This document shows, in pieces, positions 1 through 64,000 of a stretch of 64,000 nt of DNA; positions within the stretch are counted from its first letter, which is position 1, and the number at the start of each line of letters is the position of its first letter. The stretch is from Auricularia sp. M13 (lineage: Eukaryota > Basidiomycota > Agaricomycetes > Auriculariales > Auriculariaceae): positions 2,418,001 through 2,482,000 of the forward strand of contig CM073196.1 of assembly GCA_037042915.1 (NCBI GenBank), in the 5' to 3' direction. A program made the position numbers and the translations under genes. The notes under the pieces were generated by a model. The model was not told where the DNA came from and searched no databases. It was given only the letters and a program-made list of their open reading frames with translations.

Positions 1-1359
1 GCGCGACGAGGACGATTGTGCACGGGAGGGAGATCAGGTACTCTGAGGTACTCCAGTCAGCATCGAATCGAGAACCATTGCTTGTCCGACTTGCCGGATA
101 GCCACACGACCGAGAACATATCTAGATAGTTGGTGCACTCGTCAAGTAGGAGAACGTCTGGTTTTTGCAACAGTGCGCTCGCGAGCGAACAGCGGGACCT
201 CCAGCCGCCACTGAGAGTTGAAAACTTAGCGGTCAGCTGCTCCTGTGAGAATCCCAGGCCAATGAGGATGGATTGTGCGCGAGCTTCCGTCGAGGCCGCA
301 TCGAGCTATGGGTTTGCAGCTGATTAGCCACGAATTCTATATGCGTATGCGTAGCCAACCCAGCATTACGTACGATATCCAACGTATTCTGAATATCCTC
401 GAGCATGCTGGTTGCTTGAGGAATGAGGGACTCGTCGTATTGAAGGTTCTTGGCCCTGAGGAGGATGAGGGTGTTAACTCTTGAAGTAGAGGTATTGACG
501 AAAACCCCACGAACCTATCCTCGGATTCTGCGACCTTCGCTTCCGCTTGGAGCAGCTTCTTCCTGGCATCCGCACCACGCGCGCCGCTCCTCTTCAAAGC
601 TATCTTCTTCGCGTTCTCCAGCTGCACCTTGGATCTCTCCAACTCGAGCGTTGCCACAGCCTTCGCGAGATCGTCTACATCTCCATTTTCTAGCGCATGA
701 GACAGCACTATTCAAGGCGAAGTCATTATGAGGGGAAGAGAGAGATCGACCGTAAGGACACGCACATCGATGCTCTCGCATGGCGTCCTCACGCCTCTGA
801 TCGCTCATGACTACGCGTTGGGTCACGGTGTAGTCTTCACCGACCGCGCCAAATGCGTCTGTCCCTTCGATCTGACTCACAAGCAGAATGCGCAGGTTCT
901 CAGGTACGCCTGGGATGAGCTTCTTTCCGATGGCTTGAAGAAGTGCTGTCGACGTGACGTTTGCATAGACGCGCATATTGGCCGGGGACGCGAAAGACGC
1001 ACTGGATTTTCCCTCCCCGTTGCGTCCAACGAGGCCATAGCGAACTCCAGCCTTTCGGGTCAATGGATCATACTGCGTTAATGGACGAGGCCTAAGCAGA
1101 AAATTGCCAAGCGTACCTTGAACCGGACGTGTGCATCGACGAGCAAATCCTCGTTACCGATTGTGACGTTTACCTGCTTCAGATCAAGCTTTCCAACAGG
1201 GTGCATGTCAGTCGTTAAGAGCTCAGGATATCTAGTTACGATACCTCTTGCGAAAGCGTGCTTATCGTGTCGACATGGAAGCGGGACGTCTGGGACGTTG
1301 CAGTGATGCTGGGATGCGAGGATGACATCGTCGTTTGTTGATTTCAAATGCAGAAGCAA
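1..1359 (-). CDS. ABC-F family ATPase, 3' end cut by window edge
   Basis: Soluble ABC-F ATPase of the Gcn20/Arb1/eEF3-like class, which acts on ribosomes or translation factors and has no membrane domain. The first cassette is visible. Walker A reads GRNGEGKST once a 57-bp intron (1002-946, GTGCGT...CAG) is removed, followed by LLQAIGKKLIPG. A charged, probably coiled-coil insertion comes next (about 690-500), with another intron before it. The signature LSGGWRSR lies near 215-190 and Walker B LLLDECTNYLD near 150-120. Another intron (donor near 1108) separates VDAHVRFK from the Walker A exon. The first in-frame codon at 1359 is not ATG, so a short upstream exon may be missing. The second cassette lies beyond base 1. 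The exact subfamily member cannot be fixed from this part. Confidence 0.8.
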
Positions 1360-1626
1360 TGTAGGTATTCGTTACGCCTTCGGGACAACGACAGAAACGT
1401 CAAAGCGGGCGATTTAAAAAACGCGACTACAACAAGTACAAGTCACGAACATCGGAACCGGCAGATTTGCGTGCAGCCTGAGCAAGTTCCCGATATGGCT
1501 AATCTATAGGGGCTTCTTGGCGCAAAAATTCCAAACGTTGGGTTTTCTCGGTAGGCAAGTCCTATCGAGGTTCAAAAAATGCATTTTAATGGGGTAATAA
1601 TACAAGGACGATCGTTTCTTTCGTTG

Positions 1627-2921
1627 TTACATACGGGCATCGCTGTGCCGAACGCGAATAACGACCTTTCCCATCTGTGATCCCTTTGTGAGCACCTCGA
1701 AGCCACTTTCCGCGTTCTCGAGCCCATCAATGACCTCCGACACAACTGGGACTATCTTGTGCTTGGATATGAATTGCGTAGCCTCCTTCAATTCTTTGTG
1801 GCTGCCCATCATGCTGCCCTTGAGCTGAATGTTTCGCATGACCTCTCGCATCGTGAATTGGATGGAGGGTACAGCAGTCCTAGAATAATAAGATGCGGTC
1901 ATTCGCGAAGGAGGCATAGGGAGGCTTCAATAGTTTGCGCGTCTGTCCGCATATATCACCTCCAGCGGAGTCGATTACAACGTCGATGAGCGCCCCGTTC
2001 CCCAGTTGCTTGGAAAGCTGAGCTGGCCAGTCGGCTGTTATCCGCTTTCAGCGCTGAAGTTTGCGGTTGTGATGTGAAATCTGTACCCGACTTGTAGATA
2101 ACGCCTCCTTTGGCGCCGTGCTGAACTGCAGTCTGGATTTTCTTCTCGTCACCAGACGTCACCCATACATTTGCGCCAATAGCAACACAGAGTTGCAGAA
2201 CTACCATGGCCACGCCGCCGCCGATGCCAGTGATGAGCACATTCTGTCCAGGCCGCACATTTCCATGAACGATTGCGGCCCTGCGAGAGTTTAGGCAAAG
2301 TGCATTGAAATTGACGGACGTACCGCCAAGCAGTAACCCCCGCCAATGGCCATGCCGCCATGTGTTCGTCGTCCATATGATCGCAGCTCTCAATGACTTC
2401 GTTCCGCTCGACCACGAGATACTGAGCAAACGCTCCGGGAAATGAGGGCGATATCACGCCACCAGTGACAGCAAAGCTGCATAGAGTACGAGTGATCAGG
2501 CTGTCCCGGTAGTGCAATGCTCAGCGAATGCATACAAGTCTTCAGGGCCATCGCGTGCGTCTTGCCACCCGCGGAAAGGCACGCCAAACACGCGACGACC
2601 CAACAACTCGTCTGCGGGATTGGCTGAGGCAATGACGACGCCTGAAGCACGGGTCAGATGGCTAGCAACAGGAGCAGCACACAACGCACCTGCAAAGTCG
2701 CTACCCAGCGTGGCACCGAGAGAGACAGCCGGATACAGGTTGCGACGTATCCAATAATCGCGTCTGTTGAAGCTGACGGCGTGGACCCGGACTAGAACCT
2801 CGCCCGGTTCAAGCGTGCGTATGGGTAGAGTCTCCAGACGCGCATCGTGGTAGACTGGGGTTGTAGGCTTAGCCGCCGCACGCAGAACGATAGCCTTCGT
2901 GCTGGTGGGTAACTTGACCAT
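1627..2921 (-). CDS. Medium-chain (zinc-type alcohol dehydrogenase-like) oxidoreductase
   Basis: NAD(P)H-dependent MDR-superfamily oxidoreductase of the quinone-reductase-like branch, close to the S. pombe C1773.06c type, probably cytosolic. The start ATG at 2921 gives MVKLPTSTKAIVL. The GroES-like N-terminal domain has EPGEVLVRVHAVSFNRRDYW and LGSDFAG. The Rossmann segment has VLITGIGGGVAMVVLQLC (about 2245-2190). A cofactor-domain motif ALIDVVIDSAGGD follows near 2010. The C-terminus (QMGKVVIRVRHSD) ends at 1627. At least four introns interrupt it, one right after GSDFAG and one after the AGVTAWR segment. No structural-zinc cysteine cluster is seen, as expected for this branch. The substrate cannot be told from sequence. 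Confidence 0.85.
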
Positions 2922-3100
2922 GGTGCTTGCATGTTACCGATGCCGGTGCGGTCAATTTCAGAGGGCTGAGGTTTACATAAGCCGAAGCGCTTGCATTAGT
3001 GCTTCAGCAAGCTTCACAGAAATTCTATAGTACTGTCTTAGTAGTCTATATACTGTAGCAAATGAGTAAAAAAAAATAAGTCGGAGGCTAATAGATCACT

Positions 3101-5968
3101 TTAGTCCTCGTCGTCATCGTCGTCGTCGATGTCGCCACCTATATCCCCTTGACAGATAGCTTCCACCGAAGCTGCACTGTACCGGCCAGTGTAGAAATGA
3201 CCAAGTAACCAGTCGATACGGCAGAGACCACTGGCTGTCGCTGATGCGAGAAGAGGCGCATTTGAGATCCCGCCACCAGAATCCCATACAACTCGCGTGA
3301 CAGAGACCTCCTTGGGCCAAGAACCCGTAGCGCGATTGGGCCCTTCAGGAACCTCAGCATTGAACATGGCGCCGTCTTTGTTTGTCTTTTGCCAGGTGGC
3401 TGCTCCTCATTGGCTTTTTCCTGCTCATCCTTGTTCTCGTCCTCGTAGTCGCCACCAGTCGTGCCTTTCCGAACGAGGCGTACCTTCGGTAGGAAACTGT
3501 CAACCATACGATATACGCCAGTCTGCCGAGAATAGTCCAGCTGGAAAATCTTCTGTAGGAAAAAGGGCTGGCCGGGTTAATATGAAGATTATCGCATACG
3601 ATTGATACCATACTGCACTCGATCCACGCTTTGAAGATCGCGCGATATTTGTCGTTGTACAACGGCCGTCCGCAGTGCCGACCGCTAGCTGAGGATGATA
3701 ATCCGAGGCGGCAAGGCTCTGCGAGTGGCACCATTAATAGACGGGGCAATAACGTGCTTGCTCTCACCCAAACCGGGCCATCGCAATCAAGAAGAGTCTG
3801 CCCGCGTCCTAGTAAGAGTGGGAGGATGCAGTAAAACTTGACGGTATTTCCGTAATCGAGCGTCAACGGCACGCCGACATGTGGCGAGAAACACATATCC
3901 ATCAGCACATCTGGGGCATGTAAGTCAGACATAATGATACGAACAATTAGCGCACCACGACTACGATTGACGAGTGCAGGCCTTTGGTCACGGATATCGA
4001 GGATCATAACTCTTCCATCGTATCCTCCGGTGAGCAATGCGGTCGGATCGGCCTGGGTTTCTTCTGGACTCGTTCCCCGAGGCAAACGAATCCAGCAGAT
4101 GCTCCGAACGGCGGACTGGTGGACGGAGAAGTAATGAGTAGGAACGAGTGCTGGAGTAACCATGAGATTCATCTCGCATCGATAACTGCCTTTAGCACGG
4201 ACCCGCAGTTTCGTCCTCGCGTCGATTTCGAAGAGCGGTACCTAACTTGGTAACCAAGACCGACCCTGCAAAGCGTGGTAAGAATACGTTCAACAGGCCA
4301 TCGAGGGACATACCGTTAGTGCACCCGATTGCAACAGTATCGCTATTCGCCCAATCAAAACACCAGCATGCAGTCTCATTGAGCGACAGACGCGCAACAG
4401 GACGCTTGGCATAAACTGTACCGTCTGTGAGCGAGCACGCCTCGTGATAAACTTTGCATACCTGGAACGGGCCCCGACGCGTCTTCGAACGCATTTGGAT
4501 CGGGGACCGCAAATGCAGTAAAGGAGCCATCTGCAAAGGTACCAGCTAGGATACCAATCTTGGGTGCCCGCCCGGGATCACTCGCAATATGTAGGGCGTC
4601 ATTGCAGGGTAGCGGACACCATTTCACCTGCACTGCAGGGCCGTATTCGGCGCATATGATCAAGGAGCATCGCACGGACAGGCTGGTGGTCGTCCCATCC
4701 CTCGGGCCCAATCGCCAGATCTGGATACATGCAGGAGAGGGACGCTTGCTGCCGACTCCAAGATGGTAATCTTGACTAGGCAACGGAGCAACGGCGAGAT
4801 ATCTCGCGGCTTCCTGGGCTAGGGGCTATGAGGCGTATTGCTCAGGACCCAGCACATGACGCGAACGAACCGTATGCATCAGGAGATATGGGACACCAGT
4901 CAAGTCCAAGGACGCTGGCGCCAGCATTGAAGACCACAGCGCGATTCTCCGAGGAGAATTCAGCTGCCGTGTCATCAGCTCGCGGCATAGAATGTTAAGC
5001 CCAGATGCCCACACAAGTTTAGCGTCTCCAGCATAGCCATAGTAACAGTCTTCTGGGCGTCGAATGGACCGAACGAGCATGTGACGGAAGGAGCGGGAAC
5101 TTCGGGGTGACCGTTCGAGTGTGGAAGATACCTGAGAGACGCTCTGAGTGCCTATAAGTGACAGCAACGCTGCTAGGTTGGCAACACTGACTCGGGGCTG
5201 AGAATATCCCAAGAAGCTGTGGATAAATGCAAGTCCTTATAGACGGTTGGCCGCAGAAATGATTCGGTCCAGTTCCCGTCAGCAGGCTCAACAGATTCTT
5301 TCCACCAAGCACAGTCCTCCAGAAGCTCCCAGAGTGGACCGGGACCAACGTTATTAGCTAACAGTCGATTCAGGCGACGAGTGATAATTCTTTCTGCCAT
5401 GATGGGGTTCGCATGAGCGGTGGACGGCGCCTGGAAAGGCTCGGGCCGAACGGTCAGCCGCAACACCTTGCCATTGCGTTTGAATGTTGACCAAGGACGA
5501 AATCGGTAGTTGGCGAAGGCTGATGCAGTAGGACCAGATGGTTTTAGGCCTCTAACGCGTGCGAGACTGACAGCAGGGGAGGCCAGCCAGTGGCCGCTTC
5601 GGCTTCGCGCCAGAGCGGCTTCTGCGACGACTGCCAGTAGCTGGACGGTCCACATCCATTGCATCGTCGTCACCAGGAGCAGAAACATCTTCGTCGTCGT
5701 CTTCAAGCTCGTCGTCGTCATCATCGACGTCCAGCGCTTCCGCTTCGTTCCGCTCGGCAGGAGCTGCAGGCTCAAAGTCGCTGCCGCTGTCGCCGTCGAG
5801 AACTTCTATCGGTGGTTCGGAGTCGGCATCGTCTAAGGGCGCAAAGGCTTCCGCATAGGACTTGCGCTGTCCCCTGGCGCGCAGCTTCATGACGAATGGG
5901 AAGTCGTCCAAGATTGTGTCGGCATCTTGCGGCGCGTTTGTGAACTTTCTTGCGTGAATGTTTTCCAT
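3101..5968 (-). CDS. WD40-repeat protein, TFIIIC subunit Tfc6/Sfc6-like
   Basis: Probable RNA polymerase III initiation factor subunit (the TFIIIC tau-B WD40 subunit), nuclear. The ATG at 5968 starts MENIHARKFTNAP. An acidic N-terminal stretch (DDDDDELEDDDED, about residue 60-75) is followed by a basic region. Next come a segment with PLWELLEDCAWWKES (about 5340-5290) and then beta-propeller blades, among them IQIWRL (about 4715), LLTGGYDGRVMILDIR (about 4050) and SGLCRIDWLLG (about 3225). The C-terminus is a short acidic tail ending at 3101. Several introns separate the blades. WD40 architecture is clear. The Tfc6 assignment rests on the acidic N-terminus, the LEDCAWW motif and the terminal blade, and another WD40 family is possible. 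Confidence 0.6.
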
Positions 5969-6056
5969 CTTCCCTACCTGCACATTTCAACGGTCCATAG
6001 ATCGCATGGGACGAGTATAAGACGCGTCCTTCCATTCGGCATTCATATACTCGGTT

Positions 6057-6644
6057 TCAGACCAGCGGCACCTTGGCCAGGACCTGCCACGTCTTGACCT
6101 CTCCCTCGCAAAGCGCGATCCAAATCTCTTTGGCTGGGAACCCACTGCTTCCACCTACAGTGACGCCTCCCTCCGGCCGCCGTTCCACAACTCCGTCTGC
6201 GTAGAGCTTGTCGCGAATCTCCTGCTTGTGGTGGTCGCCATAGTACAGCGACATGTGTGGGAAATGCGGCATTTCGACGTCCTTCATGCCCAGCCGCTCG
6301 AACAGGACGGACTGCAGGTCGCGCAGCGCCTTGGACGGGTGGATGGCGATGAAGACGGACTGGAAGAACGTCTCGCCCGTCTCGACTGCGTCGAACGCGA
6401 TGTCCTGCGTCGGCAGGTTGCTAGCCGCCTGTTTGAGATGCTCGATAGGCGTGTCTGAGGGTACCGTGCACAGGGTGATATGCGGCACGAACAGCGGTGA
6501 ACTATGACGCTGGGAGAGCTCGCTGATGATGCCTTGCATGCGCAAGCTACCATCGGTGTTTCCTGGCGGCAACCACAGCGAGATGCCTATCAAAACGGCG
6601 GCGATGAGAGCGATCCAACACACGACCAACTACCACTCACCCAT
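6057..6644 (-). CDS. Cyclic phosphodiesterase, 2H phosphoesterase family (Cpd1-like)
   Basis: Hydrolyses ADP-ribose 1'',2''-cyclic phosphate to the 1''-phosphate, the last step of the tRNA-splicing by-product pathway; cytosolic. The two family HxT/S motifs are PHITLCTV and PHMSLYYGD. The start was chosen by splicing. A 4-nt first exon ATGG (6644-6641) joins across a 54-bp intron (6640-6587, GTGAGT...ATAG) to give MGISLWLPPG, the canonical family N-terminus, and a 177-residue protein. Reading without splicing instead gives a false hydrophobic leader (MVVCWIALIAAV) encoded by the intron. It is divergent from the VOC gene that starts at 7007, and ends 88 bp from the start of the WD40 gene on the same strand. 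Confidence 0.88.
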
Positions 6645-7006
6645 CGCGACACGGTCCTTCGACGAGCGCAAGGGACAGCAAACAGAAGCAAAGCGACAGG
6701 GGCGGCTCAGCGCGGAAACGCTATGACGTCCGCGACGTCCGCCAGTGCTCGACGCAGGATCGCGTGCGAGAGCACTCCATCGCTGGTACTGAAGGCTTCG
6801 GTGGACGGTTGCCAAATCTATAGCAGGTTCTGCGGTTCCACATGTTTTGACTCTGACGTCGGTGGTCGGTTCATGGCGCGCGATGCTTCTCACAATGTGG
6901 TGTGCGCTAGAATGGTTCTTGTTTTCTCAAGGGTGACCTGTTCCTGTTCACCTTGGAAGGTCCGCGGCATTTGGCGATCATGACGAACTTGCTTACAGAC
7001 TGTACC
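6645..7006. other. Divergent intergenic region, phosphodiesterase / VOC
   Basis: The 362 bp between two divergent start codons, presumably a shared promoter. I see no TATA box or other recognisable element. An open stretch from 6723 gives a Ser/Arg-rich peptide with no family resemblance, and I do not call it. Confidence 0.5.
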
Positions 7007-7549
7007 ATGCCTTTCACGAAACTGGTCGCTCGACTGCCCGTGCTGTCTGTGCAGGCTTCGGTAGAGTTTTACACTAAGGCAAGATATGGACCGTAATGGA
7101 CTTTTCGCGCTGATGACCAGGTTCAAGGTTCTCGGCTTTACCATTGGAGGGGATCACGGGTACATGGCGTCCGTCTATATCGGCGAGAAAGCGGAAGTCA
7201 ACATCCATCTCGTGCAGGCGAGTACGATGCGCTTTGCACGTGGAGATCAAGGGACAGAGCGAGGAGACCCCGCTTTCACCCCGCACGAGGTTCTCATCAT
7301 GGTAGACCACCCCACTGACCTGAACGAGGTCGACCAAGTCGCGAAGACTCTGGAAAGCCGGGGGTGGAGTTCTTCGAACGCGTCGAGACCAAGCCATGGG
7401 GATACAGGCAGTTTTGCATCAGAGACCCCGATGGTGAGACGCAGACAGCACCGTGTCGAACACGCGCCTGACCCGGCGGCTGCGTATGCTGCGCTGATAC
7501 AGGCCATTATCTCGTATATTTCCAGCACGGAGCGGAGGAAGACGAATGA
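7007..7549 (+). CDS. Glyoxalase/bleomycin-resistance (VOC) fold protein, one frameshift
   Basis: Small vicinal-oxygen-chelate fold protein, about 141 residues. Exons are 7007-7078, 7128-7433 and 7503-7549. Exon 1 ends VEFYTK. A 49-bp GC-AG intron (7079-7127), with a CTGATGA branch-like site, joins it to VLGFTIGG. After the second intron (7434-7502) the end reads RDPDGHYLVYFQHG and stops at 7549. Exons total 425 nt, one short of a codon multiple. The frame breaks exactly at a run of five G (7360-7364): one more G would give SRGVEFFERVE, the expected family sequence. Either the gene is freshly inactivated or the consensus lost a base. VOC proteins include glyoxalases and resistance proteins, and substrate is not inferable. 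Confidence 0.75.
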
Positions 7550-8133
7550 AACGAGGGGGCAGATGACGTTGTCAAGGGCCGCTGCCACGCGAGAATGAGT
7601 AGAGTTGTGCAAATGCAACTGGTTGACGTGCAGCCTAGTTTGCCTAGCCGACGTCAAACGCTGTCCGACGACAGGCGCCGGGATGTCTGGCCTTGTCTGC
7701 GCTCAGGAAGTAGCGAGCGCACAATAGCAACACGAGGCCATCTCGTGTGTGGGCGGCGTGACTTTGAAAGCCCCTGTACCGGGCGCAGATGGTCCGGGAA
7801 CGAGGAGGTCAGGGTTATGATGGAGACTGAGTCGGATGCTCGGGCGCTCCTGAACGCAAAATGCGAACGGGTTTCAACTTTATGCGATCAGCCAGTAGAT
7901 CGCAACCAAAAATGAGTGCAGGTGGTGAGAACTGGGTCGAAAAATCGAGACAGAGAGCCCGCCTGCCTGTGTGGTTGCGGGTTGTTGGAAACAGGCGTGC
8001 GCTCGAGGCGTGGGGGTTGTTTCGGCAGGGAAGGTGTTGTTGTTCGGGCCGGTCCAAGCTGGAATGGCATTGTTCTTTGGACCACCGGGATCTGCCGGCC
8101 CTTTGTGCGCGACAACCACGTCCCGATTGTGCT
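7550..8133. other. Intergenic, no gene seen
   Basis: Space between the VOC stop and the arrestin-like promoter. Open frames here are short, overlap on both strands and show no family motif. Probably 3' UTR followed by upstream promoter sequence. Confidence 0.5.
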
Positions 8134-8139
8134 TATAAG
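8134..8139 (+). promoter_or_regulatory. TATA-like box of the arrestin-like gene
   Basis: TATAAG in the context GCTTATAAGG, 56 bp upstream of the ATG at 8195 and correctly oriented. This is a plausible core promoter, inferred from position and sequence only. Confidence 0.4.
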
Positions 8140-8194
8140 GGCAAGATGGGCGGCCGAGCATCCCACCGCCCCGCCCCTTCCAGCTCCCTCTCCC

Positions 8195-10116
8195 ATGTCC
8201 GTCGAGATCGAGATCGTTCCGCTCGCGCCTGCCGTCGACATCCACGGCTCGCCTGAGGCCGGCCTCAGGTAAGACTAAGCGCCCGCGCTGCATACACGCG
8301 CCATCGTTGTGCTCACCGCCGTCCAGCACGGCATACTCGCTCTCGGGCCACGTGCTCATCTCGCTCTCGTCGCCCGTCAACTTCTTCGATCCCAAGCCGC
8401 GCCCGGCGCGTCTGGTAGGCTATCCGCGTCTGCCGCTGCGCGTTCCGGCTGACCCCGCCCGCAGCTGCTATCCTCGCTTGAGCTCACCTTCGAGGGCAAG
8501 AGCGAGTTTATCGCAGGTCCTTCGGTCTACGCAGCGGCCCGCATCATCTCCTTGTCCAAGCAATTGCTGCCCGGTGGCCAGCCCGTTGAGCTGTCTAACG
8601 ATGGCCGCGAGGACTCGGACACTCCCGCCACCTGGCAGGTCGTCTTTAACTTGCCAATTCCTGGCTGGTTGCCGGCGTCGACTATCTTCGGCCAGGACGA
8701 CTCGAGCGCAGTCTCATACTCGCTATTTGCTCGCGCCACCTATAGCCACATCGAGGACGAGTCGCCCTCCGCAGGGCCCTCCTGGGGTGCTTGGAAGCTC
8801 TTGACCACGTGCGCAGCCACGTTTCGCTCGCGCAACAAGACTACACGCGCAAAGCCCGTGTTTGTCTGCATCAACCGCTTCTCGAGCAGGGAGCCCTCCG
8901 ATGTGGACTACACTGTCCGCGCACACCCACGCGACGACGGTGCAGAACCAAAAGGGGTGCCTCTCTCCATCCTCTCTAATATCGAAGTCATCACCACGCT
9001 TCCCTCTCACGTGTCTACCGAGGCAACCGCAATTCCCATCTCGCTTCGCATTCGGTCCACGAACGCATCCGACGTCACTGAGCGTCTCAGGATCTCGTCC
9101 TTCAACATCGAGCTGGATCAACATGAGAAGTATCAGACCAGCCGGTCACGCTCGTACGCTTTGACCTTCCCCGTCCCGGCGAGCAGCGAGCAACCGCCGC
9201 ATCGTCCGCTTCTGGAGCCGCATCCTCTTGAGTCGCTGTATTCGCTCGGACTGGTGTCCGCTGGCGAAAATGACGGTCAATCGGCGTTATCCACGCGGTC
9301 TATCGTCCCTGAGGACCAGCCGCGTCTGTTTCGTCTGCACGAGCTCGCCCTCGACGACGAGAACGAGAGCGAGGATGACACGACCGATCGGCCGGAATCG
9401 CTGTCGTCGTCCGGGCTTATTCTGCAGAATGACGGGTGGCATAAGATCACGGTCAAAATGCCTGTTGTCCCAGCGCCTGTTGCCTCGACTTCGGCCCTTA
9501 CCTACTTCGACGACGACGATTTCCAGAGTCCAGGATCCACTTATTACGCCGCGGATCGTCACCCGTGGCGGGCAGAGAAGGCGTCCCGCGAGCTCAAGTC
9601 GTACAAGCCGCGCCGCATCTTGCGGCCCACGTACGACTCGCCGTTCTACAAGGTCCGTCACGAGGCGCGCATTGCGATTACATGCACATACCGCGAGTCG
9701 CCCGATGCGCCGGCGGTCCGCTCAGAGATGAAGTGTGAGTGTCCGCATCTTTCCACGACAATCGACTCTGACCTGCGTTGACAGTTTCTCTTCCCCTCAA
9801 GTTTGTATGCTCTGGGCCTCAGGCCGGCAACGTGCTGCGAAGCGCGTCGCCGAGCCCATCAGTGGCGTCGACAGACGCAAACGACGCGTCGCGTTCGGGA
9901 TCTCCCACCCCTTTGCTTCCCACGGTCGCGGCCTCGCCCTACCCACGCACTTTGCCTCTGGGCACGGCCGCGCTCCCGGCCTACTCACAACTTTTCCATT
10001 CCAACGGCGACTCTCGAGAAGAGCTCTATGCAGACCTTCCGGCATACTCCAAAGAGCCGGAAGACACGCTTATTGACGCGTCCAATGAGCCCGTTGCGGT
10101 TGGGATTGCACCCTAA
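8195..10116 (+). CDS. Arrestin-like N-domain protein
   Basis: Probable alpha-arrestin-type adaptor, a family that links Rsp5-like ubiquitin ligases to membrane transporters. The ATG at 8195 gives MSVEIEIVPLAP. Intron 1 (8269-8326) joins GL to STAYSLSGHVLIS, and intron 2 joins PKPRPARL to LLSSLELTFEGKSEF. The N-terminal beta-sandwich continues with the PATWQVVFNLPIPGWLP segment. A third intron near 9734-9782 joins EMK to FSLPLKFVCSGPQAG, the terminal region of the second sandwich. The tail is Ser/Pro-rich and has LPAYS twice, resembling degenerate PY-type motifs (PxY), consistent with ubiquitin-ligase binding. It ends at 10116. Confidence 0.78.
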
Positions 10117-10541
10117 TGTGTACATGTTTCGACTTGGCGCCGGCGCTCTGCACCCTCACTCACTCATTTTCGGCATCTACGCTAGAGCCTCTAATCTGTC
10201 TTAGATTATTCGTATCGCTGTATTTGTCGTGTGTCAGTTCGATCTTAGTCCTACACTGTATTTTTGGCGTTTACCATTGGCATGAATGACAAGTCAAGTT
10301 GCTTCACCTTGGGGACGACGCGTCCTGGGCCTGATCTGCATGATCATTGCTTGTTACAGTACAGTAGCCGAGAGCAGCCGGATCTCCGGCGGAGGTCGTG
10401 TAAAGGGGCGGCGGAAGATCGCCCAGTGATCCGGTTCGGGACATGCATGGACGGGGATGAAACCCCCGAAGCCTGAGCTGAGCGTGGCGCCGTCGTTTTG
10501 TTCTCCGTCGTCCTTTGCTCTGCTCTCCTGCGTGCGGGCAG
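10117..10541. other. Intergenic, no gene seen
   Basis: 3' flank of the arrestin-like gene and 5' flank of the F-box gene, in tandem. Open frames in the GC-rich second half are shadows of the F-box gene. No TATA box recognised. Confidence 0.5.
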
Positions 10542-12505
10542 ATGCTGCTGGCCGTCCAGGCGCTGCCGGAGCCTGTGCGCCTGCTGCTGCTGCAGTATCT
10601 CACCGCGGACGACCTCGACGCGCTGCACGCCGCCAGCGTCGCCGACTGGCGGCCGCGGTCGCCATGGCAGGAGCGCCTGCCCGTCGAGCTCGTGCAGCAC
10701 ATTCTGGGCTACCTAGCACCGCCGTCGTTCTACACGGCGGCCAACCGCGTGTGCGCGCGCTGGCGGACGGCCGGGCGGAGCGTGCTGCTGCTGCGTGCGA
10801 TGGTGCGGCGTGCGCGCGAGCTCAGCAGCACTGCGCGCCAGGACCTCCGGCACGTGACGCTGGGGCGCGAGACGGACGTCGACCGGCTCTGGACGTACTT
10901 TCTCGTCGCTGCGCCGCTCCGCTCCAGCGCGCCGCGCGAGCGCCCGCACCGCGTCTGTACCCTCGACTTCCGCGCCTGCGCGCCCAGGGACCCCTCCGAC
11001 GCGTCCTGCGTCCTGCCTCCGCGCGTCTTTGCTTCCGACTACGCCGGCGTGCTCGTCTTTGCCGCCGCCAGCGGCCTCCGTCTGTACTCTGTCGACCGGC
11101 TCAGGGTCGTCAGAGCCGGCCGTTCCGCAGACCCAAAGTCCTACATGGCGACTCTGTCGTATCCCCCACGTGAGTAGCCAGTCTCTCCCCTCGCTCGCCA
11201 CGCCGCGCTAAATATGATCAAGTATTCTCTCACGGCCTGCTCCTGGACATTTCCATCGCCCACCAGACCTCAGACTCGCGTCATCTCGTGCTCTTCGCCG
11301 TTTTTCAAGACCCTAAGCAACGCCGGAAAGGGTTGTTGTTTCGCTCAGACATCTATTACGTCTCCAAACAGGACACGCATACCTTCGCGCAAGTCCAACA
11401 CACTCCTCTAGTTCCGATATGGGATCGCAGCTGGGGCAAGGACAGCATGCCTGCCATGCCTGAATGGCTGTCTTGCCTTTCTGGTAAACGCAGTCCCCCT
11501 TCCCGAGACGTCAGAATACAAGTTATCGAACCTCCGCACCCGTGCGCCACCGCGGTTGCCGTGCGAACGCCGAAGTCAGTCTATATCCTTCTCTTCGACG
11601 TTCTTGTCGACAAGGCCAGCGGTCGCGCGCTGTCTCCGTATCAGCGCTACAAAGCTTCACGTCCACATCCACAGCCCATACCTGATGAAGGCTCTGTCCG
11701 TCGCTGTCCTGTCAATCCCACCCGCCTGCTCTTCGCCATGAGTCCAGGAAAACACCGCCGGCGACGTCACAATGTCTCTACGGACAGATCGTACCCGCCC
11801 ATGAACGAGGATAGAGATGCTATCGTCGACCGGGAAAGCTTCCTTGAATGGTTCTCAGGGTTATGTTGGCCACCGTATACTTCTGTGCTCAAATCATATC
11901 AAGGGCGCTTCCATTATGGCATCGAATTCTGCGACGGCAGGCTGCTCATGACTAGCAACAAGCTCACCCACAACGGCCTGATCTTCAACAAAACACTAGT
12001 TGAGCTGGCCCTCCCGCCCGCCATGTCGACGCGTCCCGCGTGCATTGCGGCACTCGATATCTCGGATGATGATAGCCCGGGGCGAGGGGTCATCCTCGTC
12101 GCGGCGTATTGGGATGATCCTTGTGAAGTCCACTTGTATGAGGTCCCAGGCGGCCTCAGCTCACGTGAGCATGTGCTTGTCCAACCGCGCCGGCTCGCCA
12201 AGTTCAACGTCCGCACGGGACAGCCACGACGCGCCGCCTGCATGGTTGACACCATGCGATTCTATGGTGGCGTGAGTCGCACGTGGCGCGGCATTCCGTG
12301 CGAGAGCGCCGCGCTGCTGGTCGTCATCATGACCGCGGGCTTTGTACACGTCTGTCAGCTGGGCACCGGTTCGCCTGCGAGTTACTACCGCCCGGACTGG
12401 TCACTCAACGCGGCCTCCAAGCTAAAGCTCGGGGTCAAGAGCATCTCCAACCAGGGCTGGCGGCGATACTGGACCGTGCAGCAGGACGGGACCCTGGCAC
12501 CATAA
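10542..12505 (+). CDS. F-box domain protein
   Basis: Likely substrate-recognition subunit of an SCF ubiquitin ligase. The ATG at 10542 starts MLLAVQALPEPVRLL. The F-box lies at about residues 45-85 with LPVELVQHILGYL and NRVCARWR, the hallmark for Skp1 binding. One intron, from the donor just before GTGAGT (about 11170) to a CAAG acceptor near 11221, joins YPPL to FSHGLLLD. The long C-terminal part (about 560 residues) has no repeat I can recognise. Its beta-rich phrases (VILVAAYWDD, VHLYEVPGG, FVHVCQLG) suggest a divergent propeller or beta-sandwich. Many basidiomycete F-box proteins share this layout, so the substrate cannot be guessed. Confidence 0.75.
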
Positions 12506-12828
12506 CGCTTTCGTATCATTATTTTCTCGTGCCGGCTTCGTCCATTCACCTCGGCCTCCCTAATTACAGATCGCTAAACTCTCTTGGTTACCTTGACATC
12601 GACCCACCGTATGACTATTTCACGCATCTATACGCTTTCACTTGCTGTCGGCTTCGGTCTGGATACGTCTATCCCCCCTCTCTGCCTCAGGTTGTCTGGC
12701 CTCACGCAGCTCTCATCTCCCCCGATCTCTGTACGATATTCGTAGCTGCCGCCCGGTAATGTGTCAGTAGCACCTATAGTTCCAGCCAGCCATCATACAA
12801 GAATATAGAGTCATATACAATGCGGCGC
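12506..12828. other. Convergent intergenic region
   Basis: Space between the stops of the F-box gene (+) and MTU1 (-). It is pyrimidine-rich on the + strand and I see no gene. It should hold both 3' UTRs. Confidence 0.5.
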
Positions 12829-14516
12829 CTACGCCAGGCACTGTGTGCGGGCGATCGTCCCGGAGCCCAAGCACCATCCACCCAAATACAGCACGACTGT
12901 CTGCCCGGGAGCCACGCCCGCTTCGGGCTCGTCAAACTCGATGCATAGACCCCTGTGCGCAGGTAAACATGAGCAATCGCGCACCGTTTTGGCGATGAGA
13001 AGGTAAATCTAGTATACGCACTGCGGGTCGGTGCCCTCGGAAATCGTGCAGCCCAGGTCGCGCATCCCGTAGCGGATCTGGCACGACAGCTTCCCGCCCA
13101 GGGAGAGCACGGATGCGACGCTGTGGTCCGGCCAGATCCAGCGCCAGTCGAGCGTGGTCACGGCTTTGCATTGCAGCATGGGGTGATCCCTTTCATCGCA
13201 CGTCAGACATCGCGCGGATACTGGTTCGGTCATTGCGGGAGACGACCGACCTGCCGGGGACTGCAACGATTTCGTTGCGTTCCGCGTCCTTGCGAGCGAC
13301 GTAATATCGGGTGGGCATGCCCAAAACCCGCGCGCCTTCGCCCACTGTGAACGTCCAGATACCGTTGTGTTCCCCTATCTGCTCGCCAGTTGGGGATAAG
13401 ATCTTGCCTGGTTTCAACGGGATATATTCAGCTGTGACTATGGTTCAGCCCTAGGGAAGATAAGTATGCAGGCATGTATCGCACTCACAGATGAACTGCT
13501 CAAACCGCCTTTTCTGGCCGACGAAGCAGATCCCTACGCTGTCTTCGCGGGATGCGGTGGGTAGACTGCGGGCGCGCGCGACCTCGCGCAGTTCAGGTTT
13601 TGTCATGTGGCCGATCGGGAACATGAACTTTGAGGGATGTCAGGGAACGGAATCCGATGCGTAAATATTGAGGTATACGAACTCGTTGAAGCTTTGGCTC
13701 TTGAACTGCAGCGAGGAAGTAGCTTTGATCTTTATGCATGTCGACGCTCCGTTGTAGCATTACACGTTGGGATGCCTCATCCCAACCGATCTGCGCGTAA
13801 TGACCTGGGCATCGATTCGCATCAACGACACTGCCAGTATAGAGCGCTGGTACACACCAGTGGCAATCCACTTTGCTGTTTCGCCGAGACGCTCGACAAG
13901 CGCATCGAACTTGATTTCTCTGCGAAGTTTCGTTATGAAAGTAAGAAGAGCGGACAGCCTGAGGAGTCGTACCTATTGCAATCCACATCGGGATTGGGAG
14001 TCATTCCTCTTTCCCACATGCGCAATGCAGGTTCGAAGACTCGCAGCCAATATTGGCGAGACAGGTCGACCTTAGAACGGCTATGAGGGGAGGAGGCCAC
14101 GGACGGGGCACGAGCATACCATTGTAGCAGGAATGTCAAGAATCCTGCAGACTTCCTGCACGTCGTGCCAGTCTTTTTCCCACTCGCAGACGCCGTCCGC
14201 GCCGAGCTCGTCCTTGGTGTCCCAGTTGCGCATAAAGACGGCCGAGAGGTCATAGTCCTTTCAGTCATTGATTCAGTGAATGGCACGCGGAGCCAGCAGG
14301 GGTGAGCACGAACCTTCTCTGCCAGCATCGCCGCGGTGACGGAAGAGTCGACGCCGCCCGACATGGCCACCACGACTGTAGTCGCGCTCAGAACGCAGGA
14401 TATTTCGCTAATATTAGCGTACCCTTGTCTCCTTTGTGCGGGCGGGGGCGTTCATTTGAGAAATTCCGGATGGGTAGTGTTCGCGCTGCCCGAGTCCAGA
14501 GTCTGCGCGCAAGCAT
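12829..14516 (-). CDS. MTU1: Mitochondrial tRNA 2-thiouridylase (MnmA family)
   Basis: Thiolates U34 of mitochondrial tRNAs for Lys, Glu and Gln, using ATP and a persulfide donor. The start at 14516 gives [20 protein letters not shown], a clear basic amphipathic mitochondrial presequence. A 47-bp intron (14422-14376) then joins HKGDK to [12 protein letters not shown], the PP-loop ATP-pyrophosphatase motif SGGxDSS. Downstream come [13 protein letters not shown] and TPNPDVDCN with a catalytic-type Cys. The C-terminal barrel has [20 protein letters not shown] and stops at 12829. Several introns are present, one right after MLAEK. The start codon lies only 47 bp from the left end of the CACTA element, so its native promoter was displaced. 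Confidence 0.92.
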
Positions 14517-14563
14517 GCAGCTGAGAAGCGCCCGCCGGTTAATTCCGCGTTCCTTTCCGTTTC

Positions 14564-14615
14564 CACTGGAGGCAAAAGTCCTGATAGTATGAGCCAATAC
14601 TATCAGAGTGATAGT
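14564..14615 (+). repeat. Left terminal inverted repeat of the CACTA element
   Basis: 52 bp starting CACTGGAGGCAAAAG, then TGATAGTA, and ending TACTATCAGAGTGATAGT, which is itself an interrupted palindrome. The TTC duplication precedes it. It lies 47 bp upstream of the MTU1 start codon. Confidence 0.85.
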
Positions 14616-14851
14616 AGGAGGAACCGGCCGAGCAGAGTGCCACCCGGTAGACAATGGCTGGAAAACAAGGACACGGAAGAACGCTCGCAGACTCGGAGCG
14701 TCCCGACCAAGTCCCGACTTCGGTGTCTCCGCCGGCTAGCACGCGTTGAACACGCCTGCGGATGAAACGCGTTTTCCCAGTCCGCACCCTTTGTGTTGGC
14801 CACTCTACTTTCTTTTGTGTTTCTCACCTTTGACTACACTCTACATACGCC

Positions 14852-16382
14852 ATGAATAATCCGCCAGACCCACAAGCTGCTCCCAAGGCTCTTGTCGTCG
14901 CTGGGAACAAGCGTGCGCGCGACGGCCCGGGCGATGCGGAGCGCTCTTCCAAGAAGTCCAGGACATCGGCGACCGGAACAGCGGCGAGCAACAAAGCAAA
15001 GAAACGCCCGCCCTCTGAGATGTATCGCCTGATGAAGAAAGAGTTGCCTGTGGGCGGCAAATCCGTGTTGGTGCGTTGAGCGGCATTGAACTGTTCTTTG
15101 TCACTTCTGACACGCTGCCAAAGGACGCATTCAATCTGCACCTTCGCATCCTCATGAATCACTTCGAGCCGAACACAGCTCCGCCTTTGCCGAGCGAGCA
15201 GGCCGTTAGCCAATTCAACTTGCGTTACTCGTCCGTCCCCGATGTCTTCAGGGAACGCTTCCTCAAGCCCGCGCCGGGTCAGCTGCAGTTGCTCTCCACC
15301 ATTGCCAACCTACGCACAAATCCTGGCGGGAGCAAGATCGCAATAAATGCTTCCCGCGTCGAAGAGAACATGCTCCGTACTGTCATCGCGTCGCAGTGCC
15401 ACTTCGGTCTCGCGGCATTTCGTCCCAACTTCTTCGATACGCCATACTCTCCGTATAATGCAGCGCACCGCATCTTTGCTATCGATACGTTTCGCCAACT
15501 TGCCGTCGCTGGGGCTTACTTCTTTCTGCGGCCGAAGCTCTCCCTCATTGATGAGGTGACGTTCATGACCGAGGCCTATAACCACATCGTGCACTACGAG
15601 TTCCAAGACCAAGCCAAGCTCGAGAAGAGGAAGGGGGAAGGCGCTGTTGCAGCACAGCATATGAAGGACAATATCTATCAACGCCGCCTTCGCGTAAGTT
15701 GCATATATCTGGAGAGTGGCCCTGACTGATGCTTGGTAGACGTCAAAGAGCCGGGCCGAGTACATGTTCAAGGAAGAGCGTGCTGCGCCTCGTTACGTCG
15801 ACCTCGTGTTGGACCCTGCTGCCACGTCCGACGACGAGGCGATTCCAGGTCGTGTGAACGAATTTGAGGTCCTGGAGAAGAAACGCAGGAACCCTCGGTA
15901 CGCTCAATTTGTGCAGAATCTCGATACGCGGCGTCGAGAGGTCGCAGAATCCAAGTCCCGCTATACGCTGCGCGAGCGCATTCGTCACCGCCCGGCCGAT
16001 CCGAAGCCTTCCCCATTGCTTGCGCTTCCTGCGCCAGGCATTCCGCTTGACTTCTTTGGTCCCGTGATCTTCAACAGCCTCCCGTATCCAATTCGTTGCA
16101 AGTATTCGCGCAACCCACGAATCGCCCTACCTCGAGACGACAACAACATCTGGAAGCGCAAGTACATGGAGATGCGCGATGAGGACTTCATGAGGCTCGA
16201 GGAACGACATCCTCAAGGAGTACGACATCGTGCGCAGCTTCTCCGATGACGACGACGCTGAGGACGATGGGATGGATCTAGACCTGGAACCGCAGGGCAG
16301 TGCCTCTCAAGACGCGCAGCAGCAGCAGCAGTTTGTTGACTTGATGCGTGACACTGGTGCTGCGGGTCCATCGGCGGCTTAG
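14852..16382 (+). CDS. Unrecognised protein encoded inside the CACTA element
   Basis: I do not recognise this family. It lies within the transposon, 288 bp from its left end and on the same strand as the transposase. The N-terminus (ATG 14852) is Ala/Lys-rich with KKSR and KAKKR, so nuclear localisation is likely. The body is well-formed and globular (VTSDTLPKDAFNLHLRIL, AAFRPNFFDTPYSPYN). One intron near 15693-15739 joins IYQRRLR to TSKSRAEYMF. The C-terminus is acidic (DDDDAEDDG) with a poly-Gln run, stopping at 16382. Two frame breaks occur: at TT 15076-15077, where one added T gives VLVRLSGIELFF, and near 16197, just after the FMRL segment. By position it could be a TnpA-like accessory protein of the element or a captured host gene. 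Confidence 0.55.
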
Positions 16383-16831
16383 GGTGAACGCTCCATTACC
16401 ACTCGTTCGTGCATTCGACCTTCTGTTTTACTTTGACCGGGCAGTGAGGGAGTTTTGGCGTACTGCGGGGAGACCAATGTATGCATTCCACCTGTGGTTA
16501 GATCTCGCTGTTCCACTCTTCAATGAGCAGGTCATTTCTTTTGCAACGATAAGAAAGGCTTAGTAATGACCGTATTCAGGCCGGAAGTTTCCTACAAAAG
16601 AGGTTGCGTGCGCAGATTTCATCATGAAAAATTTTGACCAGAAGGCAGAATTGAACAAAGAACACACTGAGCAACTAGGGAAAAGCCGCACAGTGTGCTA
16701 ACCACTGCTCCATGGAGCCTTACAAAGTCGAAGTCAACAGCCGATTACAACCCGTCCGGCCCCGAGCGTGCTGCTGAGCGCTGTCTGACGTAATTATCTG
16801 CCGACACACGCTTGTGCTCAAACCACTGACA
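16383..16831. other. Spacer inside the CACTA element
   Basis: 449 bp between the unknown gene and the predicted transposase start. No coding signal; presumably 3' UTR plus transposase promoter. Confidence 0.5.
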
Positions 16832-17789
16832 ATGCCAGACAATAATCCAGAGCTTGTGAGTTCATGGCACAGGATTTTTGCACGTCATTGACAGTGATAC
16901 AAGCCTACCATTGGGCCCGATGACGTCGTGTGTGATTGCTCACAGTGTCGGGGGCGCCGGTGTATCAACGAGTACGGCGAGGTGCAGCCTGGATGGCCTG
17001 TCAAGCCATCTACGCGAGCTCGACACAGATCCAACGACCAACAGCAGCTCGTATTGGACCAGGCGCGGGTTTCGGAAACCACACAAGCAAATCCGGAGCC
17101 CGAATCGCACAGACGCGCAAAGCTAACGCAGAAGCGTGCAGCATCGCACCGCGAAAAAATTCCACTGGATACACAACGGGGTACAGTATCTGATCCAAAT
17201 ATACTGCAGTTACTGAAGCTCTATTAGTGGTAGAAGACAAGATTCGGGACGTTGATCGCCTACTGCGCCTCCTCATGGTCTGGCTGTCTCTCTGTGGAGG
17301 TGCCAGTCGCTCTACAGTAAACAAGGCTTTGCGTGCTCTGAACTTTATACTGGCGATCCTTTTTCTGTGCTGAATCTTCTGCTACTTGCTGTCAATGTGG
17401 ACTGGACGCCATCGCCCATTGTCTTGCCTGCCGACATTCGCACTGTGACTCGATCTCTCGGCATGGAACCTTCCATTCAGCGCTCTATCTGTTGTCCGAA
17501 ATGCTTTACATCATATCCGTTGCCTCTGGATACAATTCCGAGGACTTGCACCTACCGCCAGGTCCGACGCGCAAAAGTCTGCGGGGAGCCACTCTGGCGT
17601 GAACGGCAGACCCGCAAGGGCCCCAAACGCGTTCCCCGCCGACTTTATAGTACTCAGTCCTTTGATGCCTGGCTCTTGGCATTTCTAGCTCGCCCAGGAA
17701 TCGAAGACGCGCTTGCCAAGTCCTGGTCTCATCAGCGAACACATAATCGCATGCGTAGCCTTTGGGACAGCCCTGCATGGCGCAGCCTC
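16832..17789 (+). pseudogene. Tnp2-type transposase, 5' part, interrupted by LTR element A
   Basis: N-terminal third of the CACTA transposase. A likely first exon of 8 codons (16832-16855, MPDNNPEL) and a 48-bp intron (16856-16903) lead to DDVVCDCSQCRG, a zinc-binding-like cluster typical of fungal Tnp2 proteins. Another intron probably follows KLTQK, with its acceptor at about 17210. Then come RDVDRLLRLLMVWLSLCGG, DIRTVTRSLGMEPS, the zinc-ribbon-like CCPKCF...CTYR...CGEPL, and KGPKRVPRRLYSTQSFDAW. A frame break at T5 17360-17364 is mended by one added T. The fragment ends in SPAWRSL, directly at the GCCTC target duplication. Confidence 0.8.
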
Positions 17790-18508
17790 TGTTGCGGTCA
17801 TCACGGCCGTCGCAAGCTCTGTCCGCTTGCCCGCGGATTTTACGCCGCTTCGCCGAGCGTTCGGACGCTGTTGCATACAGTCGGCGCACTGTTCACCCTC
17901 GAACGGAGACTCGGCCAGGGTTATACGCCTCGGGCTGCTCAACTCGGGATATGATCGATGCGCCGCTCTCTACCTGTCTAGGGGTGAGACGACCTCGGCG
18001 CATACCCCATTCGGCTCGGTGGAGGCTTCTTATCCTCGGACCAGGGTTCGGCAGCTCTCCCCTCGCTGTATGCGTCGGGTATGGGTGTTGTGGTGCTCGG
18101 GATGGACTCTAGGATCCCCTTCTGACCTCGGGCGAACTCGGTGAGCCACCCTGAACGACCTCGGAGGGTCTGGAACGCCTCTATTGGACTCCTCGTTGGT
18201 GCGATACCCCTCGGAGGGATAGTAGGCCGGTTGTCATCGCCTGGTACAAGCTCGGCTACATCCTCGGACCCTCGGCCCGTGGCCTCAGCAGCTCGGCGCT
18301 CTCCCCGTGCACTCGGGAGGTGCCCTCCTTCCCGGTTCGTGCCCTCGGTGGGTGTGTATGTGGATAGCACACCTCGGCACCTTTGTCCTGTCTCGGACCA
18401 GGTTCGATTGGAGGTGTGGTAGGGTGTTGGCACCATGGGAGATGATGGTGGATGGACCCTTTAGCTCCGGGATCACCCTGGACCGGATCATCGGACCTTG
18501 GAGAAGGG

Positions 18509-18514
18509 TATATA
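18509..18514 (+). promoter_or_regulatory. TATA box in the LTR of element A
   Basis: TATATA in AAGGGTATATAGG. The predicted RNA 5' end, which is also the self-primer, starts 34 bp downstream, a normal TATA-to-start distance. The same arrangement occurs in the 3' LTR and in element B. Confidence 0.6.
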
Positions 18515-18542
18515 GGTTGTAGGGTGTAGATGCGTGTACCCC

Positions 18543-18553
18543 AGGTTTGGTCT
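18543..18553 (+). promoter_or_regulatory. Predicted RNA 5' end / self-primer of element A
   Basis: AGGTTTGGTCT, the exact reverse complement of the primer-binding site at 18645-18655. In Tf1 of S. pombe the first 11 nt of the mRNA fold back onto the primer site and prime minus-strand synthesis, and length and geometry match here. Confidence 0.65.
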
Positions 18554-18644
18554 GGTCAATTGTACCGCTTGTCCGTTCTTCCTCGTCCCTCTCTCCTCTC
18601 TTGGCGTCGGTCTCGGCGAGTGACGAGCGCTCTGCCGTGACATA

Positions 18645-18655
18645 AGACCAAACCT
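18645..18655 (+). promoter_or_regulatory. Primer-binding site of element A
   Basis: AGACCAAACCT, two bases inside the 5' LTR. It is not a tRNA-type site (no TGG start) but complements the element's own predicted 5' RNA end over 11 nt. Confidence 0.65.
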
Positions 18656-19639
18656 TCACTCCCTTTCGACCGACGCTCATCCCTCTTCTTCTTCCCCACA
18701 CGGCCGCGACGTCCTCCCGACTACTATCGCCCGTGTGTCACGCCGGACGACCTCATCAGGCCGGCCTCGCCGTCAGCTAGCCGCTGTGCACCGGCCGAGG
18801 TCCATTGGCATCCGCATCCTTCTCCCTCGGAGTCGCCACCCACACCGAGAAGCGAGGCGTCCGCTGCCAAGGCCCTATCTCCACCCCATCGGCCGCAGCG
18901 CATGACCAAGCCCTTGGCACAGCCTCTCCACACGGTCGCGCGGGATACCCCGATCCCGCCCTCGGCGACCCCTGGTGCAGCACCTCCTTCGCACCCTCTA
19001 CCTCGGCGAGTAAACCGAGACACTCGCCCACGCCCAAAACCCCACCCCGGTTGTCTGGACTTGCGCGCTCAAGCCACAGCTGTTACACCTCCCCCTCTCG
19101 CACGCCATCGGCAGATGGGGCCTCGGCCGTGATCCGGATGGACTGGATGCACGCGCCGCAACGCCGAGATATGAACACCCTCGCCCCGAGGACGTCACGA
19201 ACCACCGGCCGCTGGCTGGACGACATGTACGACGTTTAACGATGCCCCGAGCTCTCGCCGAAGCTCCAGCAACCAGTAACTTCACTCGATGCGCGAACCC
19301 CAGCCGCCGACGGCGGATCCCACACGTTCCTTATTTCCCTTATCACTTACGGGTCGGTGCGCAGGCGTAGTCGGACCAACAGGACACAGCACAGGACTGG
19401 AATCCAACCTTTCCCGGACCTTGGAGTCGGCCGCAGGATGCCTAGGTCGGAAGGTGCCACACCAGGATGGATACGCCGACGACTGGAGCCAAAATCCCGG
19501 ACCCGCAGAAAGAAGTCCAATTGGTCTTTACGCTGGTTCGGACTCCCACTTCGGTCCCAGATTCAAGAAAGCTATTTATATTCTGTACATGCGCCCATTG
19601 CGACAAGAAAGACTAAGTACAGGATGCCGAACCGAATCC
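18656..19639. other. Sense half of element A, no credible gene
   Basis: About 1 kb between the primer site and the antisense gene. The region corresponds in position to the chromodomain gene of element B, but I find no chromodomain or other domain on either strand; open frames are Ser/Pro/Arg-rich. Probably the leader of a deleted or replaced gene. Confidence 0.5.
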
Positions 19640-20318
19640 TCAGTCCATGTCCATCGCTTCCTCCACCTCCTCTACCTCGTCCTCGTCCTCCTCCTCCTCC
19701 TCCGGACCCGACTCAGGTGGTGCCGACGCGCGCGAGGAGCTCGCCCCGGGTGTAACTGACGAGCGGGACGACCGCGTCGCCGTACCCGCCGCAAAACGAG
19801 TGCCGCGGCGCATGGCCGAGCGCAAAGGCACGGACACATGCGACGACGCGGGCGGAGCGGCTCCCCCGGCAACCAATGACCACGCCGCCGCGAACTGCGC
19901 CACGAAGTTGGGATGCAGCGGAGGCGCGGCCGCCGTGACGCCCGCACTCGGTGCCTCGATAGGCAGCGCAGGCAGACTCTCCTTCGCGGTCCGAGACCGC
20001 GAAGCACGAGACGAGACGACGACGACGCGGGCGCCTGGGGTACGACGGACGCGGCGCGGGAGCGAGATGGCGGCGCGCGTGTGCCCGACGACGGCGCCTT
20101 GGAACCCTTCCCTGTCTTGGTCCCGAACCCGAGCGGCGTGCGCACGTCCTTCCACGAGCACTTTACCTTCCGGCGCGAGCACTCGAGGCACGCTGCCAGC
20201 CCCTGCGCCGGAAGGCAGTCGTCGCCGCGGTCCACACATCGGCTACACGGCTGCCTGATGTCAGTGATCGCAGCCCAAGCCGGATGGTAATAGGTACTCA
20301 CCGAGGTTGGGACCCCAT
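19640..20318 (-). CDS. Antisense Zn2Cys6-like cluster protein of element A
   Basis: Runs opposite to its host element. A short first exon ATGGGGTCCCAACCTCG (20318-20302) and a 47-bp intron (20301-20255, GTGAGT donor, CACTGAC branch site, CATCAG acceptor) give MGSQPRQPCSRC. The cysteine cluster (20247-20158) is C-x2-C-x6-C-x8-C-x2-C-x6-C, the spacing of fungal Gal4-type binuclear zinc clusters, though the basic residues sit in the second half (SRRKVK). A Ser/Pro/Ala-rich region follows. The C-terminal tail is strongly acidic (EEEEEDEDEVEEVEEAMDMD) and stops at 19640. One frame break near 20020 (GTC/TCG repeat) must be crossed. DNA binding is inferred from spacing only. Confidence 0.5.
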
Positions 20319-21233
20319 GGCGATCTATCGCGCCGTCCGCAAAGCCCGATCCCACGCGTGCCGACGGTCGCGCAGCGGGGCGCTCCTCCACGCCAGGCGG
20401 GGCGTCCGTGGCCGACGCGGGTGGTGCAGCAGAGACCCGACGACGGCGGCGCAGAAACGGGCGGCACCCGCGCAGCAGATGACGAGCGCGGCGGACGAGC
20501 AGGTGGCGCCGAGCGAGCAGGCGGGGCAGGCGCCGACGACTGAGACGACGACGGAGGCGCAAGACGGCGCGGCAACGGAGCAACGACAGGCGGCGGCGCG
20601 GACTCCTCGCACTCGGCGTATAGCGGGTGCCCGGGCGGGACTCTCAACGTCGAGCAGCGGGTCCTGGATGCCGCATCGGACGGCAGAGGCGGCAGCGAGC
20701 GCCAGCGGACGGACGCAATCGGACGGCGCAGCGGGCACGGACAGAAACGGCGACAGAAGGGCGTCCGCGGGTGACGAGCAGGCAGCCAGACCGAGTTCAA
20801 GAGCACGGGCCGACGGCAGCAACGAGAAAAGCAAGCGGCGCTCGACGCCGAACTCCAACTGTCGGTTGCGGGCCAGGTCGCGGTGCGCAGCGGGGATGCC
20901 AGCGTCGCCGGCGCGGCGGCGATGCGGTCCATGGCGCCGGTCAGGACAACGATACGGGCCTCCATGCCCACGGCCCGAGCGCGCGAGCACAAAATCGGGC
21001 AGCACGGGCACCCAGGCGGGTGCTCCGCCACTGCGCTGGTCGTCGCGGACGTCGTCAACGCGGTCTGCAGCGGGCATGGTGGTGGTAAGAGGACAAGAAG
21101 CAAAATGACAGGCCGAAGCTTTATGTCAAACCGCGAACTGAATGGCCATTCAGTCCGCGGCGCCCTCGGCCCGTTGTTTCGCCCTCCCCGCTTTTCGCCT
21201 CCCTCCCTCGGACGCTCCCTCGGCTCGCGGCTT
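20319..21233. other. 3' interior of element A, coding unclear
   Basis: GC-rich, with long overlapping open frames on both strands (the longest + frame is 20284-21108) that are Ala/Arg/Ser-rich and lack recognisable domains. It may hold the promoter or 5' leader of the antisense gene. The last bases run into the polypurine tract. Confidence 0.35.
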
Positions 21234-21246
21234 GAAGGGGGGGTTA

Positions 21247-22100
21247 TGTTGCGGTCATCACGGCCGTCGCAAGCTCTGTCCGCTTGCCCGCGGATTTTAC
21301 GCCGCTTCGCCGAGCGTTCGGACGCTGTTGCATACAGTCGGCGCACTGTTCACCCTCGAACGGAGACTCGGCCAGGGTTATACGCCTCGGGCTGCTCAAC
21401 TCGGGATATGATCGATGCGCCGCTCTCTACCTGTCTAGGGGGTGAGACGACCTCGGCGCATACCCCATTCGGCTCGGTGGAGGCTTCTTATCCTCGGACC
21501 AGGGTTCGGCAGCTCTCCCCTCGCTGTATGCGTCGGGTATGGGTGTTGTGGTGCTCGGGATGGACTCTAGGATCCCCTTCTGACCTCGGGCGAACTCGGT
21601 GAGCCACCCTGAACGACCTCGGAGGGTCTGGAACGCCTCTATTGGACTCCTCGTTGGTGCGATACCCCTCGGAGGGATAGTAGGCCGGTTGTCATCGCCT
21701 GGTACAAGCTCGGCTACATCCTCGGACCTCGGCCCGTGGCCTCAGCAGCTCGGCGCTCTCCCCGTGCACTCGGGAGGTGCCCTCCTTCCCGGTTCGTGCC
21801 CTCGGTGGGTGTGTATGTGGATAGCACACCTCGGCACCTTTGTCCTGTCTCGGACCAGGTTCGATTGGAGGTGTGGTAGGGTGTTGGCACCATGGGAGAT
21901 GATGGTGGATGGACCCTTTAGCTCCGGGATCACCCTGGACCGGATCATCGGACCTTGGAGAAGGGTATATAGGTTGTAGGGTGTAGATGCGTGTACCCCA
22001 GGTTTGGTCTGGTCAATTGTACCGCTTGTCCGTTCTTCCTCGTCCCTCTCTCCTCTCTTGGGCGTCGGTCTCGGCGAGTGACGAGCGCTCTGCCGTGACA
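21247..22100 (+). repeat. 3' LTR of element A
   Basis: 854 bp, preceded by the polypurine tract and followed by the GCCTC duplication. No base substitution relative to the 5' copy was seen, only run-length differences. Confidence 0.93.
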
Positions 22101-24020
22101 GCCTCCCTGGAAACTTCGCCAGTATACCAGGGAATCTCATATTCAGCCTCTATATCGACTGGTTCAACCCATTTCGTAATACCATAGGCGGAAAGGTCGT
22201 CTCCTGCGGCGCCATTGTTCTTGTCTGCATGAGCCTGCCGTATGACATTCGTCACCTTCCGGAGAACATCTTCTTTGCTGGTCTCACCCCGCCACCAAAA
22301 GAGCCGACGGTCATTACCATCTCGCACGTCGTAAACCCCGTTATTGACCAGTTTCTCCCATACTGGCCGTTCGGGAAAGTCCTCCCCACTTTCAAGTTCC
22401 CGAATGGGCGACGAATCGGTGCTGCTATCATCCCAGTCATTGCTGACATCATTGCGATGCAAAAATTGACTGGGAAGGCGAGCCACAGTGCGACAGAATT
22501 TTGCTGGTTTTGCGATTGCACCGACGTCGAGAGTCTTGACACTGGGGCTTGGAACCTGAAGGACGCACGGACTATTCGGGCATACGCTGAATCTTGGCTC
22601 GCTGCCACTACCATAAAGGAACGCGAGCGCATCCGGAAGGAATCTGGCGTTCGCTGGACACCTCTCTATCGACTACCATACTGGGATCCCGTCAATCACT
22701 TTGTGCTCGGCTTTATGCACAACACACTTGAGGGTGTTTTGCAACACCACGCACGTGTGAAGTGGGGAATCGGTATTGCTAGCTCGACCAAGCGGCGTGT
22801 CAGGCAGAAAGATGAGGACACGGATGACGATATCACTGTCACAGGCGACACCAGCGGGTCGACTCGGAGCTTGAGGAACTTTCACTAGAAGCCGAAGGTC
22901 ATGCGGGACCAGCAAGTTCGACTCGCATTCGCTCGGCATCGCTTTCGAGTAGTGTGGAGCATGACATCGAGATGAGCGAGGTCGACGAGCCTCCGGCTTC
23001 TGGGACTGATTCCGATGACGACAACGAGTATGAGGAGCCTCCATCCAGGCGACAACCATGCGCGTTTTCAGATTCGCGGTTGGCAGACATCCGCAAATGC
23101 ATCGCCGAAGTCGTACTCCCGACCTGGGTCGAACGGCCACCCATTAACCTGGGCGAGAAGTCGCATGGAACGCTCAAGGCTGCTGTCTGGCTAACACTAT
23201 TTACAGTGATATTGCCACTGAAGCTTGCAGAGTTCTGGGCAGGTCCACGTGCAACGCAACGAGAACGGCAGCTCTTCAACAACTTTTATGATCTTGTCGC
23301 GTCCACCAACATTGTCGCATCCTTTACTACCTCTAATAGCGAGGCCGACGCCTACAAAGAACACTTCACCAAGTATCGGCGCAGTCTCCAAGCACTCTTC
23401 CCCGAGTCTCATTCGGTTCCCAATCATCACTACGCTATGCACAACCCGAATATGCTCAGATTCTGGGGTCCACTGCCTCCAGTGAGCGAGTTTACCTACG
23501 AGCGGTTCAATCATGTTCTACAATCTGTCAAGACTAATCGACGACTCGGTATGTCGCCTTTGTGCTAGTAGACCAGTGGCTAATGATAATCTAGCCGAGC
23601 TTGATCTCACAATGCTCAAGCACATTTGTGAGCGTGGTCAATTTGAGGCGAAGCTTCGAGACGCCTCGGCTGGCAGCTCAGTGCATTCGCTCGCGTCCCT
23701 ACTACTCCATGACGAGGAGAGCGTTGACTTTTCCGACCCGCCGCGTCTGACCGAGGACGAAGCACGCCATCTGCTTGCCAAGGGAAAACCGATGCCAGAG
23801 GACGATTATACTCTTGTGCTTCAGTTTCTTCAGTCCAGAGGCGAAGCGTGGCACCATCGCAACGTCTTGGATGCGCCTGCCAACTCAACTGCTCTCCCGC
23901 GTGCTGCCCTTCCTACCACCACAATTGTCTATCAAAGCCGCCACTACGCTCGCAAGGCGTCGCATCTGGGAAACAGCTCTATCAACTTCTATGCACCTGA
24001 CCGTCGTTCAAATGCCACGG
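22101..24020 (+). pseudogene. Tnp2-type transposase, central part, between the two LTR elements
   Basis: Continues in frame from SPAWRSL once element A and one GCCTC are removed, giving PGNFASIPGNLIFSLYIDW. It contains the most conserved Tnp2 blocks: SCGAIVLVCMSLPYDIRHLP, IFFAGLTPPPKEP, HSATEFCWFCDC (zinc-ligand-like), LPYWDPVNHFVLGFMHN, then LGEKSHGTLKAAVW and SEFTYERFNH. The usual Asp in the DxMHN block is Gly here (22709-22711). A frame break at G3 22856-22858 is mended by one G (SGVDSELEEL). An intron (donor GTATGT at about 23549, acceptor CTAG near 23594) joins NRRL to AELDLTML. It ends in RRSNAT at the CACGG duplication. Confidence 0.85.
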
Positions 24021-24501
24021 TGTCACGGTGACTGCTATATCACTCTCCGAGACGACGCCCGAGGAGAAGGGGTGAGTGGGGAGAGGGAGGCGCGGATAAG
24101 CGGTATGATAGACCAGACCAAACCTAAGGTACAAGAGGGGCGACGGCCCATATATATATATACTACGGAAGCAAGGCCGAGGGGCCCCGCGGACCAATTG
24201 CGCCACCGACCGGTTGTCACGCGGGCGCCACAGATCAGGCCGAAAGAGACCGCCGGGGCGTCGTCGGCGAGACAGAAAACCCGGGATAAATAGAGCCCAA
24301 CCAAACCAGAAACATCCCGTCATATCACCATTCTCCTGGGAAGAGACCGAGGTGCTCGCCGAGCGGAGAGACCGCTTGGACGCGCCGACGAAAGGGCCGC
24401 GGGGCCGGGCGCAAGGAGTTTGGGCGCCCGGCCGAGGTGCGAGGGCCACGGGACGGCGAAATGAAACAGCGGGGAGGAGGGACTCGACGAAGACCGCAAC
24501 A
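24021..24501 (-). repeat. 3' LTR of element B
   Basis: 481 bp. Identical to the other copy except for a G4/G5 run (24471-24474 versus 28173-28177). On the - strand it starts TGTTGCGG and ends CCGTGACA, the same termini as the element A LTR. Confidence 0.93.
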
Positions 24502-24724
24502 TAACCCCCTTCTAGCCGTCCAGTGGCCGAGGGGGAATGGCCAGGGAGGTGCGGGTTAGATCGGGCGTGGGGAGACGGACCATAGCGTGGCCGGGCCGAG
24601 CTCCATCCGTCGCGGGATCAAACTCTAAGCGTCAGATGCCGCGAAAGGCTCGGCTGCCGCCGTACACGAACCGCGGTACTTCTCGCTCTTCGCCTCCCCG
24701 CTTCCCGTCACCGTCCGATATCCT

Positions 24725-25972
24725 ATGACGCCCACCGCCGCCGACGGACTGACTGCGAAGCCTCTCGGCGAACTTCGGGACCTCAGGGAGCGGGTGTTCG
24801 CGCTGCATGCCTCCATCCAACGCCAACTGGACTTCGGGAACTACGCCGCGGACGCGGAGGAGGAGAAGGCGCGTACGGTGCTTGCGTCTGCGGGCCAGCG
24901 GTTGGAGGCCATTGACGCCGAGGTGCGCCGACGCAACGCCGCGACCCGCAATCTGGAGACGGCGGCGTCTCTCCTCGGCATGACAGCAGCCTCGCTCCCC
25001 GTAGTGCCGAAGGTAGAAGGGGTTCGCCGCACGGGAACGACCTCCTCGACCACGAAGGGCAAGGGCTCATCGGGAGTGGTCGCGTCTGGGTCGGCGGCCT
25101 TCGGACGTCGGCGCGCGAGGGACCGGCGACGAGGAGAAGGACGCGGTCGGGCCTCCTTTTAACACGGACGTCTTGGTCAAAGGTCCTCTTGCTCCGGGGT
25201 GTATCCTGCGCTGACATCTTTCGTCCGGGTCCAGCCTTGTGAGCAGTGCGAGCGCTCCGGCCGGCCGTGTTTTAGACAAGTGTCCGGGTCGGCGACTGCC
25301 TGTGCTCGGTGCCACCGGACCCGCGTGGGGTGTTCTCACAGCGTCGGCCGGTCGGGCACATCGCGCAAGAGGATGCGACAGGACGCTGACGTGGACGGCG
25401 ATGACGGGGACGATCCGGACCAGGACGACGTGGTGGACACCGTCGGCGCGTCCGTGGCGCGGTCGCGCACATCGGTCGCCGGGGACAGCCACCATGGCCG
25501 ACCTCGAGGTCCTGGGCGACCGCATCGTCCAGGGGTTCCAGCTGTCCGTCTCGGCGTTGAGGCGCGACCTTCGCAAGTGGACGCAGGAGCTCGTCGATGA
25601 CCGGCGTGCCCATAAGACGGTGCGCCTCGTGTCGCCGGGCGGGAGCGGCGCGATACCGACTCCAATGACGGCCGAGCGGTGGAGGACGAGGCGAGGAGGT
25701 CGCCCACCGACGCGCCGACTTCCCCTGGCGCCGCGGGCGTGGAGGCGGAGGCGCCGGCGGGTCCTGTCGGCGTGCTTGCTGACTTCGGCGCCGACCTGGC
25801 CCTTCTTGGCGTGGTAGTGCCGGGGGATGTGCGTCCGATACCCAGCTTTGCGTCGCTGGAGGCGTCTGGGTCCGGGTCCGGGTTCCTGCCACGCGTCCAA
25901 CGGTCCGAGGGTCGGGATGCGTCCGTGATAGGGGAGAAGTCGGTCGATGCGGGCCAACCCATGGAGGAGTAA
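24725..25972 (+). CDS. Antisense coiled-coil / Zn2Cys6-like protein of element B
   Basis: Opposite to its host element, equivalent to the antisense gene of A. The N-terminal part (24725-25162) is a likely coiled coil (LGELRDLRERVFALHASIQ, then EEEKARTVLASAGQRLEAID). An intron ends at 25234 (GCTGAC branch site, GTCCAG acceptor); its donor is unclear. The cysteine cluster at 25238-25333 is C-x2-C-x6-C-x10-C-x2-C-x6-C. Acidic DGDDGDDPDQDD and a second helical segment (MADLEVLGDRIVQG, ALRRDLRKWTQELVDD) follow, then an acidic/Pro-rich tail ending at 25972. Two frame breaks (near 25487 and 25680) must be crossed. Function unknown; nuclear DNA binding is only a guess from the cluster. Confidence 0.5.
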
Positions 25973-26149
25973 GACCGTGTCCGGGTATGATTCGGGTAGT
26001 GGTGTGGAGGCTCGTAAAATATGTAAATAGAGAGGCGGAAAGACGAGCATAAATACGGGGTATGAGAAACGACCGGGACCGTGACTGTGGAGAGCATCGA
26101 AGCGGCGTCCGACCGAGGTAGGGTCCGATTCTGGGCACGGTCGCCGAGG

Positions 26150-27052
26150 GGGAGGGAACGACGGGTGGCGTCCCTGTACGCCAGTAGATATCGACAAAGA
26201 AGGGCGGTTTTGGCTTCGCAAGGCGTGCTGCTGTACAAGGCAGGGGCAACCGTCCGGAGCGTTCAAAGACGGTGGGCCGGGCCGGGGACGCGATCCGCAG
26301 GACCAGGGCGTCGTCGGCGTACGTGGCACGATATTCGCGGACGTCCCAGACAAGGCACGCCGTAAGCCGAACGACCTGGAGGGCTCGTTCCGTCGAGGCG
26401 ACGTGATGAGATGAGGGCCGAGGCGAGGTGGGAACGAGAAGACCACTAGCTCGGTGCGAGCCCGTCGGCCTCGGTCATTGCGCACGACGGTCGGGAGTAC
26501 CCAGTAACGCGAGATATCGAGCGGGAGATGTCTCGGGGCAGTGAAGCGGCCGTAGTGAGTGAAGCGGTCTAGCATCCAGAAGAAAGGTCGGGGAGGGGCC
26601 ACGAGCATGGCGATGTCTAGCCGGGTGTCGTCCGGGTCCGGCGACCGGATACGAGCGCGAAGGGGGATGAGCCCCAGCGGAGGTGTGGCCGGGCGCGCGT
26701 CCTCAAGCTCGGACGACTCGTCGGCGGCGAGAGGTGACTCGCCGGTGCTGATGGGTGATTCGCCGAACAGCTCTTGGGATCCGTCGCCAAAGTCCTCGCC
26801 GAGGTCCATGTCCGCATCCTGGTCCAGGTCCTGTGCGGCGCCTTGGTCCTCATTTGGCTCCGGTGGTTCGGCGTGGTACTCCTCCACGAGTCCGGTTCCG
26901 TCCAGGTCGGCGGCCAGTTGCCAGCTAGCGTCCTCGGGGGGGAAGCCCATCCATTGGACGAGATACTGAGGAACTCCTCGGTGTACGCGGTGGTCCAGGA
27001 CTGCCGCCGGTATGTATTGAGGGTTAACTATGGTCTCGTCGTACTGGGACAT
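26150..27052 (-). CDS. Chromodomain protein encoded by element B
   Basis: The ATG at 27052 starts MSQYDETIVNPQYIPAAVLD. The chromodomain spans about residues 12-55. Residues matching the HP1 aromatic cage are all present: Tyr13, Trp34 and Phe37 (in QWMGF), plus Trp44. This predicts a methyl-lysine histone reader. An acidic linker (residues 60-115) leads to a region with RPFFWMLDRFTHYGRF and HLPLDISRYWVLP. Near 26435 the frame shifts by one base, after which TERALQVVRLTACLVWDV and ATYADDALVLRIASPARP continue the protein. The end near 26150 is approximate. In chromoviruses such a domain ends the integrase; here it opens a free-standing protein. The unshifted frame stays open to 25067, which I regard as chance in GC-rich DNA. 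Confidence 0.65.
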
Positions 27053-27709
27053 TTTGTGAGCGTTCGGTCCGAACAAAGGGGCGTGTCGGGGAAAAAGGGG
27101 GGAAAGAGGCGTCGGTCTGGCGGCCGATCCGGATTATATGGTGTATGTGTCGTAAGCGTTGATGCGTGGGGATGATGGGGGTCACGATCCGAGGAAGATG
27201 ATGTGAATGCGCCGCGCACCACGGGGGGAACTTGCTCTCGGGATGCGCGGAGGGTGAGGTTCTGGAGAGAGGGGTCGGCCGTGGGAGGTTTAGAGGTTGA
27301 CCGAGGGGGTGGGGACGCAGCGGGCGCGTTCGGCGAGTAGGGCTTGTGGGGGGGTGGTCTCGCCGCGGATGACCTGGCTCTGATGAAGAGGAGAGATCAA
27401 GAGCCGGTGATGGAATGAGCTTTCGGATTTGACGACCGTATGGGTCTGGAGGGGTCCTCGTTGGCTGAGTGCCTGACCCGAAGGCCAGTGGGCAAGGCTC
27501 GGCGTCCGGAGGGTGGGTCCTGCAGGGTCCTGGTGGGCCGATGAGTGGGCGCGGCGGTCGCGACGGGTCCTCGTCGACGCGAGGGGTCTCCTAGCCGGTC
27601 CGAGGGTCGGATTCCTTCCTGGACCGAGCAACGCCGACCGAACGGTTCGCCCGGATTGGAAGGGTGGTGAGTAAGGGGTATGGGGATCTCGAGCGTCGGG
27701 AGGGAGGGT
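27053..27709. other. 5' leader of element B
   Basis: About 650 bp between the primer site and the chromodomain ATG. No coding signal on either strand; purine-rich on the + strand. Likely an untranslated leader, possibly with packaging signals. Confidence 0.45.
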
Positions 27710-27720
27710 AGGTTTGGTCT
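27710..27720 (-). promoter_or_regulatory. Primer-binding site of element B
   Basis: On the - strand AGACCAAACCT, two bases inside the 5' LTR and identical to the site in element A. Complementary to the predicted RNA 5' end at 27827-27817 (12 nt if the next base is counted). Confidence 0.65.
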
Positions 27721-27722
27721 TA

Positions 27723-28204
27723 TGTCACGGTGACTGCTATATCACTCTCCGAGACGACGCCCGAGGAGAAGGGGTGAGTGGGGAGAGGGAGGCGCGGATA
27801 AGCGGTATGATAGACCAGACCAAACCTAAGGTACAAGAGGGGCGACGGCCCATATATATATATACTACGGAAGCAAGGCCGAGGGGCCCCGCGGACCAAT
27901 TGCGCCACCGACCGGTTGTCACGCGGGCGCCACAGATCAGGCCGAAAGAGACCGCCGGGGCGTCGTCGGCGAGACAGAAAACCCGGGATAAATAGAGCCC
28001 AACCAAACCAGAAACATCCCGTCATATCACCATTCTCCTGGGAAGAGACCGAGGTGCTCGCCGAGCGGAGAGACCGCTTGGACGCGCCGACGAAAGGGCC
28101 GCGGGGCCGGGCGCAAGGAGTTTGGGCGCCCGGCCGAGGTGCGAGGGCCACGGGACGGCGAAATGAAACAGCGGGGGAGGAGGGACTCGACGAAGACCGC
28201 AACA
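27723..28204 (-). repeat. 5' LTR of element B
   Basis: 482 bp. The - strand has a long TATATATATATA box (27864-27853) and the self-primer AGGTTTGGTCT at 27827-27817. Only these core parts and the termini are shared with the 853-bp LTR of element A; the U3 regions differ greatly. Confidence 0.93.
27817..27827 (-). promoter_or_regulatory. Predicted RNA 5' end / self-primer of element B
   Basis: AGGTTTGGTCT on the - strand, about 26-37 bp past the TATA run. Pairs with the primer-binding site at 27720-27710. Confidence 0.6.
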
Positions 28205-28511
28205 CACGGGCTTCATCGAAACCATCTGGAGAATGCCGCTCAACGGACAGCTTCGCGCGTTCCTCCTGGTCAGACTCCAGGAGAGTTTGCCTGATCAGGA
28301 CGCAGACAAAAGCCCATTCAAGTCGCACCCTCGAATGCTGGTCCAAGTTGTCAGCGGACGTCCCGCTGACGGTGCCGACCACGTTGGGGTAATCGAGCCT
28401 TCTGGCATCATTGCCCATGTTCCATTCATCAGGTATCCAGGCAGTGTCTATGGGATGGAGACGGAGGAAATTCTCGTGCTTAGTGGTGCGCTCAATCGCG
28501 GAAGAAACTAA
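28205..28511 (+). pseudogene. Tnp2-type transposase, 3' end
   Basis: Last piece of the transposase. With element B and one CACGG removed, RRSNATG continues into FIETIWRMPLNGQLRAFLL. The C-terminal domain ends VLSGALNRGRN with a stop at 28509-28511, matching the position where fungal Tnp2 proteins end. No frame break in this part. The right end of the CACTA element follows 310 bp later. Confidence 0.8.
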
Positions 28512-28820
28512 ACTATCTGAGGTTTGTATTCATCACTCGGTACTTATGTCGATTCAGAGACGGGCCTGCTATTTTGATACGTGTAAAGAATGCGGTAGTA
28601 TCCTCGAAGAATTGTATTTCATACTATTCTCAGAGATTGCGTCGTGCTTCAGTCTTGACCTGGCCCTCGCATGTATTCACATTTTGCGCGAAGCGTCGCG
28701 CAAAAGTAACGGTCACACGTGACCGATGTCACCCTGTTCGCTCGGTACCGGCTCGCCGAGCAGATCCTTCCGTCGTCGAGAGTGGCACAGAGTGGCACCA
28801 GGACCACCTCTTTCTCGAGC
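28512..28820. other. Right subterminal region of the CACTA element
   Basis: Non-coding 3' flank of the transposase. Open frames here have no family resemblance. A tandem GAGTGGCACAGAGTGGCACCA lies next to the right inverted repeat. Confidence 0.45.
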
Positions 28821-28872
28821 ACTATCACTCTGATAGTAAGTGCTCTTACTATCACGCCTTTTGCCTCCAGTG
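28821..28872 (-). repeat. Right terminal inverted repeat of the CACTA element
   Basis: Reverse complement starts CACTGGAGGCAAAAG and ends TACTATCAGAGTGATAGT; 46 of 52 match the left repeat with no gap. Followed by the TTC duplication, 67 bp before the CTF18 start codon. Confidence 0.85.
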
Positions 28873-28939
28873 TTCCGTTCCGTCCACGACGCGCTTCGCA
28901 ACTCCGCACGGACGACGCGCGTGACACGCTCTCTTGGAC

Positions 28940-31900
28940 ATGGTCGACGCGTTGCTCAGGCCCAACGGCCTTCTGGGAGGCTTGCCGCAAGAAGAAACGC
29001 GTGATTTGTCCTACAATGGGCTGCTCGGCGCTCCATCGCTGCTCCCCGAGTTGCCCCAGCCAGGCGCATTCACTCCATCCGGACTGCTGCTGCGCCGTAC
29101 GCATCTAGTCTTCAGCTTGCTGGCCGCTCTAATAAGGGCTGTACACGCAGGGGTAGACGATGCACCACCAGCTGCGACGTCAGCATTGCCCACCACGTAC
29201 AGACGCTACGACGGCGTGGTCGAAGCCAGGACGTTCGACAACAAGCTCATCAAGTTCAAGCCGCGGAAACGGAGAACGATCTTGGAGGCGCGTCAGCGAA
29301 TTTGCAGCCACACTCGGTGCTGACAATACGACAGGATGATATTCAACCTCAAACCACCAACCTGCTCGACATCCCCATGCACAGATTGCTTGACCAACTT
29401 GCACGGGAAGCAGTCGCTGCAGAAACGGAGTGAGTGAATTCCCACTTGCAATGAACTGAGTTCGCTCATCCCATGTGGTGCAGACAGGCGTCGCAAGCTG
29501 CCATCCCGCAAGCCGATAGTATTCCAGAGGATCAACTGTGGGTCGATCGTTATAGGCCCAAGCGGTTCACAGACCTACTTGGAGATGAAGTATGACCGTT
29601 TTTCTCAAGTGTTGATTTACTTACTCCTTCCTTGTCAGCGTGTCCACCGCGAGACGATGGCATGGGTGAAACAATGGGATTTCTGCGTCTTTGGCACCAA
29701 CAGACGCAGGAAACGCCAGCGTGACGAGATGGAAGAGGAGAATGTGAGTCCCCGCTTCATTGAAATTTCTTCTTGCGCTTACAACTATCCTTTGTCGCAG
29801 GACGATGACTTGCAACGACCTCGAGAGCGAGTCAGTCGCGGCTTGCTATCAAAGCTCAAAAGCTCATGTTCTCCCAGATACTGCTATTATCAGGCCCGCC
29901 AGGCTTGGGCAAGACGACATTAGCGCATGTGGTCGCCAAGCAGGCCGGGTATAATGTTCTTGAAATCAATGCCAGGTATACACTACGTCCTGTGGATACT
30001 CGGCGTTAATTTCCATCACAGCGATGCTCGTACAGGTTCAGTCATTGACGAACGTGTTCGTCCAGCACTTGAATCTGGATCAGCTGTGGGCAGCAAGAAG
30101 CCCGTCCTCGTCGTCATCGACGAGATTGACGGCGCAACTGGCGCAGGCGACAATGTAGGTCCCACATGCCGTTCTGGATAGCTTGGGCGGCTAATGAGCT
30201 GCTTGCATGTAGTCTGGACACTTCGTACAAAAGTTGCTACAGCTCACGTTCGACAAACCGGCCAAGAAAGGGCGAAAGAAGGAGCAAGGCAACCGTCCTT
30301 TGCGGCGGCCCATTATTTGCATTTGCAACGATCTCTACGCAGCATCCTTGACGAAGTTACGGCCTCATGCCCGCATTATCCGTTTCCAGAAGCCAACAGA
30401 TGTTCATCTCGTCAAGCGTCTACGTGAGATATGCGAACGCGAAGGCATCCGACCGGATACGCGTGCCTTAGGCACACTCGTCGGCGTTGCACAGGGCGAC
30501 ATGCGCAGCTGCCTTAATGCTCTGCAGGTGCATGTGATACCAATCTTTTCATTCCAGCGATTCTTAGACCACTGCAGTTCATCAAGGCAAAAAGGCAGGA
30601 GCTCTCCGAGGCTGCAGTGCGCAATGCTACGAAGGGAATGAAAGAAGCCGATATGGCGTTTGCGACTGTTCTTAACAACCTATTCACTCCCCTCTCTAAG
30701 CGGCGAGTGAAAGAGCTGGGGCTCCGTGAAGAAGAGGAGAACCGGTATGTCTCTCGCCTGTGTCGAGAGGTCGAAGCCTCCGGCGCTATCGACAAAGTTG
30801 TGAATGGTACGTCACATTTAGCCTTTCTCTGTGACATTGCCTAATATCCTGGGGTCTAAGGATGCTTTGAACACTATACCAATCTACGCCGTCAAGACGC
30901 CACGCTTGAGCGATTTGAGAAAGCTTCGGAGTGGTTGTGTCATTACGATGCGATTTCTGGTGTTATGCGCACGGAGCGCGAGTACGCGATGTTACCGTAT
31001 CTGCCGTATATGGTCGTGCCGTTTTTTCCGCTCTTCAGCGAGCGTGGAGCACCCAAGATTGAAAGGCCGAAGGCTGACTGGGAGGTCAGTTCTGACTGTT
31101 TTGTTTTACTTCTGGAGTATGAGCTGACGACTGTACTAGCATTATCTCAAGACAAAGCAGAACCAGGAGGTCTACAAGAGTCTGACGCGATGCATCCAGG
31201 GCGACGGCGGAGGCACCAAAGCTTGTGACTACAGGTCTATGCTCGCAAATGGCGTTCTACAGCTGGAGTTCGCACCTATGATCAATCGCATCATATCCCC
31301 TCCTTTGCGGCCGGTGCGTATACTATGATTATGTCTAGAATATCCTGACCCTGATATTCATCTTGTAGGTGAATAGTCAGGTTATCCGACCGGGAGAGAA
31401 GAAGCTCCTAAACCGGCTGGTCGAAATCATGGTCGCGCTTGACTTGCGCTTTGTCCAAGAGAAGACCGAGGACGGAAACCTTGTATATCGTTTGGATCCG
31501 TATGCTCTCTCCAAAAATTACCTCTTCCCGGTGCTGACGTGTATCTCCAGACCTATCGATGTCTTCGTGACTTACGATGGGAAGCGCGCCCCCGACATTG
31601 CGGTATCGCGATATGCTGTTCGGCATCTCGTGGCTGCAGAGGTAGAAAATTCTCTCAAACAATCTGCCGTTTCTCATCCTGGCTCGTCCTGACCAGATCG
31701 ACGAGAAGACGATTCATCGGCAGGCGGAATTATCCGAGGCCGCAACCCGTCCCAGATTCACGCAGCCGTAAGCAGTTACGACGCGGTGACTATTGTCCTG
31801 ATAGCTGACCATGCGACAGTCCAACACAAGAACCAGACGAAGACGAGCCCATGGTAGAAGCGGATGACAGTGCTGAAGCAACAGGGCGACTCATAGCTGG

Positions 31901-32169
31901 CGGGCCGAATAAAAGAGCGCGCATCGCTGCGGTTGCTAAGCCCGTCCAAGAGAAGGTCATTTCCATTGCTACCTTGTGCTTGAGACTTAGCGGCTCATGG
32001 TTTGATGTAGGGTCCCGTTGACTTTTTCGGTCGGCCAATCGTTCAGTCCGCGGCGAAGAAGAATAAGGTTGCTGCTGCCGTTGTAAAAACGTTCCCCGTC
32101 ACCTACCGGTTCAACGAAGGTAACTCGGCCGCTGTTCGTAGGAATGTCAAGATTTCGTCGCTCTTGTAG
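28940..32169 (+). CDS. CTF18: Chromosome transmission fidelity protein 18, alternative clamp loader large subunit
   Basis: Large AAA+ subunit of the Ctf18-RFC complex, which loads PCNA for leading-strand synthesis, cohesion and checkpoint signalling in the nucleus. The ATG at 28940 gives [14 protein letters not shown]. Motifs in order: [20 protein letters not shown] with [11 protein letters not shown] (family signature), Walker [21 protein letters not shown] (about 29890), Walker [12 protein letters not shown] (about 30105), sensor 1 PIICICND, then the RFC collar. The C-terminus has VDFFGR and [19 protein letters not shown], the Ctf18-specific tail that binds Dcc1-Ctf8, ending at 32169. Many short introns. 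One apparent frame break near 29289 (after TILEA) where one base is missing. Confidence 0.92.
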
Positions 32170-32275
32170 GTTTTGCGCAAGTGCACTACGTGGTGTAGGA
32201 CCACTTGTCGTTCAATTTGTTTCCTACTAGAGATATATCCATGCATATCATGTACAACATTGCGTTGACATATAC

Positions 32276-35092
32276 CTATAGGACGTAACGGAAGTCGCGA
32301 TTTTCGATATCAGTCAGATCCATGAATGCCTGACATGAGTGATAGCCAGTCAACGTTTGCAGGAAGTCCGTCATATGACAGCAACTCCATACCTTGTCTA
32401 CTTTGCGAGTAACCTTTGAACCATCTTCAAGGACGACGTCGATGTAGACATCCTCGTAATTGTCATCGGAACTCTCTGCATCGCGACGCCTGTTTTCGGC
32501 CGCGAGGATATACCTGATGACCAGCAGAAGAATGGGACAGATCACATAGCAAACCCCGATGATAATCCAGGGCACATGGTTCCTGCATGCATTGAGCATT
32601 GGACGGACCATTCCGACGAGCGCAGCGATTACCTAGGCTTGAACCGCTCCTGCCACATGAAAGGGCCCGCGGCATTGCCCACACAGTAACCAATGAGCAT
32701 GATGGCCTTCGTGCAAACTCAGAGCGCAGTTCCTCGAGAATATGAATACTGGTACCTGTACGGTGACACGCTTTGTGTGGCCAGCTGGATTGCGACGGGT
32801 GAGATGGGCATGTGGACCCACTGGCACAAGGCTCACCTGTCACAGCAGTCAGCCAGCCTAGCGAGAGCACGAATCCTGTCGTTCCAACGCCCGTGAGCCA
32901 GACACTGAATAGCAGACCGACTTTGTTCTCCCATGGTAGGAAATTGACGAGGAAACAGCCAAGTATGTTTGGGATACTACATAGACAGATAAGAGGCCAG
33001 CACGACCGCTCTATTTCCAACGACTCACAAATATATGATAGAGACCCACGCCCTGCTGTCCCTATAGCGTGCTGCGAGTTTTACCCCAGTCCAGATGGTA
33101 ACGACTGGGGCAATTAGCCACGTCCTACGAGAGTACGTTCGGCGTACTCTCGATGATTCCGTCGACGCAACCTAACAAGGCCGTTTGCAGTACCGTGAAA
33201 CCGAACGAATTGACAATTATGGACCGTTGATTCGTGAGCTGCGGGGGATGAGATGGGTGTTAACCTTGGGATAACTGGCTTACTGAATTGGGGATGTTAT
33301 CGAGGCATGAGCTACGTGTGGTAAATCAGTGGGGCCTTCCTATGGGAAAGGGTTACGGTACAATAGCTGTGGCGGTCGTGAGATGAAGAATAATACACAT
33401 CGCGGGCCCAGCTCACTGCAAAGAGCCATGTTTTTGGATCGTATAGGGCCTCGAAAAGTCTATTTCAAAGGTTAGACCGTTTGTATCCTGTGTGCGATGG
33501 CAACAGGGTGGCAATCCGTACTGTTCGCGTTTCTGCTGCAATCAGGAATGCGCCACTGAAAGCTGCTACTGCGACCCACAAAGTGTTTGTTTTCTATACC
33601 AGTTTGGTTCACTTTGATGCGTTCGACTGCGACAGCCCGCTCCCGCGGGGTGAGAAAATGTGCGGTCGTGGGCGAGTCCGGGAACCAAATCCTGCGGCGA
33701 TGAGTCCTCGTTGATACATCGGGAAACTGAATACCAATACGACGCTGCGACGGCGAGGGTAATGACGCCTGTTATCGTCATGTACCTAAAGTACCGCTTA
33801 TATTCAGTGCATGCAATAATATATAATTGCCATTTTACCATTGCCAAGGCTCGAACGAATGGGTGTGAATGTGCAGTGCCGCGAAGCTAAGAAACCCGCT
33901 GACGATCTGCGCTGTGCACAACGTCGGCATCGACCAATATGCGTAGGAAGTGAGCAACAGAACCTACCCGTCCCGTTCATGAGGACTGAAGCAGGTAAGC
34001 ATGCATGGCTCCTCGCATGATGACGACCTACACCAATATCCGACCCGCACACTTGCTTCTTGGCGGGTGTAGAACATGGAAGTGACTATCATAAATCCCG
34101 CCGTGATACTCCCCTCGCACATGCCCAAGATGAGACGGACTGTACCGTAGGCGGGTTAAATATTAGCAAGACCTTTCTCGACACGGACAAAGACAGACCA
34201 GTGAAAAGGCCGCCGAACGAGTGGCATGCAGCATGCGAGCAAAGAGCAACGGCCCACACAAAAATATTGACGCTGACCCAAGGTTAGCTGCAGACTGAAG
34301 CGCCCGCACGGCACACCTCATCCATTTCCCAACTCGGAAACGTTGTAAAGCCAGATTTTGTCTTCAGAACAGGCATCAGGCCGTAAAGCAGAAAGAATGT
34401 GGACTCTCACGGAAATTCAAAAACCAAATAGCTGAAAATTTTCAGTTACGCGGGAAATGGGCGAGGAGAAAAGCCTGACGAGATATAGAAGATCGTTCCT
34501 ATAAAGAATTGTTGGTGAGATGAGTTTCACTGAAGCTGGAACGAGGTGCACCTAGCCAGTTACTGCAAGACATTTAGAAAGAGAATTGAGGCTGATTTGC
34601 GACGCACTATTCATTCACTGTTAGGTGATTTGCCTCTCTAAACGATACTATTCAGTTCTATGTGGACTCGGAGGCAGTCAAACGGGTTCTGACCGTATGC
34701 CAAGAATTGCACTGTTTCCCAGCGTGGTCCTGTATAATTCCACTGAGCAAGTATACTTGAGCCGTGTCAAGCCCCTTGCTCACTTGTCCTATGCTCTGGT
34801 CAGTGACTCTAATTCGTGATAAGAAAGTAGCATACCATGAATTGCACCCTGACAAACGGTTAATGCAGCTGGTAGCTTACAAGTGGCCGATCCTCACATA
34901 CCAATAAAGTACCATCATAAGGGGCAGGATGTGTCGATCTATCTTCTTCCTAACCTCGTCCGCTTCGACGGGGTCAAGAACATCGATATCAAAGGCGACA
35001 CGAGCTGCGGTGTCGACCTCCTTCTCCGAAACATGAACGGTTGCCTCGCTAAGCCCGGCTTCGAGCTCCTTCTTGGTCTTGTAGTCTTCCAT
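32276..35092 (-). CDS. MFS transporter, Dal5/allantoate permease type
   Basis: Twelve-span plasma-membrane symporter of the anion:cation symporter family (allantoate, pantothenate, nicotinate or other organic anions; substrate not inferable). The ATG at 35092 gives MEDYKTKKELEAGLSEA, a cytosolic N-terminus, then LPLMMVLYW. Family landmarks follow across many introns: NWLGTIFYISYLVFEFP, VNIFVWAVALCSHAACHSF, RLILGMCEGSITAGFMIVTS, MFYTRQE, SGFLSFAALHIHTHSFEPW, LLFSVWLTGVGTTGFVLSLG, GHTKRVTVQAIMLIGYCVGN, and a last membrane span before the acidic tail ending ENRDFRYVL at 32276. A 21-nt exon (34411-34431) encodes part of TM2. No disabling break is required. Confidence 0.82.
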
Positions 35093-35328
35093 GACGATGA
35101 AAAATCTTCTGTCAATGGCAGTCGGGAATAGCGACAAGCACGCAAGAGGGGAAGTGTCCAAGGAATGCTCCGCAGAGGTATCTGCCAAAGATACCGTGCA
35201 CGACACCGCTCCCGAGACAGCAGAGTGCGCTTGACGGGCCGCTCTTATCTTGTTGTGGGGAGATGTTGGTTGGCGAAGTGGCAAAGCAATGTGCTCCCTG
35301 GGGCGCCCAGAAGTCCTTATCATTGATA
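35093..35328. other. Promoter region of the MFS gene
   Basis: 236 bp between the MFS start codon and the MITE target duplication. No TATA box recognised. Native promoter now bordered by the MITE. Confidence 0.4.
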
Positions 35329-35336
35329 CGGTACGG

Positions 35337-35839
35337 CAAGGGTCCCTCGTCGGCAAAATCCGATATCACGAGGCCGGGGGGAGGGGGGTCCATTTGAGAG
35401 CTTATGAGAATTTTTTAAGGCAAGAATTTTGGTGAAAATCTGAGTGAATGCACTTGATCTTGGCTCAGAAATCCTCTTTTTGAGCACTAGACGCAGTCCT
35501 CAGGCCATTGCATCATTCATGAGCCATAAAAGCCGAGAAGCACCTGAGGTTGGTGTTTGTGCGAGTGGGTGGTGCTCCGGAAGCATTTAGGCTCAGGATG
35601 CAGATTGGTTCCGGCTACTGGTAGTGGTATTAGTAGTAGTGGTGATGGACCTCTACAGAGCACAAATTGAGCAGTAACATACCATTCTGACGATTTTTCA
35701 ATGAGAAATTTGCTTCCATATGGCTTTTGGCTTGGGATGACTAAGCACCGGAAGCAAATAGGGGGGGAGGGGGTCCATTTCAGGTCCTTATGAGAATTTT
35801 TGGCCCTGTGTTCCGAATTTTTTTTTCGAGGGACCCTTG
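35337..35839. mobile_element. hAT-like MITE, 503 bp
   Basis: Perfect 13-bp terminal inverted repeats CAAGGGTCCCTCG (35337-35349 and 35827-35839) flanked by an 8-bp duplication CGGTACGG (35329-35336 and 35840-35847). Eight-base duplications and CA(A)GGG-type ends are typical of the hAT superfamily. No transposase inside, so a non-autonomous MITE. The interior has a direct repeat of about 41 bp (35376-35416 and 35761-35801) with a G-rich tract followed by TCCATTT and CTTATGAGAATTTT. Confidence 0.82.
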
Positions 35840-35847
35840 CGGTACGG

Positions 35848-36594
35848 TGTTGACGTCGCCGGCAGCTCAAGCGCTCAACCATGTCACGAGAAAGAAGCAC
35901 GAGTGCGGAGGAACAGAAAATCGTCTCTTAGGCTAGACACGTCCTGAAGCAACATGCTCACCGAGGCGATGGTCTGTGCAGGCGGATTATCCGGGGCAAT
36001 GTTGTAGTGCAAAGATACCTCTGTGTATCATAGAAAGAGTACATAAGTGCGGGCAATTGAGACCGTCGGCGCCAGTCAATCATGCAGGTCATAGTAGCTC
36101 ATAGGAGGCTTGCAATTATGGCGATAAAGCCGTCAAGAGTGAGTGTAAGTGGAGGCTGTGGAGCGATGAAGCTGTCGAGGCAGAGACAGAGCATAGACCT
36201 TGTGAAGCTGCAGCAGGCAAAAAGGTGTTCGTGCACATGTCGTAGTACTTGCATGCCGTTAGCGCTGCATTTTGGCTGCATTCACTGAATCGGAAACGGT
36301 CGGCGACGCTGGCATGAGCAACACCGTGACCCGCCGCCGGGAGGCGCCCTCTGAGCGCCCTGGCGTCACCATTACGTGGATTACAGGCAGTCTTGAAGAA
36401 TGCGACCGTATACTGTGACATGTGTTGGAGATTTGTTCAGAGAAGAAGCGTCAGGAGGATGAGGCGAAAATTGCGGCTCAGGCCGGTGCTAAGTTCCTAA
36501 CTACGTGCATAGAAATCATAACCACTAAGCTTGTGCACAGGTGCTACAGCGCGACGGAAAGAAGTTGGATGTGTTATAGCAAAAACCAAAACGT
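35848..36594. other. Intergenic, no gene seen
   Basis: About 750 bp between the MITE and the tRNA gene. Open frames are short and unsupported on both strands. Confidence 0.5.
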
Positions 36595-36676
36595 TGCCGG
36601 GACTGGGGTTCGAACCCAGGCGTGTCGCCACATCGGATCTTAAGACCGACGCCATAAACCACTCGGCCACCCCGGC
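36595..36676 (-). tRNA. tRNA-Leu, anticodon UAA
   Basis: 82 nt on the - strand. Acceptor stem GCCGGGG with UCCCGGC, discriminator A, D-arm GGCCGAGUGG, anticodon loop CUUAAGA (anticodon UAA), long class II variable arm as expected for Leu, and T-arm with GGTTCGAACCC, which doubles as the B box. No intron. The last pair of the anticodon stem is a U-U mismatch. Confidence 0.92.
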
Positions 36677-37024
36677 CAACAAGTAAAAATCTTTCCGATT
36701 TATATATATTTTAAACATCCAGGGAATCAGTTTGAATGAATTAAGCTCTGAACTGGATAAGGGTTCCAGTAGGCCATTCCATAGCCGCAGCGCGTCAAGA
36801 GACCACGAGCACGAATCAACAGACCTCCACGCGGACAATTGACACGCGAGGTAGTTAGCTAGGTAGGTAGAGACATGCCGAATTATTGACATTTGTATAA
36901 GGTTTGTATAAGGTCGTGAAATGTACAAGCACGAAAAGCATATGTAGGAACCATCCACACAGACAGCAGAATCGTCAACGAGTCAAATGCCAGCGCAACA
37001 AAATAGTACGGGTGCGCGTGGACT
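36677..37024. other. Intergenic, no gene seen
   Basis: Space between the tRNA gene and the 3' end of striatin; contains AT-rich sequence (tatatatatttt) near 36700 just upstream of the tRNA. No coding signal. Confidence 0.45.
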
Positions 37025-39645
37025 TCATTGAGAGTATAATTTGACGACGCCGTCCGCGCCTGCGCTCGCGAGGAACATGAGCTTAGGATGGAACTCGACC
37101 GCGAGTACGCCCTCGTGACCCTTCTCGCGATGACTCGGTGTTTCGTACACGCACGCTCGCGTGTTGAAGAGGTCCCAGAAACGGACGGAGCAGTCGTGTC
37201 CGCCGGATACGAGAAGGAACCCTGCCGGGTCGATGGACAGCGAGGTGACCGCTTCGCTGTGTGCAGGCATCGAGTGCGTACATTGCCCTGCAAGATGTCA
37301 GGTTCACAGGGTCTGCTCGGCCATAGATTACGCACTAGTCGTAACGTCGAAGATTCGGATATAACGATCTTCGTGACCGGACACGAGAAGTGGCATGGTC
37401 GGATGCGACACGAGCTTGTTGATTTGACTGGTAGAGCCTCCATCTGCACAGTTATCGTCAAGGGGCCGCTAATGCAATCGCAACAAAGAATTCAAGAAAC
37501 TGACCATTGTTGAGATGGTTCCGGAGCTGATCAAGCTCCCGACCGGTATCAAGGTCGAATAGCTTGATGACGCCGTCACGGAAAGCAACGGCGAGTGTAC
37601 GCAAATCGGTCTTGATGGCTTCCAGGGCCGTCGCACCGATGACCTCTCGGTTCTTATCGCCCTCGCCTTCGTCCGCTCCGGTGCCATTATAGCCCCAAGT
37701 CAACTTGAGCGACGGTTTGAGACCACTGACGTCCCAAACCTTGACGGCGCCATCAGCACCGCAGCTGACGAGGAGCGTCTCGTCGCGGACGAGGGCAAGA
37801 TCCCAAACTGCGTCTGTGTGCCCTTCGAGGATGGCTTTTTGGCGTGAGTGGTCATACGGCGCATAGGTCGTGTGAGCGGGGTTCGGGACGTTCCAAACGC
37901 GGATAGTCGCGTCGAGTGACGCCGAATACAACAAATGCCGGGATGGGGAATGCAACAATTTCGTGACGGGTGCCGAATGTCCACGCATGGTGAGCTGGGG
38001 CTCTATTTCCGTTGTGTTCCGAGCGCTGAATAGGGTCAGCGCCAATGGACAATATGCGAGCAAAGGTTGAACTTACGTGCTGGACGCCAGTCCAGCTGGA
38101 TCCATGCGCCAGATTTTGATCGTGAAGTCGTCGCCTCCGGTAGCCAAACACATCTCAGTGGGATGGAAAGCAAGTGCTCGGACGGCATCGAGATGACTTG
38201 AATCCCAGTAAGACACGGCGCAGTTGAGATATTCCAACCTACTTGCGAAGAGTACGCCTTGCGCGCCAGACTTGGCCATTTTCTCCTTCTGAAGCGAGGC
38301 TTCCGACTTCGACTTCGTTATCGTCGTCGTCGTCCTTGCTGATAGTGCCCTCCTCATGTTGCTCCTCCGCAGATCGGCTATCCCACTGCGCTGCACCAGG
38401 TGGGCCGCCCGGCTGCGATTGAGGCTGGGGCTGGCTCGTAAAACGACTGCCGCGGACGAACTGGGCCCTCCAGTCATCGTCTGGCCTGTAAATTGCTGTC
38501 AACTTCTGCGATTCGTCCTCCTCTTCCTTGTGAGGCTGGTCTTCGTGAGGGGGTAAAATTTGGGTGGACTGGAGAGGTGCGCCACCACGTTCTAGAGGTT
38601 GACCCTGTGCAGGTGGCTGGGGACCATTGGGGGCGATGTCTGGGACGGTCTTCCGTGGTCGTCCGTTGAAAGCGTGATGATCGAAGTTGGGCAGGTTAGG
38701 GAGCGAGACGCCGATGGACGGGTTTGCCAGGAGAGGACGGTTGGGAAGGGGATTCATTGCCTGAGGCGACGTTAAATAAGTCACTTCTTGCAGGCATCTG
38801 CGCGGAATTCAGACGACTTGTTATAACAGGAAGAGAGCGAACAAAAACAAGACTGACTGTTTGAGATATTCGCGGCTGCGTGCACGACTCTTGGGGTCAC
38901 GACCTGGAGGAGGCTTCTGCGCAAGGATGGCCGCGGCGTTACCGTTGAGTGCGCCCCAGTTCTGCGGGCCCGTAGGCCACGCCTGAACCTTTTGGGGTGT
39001 GTTGCCATTGGGGAGAGCGGGCAGCGCTGCTAATGAGAGGCGGGGATCAGCGGGCAGCGGCGAGTCTGATGTCGTGCCACGACAATGAGCACAAGGATGG
39101 CTATTGAACAGGTGAAATGCTCGCCTTCGCTGCGTGGGGAGTTGCTGGCAACGTCCTCCTTTGCACTGGGTCCTTCTGGCTGCTGGGGTGCCGCGCCGGG
39201 CTGACCTGGAGGACCCGCGGCCTTTGCCTGAGCCGAGCCCTGCATGGACTGCTGCTGCTGGGCTGGCTGGAGCTGCTTGTTCCTGGGTGGCGCGTGAGCG
39301 ACCAGGGACGCGGCCGGCGGGCGCGAACCTTTCTATGCGGAGTGCGTGTTCGAGCATCTTGATTCTGCGCATAAGGTCGAGCTTGACGTTCTCGAACGAG
39401 CGTCGCTCGCCCTCGAGGAGCGCTATGCGCGCCTGAGCGACACTAGTGAGCAAGGCCTGCCCCGGGCAGCGCGAGACACGCACCCTCATCTCGGCGCGCT
39501 CGATCTCCCATTCGTTACGGTCACGTTCGTAACGCCGCCATTCTGTCTGCAGGAAGTGCAGCACATTGGACAGATTCAGGTTATCCGCGTTCGCGAGCGG
39601 CGGGGGCGGGGGCAGGGGCTGCTGAGCTTGCTGCTGGCCCAGCAT
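37025..39645 (-). CDS. Striatin family scaffold of the STRIPAK complex
   Basis: B-type regulatory subunit of PP2A in the STRIPAK complex (Pro11/Far8-type), controlling hyphal fusion and sexual development in fungi. The ATG at 39645 begins MLGQQQAQQPLPP. The striatin N-terminal block follows: NLSNVLHFLQTEWRRYERDR, then after an intron ARIALLEGERRSFENVKLDL and RRIKMLEHALRIER, the caveolin-binding/coiled-coil region. Another intron (GAAAG/GTTCGC...CCCAG) leads into a Gln/Pro-rich linker. The C-terminal half is a WD40 propeller: LAFHPTEMCLATGGDDFTIK, LDATIRVWNV, ETLLVSCGADGAVKVWDVSG, GFLLVSGGHDCSVRFWDL and LASAGADGVVKLYSQ, ending at 37025. No disabling break seen. Confidence 0.9.
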
Positions 39646-39927
39646 CACTGGCGAGCGGAGAGTTCCAAGTTTCGACTGACGGCTGTCAACCGTCAAATTG
39701 ATCCCGCCACTGCACAACCACTCGACGCGACGGTGCAAAGAGGGGCTCTAGAGGGGTCCCCCCGCGCCACGCGCCGTCTTCGTTCCCTCAACGAGGCGTG
39801 CACCAAATCGTGGAATTAATCACTGTGTAAGGAGCTGTGTTTCTTCATTGTCTCGCTTATCCTACACCGCACGCGTGACTACGCAATGGCTATACTATAC
39901 CTCTACATGTGCCCGAAAAATCGTGTC

Positions 39928-42900
39928 TCAGTGCTCGCGAGTGATAATCTTGTGCAAGGCAGCGTTCTTGGACTCGAGCTGCTCAATTTTGCTCTGCGCC
40001 GCCTGCATTTTTGCAGACAAGTACCTTGCGCGCGCGTGAGCCGCGCGGCTCGTTGATGACTCGCTCGTAAGCTCTTTCAGGGTGGTCATCTCGACTTCAC
40101 ACGCTTTCACTGTTGACTCTGCGCTGGCAATCGCCTTTTCGTTGTAGGCCAGGTCTTGCGTCGCCTGGAAAAGCGCGTCTAAATAGAGCTGTCAGTGACC
40201 ACTTCCGAGACGGAGCCAGGTTGTTCCTAACCATCGACCAGATGCTGGAACACAAACTTGTAGACTGGTCTGCCGGGTCGGATACCTGAAGGTCGACCTG
40301 GAAATTTACGTTAACAGTGAAACAACGTTGAACGCAACGAACCATCATGTGTACTAATGGAAATCAATTCGGCGTGCTCCATTGCCCGCAATGCTGCTTC
40401 ATCGCCTTTGAAGGGGAATTCCAGAAGTACGTCAAAGTATGAGAGCTATGCCGGTCAGAAAGAATGGTCCCTAGTCTGAGAGGGAAGGGTTGAAATACCT
40501 CGCTCTTGTGCGCCAACTGCTTCACCACAGACCACGCTTGTTCGCGGGTCCATGGAAGGCTCTTTGCATCCTCGAGGTCATCTCCGAAAGCATTCTTCCT
40601 CAGCTCCCCGACTCCACGGCTTATGATATCGTCAACCGCTTCCTCGATTCGTTGGCCAGAGTGCACTTTGTGGATTAACTGAGCACGATCCATCAATAAA
40701 AAACCCCTTGCGCTATGGCGCCAGGTAGCGTACCCTCTCCAAGTCACTGGCGCGTCCACCGAGCATCTGAACGCGGGCTGTTTGCTCTTTGCTGAGACTC
40801 TGGGCGTAGCCCAATTCTGACAGCTTCGATGTAACATAAGCAATCGCGCTGTCAGGGTCGGCATCGGCGAGCGTAACAGGTATGAGAGGCTTGGTCGGCA
40901 TGGCTGCAAGCCTGTCAAGTAGGGGAAAGCATACAAACAGAGCAACCTACATTTAGCCAAACGCTTTCCGTTCTCGCGATTATCGCTGAGCACAATGACG
41001 TGCGCGATCTCAAGCCGCGTCAGGCAATGAATACAGACATCTGGACCGAGCAGTACTCACCTGATTGTCTACCAGCGCACTCGCCCATTCTGCCAATGCG
41101 TCCACTATTTCCTCCTTTTGGGACCCCCTCGATGCGAAATTCTTAATGACAACCACAGGGAGCGCCTTGACTGACTCCGGGACGGATTCGAACTTGCTCT
41201 TCTGCTCTACGGGGACGAGTTCCAACTTCTGGTCCAACAGCATCTGCTCGTCTTCAACAGGCTTCTGCAGCTCGGCCTCACGGACGGCATCGTAGTCCTG
41301 CTCAAGCATGGGCTCATCGCCGAATCCGAGCTCGGACATCACGCCGTTCCCGGCGATGCAATCCATGCGCCCGTCGTGGTATGCGCCACGCTTGATGCGC
41401 GCGACAATCTCCCGCTCATGCTCGTCCTGCTGTTGCCGAACTCTGTCCGCCCGTTCACGGGCGCGCACGTGCTTGTCGTGCTGCGAACTAACGCCCTGAA
41501 GACCTGCTGTGACCACTTGCAACATGTCGCGGACCTGTTTCGTGAGGGATGAGCTGAAACCGGCTGTACGAGTTGCTTGTCAGGCACTGAAAAAAACACA
41601 CACGAAGGCACCAACGCACTCTTCTGCCCAATCAAGCCGACGCTAGCAAGGTCAATCAGGTCATTCAGGTTGTTGACCCAGGTGAACAGCGGTCGGTATC
41701 CGGTTTGACGAGCCAGTGAGGTTAGCAACGAAGAATCCGTGCCGCCCTTGTACAACTCTGCACAATCGATAACCATTGAGCGTCTGTGCACAATTATGAG
41801 AAAACTTGATAAAAGCTTGTTGTCTATCTTTACCTGTCTTGATCCTTGATTACTGCTTCGGTTATGCTCGTCTTGCCGCTGCCCGCTGGCCCGCTGACGA
41901 ATGCCACCGAATCTGTGGAGTTCAGGCTCGAATCACGCTCGAAGAAGACAACGACGTACTGGGATAATCTGCAAGGTAGGTCTTGAGCGTCTCCTCTGAT
42001 TTCTCTCGGTCCTTCCAGGCTTCTGCAGGAGGCGTCGCAACAGAGGAAGACTGGGCATGCCACTGGAATTTATCGATCGTGTTTGCGCGTAACCATTTGA
42101 CGATGGAAAATTCTGCGATGGTATGAATGAGCTCGATAAGTAGAAAATTATCCTATCATTGTGTAGCTCGCCTTGGTAGTCAAACCACCCCATCAAACGG
42201 CCTTCAACGAAAAATGTGCGAATTGGGTCAAATATCTTGGAGCATGTGTTGGAAATGTCAAACGAATAAGAACGCAGAACTACTCACCGTGTAAGTCAGC
42301 GTTCCAAAGAGAAACAGGGCAATTGGAAGGGACACGCGAGGATGGTTGACAATCCAGTCCCGTATCCAGTGCGCGTTGCCTGGCGGGACAAACGATGTCT
42401 TCAATCTTGTCACTTTGCCGTCCTTATGTTGAAATGTGATTCCATGCAAGCAGTTGTGAGCAATCGCAGCCTGTTTGGGGCCATAGAATGTGACGGTGCT
42501 ATAACGAGGATTCCCTGCTGAGCCGGGAGTGGGAGCTGCGATGTCATATATGCGGCCATAGGGCTAAGCAATGTCAGTTCGATATTCAGACAGCGGACGG
42601 GCGCGCGAACCCGCATGAGGGAGTACAAGTCCTCTTCATGGACGTCGGGCCCCTCGAATTCGACTCGCAGGATCTGTGTCACGTAGCGTCTCAAGTCCTG
42701 TCATTGCTTAGCACGCATGACGGTACGAGGTATTCTCACTCACTTCCATCCAAGGTTCGCCTTTGACAACCCATACACGTGCATGATGGAGTCCTAATGC
42801 TGATATCCAGGTCTTGATGCCTCCGTGTTGTGCTGCTTGAGCTTCGATCGACTGTCGAATTGTGTTCAAAGCATTCTCCGCAGGCTGGTACTCGAAGTCA

Positions 42901-43294
42901 ACAAAGATCCCGCCATATTTAGGGCTGAGAAGGGTAAGCACATTTACAGAGGGATACGAGTGGTGAGACATGCCTCGACGTCAGTTTCTGGACTGAGAAG
43001 CCAAATGCAGAGACGTCGTGCAGCACGGTCCGCAGGCTTTCCTCGAGATCATCCTTCGCCATTCTTGCGAAATGATATCTTAGGCTACTCTGCGCGTCAA
43101 GCGTGCGCATGTGAGTTGAAGCGAGAGACTCACTCGAAGAAGCCCAGACGCAATGGATATACCGAGCTCACGAACAGCGTCGCCTCGTTGGTGCTGGTTA
43201 CATTTGTAGCCAACGTCGCGTTCAGCCTGCGAGCTGGGAGTGCATGACCGAGTGCGCGTAGCTGCAGCGGCCGCGAGCGCAGAGTGGCCCACAT
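39928..43294 (-). CDS. YME2: Mitochondrial escape protein 2 (RNA12 family)
   Basis: Inner mitochondrial membrane protein with an RRM-like domain facing the matrix and an RNA12 AAA-like domain on the other side; affects mtDNA nucleoid behaviour and escape. The start at 43294 gives MWATLRSRPLQLRALGHAL, a presequence. Then ATLFVSSVYPLRLG, the RRM-like part (YGGIFVDFEYQ...CLHGITFQHKDGKVTRLKTS), the membrane span VSLPIALFLFGTLTYT, P-loop VSGPAGSGKTSITEAV, VIDCAELYKGG, LIDLASVGLIGQK, LPVVVIKNF and ALAEWASALVDNQ, VVLSDNRENGKRLAK. The C-terminal coiled coil ends at 39928. Many introns. The start lies only 27 bp from the divergent gene at 43322. Confidence 0.88.
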
Positions 43295-43321
43295 AAAAGC
43301 GCGGTGCAACTTGAAGGTACG

Positions 43322-46302
43322 ATGGTAATGACGCGCGTGTCGGCGCGGCCGCGTCTTGTCCAAATTGGACTGCTTCCGGGCGGAGCTTCTTCATTCTTTG
43401 ACTTTGACCACGACCAGCAGCAGGCCCAGACAGCCATGATGGAGGCCACCATGCTCGACGTCTCTGCCGGCGACCAGGACGTGGCCATGGCGTCGTCGCC
43501 GTACTACCATGCCGACGCAGCGATGATGGACGCTGACTACGCACAACCCGAAACCGAGGAGATCGACATGGAGGACGACGATGCCGCGCCCGAGTACGAG
43601 ATGGCCGACGACGAGCACTACTACGACGAGCACCAGCCGCAGATTTATGATGCAGAAATTGTGGATGCGCCCATCGACCATGCGCCACTTGATGCTGCCG
43701 TCCACCTCATCGACGAGGCCGTACCTGCAGAGCCCACTGTCCTACACGAGCTGCACGTTGCGGAAGTCTCTGCTGCACCCATTTACTCTGCCGATCCTGG
43801 ACCAGCTCCAGTATTTGGGGTTCCCGACTTGCCTCCTGCCGCTGCTTTTGCTGAGGCATCACATGAGCCTCAGAGCCATGTTTCGCCTCATCCGGGTCAC
43901 GTTTCGCCTCTTCCACTACCTGCCTCTGATCTGCCGATTGAGCATGCCGAAGCCCCGGCCGAACCTAGCCCTTTACCCTCTGCCGCTGAACCTGCTCCCT
44001 TCTCAAATGAAGCCGTTGCTCCTACGGAGACTGAGTCAACATCGCAGGAGAGGCACTCGGAGCCTCCAGTCCCGTCGGCGGAAGAGAATCCAGTAGCGCC
44101 TGAATGCAGCCGGCACCTGAGACCAATGCGATCCCGGAAACCCTCCCAGGCCCTGAGTTTCATTTGCACGATGCTCCAGCACAAGATGCGGACGGTCTCG
44201 CCCACGCGGCACATTCCACAGCGGAGCCGCATGCCTATGAGCCTACAGCTCCTGGAGAGACTACCTTGGTCGAATATCAGGTCTCTTATGACCTCTACGA
44301 GGAAGATGGCGGGTCAGATCCGTCGGACGAGGACTTGTTCGTGCCCCCTCCGACGGTGGCCATGTCTGTGCAAAACGAACCAGCTACAAATTACGTCCTC
44401 TTTGAGCTACCGGAGAATGCTTCTGCGTCCGCGTCCTCTAGCAGCACGGCCTACCTCTTTTCTGACCGGTCGAATCTATACTACGAGCCGGTATCGGCCG
44501 TGTTCGCGGCGCTCCGTCAGATAGACGACATTGAGGCCAAATATGAGTATTGCGAGCTCGCGTTTTGTGCGCCGCAGTTGAACCTCACGATTGCAGAGGT
44601 GTGTGGCGTTCAGAACAAAATATATGTTTAGCCTGCTGATATTCTTACAGGATAGCAAATACGCCTCCGAGGTTTCCTTCCACGACTTCGGACTGCTGCA
44701 TGACAGTTTTGGCTTGGATGGCCCGTTACAAGTGCAGCTGCAATCCATTACGCCGCGCTTCATCAAACGCTTCAATTTCTTGCGAGCCGAGGTAGCCAAG
44801 ATGATGAGCGCCGCGGCGCAAGCTACGACAGACGCCGAAGGAGCGCCTGGTAAGTACTTTCCAAACCGCATTGTCACGAGAGCTCGTTTTCTAACGTATC
44901 GTAGCGGCGACCGCAGAAGCACACTCCGAGTACGATCAGGAAGCCGCGCCAGCCGAGCCGCTCGAACCACAACTAGCGGATAATAATGAGACTGATCCTT
45001 CTCGAATAGGCGTCGAACAACCCGTGGACGAGGCAGCCGAAGACTCCGGATATGTCGAAGACGACGACGCTGAGCCCGAGCTCTACGTGGACGCACCGGA
45101 CGACGTCGGACAGGGACATTCCAGTGCCGGCGATGACCATGTTCTTGAGCAGCACGGCAGTGACGTTGGCAGGGAAGACGGCGAGGAGGATGGCGGCGAG
45201 CTGGCGCCAGAAGGCGTGGAACATGCAGTCGAAGAGCCAGCCGCTGCCGAAGATGATCACACTGCCTCTGAGCAGCCCGAAAACGATGCTTCGGAACATG
45301 GGGAACATGCTGCACAGCGCCATGCAGCGACTGGTGCCACCGTTGAAGACGAAACATCTGGCGAGGGCGATGAAGAATACAGTCTGGAATATGAGGAATA
45401 TGAAGACGGGTACGACGAAGACGGCGTAGAAGGGTCCGAACTGGTTGCATTTCAAGGTGGCGCCTCGCTCCCCATATGAATGTTCATGAGCATTAACCTG
45501 TTGGCAGCTGATGCTAATTCCGAGCATGACCAGCGACCAGTGGAACAAGGACACGATGAATACTATGCCATTGTTGAGGTGCACGCTGAAGAGGTCTACG
45601 AAGGTCAGTGTAATATGCATCCTATCACTGCTGGAGGCTGATAGTCTTGTAGTTCGACAGGAAAATACAGATGTTAGACCCGTTGAGTCTGAGCCGTCAA
45701 TAGATTATGATGACGGTAAGTTTTCTATTAGTAGCCGGGATGATACTCATGCAGTATCCGCTAGTTGCCCACATACGTGAGGAAGTAGCCACGCGATCCC
45801 CACGGTCGGATGTTATCGATCTGACCGAGGAACATGAAGGTCCGTTCTTCTCCGTCCCTTACCTTATTACACACATTCTCACGCAAGCAGCAGCTGTTAC
45901 TGACCAAGCTGATCCTGAATTTCAAGCTGAAGAACTTGAAGAATATGCTGAGGGCGACAACCAGACTTACAGCGCCGTGGATTCGACATACGAGGAAGGC
46001 GATAATCACGAAGAAGGCAATGACGCAGCACAGGAGCAAGAACAAGAAGAAGCGCATGATGCAGACGCTGCGGAAGCGTATGAGGAGGATGATCAAGCGA
46101 CGCTATCCAGCAGCGATGACCGTGCGGCGCAGACGCTTCCCACGCTCTCATCGAAGCGCAGCCATGACGAACTGCTCCGCGAGGATCCCCAGTTCGATGG
46201 CGACGGCTTGGGCGAGGATGACCACGGTGCGTTCGCTCTCACTATGTCGTTAAAATCTAATTGATTTTCCGTTCAGATAGCAAGCGAGCTCGCGTCGAAT
46301 AG
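43322..46302 (+). CDS. Acidic, low-complexity protein of unknown function
   Basis: Not recognised. MVMTRVSARPRLVQIGLLPG starts at 43322 (a second ATG lies at 43328). A long Asp/Glu/Pro/Ala-rich region follows, then a compact segment that looks folded: YLFSDRSNLYYEPVSAVFAA, YCELAFCAPQLNLTIAE, FHDFGLLHDSFGLDG and ITPRFIKRFNFLRAEVAK. After this come more Glu-rich repeats (EYEEYEDGYDEDG) and a basic end DSKRARVE, stopping at 46302 after a last intron. At least five introns. A frame break at AA 44103-44104 is mended by one A (PEMQPAPETNAIP). Acidity plus the basic KRAR tail suggest a nuclear protein; histone or ribosome-assembly chaperone is only a guess. Confidence 0.68.
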
Positions 46303-47151
46303 TTTGTGGATCGCGATTATGCCGCTTAGCTGAAACTGCGCCCTGGTCATCGCTTGCATCTGCACACACGTTGCATCCGCAAGACAATATCTGCAAAGGA
46401 GGCTAAGTGCATTTTTGTTTCTTTCACGATATACTCCTTTTTGCTATTCCACGCGCCTTGCTTTGTCCGCCTTCTATCCGCCTTCGCCCGCTCCTTGCGA
46501 CCGCTCTTCCTCCCCCAATGTCCTCCATGTGTCTTCACCCTCATCCCCTCCATTTCTGATTCACTTTCCATACATCTCACTGCCTTCCTCATCGGCTTCG
46601 CTTCATTAGCCTCATTTTCCTCGGTTCCGTGTTTTTTTTGCTTCTGAATCCTCTTGTGCGAATTTGACAAGGTAAGACTGACCACAGCTTGCGTCGACGT
46701 GTCGGGTGGAGTTGTTCTTGGGTCGAGGAGGCTTGGTCGGGCGATTTTGCTGTATAAATGGGTCCCTATGGAATTTAGGTGCTATGCTATGTAGAATGAA
46801 TCTTACACTCCTGAACGCATTGATATATGTGGGACGGGTTCATTGCGGACGACTGAACGCTGAAAGGGCAACAAGGCGTGCAGCCACGGGCTTTTGTATG
46901 GGCTGGATGGAAGCGCAGCGCGATGGAATAAAGGCGGAATTGCTGAAATTGATCAAGAACAGGAGATGTAGATCAGGCAGGAATATTACGAGGGGGAGAG
47001 TGCAGGACTGGGAAGGACACGCGAGTCGGAAAAGAGAGTGATTGGAGAGAATGTGATGAGAGGCGCTTACGCTCCGGGCAACGCGCTCGTTATGTATGGG
47101 CTTGATTCGTGGGAGAGGGCAGGGATGACGAGGAAAACTTCGAGACTGACT
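46303..47151. other. Convergent intergenic region, no gene seen
   Basis: 849 bp between the stop of the acidic protein and the stop of the RRM-R3H gene. A pyrimidine-rich tract occupies 46440-46640. Open frames on both strands are low-complexity. Probably the two 3' UTRs. Confidence 0.5.
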
Positions 47152-48940
47152 TCAGATTTCCAGCGGCTCGTGAGTCCGCGTCTCGAGTCCGCCAGGCCGG
47201 CTCTCAAGCGTCGGAACCCTCTGCCTCTGTCCGAAGCCCGTGCTGTTGCCCGGGCCCCTGGGCTGTCTGACGACAGACCCGACCGCGGGATCCTGCTGAA
47301 GAGGACCGCCCGAGCCTCCACCGTTCTGGCTACTGTTGAGACTAGGCATCTGCGGGACCGGCGGCACACCCTGCGGGGTGCCGGGCAGACCAGCGGAGCC
47401 AAAGATAGACCCGAATCCTGGATGGGCGCGGCGCGACGATGCGGCGATGGTGGCATATCCCTCGCGGAATATTGCCGTTCGAAAGGCGGGAAGTCAGCCG
47501 CGGCGAAGTAGTGTGGAGCGTCTTCATGTCTGGCATCGACTTCTTGCCACGCAGGGATGGGACGGTGTCGTCCCGCTCGTGGCTCTGAGTTCCGAGCACG
47601 TACGTTGACGGTGCGCGGTGCAAAGTCTGTTGAGGTGGCCGAGGAACGGAGTTCTGTTAGGAAGAAAGAAGGCATCAATAAACACTCTCGGTCGCATGGC
47701 GCCGATGCGCACACATGGTGTATAAGCGAAAGGTTACTCACTCTTCCCTCCGGATCGACCCTGGTAACAACCGCGTAGCGATCGGGTCCTTCGCCCACAG
47801 AGTAGTGGTAAAGTCCGAGCTTCTTTGCGATGAGATGGACGACGCGGCGTTCCTTGGGCGCGAGGGAGCGTGAGAACGCTAGCTCATCGCGCATGCGGTC
47901 GTCCTTGAAAAGAAGGATCCGGGAGTAAATCTCGAGGGTAGAGGGATCGTTCAGATCGAGCTCGGTGGTCGGGTTGCCGACCGACTTTGCGCCTGGCGAG
48001 GTCGGAGGGACGTACGGCTGCTGGGAGCCCAGGAATGATTGCTGCTGGGGCAAGCTGCCGGGCAGCGGCGGGGACTGGGCCTGGGGCGGGAAGCCGTAGC
48101 CAGAGACGTTGGTGGTGGGGAAAGGACGGGTGGCGCTGTAAGCCGGAGTGCCCACGGGACCGAAATCGTCGAACGGAGTGTGTCCTGACTGCTCCTTCTC
48201 GAGCTGCATGGAGCGCATGCGCCTGAGCGCCTTCTCGCGCTCGATGCGCTCTTTCTCGCCGGCCTGGAGCACCTTCTTGTACTCGACGCGGAGCTTGCGG
48301 CCCTGGACGTCGAAGCCGTTGAGGGCGGCGACGACGGCGTCTGCGTCGGGGGCTGCGCGGAAGTTGGCAAAAGCGAGGCCACGGAAGTTGCCCTGGGGGT
48401 CGAGATGGTAGTTGAACGCATAGGGCGTGGGGATGGCGAGCGAGGCCTGGGACAATGGGAGTAACAATGAGTACAAAAAAATAAGCGGTCGCTAAGGACG
48501 GACGATGATGTCGAGCAGCGTCTCGCGCTTGACGTTGAACGGGATGTTCTTGATGACAATCGCCGTCGGGATGATCTCGTCGTCGCCGGCCGGCGTCTGT
48601 GCGGCCTGGTGCTGCATCGTCTGCGGCGGCGAGGTGCCGCCCGAGGAGATGTCGGAGCTGTTGACCTGTGGCGAGAGCGATCTGGGCGACGTGTTGTCTA
48701 TCCATTGCTGGCGGCGGCGGGCTCAGCGTGGGCACTGCGGGCTGGGCAGAACAAAGACGGGCTCACGTTGGGAAGACCGGCTCTGGAGGGCGTCTTGGGC
48801 TGCTGCTGGATCTGGAACGGGTTGTAGTTCGACTGGCCGGGGATCATCGGGGGCGACGTCTGGAAGTGGTCGTAATCATGAAAGGCCTCGTCCCCTCTAA
48901 GGGTCAGAGTCGACAGGTCCGGGGTCGAGGTCGTAGTCAT
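47152..48940 (-). CDS. RRM and R3H domain RNA-binding protein (Pin4/Mdt1-like)
   Basis: Probable post-transcriptional regulator; Pin4/Mdt1 in yeast acts in cell-cycle and DNA-damage responses. The ATG at 48940 begins MTTTSTPDLSTLTLRGDEAF. After a Ser/Pro-rich N-terminus with an intron, the RRM has RNP2-like TAIVIKNIPFNVKRETLLD, an intron, then YAFNYHLDPQGNFRGLAFAN (RNP1-like) and GRKLRVEYKKV. A Gln/Pro-rich linker leads to the R3H domain RRVVHLIAKKLGLYHYSVGE with the R...H pair for single-stranded nucleic acid. The C-terminus is Gly/Pro/Gln-rich, ending LETRTHEPLEI at 47152. Its start codon is 85 bp from the divergent TRAPPC13 start. Confidence 0.83.
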
Positions 48941-49025
48941 ATCGTCGTGAGCAGACCAGGTGAAAAGCGCAAAGCCCGATTTGAGGCTCCGAGCACCACC
49001 AACGCCTTCCGAGTCCCAAGTCCCA

Positions 49026-51188
49026 ATGGCCGACCCGCTGACCCTCAAGGCAACCCATCCCCCCTGCTTTCCGCTATCAACGCTCACACAGAGCCACAGG
49101 TCATGCGTCTTAACCGCCCCGCGCTCGCCGCGGCCTGGACCCCGTTCTTCTCCAGCTCGCCGTCGTTCTCCCAGCATGCCACCGATTCCATCATGTCCCT
49201 GCAGTCAAACGAGCCCCTCCCAGGCCATCCGACCACTCTCAGGGATCTCACCGGTTTGTCGGACGTTCTCATGCTGCCAGCGTCCTTTGGCGCCATCCAA
49301 CTCGGAGAGACCTTCTCCAGCTGCCTCTGCATAAACAACGACACCGACGGCGAAGTCCAAGCCGTCACACTCAAGGTCGAGATGCAAACTACCACAACCA
49401 AAGTTCTGTTGGCTCAGGTCGGTGGCCCAGAGCTCACTCTCACCGCGGAGAAGAACTTCGTTGAAACAGTCGTACACCACGAAATCAAGGAGCTGGGACA
49501 GCACGTTCTGTCCTGCACCATCACATATCGTCTTCCTGGCGCCCCGCCGTCAAGTGAACAGGACGCGGTCTCTACCATACGCAAATATTACAAGTTTGCA
49601 GTGAGTTGCGGTCGCTGGTTCCTTGCGATGCAGAGAAGTTGAGCAAAGATCTTTCGAGGTCACGAATCCACTCAGCGTCAAGACGAAAGTGCACACACCG
49701 CGCGCTCCGTCGGCACTTCTCTCCAAGACAGAACGAGAAAAGGTCTTCCTTGAGGTCCATGTTCAAAATCTCACGGCCGATCCACTTTGGTTTGAGCAGA
49801 TGAAGTTCGAGTGTGCCGAGGGCTGGCTCGTCGATGACGCCAACCTTACGTCCGACAAAACGAGCATATTCTCAGGCGCCGCTGCCCTGATTCAGCCGCA
49901 GGACCTGCGACAATACGTCTATATTCTCGCTCCCACGCCCGAATCGGTGCCTTCCTTCCCGGAAGTCCACGCGCCAGGGACAGTCATACCCTTGGGCAGA
50001 CTTGACATTTCTTGGAGGAGTTCTTTTGGCGGCCCTGGTCGTCTCTTGACATCGGTACGCGTCAAACGGCATGTTGATTTAACTACATCTGATTGACGTC
50101 CTCAGATGCTCTCGCGTCGAATACCTATGCCCACAGCGGCTCCACCGGCCTCTGCGCTGCCTCCGCATCTTCAGCGGGCGCGTCGCCCTGGATCGCCCAC
50201 ACCTTCTATCGCGTCTACGATCGGCACCCCGCCAGGCTCCCCTTTCCGCGCACGAACTGTCCCCGCACGCCCACTGTCTCGCCCGCATTCGCCCGCTCCT
50301 AGCATAGCATCGCCCACACCCACATTCGCCTCGCTATCTCAAGCTCCTATACATCTGCCTGTACCCGTGCCCGCACCGACTTCACCCATAGATATTGACC
50401 TTGTCGTAATCGACATCCCCCGAACGGCCGTCGCTCGCGACGCGCCGTTCCACCTTCGCCTCGCCTTGACGCTCGCCACGCTTCCCCCCATCAACGCGCG
50501 TCACCGCGCGATCACGGTTGCGGTTCAGCATGTGCAGCCGTTCCGCCCACCGCCCACGCATACAGCCCTCTCCGCGGCGCTCGCCAGCCGGTTGACGCTG
50601 ACGGGTCCGCCGTCACGAACGTCCACACCAAGCCCGACACCTACTATCGGCGGCCGCTCGTCTGTCATCATCTCGCGCGCACCGAGTGTGTCGGGTACAG
50701 ATACGCTCGTCGAGTCGCCGCTGGTCGGCACGTTTCACCAAGCCAGTGGCCCAGGGTCGGTGGCGGGGTCGACTGGGATGCCTCCCCCACATGCGCTCGA
50801 GGAGTCTAACAAGGCTCCTAGCGATGGGGTACTCTTCCTGGGCGCCTCGTCGTTCACCTTGCCGCCGTTCGTCTTCTCCCGCCCCGAGTCTGTGCAAGAG
50901 GACACAGAGCCAGCAGGAGAGGTCACAAGCCCGCTGCCTAACACGCCACCTCCGCCAGGAGCTGCTCAACCACCGACCCCGCCCTCGCGGCAAGAGGTCA
51001 CGCATGAGTTCGAGCTTGCATTCACGGCCACTAAATCTGGCTTCGCCGCCATCGGAGGGCTCCGCGTGGTTCTTCTCATAGATGAAGAACGCTTAGATAT
51101 GCCCGAGCCCACACCCGCCGCACAGAGCGGCAGCGATGTGCGCATCCTGAAGGAGTGGGATGTGATAGGCGAGATCTTTGTATCGTAA
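49026..51188 (+). CDS. TRAPPC13: TRAPP complex subunit 13 (DUF974)
   Basis: Subunit of the TRAPP tethering complex in Golgi/autophagy traffic. The start was chosen by splicing: eight codons MADPLTLK (49026-49049), a 50-bp GC-AG intron (49050-49099), then VMRLNRPALAAAW, as in family N-termini. The conserved core follows: MLPASFGAIQLGETFSSCLC, VTLKVEMQTTTTKVLL, VVHHEIKELGQHVLSCTITY and FLEVHVQNLTADPLWFEQ. A further intron joins RLLTS to the C-terminal half, which has a long Pro/Ser/Thr-rich insertion (50130-50330, 50600-50760) before the last beta-rich segment and WDVIGEIFVS at 51188. No frame break needed. Confidence 0.85.
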
Positions 51189-51319
51189 GACTTCAGAATG
51201 GGAATGGTCGTGTCATGATAGTGCTAAACCATGCATTGGTATTACAGCTGGGGCGTGGGCGATCGTAAAGGAGGGGCAAATGTACTAATCACGGCGTCCA
51301 TATGAGTCCAGTCCCACGC

Positions 51320-53111
51320 TTAGCTCTGCCAAGGATGCGCAACCAGCCGCTGGACGGAAATGAGGGCCTGGTAGCGCACGTCGGCGTTTGTGTGCGTCAT
51401 GAGCTCCATTACGCGCGTCTTCCCGCCCAGGTCGGTTACAGCCCTTGACAAGGGTGTCAATTCTCACATCATCATGCATGGGTTACCAGCTTACTTCTTC
51501 CCGCGGTCGTAGAACTTGACATACTGCCCAATATCGTGTGCCGCGACGGCAAGCACGACCGGATCGTCAGAAGTCTTCAGCAAGTTAACGAGCAACCTTC
51601 GTAGTGTGAGCCATCGCGGTTTTGCGACGCAGTGAGGTCATGGTAGCGTAGGCGTACTTGAGTTGCTTGTAATTCTCATCATTCAGCTTCGTCACATTCT
51701 CCTTCCAGAACGTTTGCGAATCATGCACGGGTGTCCAAGACAGATGCCCGGACTGGAGCTCGCTGGTATACTCGTCGTACGTCGTCAGACTCTCGAAGTT
51801 GGCGGCGAGCTCGTCGCGGAGGAAGTTGATGTCCTCGATGATATCCTCGTCAGACCATTTGCGCGTTGACAGGTTCTTGACGAACGGCAACAGTTTGGCG
51901 ACCAACATGGCGGGCAAGTTGGCGGTCGGTGCCTTCACAACGAGATTCTGTACACAAATAATTCAGAATTAAGCTATCGAGGGTGAAGGAGGCGCCTACG
52001 CGGAAGGTGGAAATGATCACACGAATGACCTTCTCCTTCACAGCGGCTTGTGCGATCCCTGTAAGGATTTGCACAATGTCGAATTTCCTGGATACAAGAG
52101 GTGAGGTTACTGTCTGGTACCTGGGCAGTCGATGCTCACGCATTGATTTCTGCTGCGACGGCCTCGTCGAATGACAGTAGCCAGAAGCAGAATCCAACTT
52201 GGTAGCACATCTGTGGTCCAGGATTCTGCTTGAGAATCTCTATGAACCTATTTGACTTTTCAGCATGACGACTCTTTTGTTGAATGGGTTGCCCACCCCG
52301 AGATTATAGCTGGCTTGTTCCAGACAGCTTTGCGGACTTCAGCGCGAGGCAGGAGTGCCTCGAGACACTGCACTGCAACGTCGCGCGGGTTCGTCGAGCC
52401 CTGAACCAAGTTTGCGAGCAGAGTAACGAAAGGCTCTAGAATATGGGATGGGAGGGGCTTGCGCTCGGCACTGTAGTTATTGAGCATCCCGATTGTCCGG
52501 CACTAACATACACACACCTCAGGAGGACAGTGAGTATCTGAGAGGCCTTGAGCTGCACAAAGTCGTCCTGAGTCTCTAGTGCCCTGTTGATAAATTGGTT
52601 ATGTCAAGGTATGAAGATTACTGGAGCACCTACTTGAGCAATGGGCCATAAGGCATGTCCGGGTCCGACTCGCCACTCTTTACGAACAGCGGGATGCGCT
52701 CCTCGTGGTCTACAGATGGCTGAGCAAGACATAACGAGTTATGCAAAACTACGGCACACCTTGTAGGGCATCGGCAATGAGGACTAGTATCAGATGCATG
52801 GTGTCGACGCGCTGGACCTTCTTGAGGAGGAGCAGGTACAGCGAGGCGTAGGCCTGGCCCTCTGTGGATAGCACAGACTCGACGCGCGCTCTGGGCTGGC
52901 GCTCAACGCGCTTGATGAGCGAGAGTTCTTCGGAAGAGATGAGCCCTGCGCGCTGGTATCCCTGGGGGAGTCGACGTCGTCATTGAGCCGACCGGTGCAC
53001 AGTGCAATAAATGGGAGTATATACCTCCCAAGGCACAGGCTTGGAACGAATCTTGTTGGACTGTTCATCGAGCCACGCATTGGCCACGAGCGAAATGGAA
53101 GAGGTAGTCAT
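51320..53111 (-). CDS. VMA13: V-type proton ATPase subunit H
   Basis: Regulatory subunit of the cytosolic V1 sector that couples V1 to Vo and silences free V1. The ATG at 53111 gives [20 protein letters not shown]. It consists of HEAT/armadillo-like helices throughout: [129 protein letters not shown] and [19 protein letters not shown], ending with [15 protein letters not shown] at 51320. Length and order match the family. About eight introns. Divergent from the mL46 gene with 78 bp between start codons. Confidence 0.93.
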
Positions 53112-53189
53112 GGCCGCAGGACTGGCACTGTGGCAGTCAGAGTCGGCGATCGGAGTTGTCACTGTCGCTCGTTCTCTCTGCTTTCTGCT

Positions 53190-54242
53190 ATGAGCGCCGG
53201 GTGCTCGACGCTCCTCTCGTCCTCCAAGCGCGTCAATGTTGCCCCAATAGCAAAAGGTAGCGGTCTACGCTGTCATTCAAAGATTTTGTCCGTACTAATC
53301 GCGTCTTCAAGGTCTTTTGACGCGCCAGGCGTCTGGCAGCGCACGCTTCATACCGCGCAACCTACCCGCGCACCCGCACAAGGACACGCATCGACTATGC
53401 ACGGGCGTTCTGCTCAACCGCGCGCCGATAGTGACCGCCTGGCCGACGCCATTTGAACGCTCGTTTTACAAGTACCAGGCTCGCCTAGCCCGCGCACTTT
53501 CGAACCCGTTCCCCTACCAGTTCTACTTCCCACCTGGCTCGCCGCATGAAGTCAAGTTTCGCAGGGAAGAGCTCCACCGCGATGCAATGGCCTTTGGACG
53601 GGAGTTCCAGCTGCGCGAGCGGAGAGAGGGCAGGAAATACGACAAACTCATTAAAGCGCTCGAGGAGGAAAACATGGAGGCCCAGAACGAGCTCAAGCTC
53701 GTCTCCCGCACACACGAGTCCGATCTCTCTGGCGACCTCACGAATCTCAATCGCCGCAGCGACAGAAATCTTTACTTGATGCTGAAGGGCACCCACGATT
53801 GGGCACCATGGCGCTTCCCGATAGGCAGCGTACGAGCCACAGAAAAACTGCACGAGGTCCGTGCACTCTGCTTGAAACAGCTTCCTCATTCTGACAAACG
53901 TCAAGGCTGCACAACGCGCCTTGGACGAGACCATCGGTGCCGACATGGACACCTGGTTTGTGGCGCGGAAACCCATTGGTTTCATGAACCAAAGGCATCA
54001 AATTCCAATAGACGGGCTCCGGGATGACAAGGTTAGTCGGGGCACTGGTTTCTCTTTGCTGCTGCTGCATCCTCACAGTGCCATAGATTTTCTTCCTGAA
54101 AGCCCACATCCTCGCCGGCCAAGCGCAAATAAAACATCCCGACATTCACGGCCAATTCGGTTGGCTCACAAAGCAGGAGATTGAGGAGCGCGTCGAGCCC
54201 GAGTATTGGAAGAGCATAAAAGACATGCTGTCCGAGTTGTAG
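53190..54242 (+). CDS. MRPL17: Mitochondrial large ribosomal subunit protein mL46 (yeast MRPL17)
   Basis: Component of the mitoribosome large subunit with a Nudix-like fold. The start at 53190 gives MSAGCSTLLSSSKRVNVAPI, a presequence. An intron (GTAGCG...TTCAAG) joins to GLLTRQASGSAR. Then come LNRAPIVTAWPTPFERSFYK, a basic coiled segment (FGREFQLRERREGRKYDKLI), KGTHDWAPWRFPIGSVR, and after further introns TWFVARKPIGFMNQ and IFFLKAHILAGQAQIKHP. The C-terminus YWKSIKDMLSEL ends at 54242. All parts are in order with no frame break. Confidence 0.9.
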
Positions 54243-54293
54243 ACACCGTGTTCTATTCCAGCGGATATTATACTTGAGCATTTATTCTTGGGT

Positions 54294-55738
54294 CTATTGC
54301 GGAGGAGCGGATAAAGCTCGTCGAGCAGGAGGGCGCCCGATACTTTTCTGGGCATCGTCGAAGCGGCGCACGATGACATCGCACTTAGTTGTCTGGCAAA
54401 TATGTTTCGCCTTTGCCTTCACCTCATCCGAGAATAACTGTAGCCCAGCAGCACGCTCCACCGAATCGACTGTAACGGCCAAATTAGCATCGCTGTGCCG
54501 ATATGAAAACGAGATAAACCAACCAGGTACGACGAAACGGGAGAAAGGCGTCTCGTCCTGAATTTCAGCATTCGGTAACACAAATGCTCCAACAGATAGT
54601 TCTGGGATATCTGGAGTCGAAGGCGACGAAGGCCGCGATGTGAGCACCACCTTTGCAAAGTGCGTCGGAACCGCGACGTTTGGTGGGCTTCCTATGACTT
54701 CGTATTTCTAACGAACGACATAAGAAAACGCTGGCTTTGTAAAAGCATTGCACCCACAATGTGATATTTTCCAGTTCCATCCGGTTGAGGGAGGTATAGC
54801 GGAATCGTGAACACATAGACGTCGGCGAACGAGCCCGTCAATCGGCGACACCAGTCCTCAACGTACGCCCAATCTGGAAGCAGCACTCAGTAGTGCAAAA
54901 GGATGTTATGTAAACGCCTCACAATGGCGGTTGAACCCAGCGCCAACTTGCGGCGCAATGTTGGTCAATAGGAATGTCTCGTCCATTGCGTCCTGATACA
55001 TGGTTTAGATATGCGAGCAGGAGCTCACTGGATGCGCCTCACTTGAGAGAATTTCGCATCAGCAGCGGGCACCCTGTCTCATAGCATCAGCATCTATGCA
55101 TACAATTGAGAAGCAATGCTGCACGCACATATGCCCACGATCGTAGCCAGAGCGGAAGTAGTCGCTCAGCCGCGCGCGAAACATGGCAGGGATAGACTCG
55201 TCCTCTTTGAATGTGCTCTTGGACCTATCCGCCTTCGAGCCTTCGAGCTCCTCTGGCGGTGGAATGAGCGCAGACTTGCCCAGAGACGCGAGCGTGAGAT
55301 GTTCTGCCGTCTTCCGGCGCGTTAACTTCACACGCGACGAAAGCAGCATTGAAGCGTACCCAGACAGGATGGCGCAGACGACGGTCATACGCAGTAATAT
55401 ACGCTCTGCGCGTCAATAAATCTGATATGGGACCTACGAAAGACGCGTAAACGCCTGCGCAAGGGCATAGCACAATGCTCAGACGCACCTGGGTTCCCAT
55501 ACTTCAAAATATCGCTGCTGACAGCCAGCTGCGGGTTGAGAACAACGTGTCCGCCAAAGGGCTCGACCTGCATGATCGCCTTCTGCGGTTGCTGATCGAC
55601 GCGCGGGCCAGTTCCAACCGGGATAGGCGCCGGTGCTGGCGCTGGCGTCGCGCGTCGTCTGCTGGTGATCAGCGCCGTCGCGCCAGCACCCACGGCAGCG
55701 CCGACGGCAAAAATCGCCGCGCTCACGGCCTTGCTCAT
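54294..55738 (-). CDS. NUC1: Mitochondrial nuclease (endonuclease G family)
   Basis: Mitochondrial DNA/RNA non-specific endonuclease with a beta-beta-alpha-metal fold. The ATG at 55738 gives MSKAVSAAIFAVGAAVGAGA, a hydrophobic targeting/anchor segment, then a Pro-rich stretch. VVLNPQLAVSSDILKYGNPG and AYITAYDRRLRHPVWV precede the active-site block DRGHM (near 55150) with the catalytic His. WAYVEDWCRRLTGSFADVYV follows. The C-terminal FSRFVVPVDSVERAAGLQLF requires removal of an intron, and ALSAPPQ ends at 54294. It is convergent with mL46, with 51 bp between stops. Confidence 0.9.
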
Positions 55739-55917
55739 CCTGCTCGCCGCCAGTCTAGTCAAGCGAGCTCTCCGCGCGACGCGTGCGTGAAAGAAGAACG
55801 AAAGGAGAAAGCCGACGTGAATGGCTTTCTTCCCACAACTCGCGCAATCGAGTCGCAAGAAACCTGGAAATGCTGTACTTGTATTCAAATACCCAACTAT
55901 CCATAATAACACTGCAT

Positions 55918-58286
55918 CTACTTTTTCTGCCACCGAGTATCCTCGTCTGGGTAAAGCTTGCCGGGGTTCATAATCCCTTGTGGGTCGATTGCACGCTTCA
56001 CGGTCTTCATGAGCTCAACGGTCCCGGGACCCAGTTCCTCGACAAGATATTCCTTCTTGCCCATACCAACACCATGCTCTCCTGTACCTATAAAACACGT
56101 GTATATTAATTTGATAGAGCGCGGTATTGTGCTGGTTAACGCACAAGTACCATCGAGACGCAGAGCGCGGTGCACAAGCCTGTGAACAGCCTCGCGCACG
56201 GTCGCGAGTTCCTCATCGTTCTTGAACAGGAGGATCGAGTGGAAGTTGCCGTCGCCCACATGGCCCACGATAGTGCCCACTATGTTCGACTGGCGCATAT
56301 CTTCCTTTGTCTCGCGCACAAGCTGTGGCAACTTGCTCGGAGGAACACTGAATCCCCATGAATCGACAAAATGTTTGAACAGCTTATCAGGTTTGCACTC
56401 ACCAAACGTCCGTGGTCCACGCCCGACTGCCCGGCACGCTCGCAATGCTACTCCACAGCGCGGATTTGCGCGCGTTCCACAGCGCGTGCGCGCCCTCCTC
56501 GGTGCTCCCAAAGTCCCACCCGCTGGCGCCGTGTTTTTCGACAATCTTCTTCACGACCTTCGCAGCCTCGCCAATCGCGACGTCCGACCCTTGTATCTTG
56601 ATGAAGAGCGAGTCCTTCACTGCGAACTTACGCGGGACTTCGCCCGAGGCGTTAATCGCTCTGATCATGTTGTCGTCGACCAACTCCACACATTCTGCGA
56701 TAGGAAGCGAAGGCGTGAGCTACGAGGTGGCCAATATGACTCAGGCGCGACGTACGGATGTTCATGTTGTACGGGCTGTGCAATATCTCCTGGACAGCAG
56801 ACACGGCGTGTTCGACGTCTTTGAACTGCGCGATAGCCACCCGGCTGGGCACCAGCGGTGCGAGGCGAAGAGTGGCTGGAAGGAGGCGTCAGTCAATCTG
56901 AGAGTGGCATGAAGGACATTTATTGCCTTCAGTCACAATGCCCAGAGTGCCCTCAGCTGGCACAATCGGTCAACACTGGCTCAGCAGGCTACGAGGAATG
57001 CACGAACCTCCAATGAAGAGCTTCGTGGTGTCGAATCCCGCGCTGGACTTGTGTGCCCGTCTCCGCGTCTTGATAACCTCGCCATTTGGCAGCACGACAG
57101 TCTCAAGGATATGTTAGCGACGGACTAGCCGTCTCAAGCCCGCACGTGTGCTTACCAGGTTCAAGAACCATTCGCCTTTGGCGGTGCCATATTTGACAGC
57201 ATTCGCTACAGGGTTTCAGCGCCAGTCGCAGGGCATTTGCTACAGTGTCATTTGACTCACTACCACTGCAGCCAGTCGCGATCATGCCGCCAATGGCAGC
57301 GCCAGGTCCGGGTCAAGCTGCAAAACCCATTCAGTCGCGCCCAATGCAATCGTGTAGATCGTACTGGGAAGAACAGCGGGATCTTCTTCTCCTCGAGAGT
57401 GTGGTTTATCTCCTCCCAGCGGGCGCCCGCTTGGCATACGAGGTCCGAGTCTGCCTCTGATGACAGCCGAGTTTAACACCGCATCAACACTGGGAGAGAA
57501 GGCGCTAACGCACCGTTTATCTCGAGGATTTTATCCATGCCGGACATATCAATGCATATTGACCCTGACTTGTACTGCGACGGGCGTCAAACGCTGCTCA
57601 GTAAGAAGGCAAAGCACGCGAAGCGACTACCCCGCCAAAGTGGCCTTCCAGGGACGTTCCGCCGGCGAAGACGGTCACGGGTATGCGGTATTTGCGGGCG
57701 ATATTGACGACCTGGGGGCAGCGTTGGCGACTGGGCTGCTGATGCACAAGCGACGGGCGTACCTTGACAACGTCCTCGGTACTCTCCACGCCCACCACGG
57801 CGCTGTGCGGCGCGCTCCCTGCACGTACACGATTAGCAGATGCCCTTGTACTCAGTCACGTGCACACCGCACCATGGTACGAGTTGGATGAGAAGCCGTA
57901 GGGCGCAATGGCCTCGGGGTCCGTCAGGACGTGCGCGAATTGCGCCTTGAGCTCGCGGATGGCGTCCTGCACGGCCTGCTTACTGCCATACGCAAGTTGT
58001 GGCTGCGTCAGCGGGTCGAATTCCTGCACCTGGGCGGCAGGCGCGTCCTGGCTCTCCCTCCATATGGCCATGCCAACGGCCACACCCAGCCCGACGCCCA
58101 AGGCGAGCGTCGCGGCGGGGGACGTGCGCAAGTTGGGCTGGAATTTCGGCGGCTGTGGGGGCAGCGGGGTGGTGGGGGAGCGCCGCTGATGCGCTGGACG
58201 TTGGCAGCGCGCGAGCGCGTCGAGCACGAGAATAGCCGGGTGGCCGCTCGAGCGCTGCCAGTGCTCCTGGCTGCAGACGCGAGCAT
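55918..58286 (-). CDS. DLD1: D-lactate dehydrogenase (cytochrome), mitochondrial
   Basis: FAD enzyme oxidising D-lactate to pyruvate with cytochrome c as acceptor. The start at 58286 gives MLASAARSTGSARAATRLFS, a presequence, followed by the inner-membrane anchor PAATLALGVGLGVAVGMAIW. The FAD-binding PCMH domain shows VVGVESTEDVVKVV and ARKYRIPVTVFAGGTSLEGH. The C-terminal lobe has GHVGDGNFHSILLF and TGEHGVGMGKKEYLVEE, ending NPGKLYPDEDTRWQKK at 55918. Many introns. A frame break between presequence and anchor lies at a run of five (G5 on + at 58174-58178); one more base gives APPTTPLPPQPPK. The same family includes Dld2/3 and glycolate dehydrogenases; the membrane anchor favours DLD1. Confidence 0.87.
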
Positions 58287-58432
58287 GGTCCAACTCAACG
58301 AGCACTGCTCCGGGACGACATGCCGATCGCGCTCCCCCTAATAAAGCCTCCGCAAGCGCCCGTCCCTCGTCTACGCGCGCCTCGGCCATCGCCCAGGCCC
58401 ACTCTCACCAACGAATCAAAAATTGTATGGTC

Positions 58433-59436
58433 TCACAGAAGGATACAGAAATTGTTCCTAGTCGCACCCTCTACCAGCACGCTTTTCTTGCTAAATGACG
58501 ACGAATGGCCACTGCTCTCGGGCTCGCCGCGCTCGAACAGGAAATAAACCATTTTGCCGCCTTCTTTCCACTTCTCCTCGACGCACTTCAACCCAACGTG
58601 TGCGCAGAGCCTCTTGAAATGGTCTATGGTTAGGTAGCGCGAGTTGAGCACGCACGGGAGCGGGAGCTGCAATAGCATTCCTATCAGCGACTGCCATAGA
58701 CAATGCATGCTAATAAGGCGTACCGCAACGAACAGCAGCCCCTGTGGTCTCAGAAAAGCGCGACATCCTCAGCATCCGTCCTGCGACAGCCCGTCAGCCA
58801 AATATAATCCAAAGCGGCCAATGGGCGCACCCACCTCGATCCCTGGCGTCCGGCACGAAGTTGAGCACAAGACTGAGACTGATGAGATCCCACCGGTCGG
58901 CCTCTGCACGTTCGTCCATGAGCAGAAAGTCCTGCTCGCGCACGCCGGGTACGCGCGCGTGCAAGTCGATTGGCTCCGCGTCAATCCATGCTGCGCACGC
59001 AGCATAGTTGTCTGGCCTGAGTGCACCGACTTCCAGCAGTCTGAGCTTCGTCGCAGCGTCCATCAGCTTGTGTCTGTTCCGTGCGCGCAGCCATGAAATG
59101 AAGACCTTGAGAAACAGTCATGTCAAGCACTTGCAACACAAGGATGCAGCACACCTTCTCGCTGCCACCTCCGCGGTCGTCTCCCTGTCCAATATTCGAC
59201 ATGCGCTGGTACTCCTCGATGCCGCCCATATCAGCAAGCTCTTCCTTCACCTTGGCGAGCTCGGACGCTGCTGGACGCGCAGATTTCTCGAGTTTCGCCT
59301 TGCGCTTGAGCAGCACATGAAAACGGCGTATGACAGCGCGACTTGCTTCGGGTGACGCGCTCGACGGGCGTTTACGCCGTCCTTCGCCAGTATGGGTTGA
59401 AGCAGCGGTGACAGGCACCTTGCGCTTCCGGCTCAT
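58433..59436 (-). CDS. BMT2: 25S rRNA adenine-N1 methyltransferase Bmt2
   Basis: Nucleolar SAM-dependent methyltransferase making m1A in helix 65 of 25S rRNA. The ATG at 59436 gives MSRKRKVPVTAASTHTGEGR, a basic nuclear N-terminus. LADMGGIEEYQRMSNIGQGD is the family signature. After an intron, KLRLLEVGALRPDNYAAC (SAM-binding region) and DFLLMDERAEADRWDLISLS, then VLNFVPDARDRG. The last exons have LLLQLPLPCVLNSRYLTIDH and LKCVEEKWKEGGKMVYFLFE, ending at 58433. Intact as read. Confidence 0.87.
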
Positions 59437-59790
59437 CTCATCGCGATGGCGCTCGTGCTCGTGGTGCAAAGCTGAGGTTGGACGCGACAACTCCGACACT
59501 GAAGGTGCCAGGTGGTAAAGAAATTTTGTTTGCAAAACCTTGCGTCTATGCCACTACGTTCCGCTATTACTACAGACCACATAGAGGAGACGGACAGCCT
59601 CCAGGGCAGGTATTGGGTAGTCAAGAAAAAGAATGAAATGCTGCACATTGAACCAGACTGGTAGCGCAAGAGCAAGTTGGAAAGCAAGAAAGGGGGGTGG
59701 CGATTGAACCCTCCTGAGGGACCTCTACACGTATGTGACTAGCACTCCTCGAATATCGCGGCACGTGCGGAAAGGGTGCGCGCGCGGGGC
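59437..59790. other. Intergenic, no gene seen
   Basis: 354 bp between the tetraspanin stop and the BMT2 start, both on the - strand. No recognised element. Confidence 0.45.
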
Positions 59791-60721
59791 TTAGACGAAG
59801 CCCTTGCCGCCGCGCTTGGCGTCAATCTTGCGGAACCGCTCAGCCTCGACGCGCTGGACGCGATGGTCAGTACGGTGACACTGGACAGGTGTGATATGAT
59901 GACCGTAGTGCGTACTTTGTTGATCACGCAGAGCGTGGCTAGGAGCAGCGCGACAATGATTGCCTCGTAACCGTAAATGGTGCTGTACGATTTGGTCAGG
60001 GTCCATGCAACTCAAAAATAGCTCTGGAGGGGGGTGACGCACGTAAAGATGTTGTTGAGCGTGAAGTCTGCGTAACCGGTGAGCTTTGTCACGCAGCCGG
60101 TCTGGTTGGCAGCAAATATGCGGTCGGCACAGAAGCCGGTGAAGTCCATAGTCTGGTTGCCAAAGAAGTAGCCACAGCACTTGAACTGGAGAAGATGCGA
60201 CGTGAGCCTCCTGAGGGTTGAGAGCAATCAAGGGAAAGCGGTGGCGTACGTGATCTTGGATGCCAGCTCTGACATCTGCAGGGGCCATGTTGAACTTGTT
60301 CTCGTACATGAGACGCTCTTTGAGGGTGGTGAGCCAGATGACGGTGCCGATGATCATCGTGGCAAGGCCCTCGAGCAGGAGCACCCAATTGAGGCCGGCG
60401 AGGAAGGAGGTGACATGGTTGGGCTGGACGATGGCGACGAGGGCAATGATAAAGGTGATCACATACGAGATGCCGAGGCCGAGACCGGCTGTTGGGAGAG
60501 GGGCGTGAGATTGTTGCGGTTGTGCGACGAGAACCGCGCCGGATCGCGCGAACACGGAAGCAGAGCGGACGACGCACCCTGCAGAAAGCCGTCTCTGACC
60601 ACAAAATGGAAGAGCATGTTGGGCATTTTCCAGACAATGGAGAGCGCGATGGTGAGGCCGCCGACGGCCAGGAGACAAAGGCGAGGAACGCCCAGACTGC
60701 AGAGAGTTTCTTGGAAACCAT
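59791..60721 (-). CDS. Tetraspanin-like membrane protein
   Basis: Four-span membrane organiser; the fungal Pls1/Tsp2 relatives act in hyphal or appressorial morphogenesis. The ATG at 60721 starts MVSKKLSAVWAFLAF. TM1 (CLLAVGGLTIALSIVW) is in another frame; one base added to AAA at 60677-60679 (T run in the gene) restores it. TM2/3 are LGISYVITFIIALVAIVQP and LLLEGLATMIIGTVIWL. The large loop has the hallmark FKCCGYF plus further Cys (GFCADRIF, QTGCV). The fourth span follows near 59960 (EAIIVALLLATLCVINKV). The cytosolic tail AERFRKIDAKRGGKGFV ends at 59791. Divergent from MET8. Confidence 0.78.
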
Positions 60722-61165
60722 GGTGACTGTACGGTGGTCGTTAACGGACGGGGGGGTTCTGGGCCGCTGGCTGTGAGCCGCTGGGGCTGCTGGACGGGCG
60801 CACGCACAATGACAATATGGGGGTGAGGGGTATTCAGGGAATGGTAATGCGAGGTCTTGCGGTGGGGACAGAAGCGGTCAACGCCACTGTCGGTCGGTCG
60901 TCACGGGGCACGGAGCGAACGAGGGCAGCGGCAGGCGCTGGTCAGCCGGGGGACGGGCGACGGGGCGCGGCGCGGCGGACGTACAGGAAGAAGAAGAAAA
61001 AAAGGTCCGAGGCGGGCTCGCCGCGCGGAAAAGTGTGTGGCTGCAGAGGATTGACGGGCAAAAGCCTGGTGGGCGGCTCGTCGCTCGGTCCGCCGTATAT
61101 ATCAACCACCGGCCCCGTCCGCGGACCGCCGCATACGTGCACCGCCAGGCCCCAGACCAGTTTCC
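60722..61165. other. Divergent promoter region, tetraspanin / MET8
   Basis: 444 bp. The MET8 side has a TATA box at 61096. No other element recognised. Confidence 0.5.
61096..61101 (+). promoter_or_regulatory. TATA box of MET8
   Basis: TATATA in CGCCGTATATATCAACC, 65 bp upstream of the ATG, correctly oriented. Confidence 0.5.
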
Positions 61166-62037
61166 ATGGACGCCTCTCTGCGCGCCAGCGACCGCGTACA
61201 GCCCGGCGGCTCGCTGATCATCGCCTGGCAGCTCAAGCACAGGCATGTGCTCATCGTCGGCGGCGGCGAGGTCGCAGCGGGCAGGCTCACCGCCGTGCTC
61301 TCCGCCGACGCGACCGTCACGCTCATTGCCCCGCGCGACCGCCTCGACCCCGCCGTCGTCGCGACCATCAAATACTTTCCCAACAAGGTCACCTACCGCG
61401 ACCGCGCCTTCAAGGACGCCGACCTCGACGACGTCACCTTCGTCCTCACCTGCGTCGACGACCCCGAGACCTCGCGTCGCATCGTCGAGCTCTGCCGCGC
61501 CCGCCGCATCCCAGCCAATGCGGCCGACCTGCCCGCGCTCTGCGACTTCTACTTTGGCTCCCAAATACGCCAGGGCCGCTGCAGATAATGATCTCCACCA
61601 ACGGCAATGGCCCCAAGCTCGCCAACATCATAAAACGCCGCATCGAGGCCTCCCTGCCAGCCAATGCCGGCAAGGCCATCGAGAACGTCGGTGTCCTACG
61701 CTCCAAGCTGCGCCAGCGCGCACCAGGCACGGGTGGCGCCCTCAGCGTCGCGCGCATGGCGTGGATGTCGCAGGTCTGCGAGCAATGGTCGCTCGACGAG
61801 CTCGCGCTCATGGACGAGCGCATCATGGACCGTCTGCTTGCGGACGGTTGGGAGAAGGACAAGCGCACTGTCCCCCGCTTTGTCGACGTCGGCGGCGTGT
61901 ATCCTGAGCATTCACCTCGACCCAGCGTTTGGCACGATCCCACTTGGCGCTTCGGTTTCTCGACTGGAGTCCTCGCCGGCGCAGCAACTGCTGCGTTCCT
62001 CATTGCGCTCACTTCACTCGTCCGTCGTCGGCGCTAG
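61166..62037 (+). CDS. MET8: Siroheme synthase: precorrin-2 dehydrogenase / ferrochelatase
   Basis: Bifunctional enzyme for the last two steps of siroheme, the cofactor of sulfite and nitrite reductases. The ATG at 61166 gives MDASLRASDRVQPGGSLIIA. Rossmann motif VLIVGGGEVAAGRL, then VTLIAPRDRL, VLTCVDDPETSRRIVELC and IPANAADLPALCDFYF. A frame break at GGG 61573-61575 is mended by one G (IRQGPLQIMISTNGNGPKLA). The helical C-terminal domain follows, then a hydrophobic span (STGVLAGAATAAFLIALTSL) before RRRR at 62037. That C-terminal anchor-like helix is an addition compared with yeast Met8. No intron seen. Confidence 0.9.
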
Positions 62038-62735
62038 TCTAACCTGTACGTCGTGCCATCCACGCGTCTAACATGCCCTATCCTCACGCTCGTGCATACA
62101 GCCACGCATGTTCAGACACGCTCAACGCACGCATCCTTCTCGTGTCTTGTTCCATATTTGCATCTCAGCATTTCACCGTAACTATACAACACTCCCTGCA
62201 TCATATATAGCATCGACTTTGCAATTCGCGATCGGGTGTGATTGACGGGCTTCCTTGTGTTCGGGAGACGGATATTTTCTCAGCATCAGGTTGAAATGAT
62301 TGTTTGCATAGACCTCCCTGAATCCATGCCGCGCACGATGCGGAATAGTGGAAAATAGGGACAGTAGGCACCGTTTTACGGTCCTCCCGATGCAAAGTGG
62401 GGATCGTGGGAACCAGGGCCGGTACATTGCGACTACGTAGACGTTATCAGAGCGTTATCCCCAGCTCTTCTTGAGTCGTATTTACTCCCATGACAAGCCC
62501 AGGGCTCATCTCAGCCTCACTGTGGCACCTTCAGCGCTCATGCAACACGGAGTCACAAGTAACTCCAAATCCATACTGATTTGAACGGTTCAACGGTTGC
62601 TGCTCAAAATAAAATATTCTCACGTATCTAGAAAATTTGGATCTGTACTTAATTGACGAACTCACGACTCTTTCTCAGGTCGAAATATCTCCTGCATGCG
62701 CCGGCTTCCCGGGATCATCCGACGGGATCATCGTC
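62038..62735. other. Intergenic, no gene seen
   Basis: 698 bp between MET8 and the hydrolase gene in tandem. AT-richer than its neighbours; no recognised gene or repeat. Confidence 0.5.
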
Positions 62736-63921
62736 ATGTCGGCAACTTCCAACCCGCTCAAAGACGATGGACTCACACCCGAGCAATTCGTGGCACACGA
62801 ACGCTTTAGACGCACCTGTCCTACCAACGGAGCCACCTACTGTGATGCTGGCGATCCGAATGGCGCCCCAATCGTGATGCTCTGTGGCAGCGCAATGGAC
62901 AGCGTCCTCACGGGCGTGTTATTCCATGGCTACTGCAAGGAGCAGCATCTACGCCTAATTAGTCCCAACAAGCCAGGTATGGGTGGCACCCCAGCTTGCG
63001 CACTGCAAGATCGCGTGCGGACATTTGCAGGTGAGGATGGGCGAACACTACAATGTGGCGGCCGTTGACAGCGGCTACGGTCCAGAGTACGTCGAGGGCA
63101 TTCTGCGACACCTCGACGTCCAACCGGTCGCTCTGGTGTCAATATCGTCTGGGTTCATGTGCGTGGCTTATGCACTTGATCATGACTTGTGCTAACATCC
63201 TTTAAGATACGGACTGTACCTGCTGGCACACAAGCAGCGCATATTCGGAGACCGGCGGCCTGCCCTCCTCGCTCTCACGCCCTGGATATCCTTTGAAGAC
63301 GCGCCCTCCATGGGCTTCGCGAGCTTTGCCCCGGACGCCCTCATATCCGCTGTGCCGTCTTTCATGGCTACATTCACGTCGCCTACACTACAGCGTACAT
63401 TCGCTTGGTCAACTGGAATTTCCACCGCGGTCGGGGCAAGCGTTCGCTCTGCACTCGCTGGCGCGCCAGTAGTCGATCCAGGCCGAGCGAGCATCGCGCG
63501 CGCCTCGCGCCAGTCCAACGAGATCGCCGTTTACCAATCTGTACGGAATCCTGGCCTATCGGACGAGTATTTACTCTGTTTACGACGCGGGCCGCCTGGG
63601 ATCTGGGGATACAAGGATTATCCAGAGGTCCTTTCGTTGATAGCAGCGTCCGCAGGACGTCAGCGTGTGCTCCTGAGCCTCTACTGCGGTGACTCAGATG
63701 GCCTCGTACCCAGGAAAGCGCAAATCCGCTTTTCGGGCTTTTTCAAGGACTCTGGTCCCAGCGCGCTGCCGGATAACGTCCGCCAACGGTTCAACTTTCG
63801 CGAGCTTACAATCGTTCAGGGAGGGCATAACGATGTGGCTACGTTTAAGATGTGCTGGGACGACATTGTTGCGTATGTATCGAGCGCGTTCAAGGAGACA
63901 TCTAGGACGGCGTCATCTTGA
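62736..63921 (+). CDS. Alpha/beta-hydrolase fold protein
   Basis: Hydrolase of unknown substrate. The ATG at 62736 gives MSATSNPLKDDGLTPEQFVA. IVMLCGSAMDSV and LRLISPNKPGMGGT match the early beta-strands. An intron (GTGAGG...GTCCAG) joins RTFA to EYVEGILRHL. The nucleophile elbow reads SISSG, where many members have SHSSG/GxSxG. An intron joins GFI to YGLYLLAHK. Then LALTPWISFEDAPSMG, a helical cap, LLSLYCGDSDGLVP (probable acid residue) and VQGGHNDVATF with the catalytic His. It ends at 63921. Introns and frame are consistent throughout. Confidence 0.75.
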
Positions 63922-64000
63922 ACCAATTGTAGACCATCGACCATGTACTATTGATTATTTCTGTACCAGCCCTGACTCGCTATCTGGTAGGCCGCAAGAG

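Follow-up and report, generated by a model that had tools for sequence, protein, structure and literature searches.

How does an LTR element without a polymerase come to carry two protein genes of its own, and are these genes more than chance cargo? The question is raised by element B, which occupies positions 24021-28204 of a window of 64,000 nt from Auricularia sp. M13 (GCA_037042915.1, CM073196.1, 2,418,001-2,482,000 of the forward strand; all coordinates are window positions). TRIM and LARD elements have no coding capacity and TR-GAG elements code for gag only, all of them having LTRs, a primer-binding site (PBS), a polypurine tract (PPT), and a target-site duplication (TSD) and lacking pol. 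To our knowledge, non-autonomous elements are not expected to retain genes for trans-acting proteins, with Gag as the known exception. For TRIM, the combination of LTRs, PBS, PPT, and TSD without pol is described in PMC10886601. B differs from TRIM and LARD by two ORFs under selection, and from TR-GAG by two proteins which are not gag. The reading put forward here, to which we give a probability of about 60%, is that B represents a helper-dependent gypsy-type LTR family without gag and pol which is kept by selection as the carrier of two accessory genes.

The orientation of TATA box, PBS, and PPT places the sense of B on the minus strand (Table 1). The clean LTR pair, target duplication, PPT, and primer site which a first-pass annotation had noticed were all confirmed: CACGG is found on both sides, and the two LTRs differ by no substitution and a single indel. 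Its claim that a polymerase is missing also held. Neither B protein has a Pfam match to gag, RT, or integrase, although Pfam could miss a gag that has diverged. Of 222 integrase candidates in the genome 150 were scored, and no place among these falls within B. Rfam yielded no match in 17700-28300. With paired LTRs, TSD, PBS, and PPT and without RT or integrase, B is a non-autonomous LTR retrotransposon by its structure. The conserved first part of its leader possibly contains packaging or dimerisation signals. A leader ORF of ~180 aa is open only in some copies (L020, L048) and in the one copy searched had no Pfam match, gag included. A short conserved peptide may be encoded in the leader before the sense gene, where no clear codon pattern was seen (L054 12/10/18, L053 11/8/11).

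Table 1: Positions of the features of elements B and A in the window.
Feature	Positions	Strand	Remark
TSD of B, left, CACGG	24016..24020	.	matches right copy
LTR of B, 3' copy in element sense	24021..24501	-	481 nt
PPT of B, AGAAGGGGGTTA	24502..24513	-	read on minus; adjoins 3' LTR
Antisense gene of B, six-cysteine (Zn2Cys6-like) protein	24725..25972	+	frame-broken in window copy
Probable intron of antisense gene	25167..25235	+	GTACGT...CTGAC...CAG in relatives; donor lost in window copy
Six-cysteine cluster	25236..25343	+	CX2CX6CX10CX2CX6C
Sense gene of B, free-standing chromodomain protein	26263..27052	-	two 1-nt deletions in window copy
HP1-like chromodomain	26873..27016	-	Pfam PF00385; aromatic residues at three cage positions
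5' leader of B	27120..27702	-	first ~300 nt more conserved than both genes
PBS of B, TAAGACCAAACCTACCCTCC	27703..27722	-	partial complement of LTR; adjoins 5' LTR
LTR of B, 5' copy in element sense	27723..28204	-	482 nt
Likely R start, TAGGTTTGGTCT	27817..27828	-	complementary to PBS
TATA box of sense promoter, TATATATATATAT	27852..27864	-	LTR position 341
TSD of B, right, CACGG	28205..28209	.	matches left copy
Sister element A	17790..22100	+	TSD GCCTC; LTRs 17790-18642 and 21247-22100
Antisense six-cysteine gene of A	19640..21077	-	broken in window copy; 476-480 aa in unbroken relatives L055, L057

In element sense the PBS, TAAGACCAAACCTA, stands immediately 3' of the LTR, and 12 nt of it are complementary to LTR positions 377-388, a complementarity reached in 3 of 5000 shuffles of the 20-mer. 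Among 23 scored copies of B, 22 have the full 12 nt and one has 10 nt; in A the complementarity is 11 nt long. The spacing from the TATA box to the PBS complement is 32-36 nt in B copies, mostly 34, and 34 in A. In the Tf1/sushi chromoviruses the PBS is complementary to the start of the element's own mRNA and the chromodomain is fused to integrase; reverse transcription of Tf1 is primed by the mRNA 5' end folded onto the PBS. B may resemble these elements in its PBS, which is complementary to its own LTR, and likewise has a chromodomain, which in B, however, is free-standing. Sense RNA of B would start after the LTR TATA box, near LTR position 375, and its 5' end may fold onto the adjacent PBS and prime its own reverse transcription in the style of Tf1, with the Gag-Pol of a helper packaging the RNA.

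As both frames are broken in the window copy, the lengths of the gene products, 263 aa for the sense and 420 aa for the antisense protein, were taken from unbroken relatives. Of the two convergent genes proposed at first sight the tail-to-tail layout stands, with a chromodomain in the sense and a six-cysteine cluster in the antisense protein, but not as intact frames in this copy. The HMM search suggested for the B proteins gave a match of the sense protein to PF00385 with an E value of 9.1e-10. The chromodomain can be aligned to CBX1 and HP1 and has Y, W, and F at the positions which we take to form the aromatic cage; these three residues are invariant across five proteins. With PF00385 above cut-off and a three-residue aromatic cage it is classified as HP1-like, and the protein probably reads histone marks. 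A fold predicted from five sequences was useless (mean pLDDT 36). B could also be imagined as an ordinary deletion derivative of a pol-bearing element with an antisense gene, its chromodomain gene being what is left of the end of a chromo-integrase; both genes would then have been selected only in autonomous ancestors and now be passengers. We consider this unlikely, since the sense protein extends ~200 residues past the chromodomain with 86-96% identity along its length in four relatives, and the closest other chromodomains of the genome are 29-42% identical.

The antisense protein had been called Zn2Cys6-like. Its cysteine spacing fits the pattern CX2CX6CX5-12CX2CX6-8C, presumably that of Zn2Cys6 clusters, as does CX2CX6CX8CX2CX6C in A, but Pfam Zn_clus (PF00172) remains below its cut-off of 21, with 8-11 bits for B and 17-18 bits for A (P0005, P0006). 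The basic stretch is located in the second half, unlike in Gal4. A DNA-binding protein is the probable product of the B gene. A probable intron, of 51 nt in A and 69 nt in B, immediately precedes the cysteine cluster in A, in B, and in a copy of the pol-bearing relatives described below; in the window copy of B 15 nt of the gene are deleted, and the T of the donor site is among them. In this orientation the intron would not be lost during reverse transcription, since the sense RNA contains its splice signals in reverse.

Genome-wide, 25 sense-gene loci of B were found. Co-occurrence of both genes between the same LTRs in many copies, which had been named as a check, was seen in 25 of 25 B copies with an interior, these copies having been chosen for a matching LTR pair or the sense gene. 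Copies lacking either gene had been looked upon as evidence for chance capture; in the 28 antisense-gene loci (28 hand-picked rows, one per copy) the chromodomain gene is present on the other strand in 25 and absent in three (C3:2489073, C12:168942, and C4:3924002). TSDs are perfect in 20 of the 22 B copies having both flanks, and the LTR pair is free of substitutions in 5 of 22; part of the copies are recent. Two further loci, L022 and L027, consist of an LTR without interior. L021, considered as a B element with a different interior, was rejected: its two B LTRs lie in a region of tandem repeats, and nothing in it matches the B interior. Outside this genome one relative was found for each B gene, both on a single 3731-nt contig comprising approximately one LTR and the interior.

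Purifying selection acts on both frames of B, so that spurious frames, the other objection raised beforehand, are not supported. Comparison of L053 and L054 with L046 yielded dN/dS values of 0.22-0.27 for the sense and 0.20-0.24 for the antisense gene. For L054 versus L046, dS and dN were 0.329 and 0.071 in the sense and 0.334 and 0.080 in the antisense gene, and substitutions at the three codon positions numbered 20/15/58 and 38/32/90, respectively, a third-position excess in both frames. Shallow pairs (L047, L048, L049, and L052 versus L046) gave higher dN/dS, 0.31-0.54 for the sense and 0.23-0.40 for the antisense gene, and many copies carry frameshifts, the window copy included, despite some identical LTR pairs. 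These frameshifts may mean that the proteins act in trans, or that they are dispensable, or that the indels are partly assembly errors. The passenger reading would account for the shallow pairs, for the many frameshifted copies, and for a window copy which is young by its unsubstituted LTRs and still has both genes broken; against it, the selection was seen between B subfamilies which already have the B layout (L053 and L054 versus L046).

Chance capture of both genes from the host with subsequent spread as cargo would agree with an HP1-like chromodomain, a probable intron in the antisense gene, and the three antisense loci from which the sense gene is missing. It is made unlikely by the co-occurrence in 25/25 copies, the partner gene at 25/28 loci, the purifying selection, and the relatives of both genes outside the genome. 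In addition, all matches to the sense protein in the genome at E<=0.001 are B copies, and a related antisense gene stands behind pol in other elements, so we regard capture as the least probable of the explanations weighed.

The antisense gene has a relative in the sister element A, where it is the longest ORF. PBS core, PPT, and LTR ends are common to A and B. A-type loci were counted as 33 hand-picked rows, one per copy. In five comparisons the antisense gene of A had dN/dS of 0.15-0.21 (dS 0.37-0.59, dN 0.06-0.12). The A protein had no relative beyond this genome among the best 7994 word-sharing candidates. Homology of the A cluster to the other clusters is suggested by alignments of 33-37 aa with an HHalign probability of 17-22% and a P value of about 0.001, together with the intron position. 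The data support the view that the antisense gene has been retained by A and that B additionally has the sense HP1-like chromodomain gene. Two pol-less families thus keep non-Gag genes under purifying selection, in each case one on the antisense strand.

A related antisense gene was also found in pol-bearing gypsy elements of this genome. At 29 of its 47 loci a scored integrase stands on the opposite strand, with the antisense gene 986-1302 bp 3' of it; the other 18 have no scored integrase within 6 kb, and none of the 47 shows another arrangement. (The 47 loci are 55 rows minus three second pieces of listed loci and five rows with E above 0.02.) The gene is thus an antisense ORF 3' of pol in these relatives, and is carried without pol by A and B. 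The clusters of B and the pol-bearing family are 41% identical over 37 aa (P 2.4e-6), and one partial pair of the latter gave dS 0.21 and dN 0.024. This similarity supports a shared ancestry of the B antisense gene and the one between pol and 3' LTR of the gypsy elements. The position behind pol is what would be expected if B were a mere remnant; a Pfam chromodomain, however, occurs within 2 kb of only one of the 29 integrases with the antisense gene (counted on 80 of 106 rows, leaving out B copies and one second piece). The antisense placement of the six-cysteine gene in A, B, and pol-bearing elements alike could also suggest that the convergent unit acts mainly as RNA, with dsRNA or transcriptional interference limiting copy number and the protein being secondary. 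Low odds are given to this, as the deeper pairs have dN/dS values of 0.12-0.24, which together with the third-position excess point to selection on proteins.

The PBS core is identical in A and B, with 59 exact junctions genome-wide and none for the reversed control. Of these, 32 are A-type, 24 B-type, and three neither, two of the latter resembling B remnants and the third being C4:1490378. No element with gag-pol and exactly the A/B PBS was recognised among 58 of the 59 junctions (all except C4:1490378). L060 (C12:475500-485400) was considered as a helper: it has a pol ORF with Pfam RT, RNase H, and rve and an A-type antisense match 3' of the integrase. It was rejected, as it has no direct repeat of at least 30 nt and contains a rearranged A fragment.

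If B is indeed a helper-dependent carrier of two accessory genes, its antisense gene would be transcribed from an own promoter near the 3' end, and the nuclear protein may bind element DNA and tune sense transcription. The chromodomain protein might tie the complex of B cDNA and integrase, or B chromatin, to H3K9-methylated regions; if it works in trans, targeting is separable from integrase. More tentatively, LTR elements might persist by selection on accessory regulators alone, the antisense zinc-cluster gene standing behind pol in one family, being the main gene in A, and being joined in B by a trans-acting chromodomain protein which supplies a heterochromatin reader undetected in the pol-bearing relatives. 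If true, labour would be divided: one element would provide targeting and regulation, another the enzymes.

Parallels exist in other systems. According to PMC11963269, plant Retand gypsy elements, some of them non-autonomous, have antisense aORFs between pol and 3' LTR, often with probable DNA-binding domains (TRP28). The likeness to A, B, and the Auricularia pol-bearing relatives lies in an antisense gene for a probable DNA-binding protein; in contrast, the fungal protein has a six-cysteine cluster, A and B show no gag-pol, and B adds a free-standing chromodomain gene. TRP28 (PF04195) was absent from the Pfam matches of P0002, P0005, P0006, P0007, P0011, and P0012. The same paper mentions HBZ of HTLV-1, an antisense nuclear protein inside an LTR element which is a complete retrovirus; the B gene is likewise antisense within an LTR element, with no sequence relation claimed. 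In wheat, as stated in PMC11302176, the non-autonomous RLG_Quinta has an own ORF coding for GAG and shares PBS and LTR termini with RLG_Cereba, its proposed helper. B is similarly a non-autonomous family carrying own ORFs, but has no gag, and its helper is putative. Among the matches listed for titles and abstract starts of the open PMC literature, neither a fungal antisense zinc-cluster gene nor a free-standing chromodomain gene in LTR elements was found, and the word 'antisense' is absent from the available portion of a paper on LTR retrotransposons in fungi (PMC3248453). The distinct architecture proposed at the outset hence applies to the free-standing chromodomain gene; the antisense gene has relatives in A and in pol-bearing elements, and plant gypsy elements already offer antisense ORFs with probable DNA-binding domains. 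New here are the fungal six-cysteine antisense gene, the accessory-only elements, and the free-standing chromodomain gene. As the antisense gene in pol-bearing and pol-less fungal families parallels Retand and HBZ, fungi now offer a way to test why LTR elements have repeatedly come to carry antisense DNA-binding genes.

A final observation concerns insertion sites. Each copy or tandem array was represented by a single position (25 for B, 27 for A) and compared with 150 integrase rows and 46 of the 47 antisense rows under a uniform null, for which the lengths of contigs C4 and C13 were assumed. An integrase or an antisense locus of the third family was located at most 10 kb away from 6 of 25 B insertions (1.54 expected) and 7 of 27 A insertions (1.66 expected), a bias which may reflect TE-rich regions in general instead of targeting. 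At 5 kb the counts were 3/25 for B (p 0.04) and 3/27 for A (p 0.05), and at 20 kb 8/25 and 12/27.

The sense and antisense genes of element B occur together in all 25 copies of the element that have an interior, a co-occurrence that the first-pass annotation had proposed to test in many copies. These copies were selected by a match to the LTR pair or to the sense gene and were obtained from the window and 30 fetched loci, three of which duplicate parts of others; L021, L022, and L027 consist of LTRs without an interior, the two B LTRs of L021 being located within a tandem-repeat stretch of about 1.19 kb. The sense gene was found at 25 loci in the genome. As 40 of 195 candidates were scored in the LTR search, which yielded 41 matches, copy numbers of B are lower bounds. 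A perfect 5-bp target site duplication was present in 20 of the 22 copies with both flanks, and the LTR pairs differed by no substitution in 5 of 22 and by 1 to 10 in the remainder, so the family has moved recently. Had the two genes been joined by chance capture, copies missing one of them would be expected. Genome-wide, the sense gene lies on the opposite strand at 25 of the 28 antisense loci of B type; three loci (82–90% identical) have no sense gene nearby and are perhaps a further family. Searches beyond the source genome turned up a single relative per gene. Both relatives lie on a 3731-nt contig from a common source, presumably one and the same contig, and this length approximates one LTR plus one interior.

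Features of the window and of loci in the source genome (G000)
Feature	Location	Strand	Flanking duplication	Remark
Element B	window 24021-28204	minus (sense)	CACGG	
Element A	window 17790-22100		GCCTC	sister LTR element; PBS core, PPT, and LTR ends common with B
tRNA-Leu (TAA) gene	window 36595-36676	minus		
L021	G000 C3:3669910-3675160			B LTRs
L060	G000 C12:475500-485400			no direct-repeat pair found
L061	G000 C5:570900-573400			third family
Apparent A array	G000 C3:2499742-2514453			
Apparent A array	G000 C11:2666943-2676990			
B-type antisense locus	G000 C3:2489073			no sense gene nearby
B-type antisense locus	G000 C12:168942			no sense gene nearby
B-type antisense locus	G000 C4:3924002			no sense gene nearby

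The clean LTRs, target duplication, polypurine tract preceding the other LTR, and primer site claimed for element B were all seen in the window copy, and neither gag nor pol was found in B, in agreement with the claimed absence of a polymerase. A TATA box lies at position 341 of the 482-nt LTR, and about 34 nt beyond it (32–36 among copies) comes TAGGTTTGGTCT, which is complementary to the primer site adjoining the LTR over 12 nt in 22 of 23 scored copies and over 10 nt in L050; complementarity of 12 nt arose in 3 of 5000 shuffles. This order of TATA box, LTR complement, and primer site corresponds to the Tf1-type layout, and B is a candidate for self-priming.

The sense protein of 263 amino acids contains the chromodomain assigned to it, HP1-like and matching PF00385 at E 1.4e-9 in the Pfam search; outside this domain no Pfam match was found and fold prediction was unusable. 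The nearest solved structures are CBX1 (E 9.4e-7) and HP1 (E 3.7e-6), and Y13, W34, and F37, presumably the methyl-lysine cage, are invariant in five proteins. The closest other chromodomains in the genome are 29–42% identical at E 0.005 or worse, and therefore no close donor was seen. The antisense protein has 420 amino acids with a CX2CX6CX10CX2CX6C cluster in its middle.

Both are real genes rather than spurious frames. In the deeper comparisons with the unbroken copy L046, dN/dS of the sense gene was 0.22 with L054 and 0.27 with L053, and that of the antisense gene 0.24 with L054 and 0.20 with L053, substitutions clustering at the third codon position on each gene's own strand. The shallower pairs (L047, L048, L049, and L052 with L046), which have few changes, gave 0.31–0.54 and 0.23–0.40. 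Few copies have an in-frame stop (2 of 25 in the sense and 4 of 24 in the antisense gene); small indels are common, several of them shared, with 11 distinct events in the sense and 32 in the antisense gene, and both frames are broken in the window copy. Several 2-nt deletions located at an ACTTCG-like motif may be assembly errors, and the count of broken copies is therefore unsafe. Recurrent 2-nt deletions, perhaps again assembly errors, lie at nt 50, 109, 370, and 1075 of the antisense gene, at ACTTCG/CGAAGC motifs.

A 16-base pattern of the LTR–PBS junction occurs at 59 exact sites in the genome (reversed control, 0), followed by an A-type antisense gene in 32 cases, a B-type one in 24, and neither in three. 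Of these three (C8:3397573, C12:1012547, and C4:1490378) the first is a truncated B and the second looks like a B copy divided by a long insertion. L055 and L057, two A relatives with unbroken frames, have as their longest reading frame an antisense one of 476 and 480 amino acids, respectively; sense frames are shorter, up to 222 amino acids, and the codon pattern tracks the antisense frame, for which five comparisons with L057 gave dN/dS of 0.15–0.21 at dS of 0.37–0.59, a sign of purifying selection. Two seeming head-to-tail arrays of A have common LTRs and a unit length of about 3460 bp. L060 contains a lone protease-RT-RNase H-integrase reading frame of 1672 amino acids, next to which lies a rearranged fragment of A.

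A third family, of pol-bearing gypsy elements, has an antisense gene of the same kind. A-like pieces aside (C12:482564 and the candidate piece C7:2809842 among them), the A protein has weak matches (E 2.7e-4 to 0.13) at six places, all of them third-family antisense genes, as is the single weak match of the B antisense protein (C3:2394842, E 0.002). In L061 the terminal part of a gypsy pol (Tf2-1-like SH3, E 6e-15) precedes an opposite-strand gene whose protein combines a six-cysteine cluster and an acidic tail; after this gene come a polypurine tract and an LTR-like start. With 150 of 222 integrase candidates scored, 29 of the 47 third-family antisense loci are on the opposite strand to an integrase core and 986–1302 bp 3' of it, no integrase is listed within 6 kb of the remaining 18, and no other arrangement with a listed integrase was found. 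Since a Pfam chromodomain lies within 2 kb of one of these 29 integrases and Pfam finds none in the pol end of L061, the pol-bearing relatives seem to be without the module that B has as its own gene. One partial pair of the antisense gene gave dN/dS of 0.12 (15 synonymous, 7 other changes).

That the three antisense genes are homologous is a putative reading, based on the cluster, the position and orientation of the genes, and a probable intron. The clusters of B and the pol-bearing family are 41% identical over 37 amino acids (P 2.4e-6, probability 89%); the values are P 0.001 and 22% for A with B, and P 0.0014 and 17% for A with the pol-bearing family. By eye, a probable phase-0 intron ends at most one codon from the first cysteine in all three. 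In A it has 51 nt, with GTGAG and CAG kept in six of six copies, despite differences at 8 to 24 of the 48 positions scored. Of 25 B copies, all have the acceptor AG and 21 the donor GT[AG]NGT; the window copy, L014, and L016 have lost the donor, and L054 retains GT.

Judging from its anatomy, B would be transcribed from the LTR promoter into a self-priming sense RNA, which a helper, the presumed supplier of Gag-Pol, would package, copy, and insert with 5-bp duplications. Domain identity and selection suggest the rest: the antisense gene would travel as cargo with its intron, because this would be unspliceable in the sense RNA, the cluster protein may be a nuclear regulator of the elements, and the chromodomain protein may serve in trans as a tie to heterochromatin. 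Plant Retand has antisense genes between pol and the 3' LTR, which frequently code for a TRP28 protein with probable DNA binding (PMC11963269), and the non-autonomous wheat Quinta retains its own gag (PMC11302176). B works like both combined but is a member of neither, as no TRP28 and no gag were found in it. Among the matches listed from the open PMC literature, no report turned up of an LTR element with a free-standing chromodomain gene, nor of this antisense gene in fungi.

The B interior begins with 300 nt that have no clear codon pattern and are 94–98% identical between L054 and L046, versus 79–91% over most of the coding part, and the first 600 nt of A are 94–100% identical versus 73–93% at 601–2400. 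These leaders can be read as putative packaging or dimerisation signals for the Gag of the helper, or as the product of template-switching exchange between copies. Insertions within 10 kb of integrase or third-family loci number 6 of 25 for B (1.54 expected from uniform draws) and 7 of 27 for A (1.66 expected), a bias compatible with chromodomain targeting and also with survival of insertions in TE-rich regions. One B copy, L011, lies directly behind the antisense gene of a third-family element.
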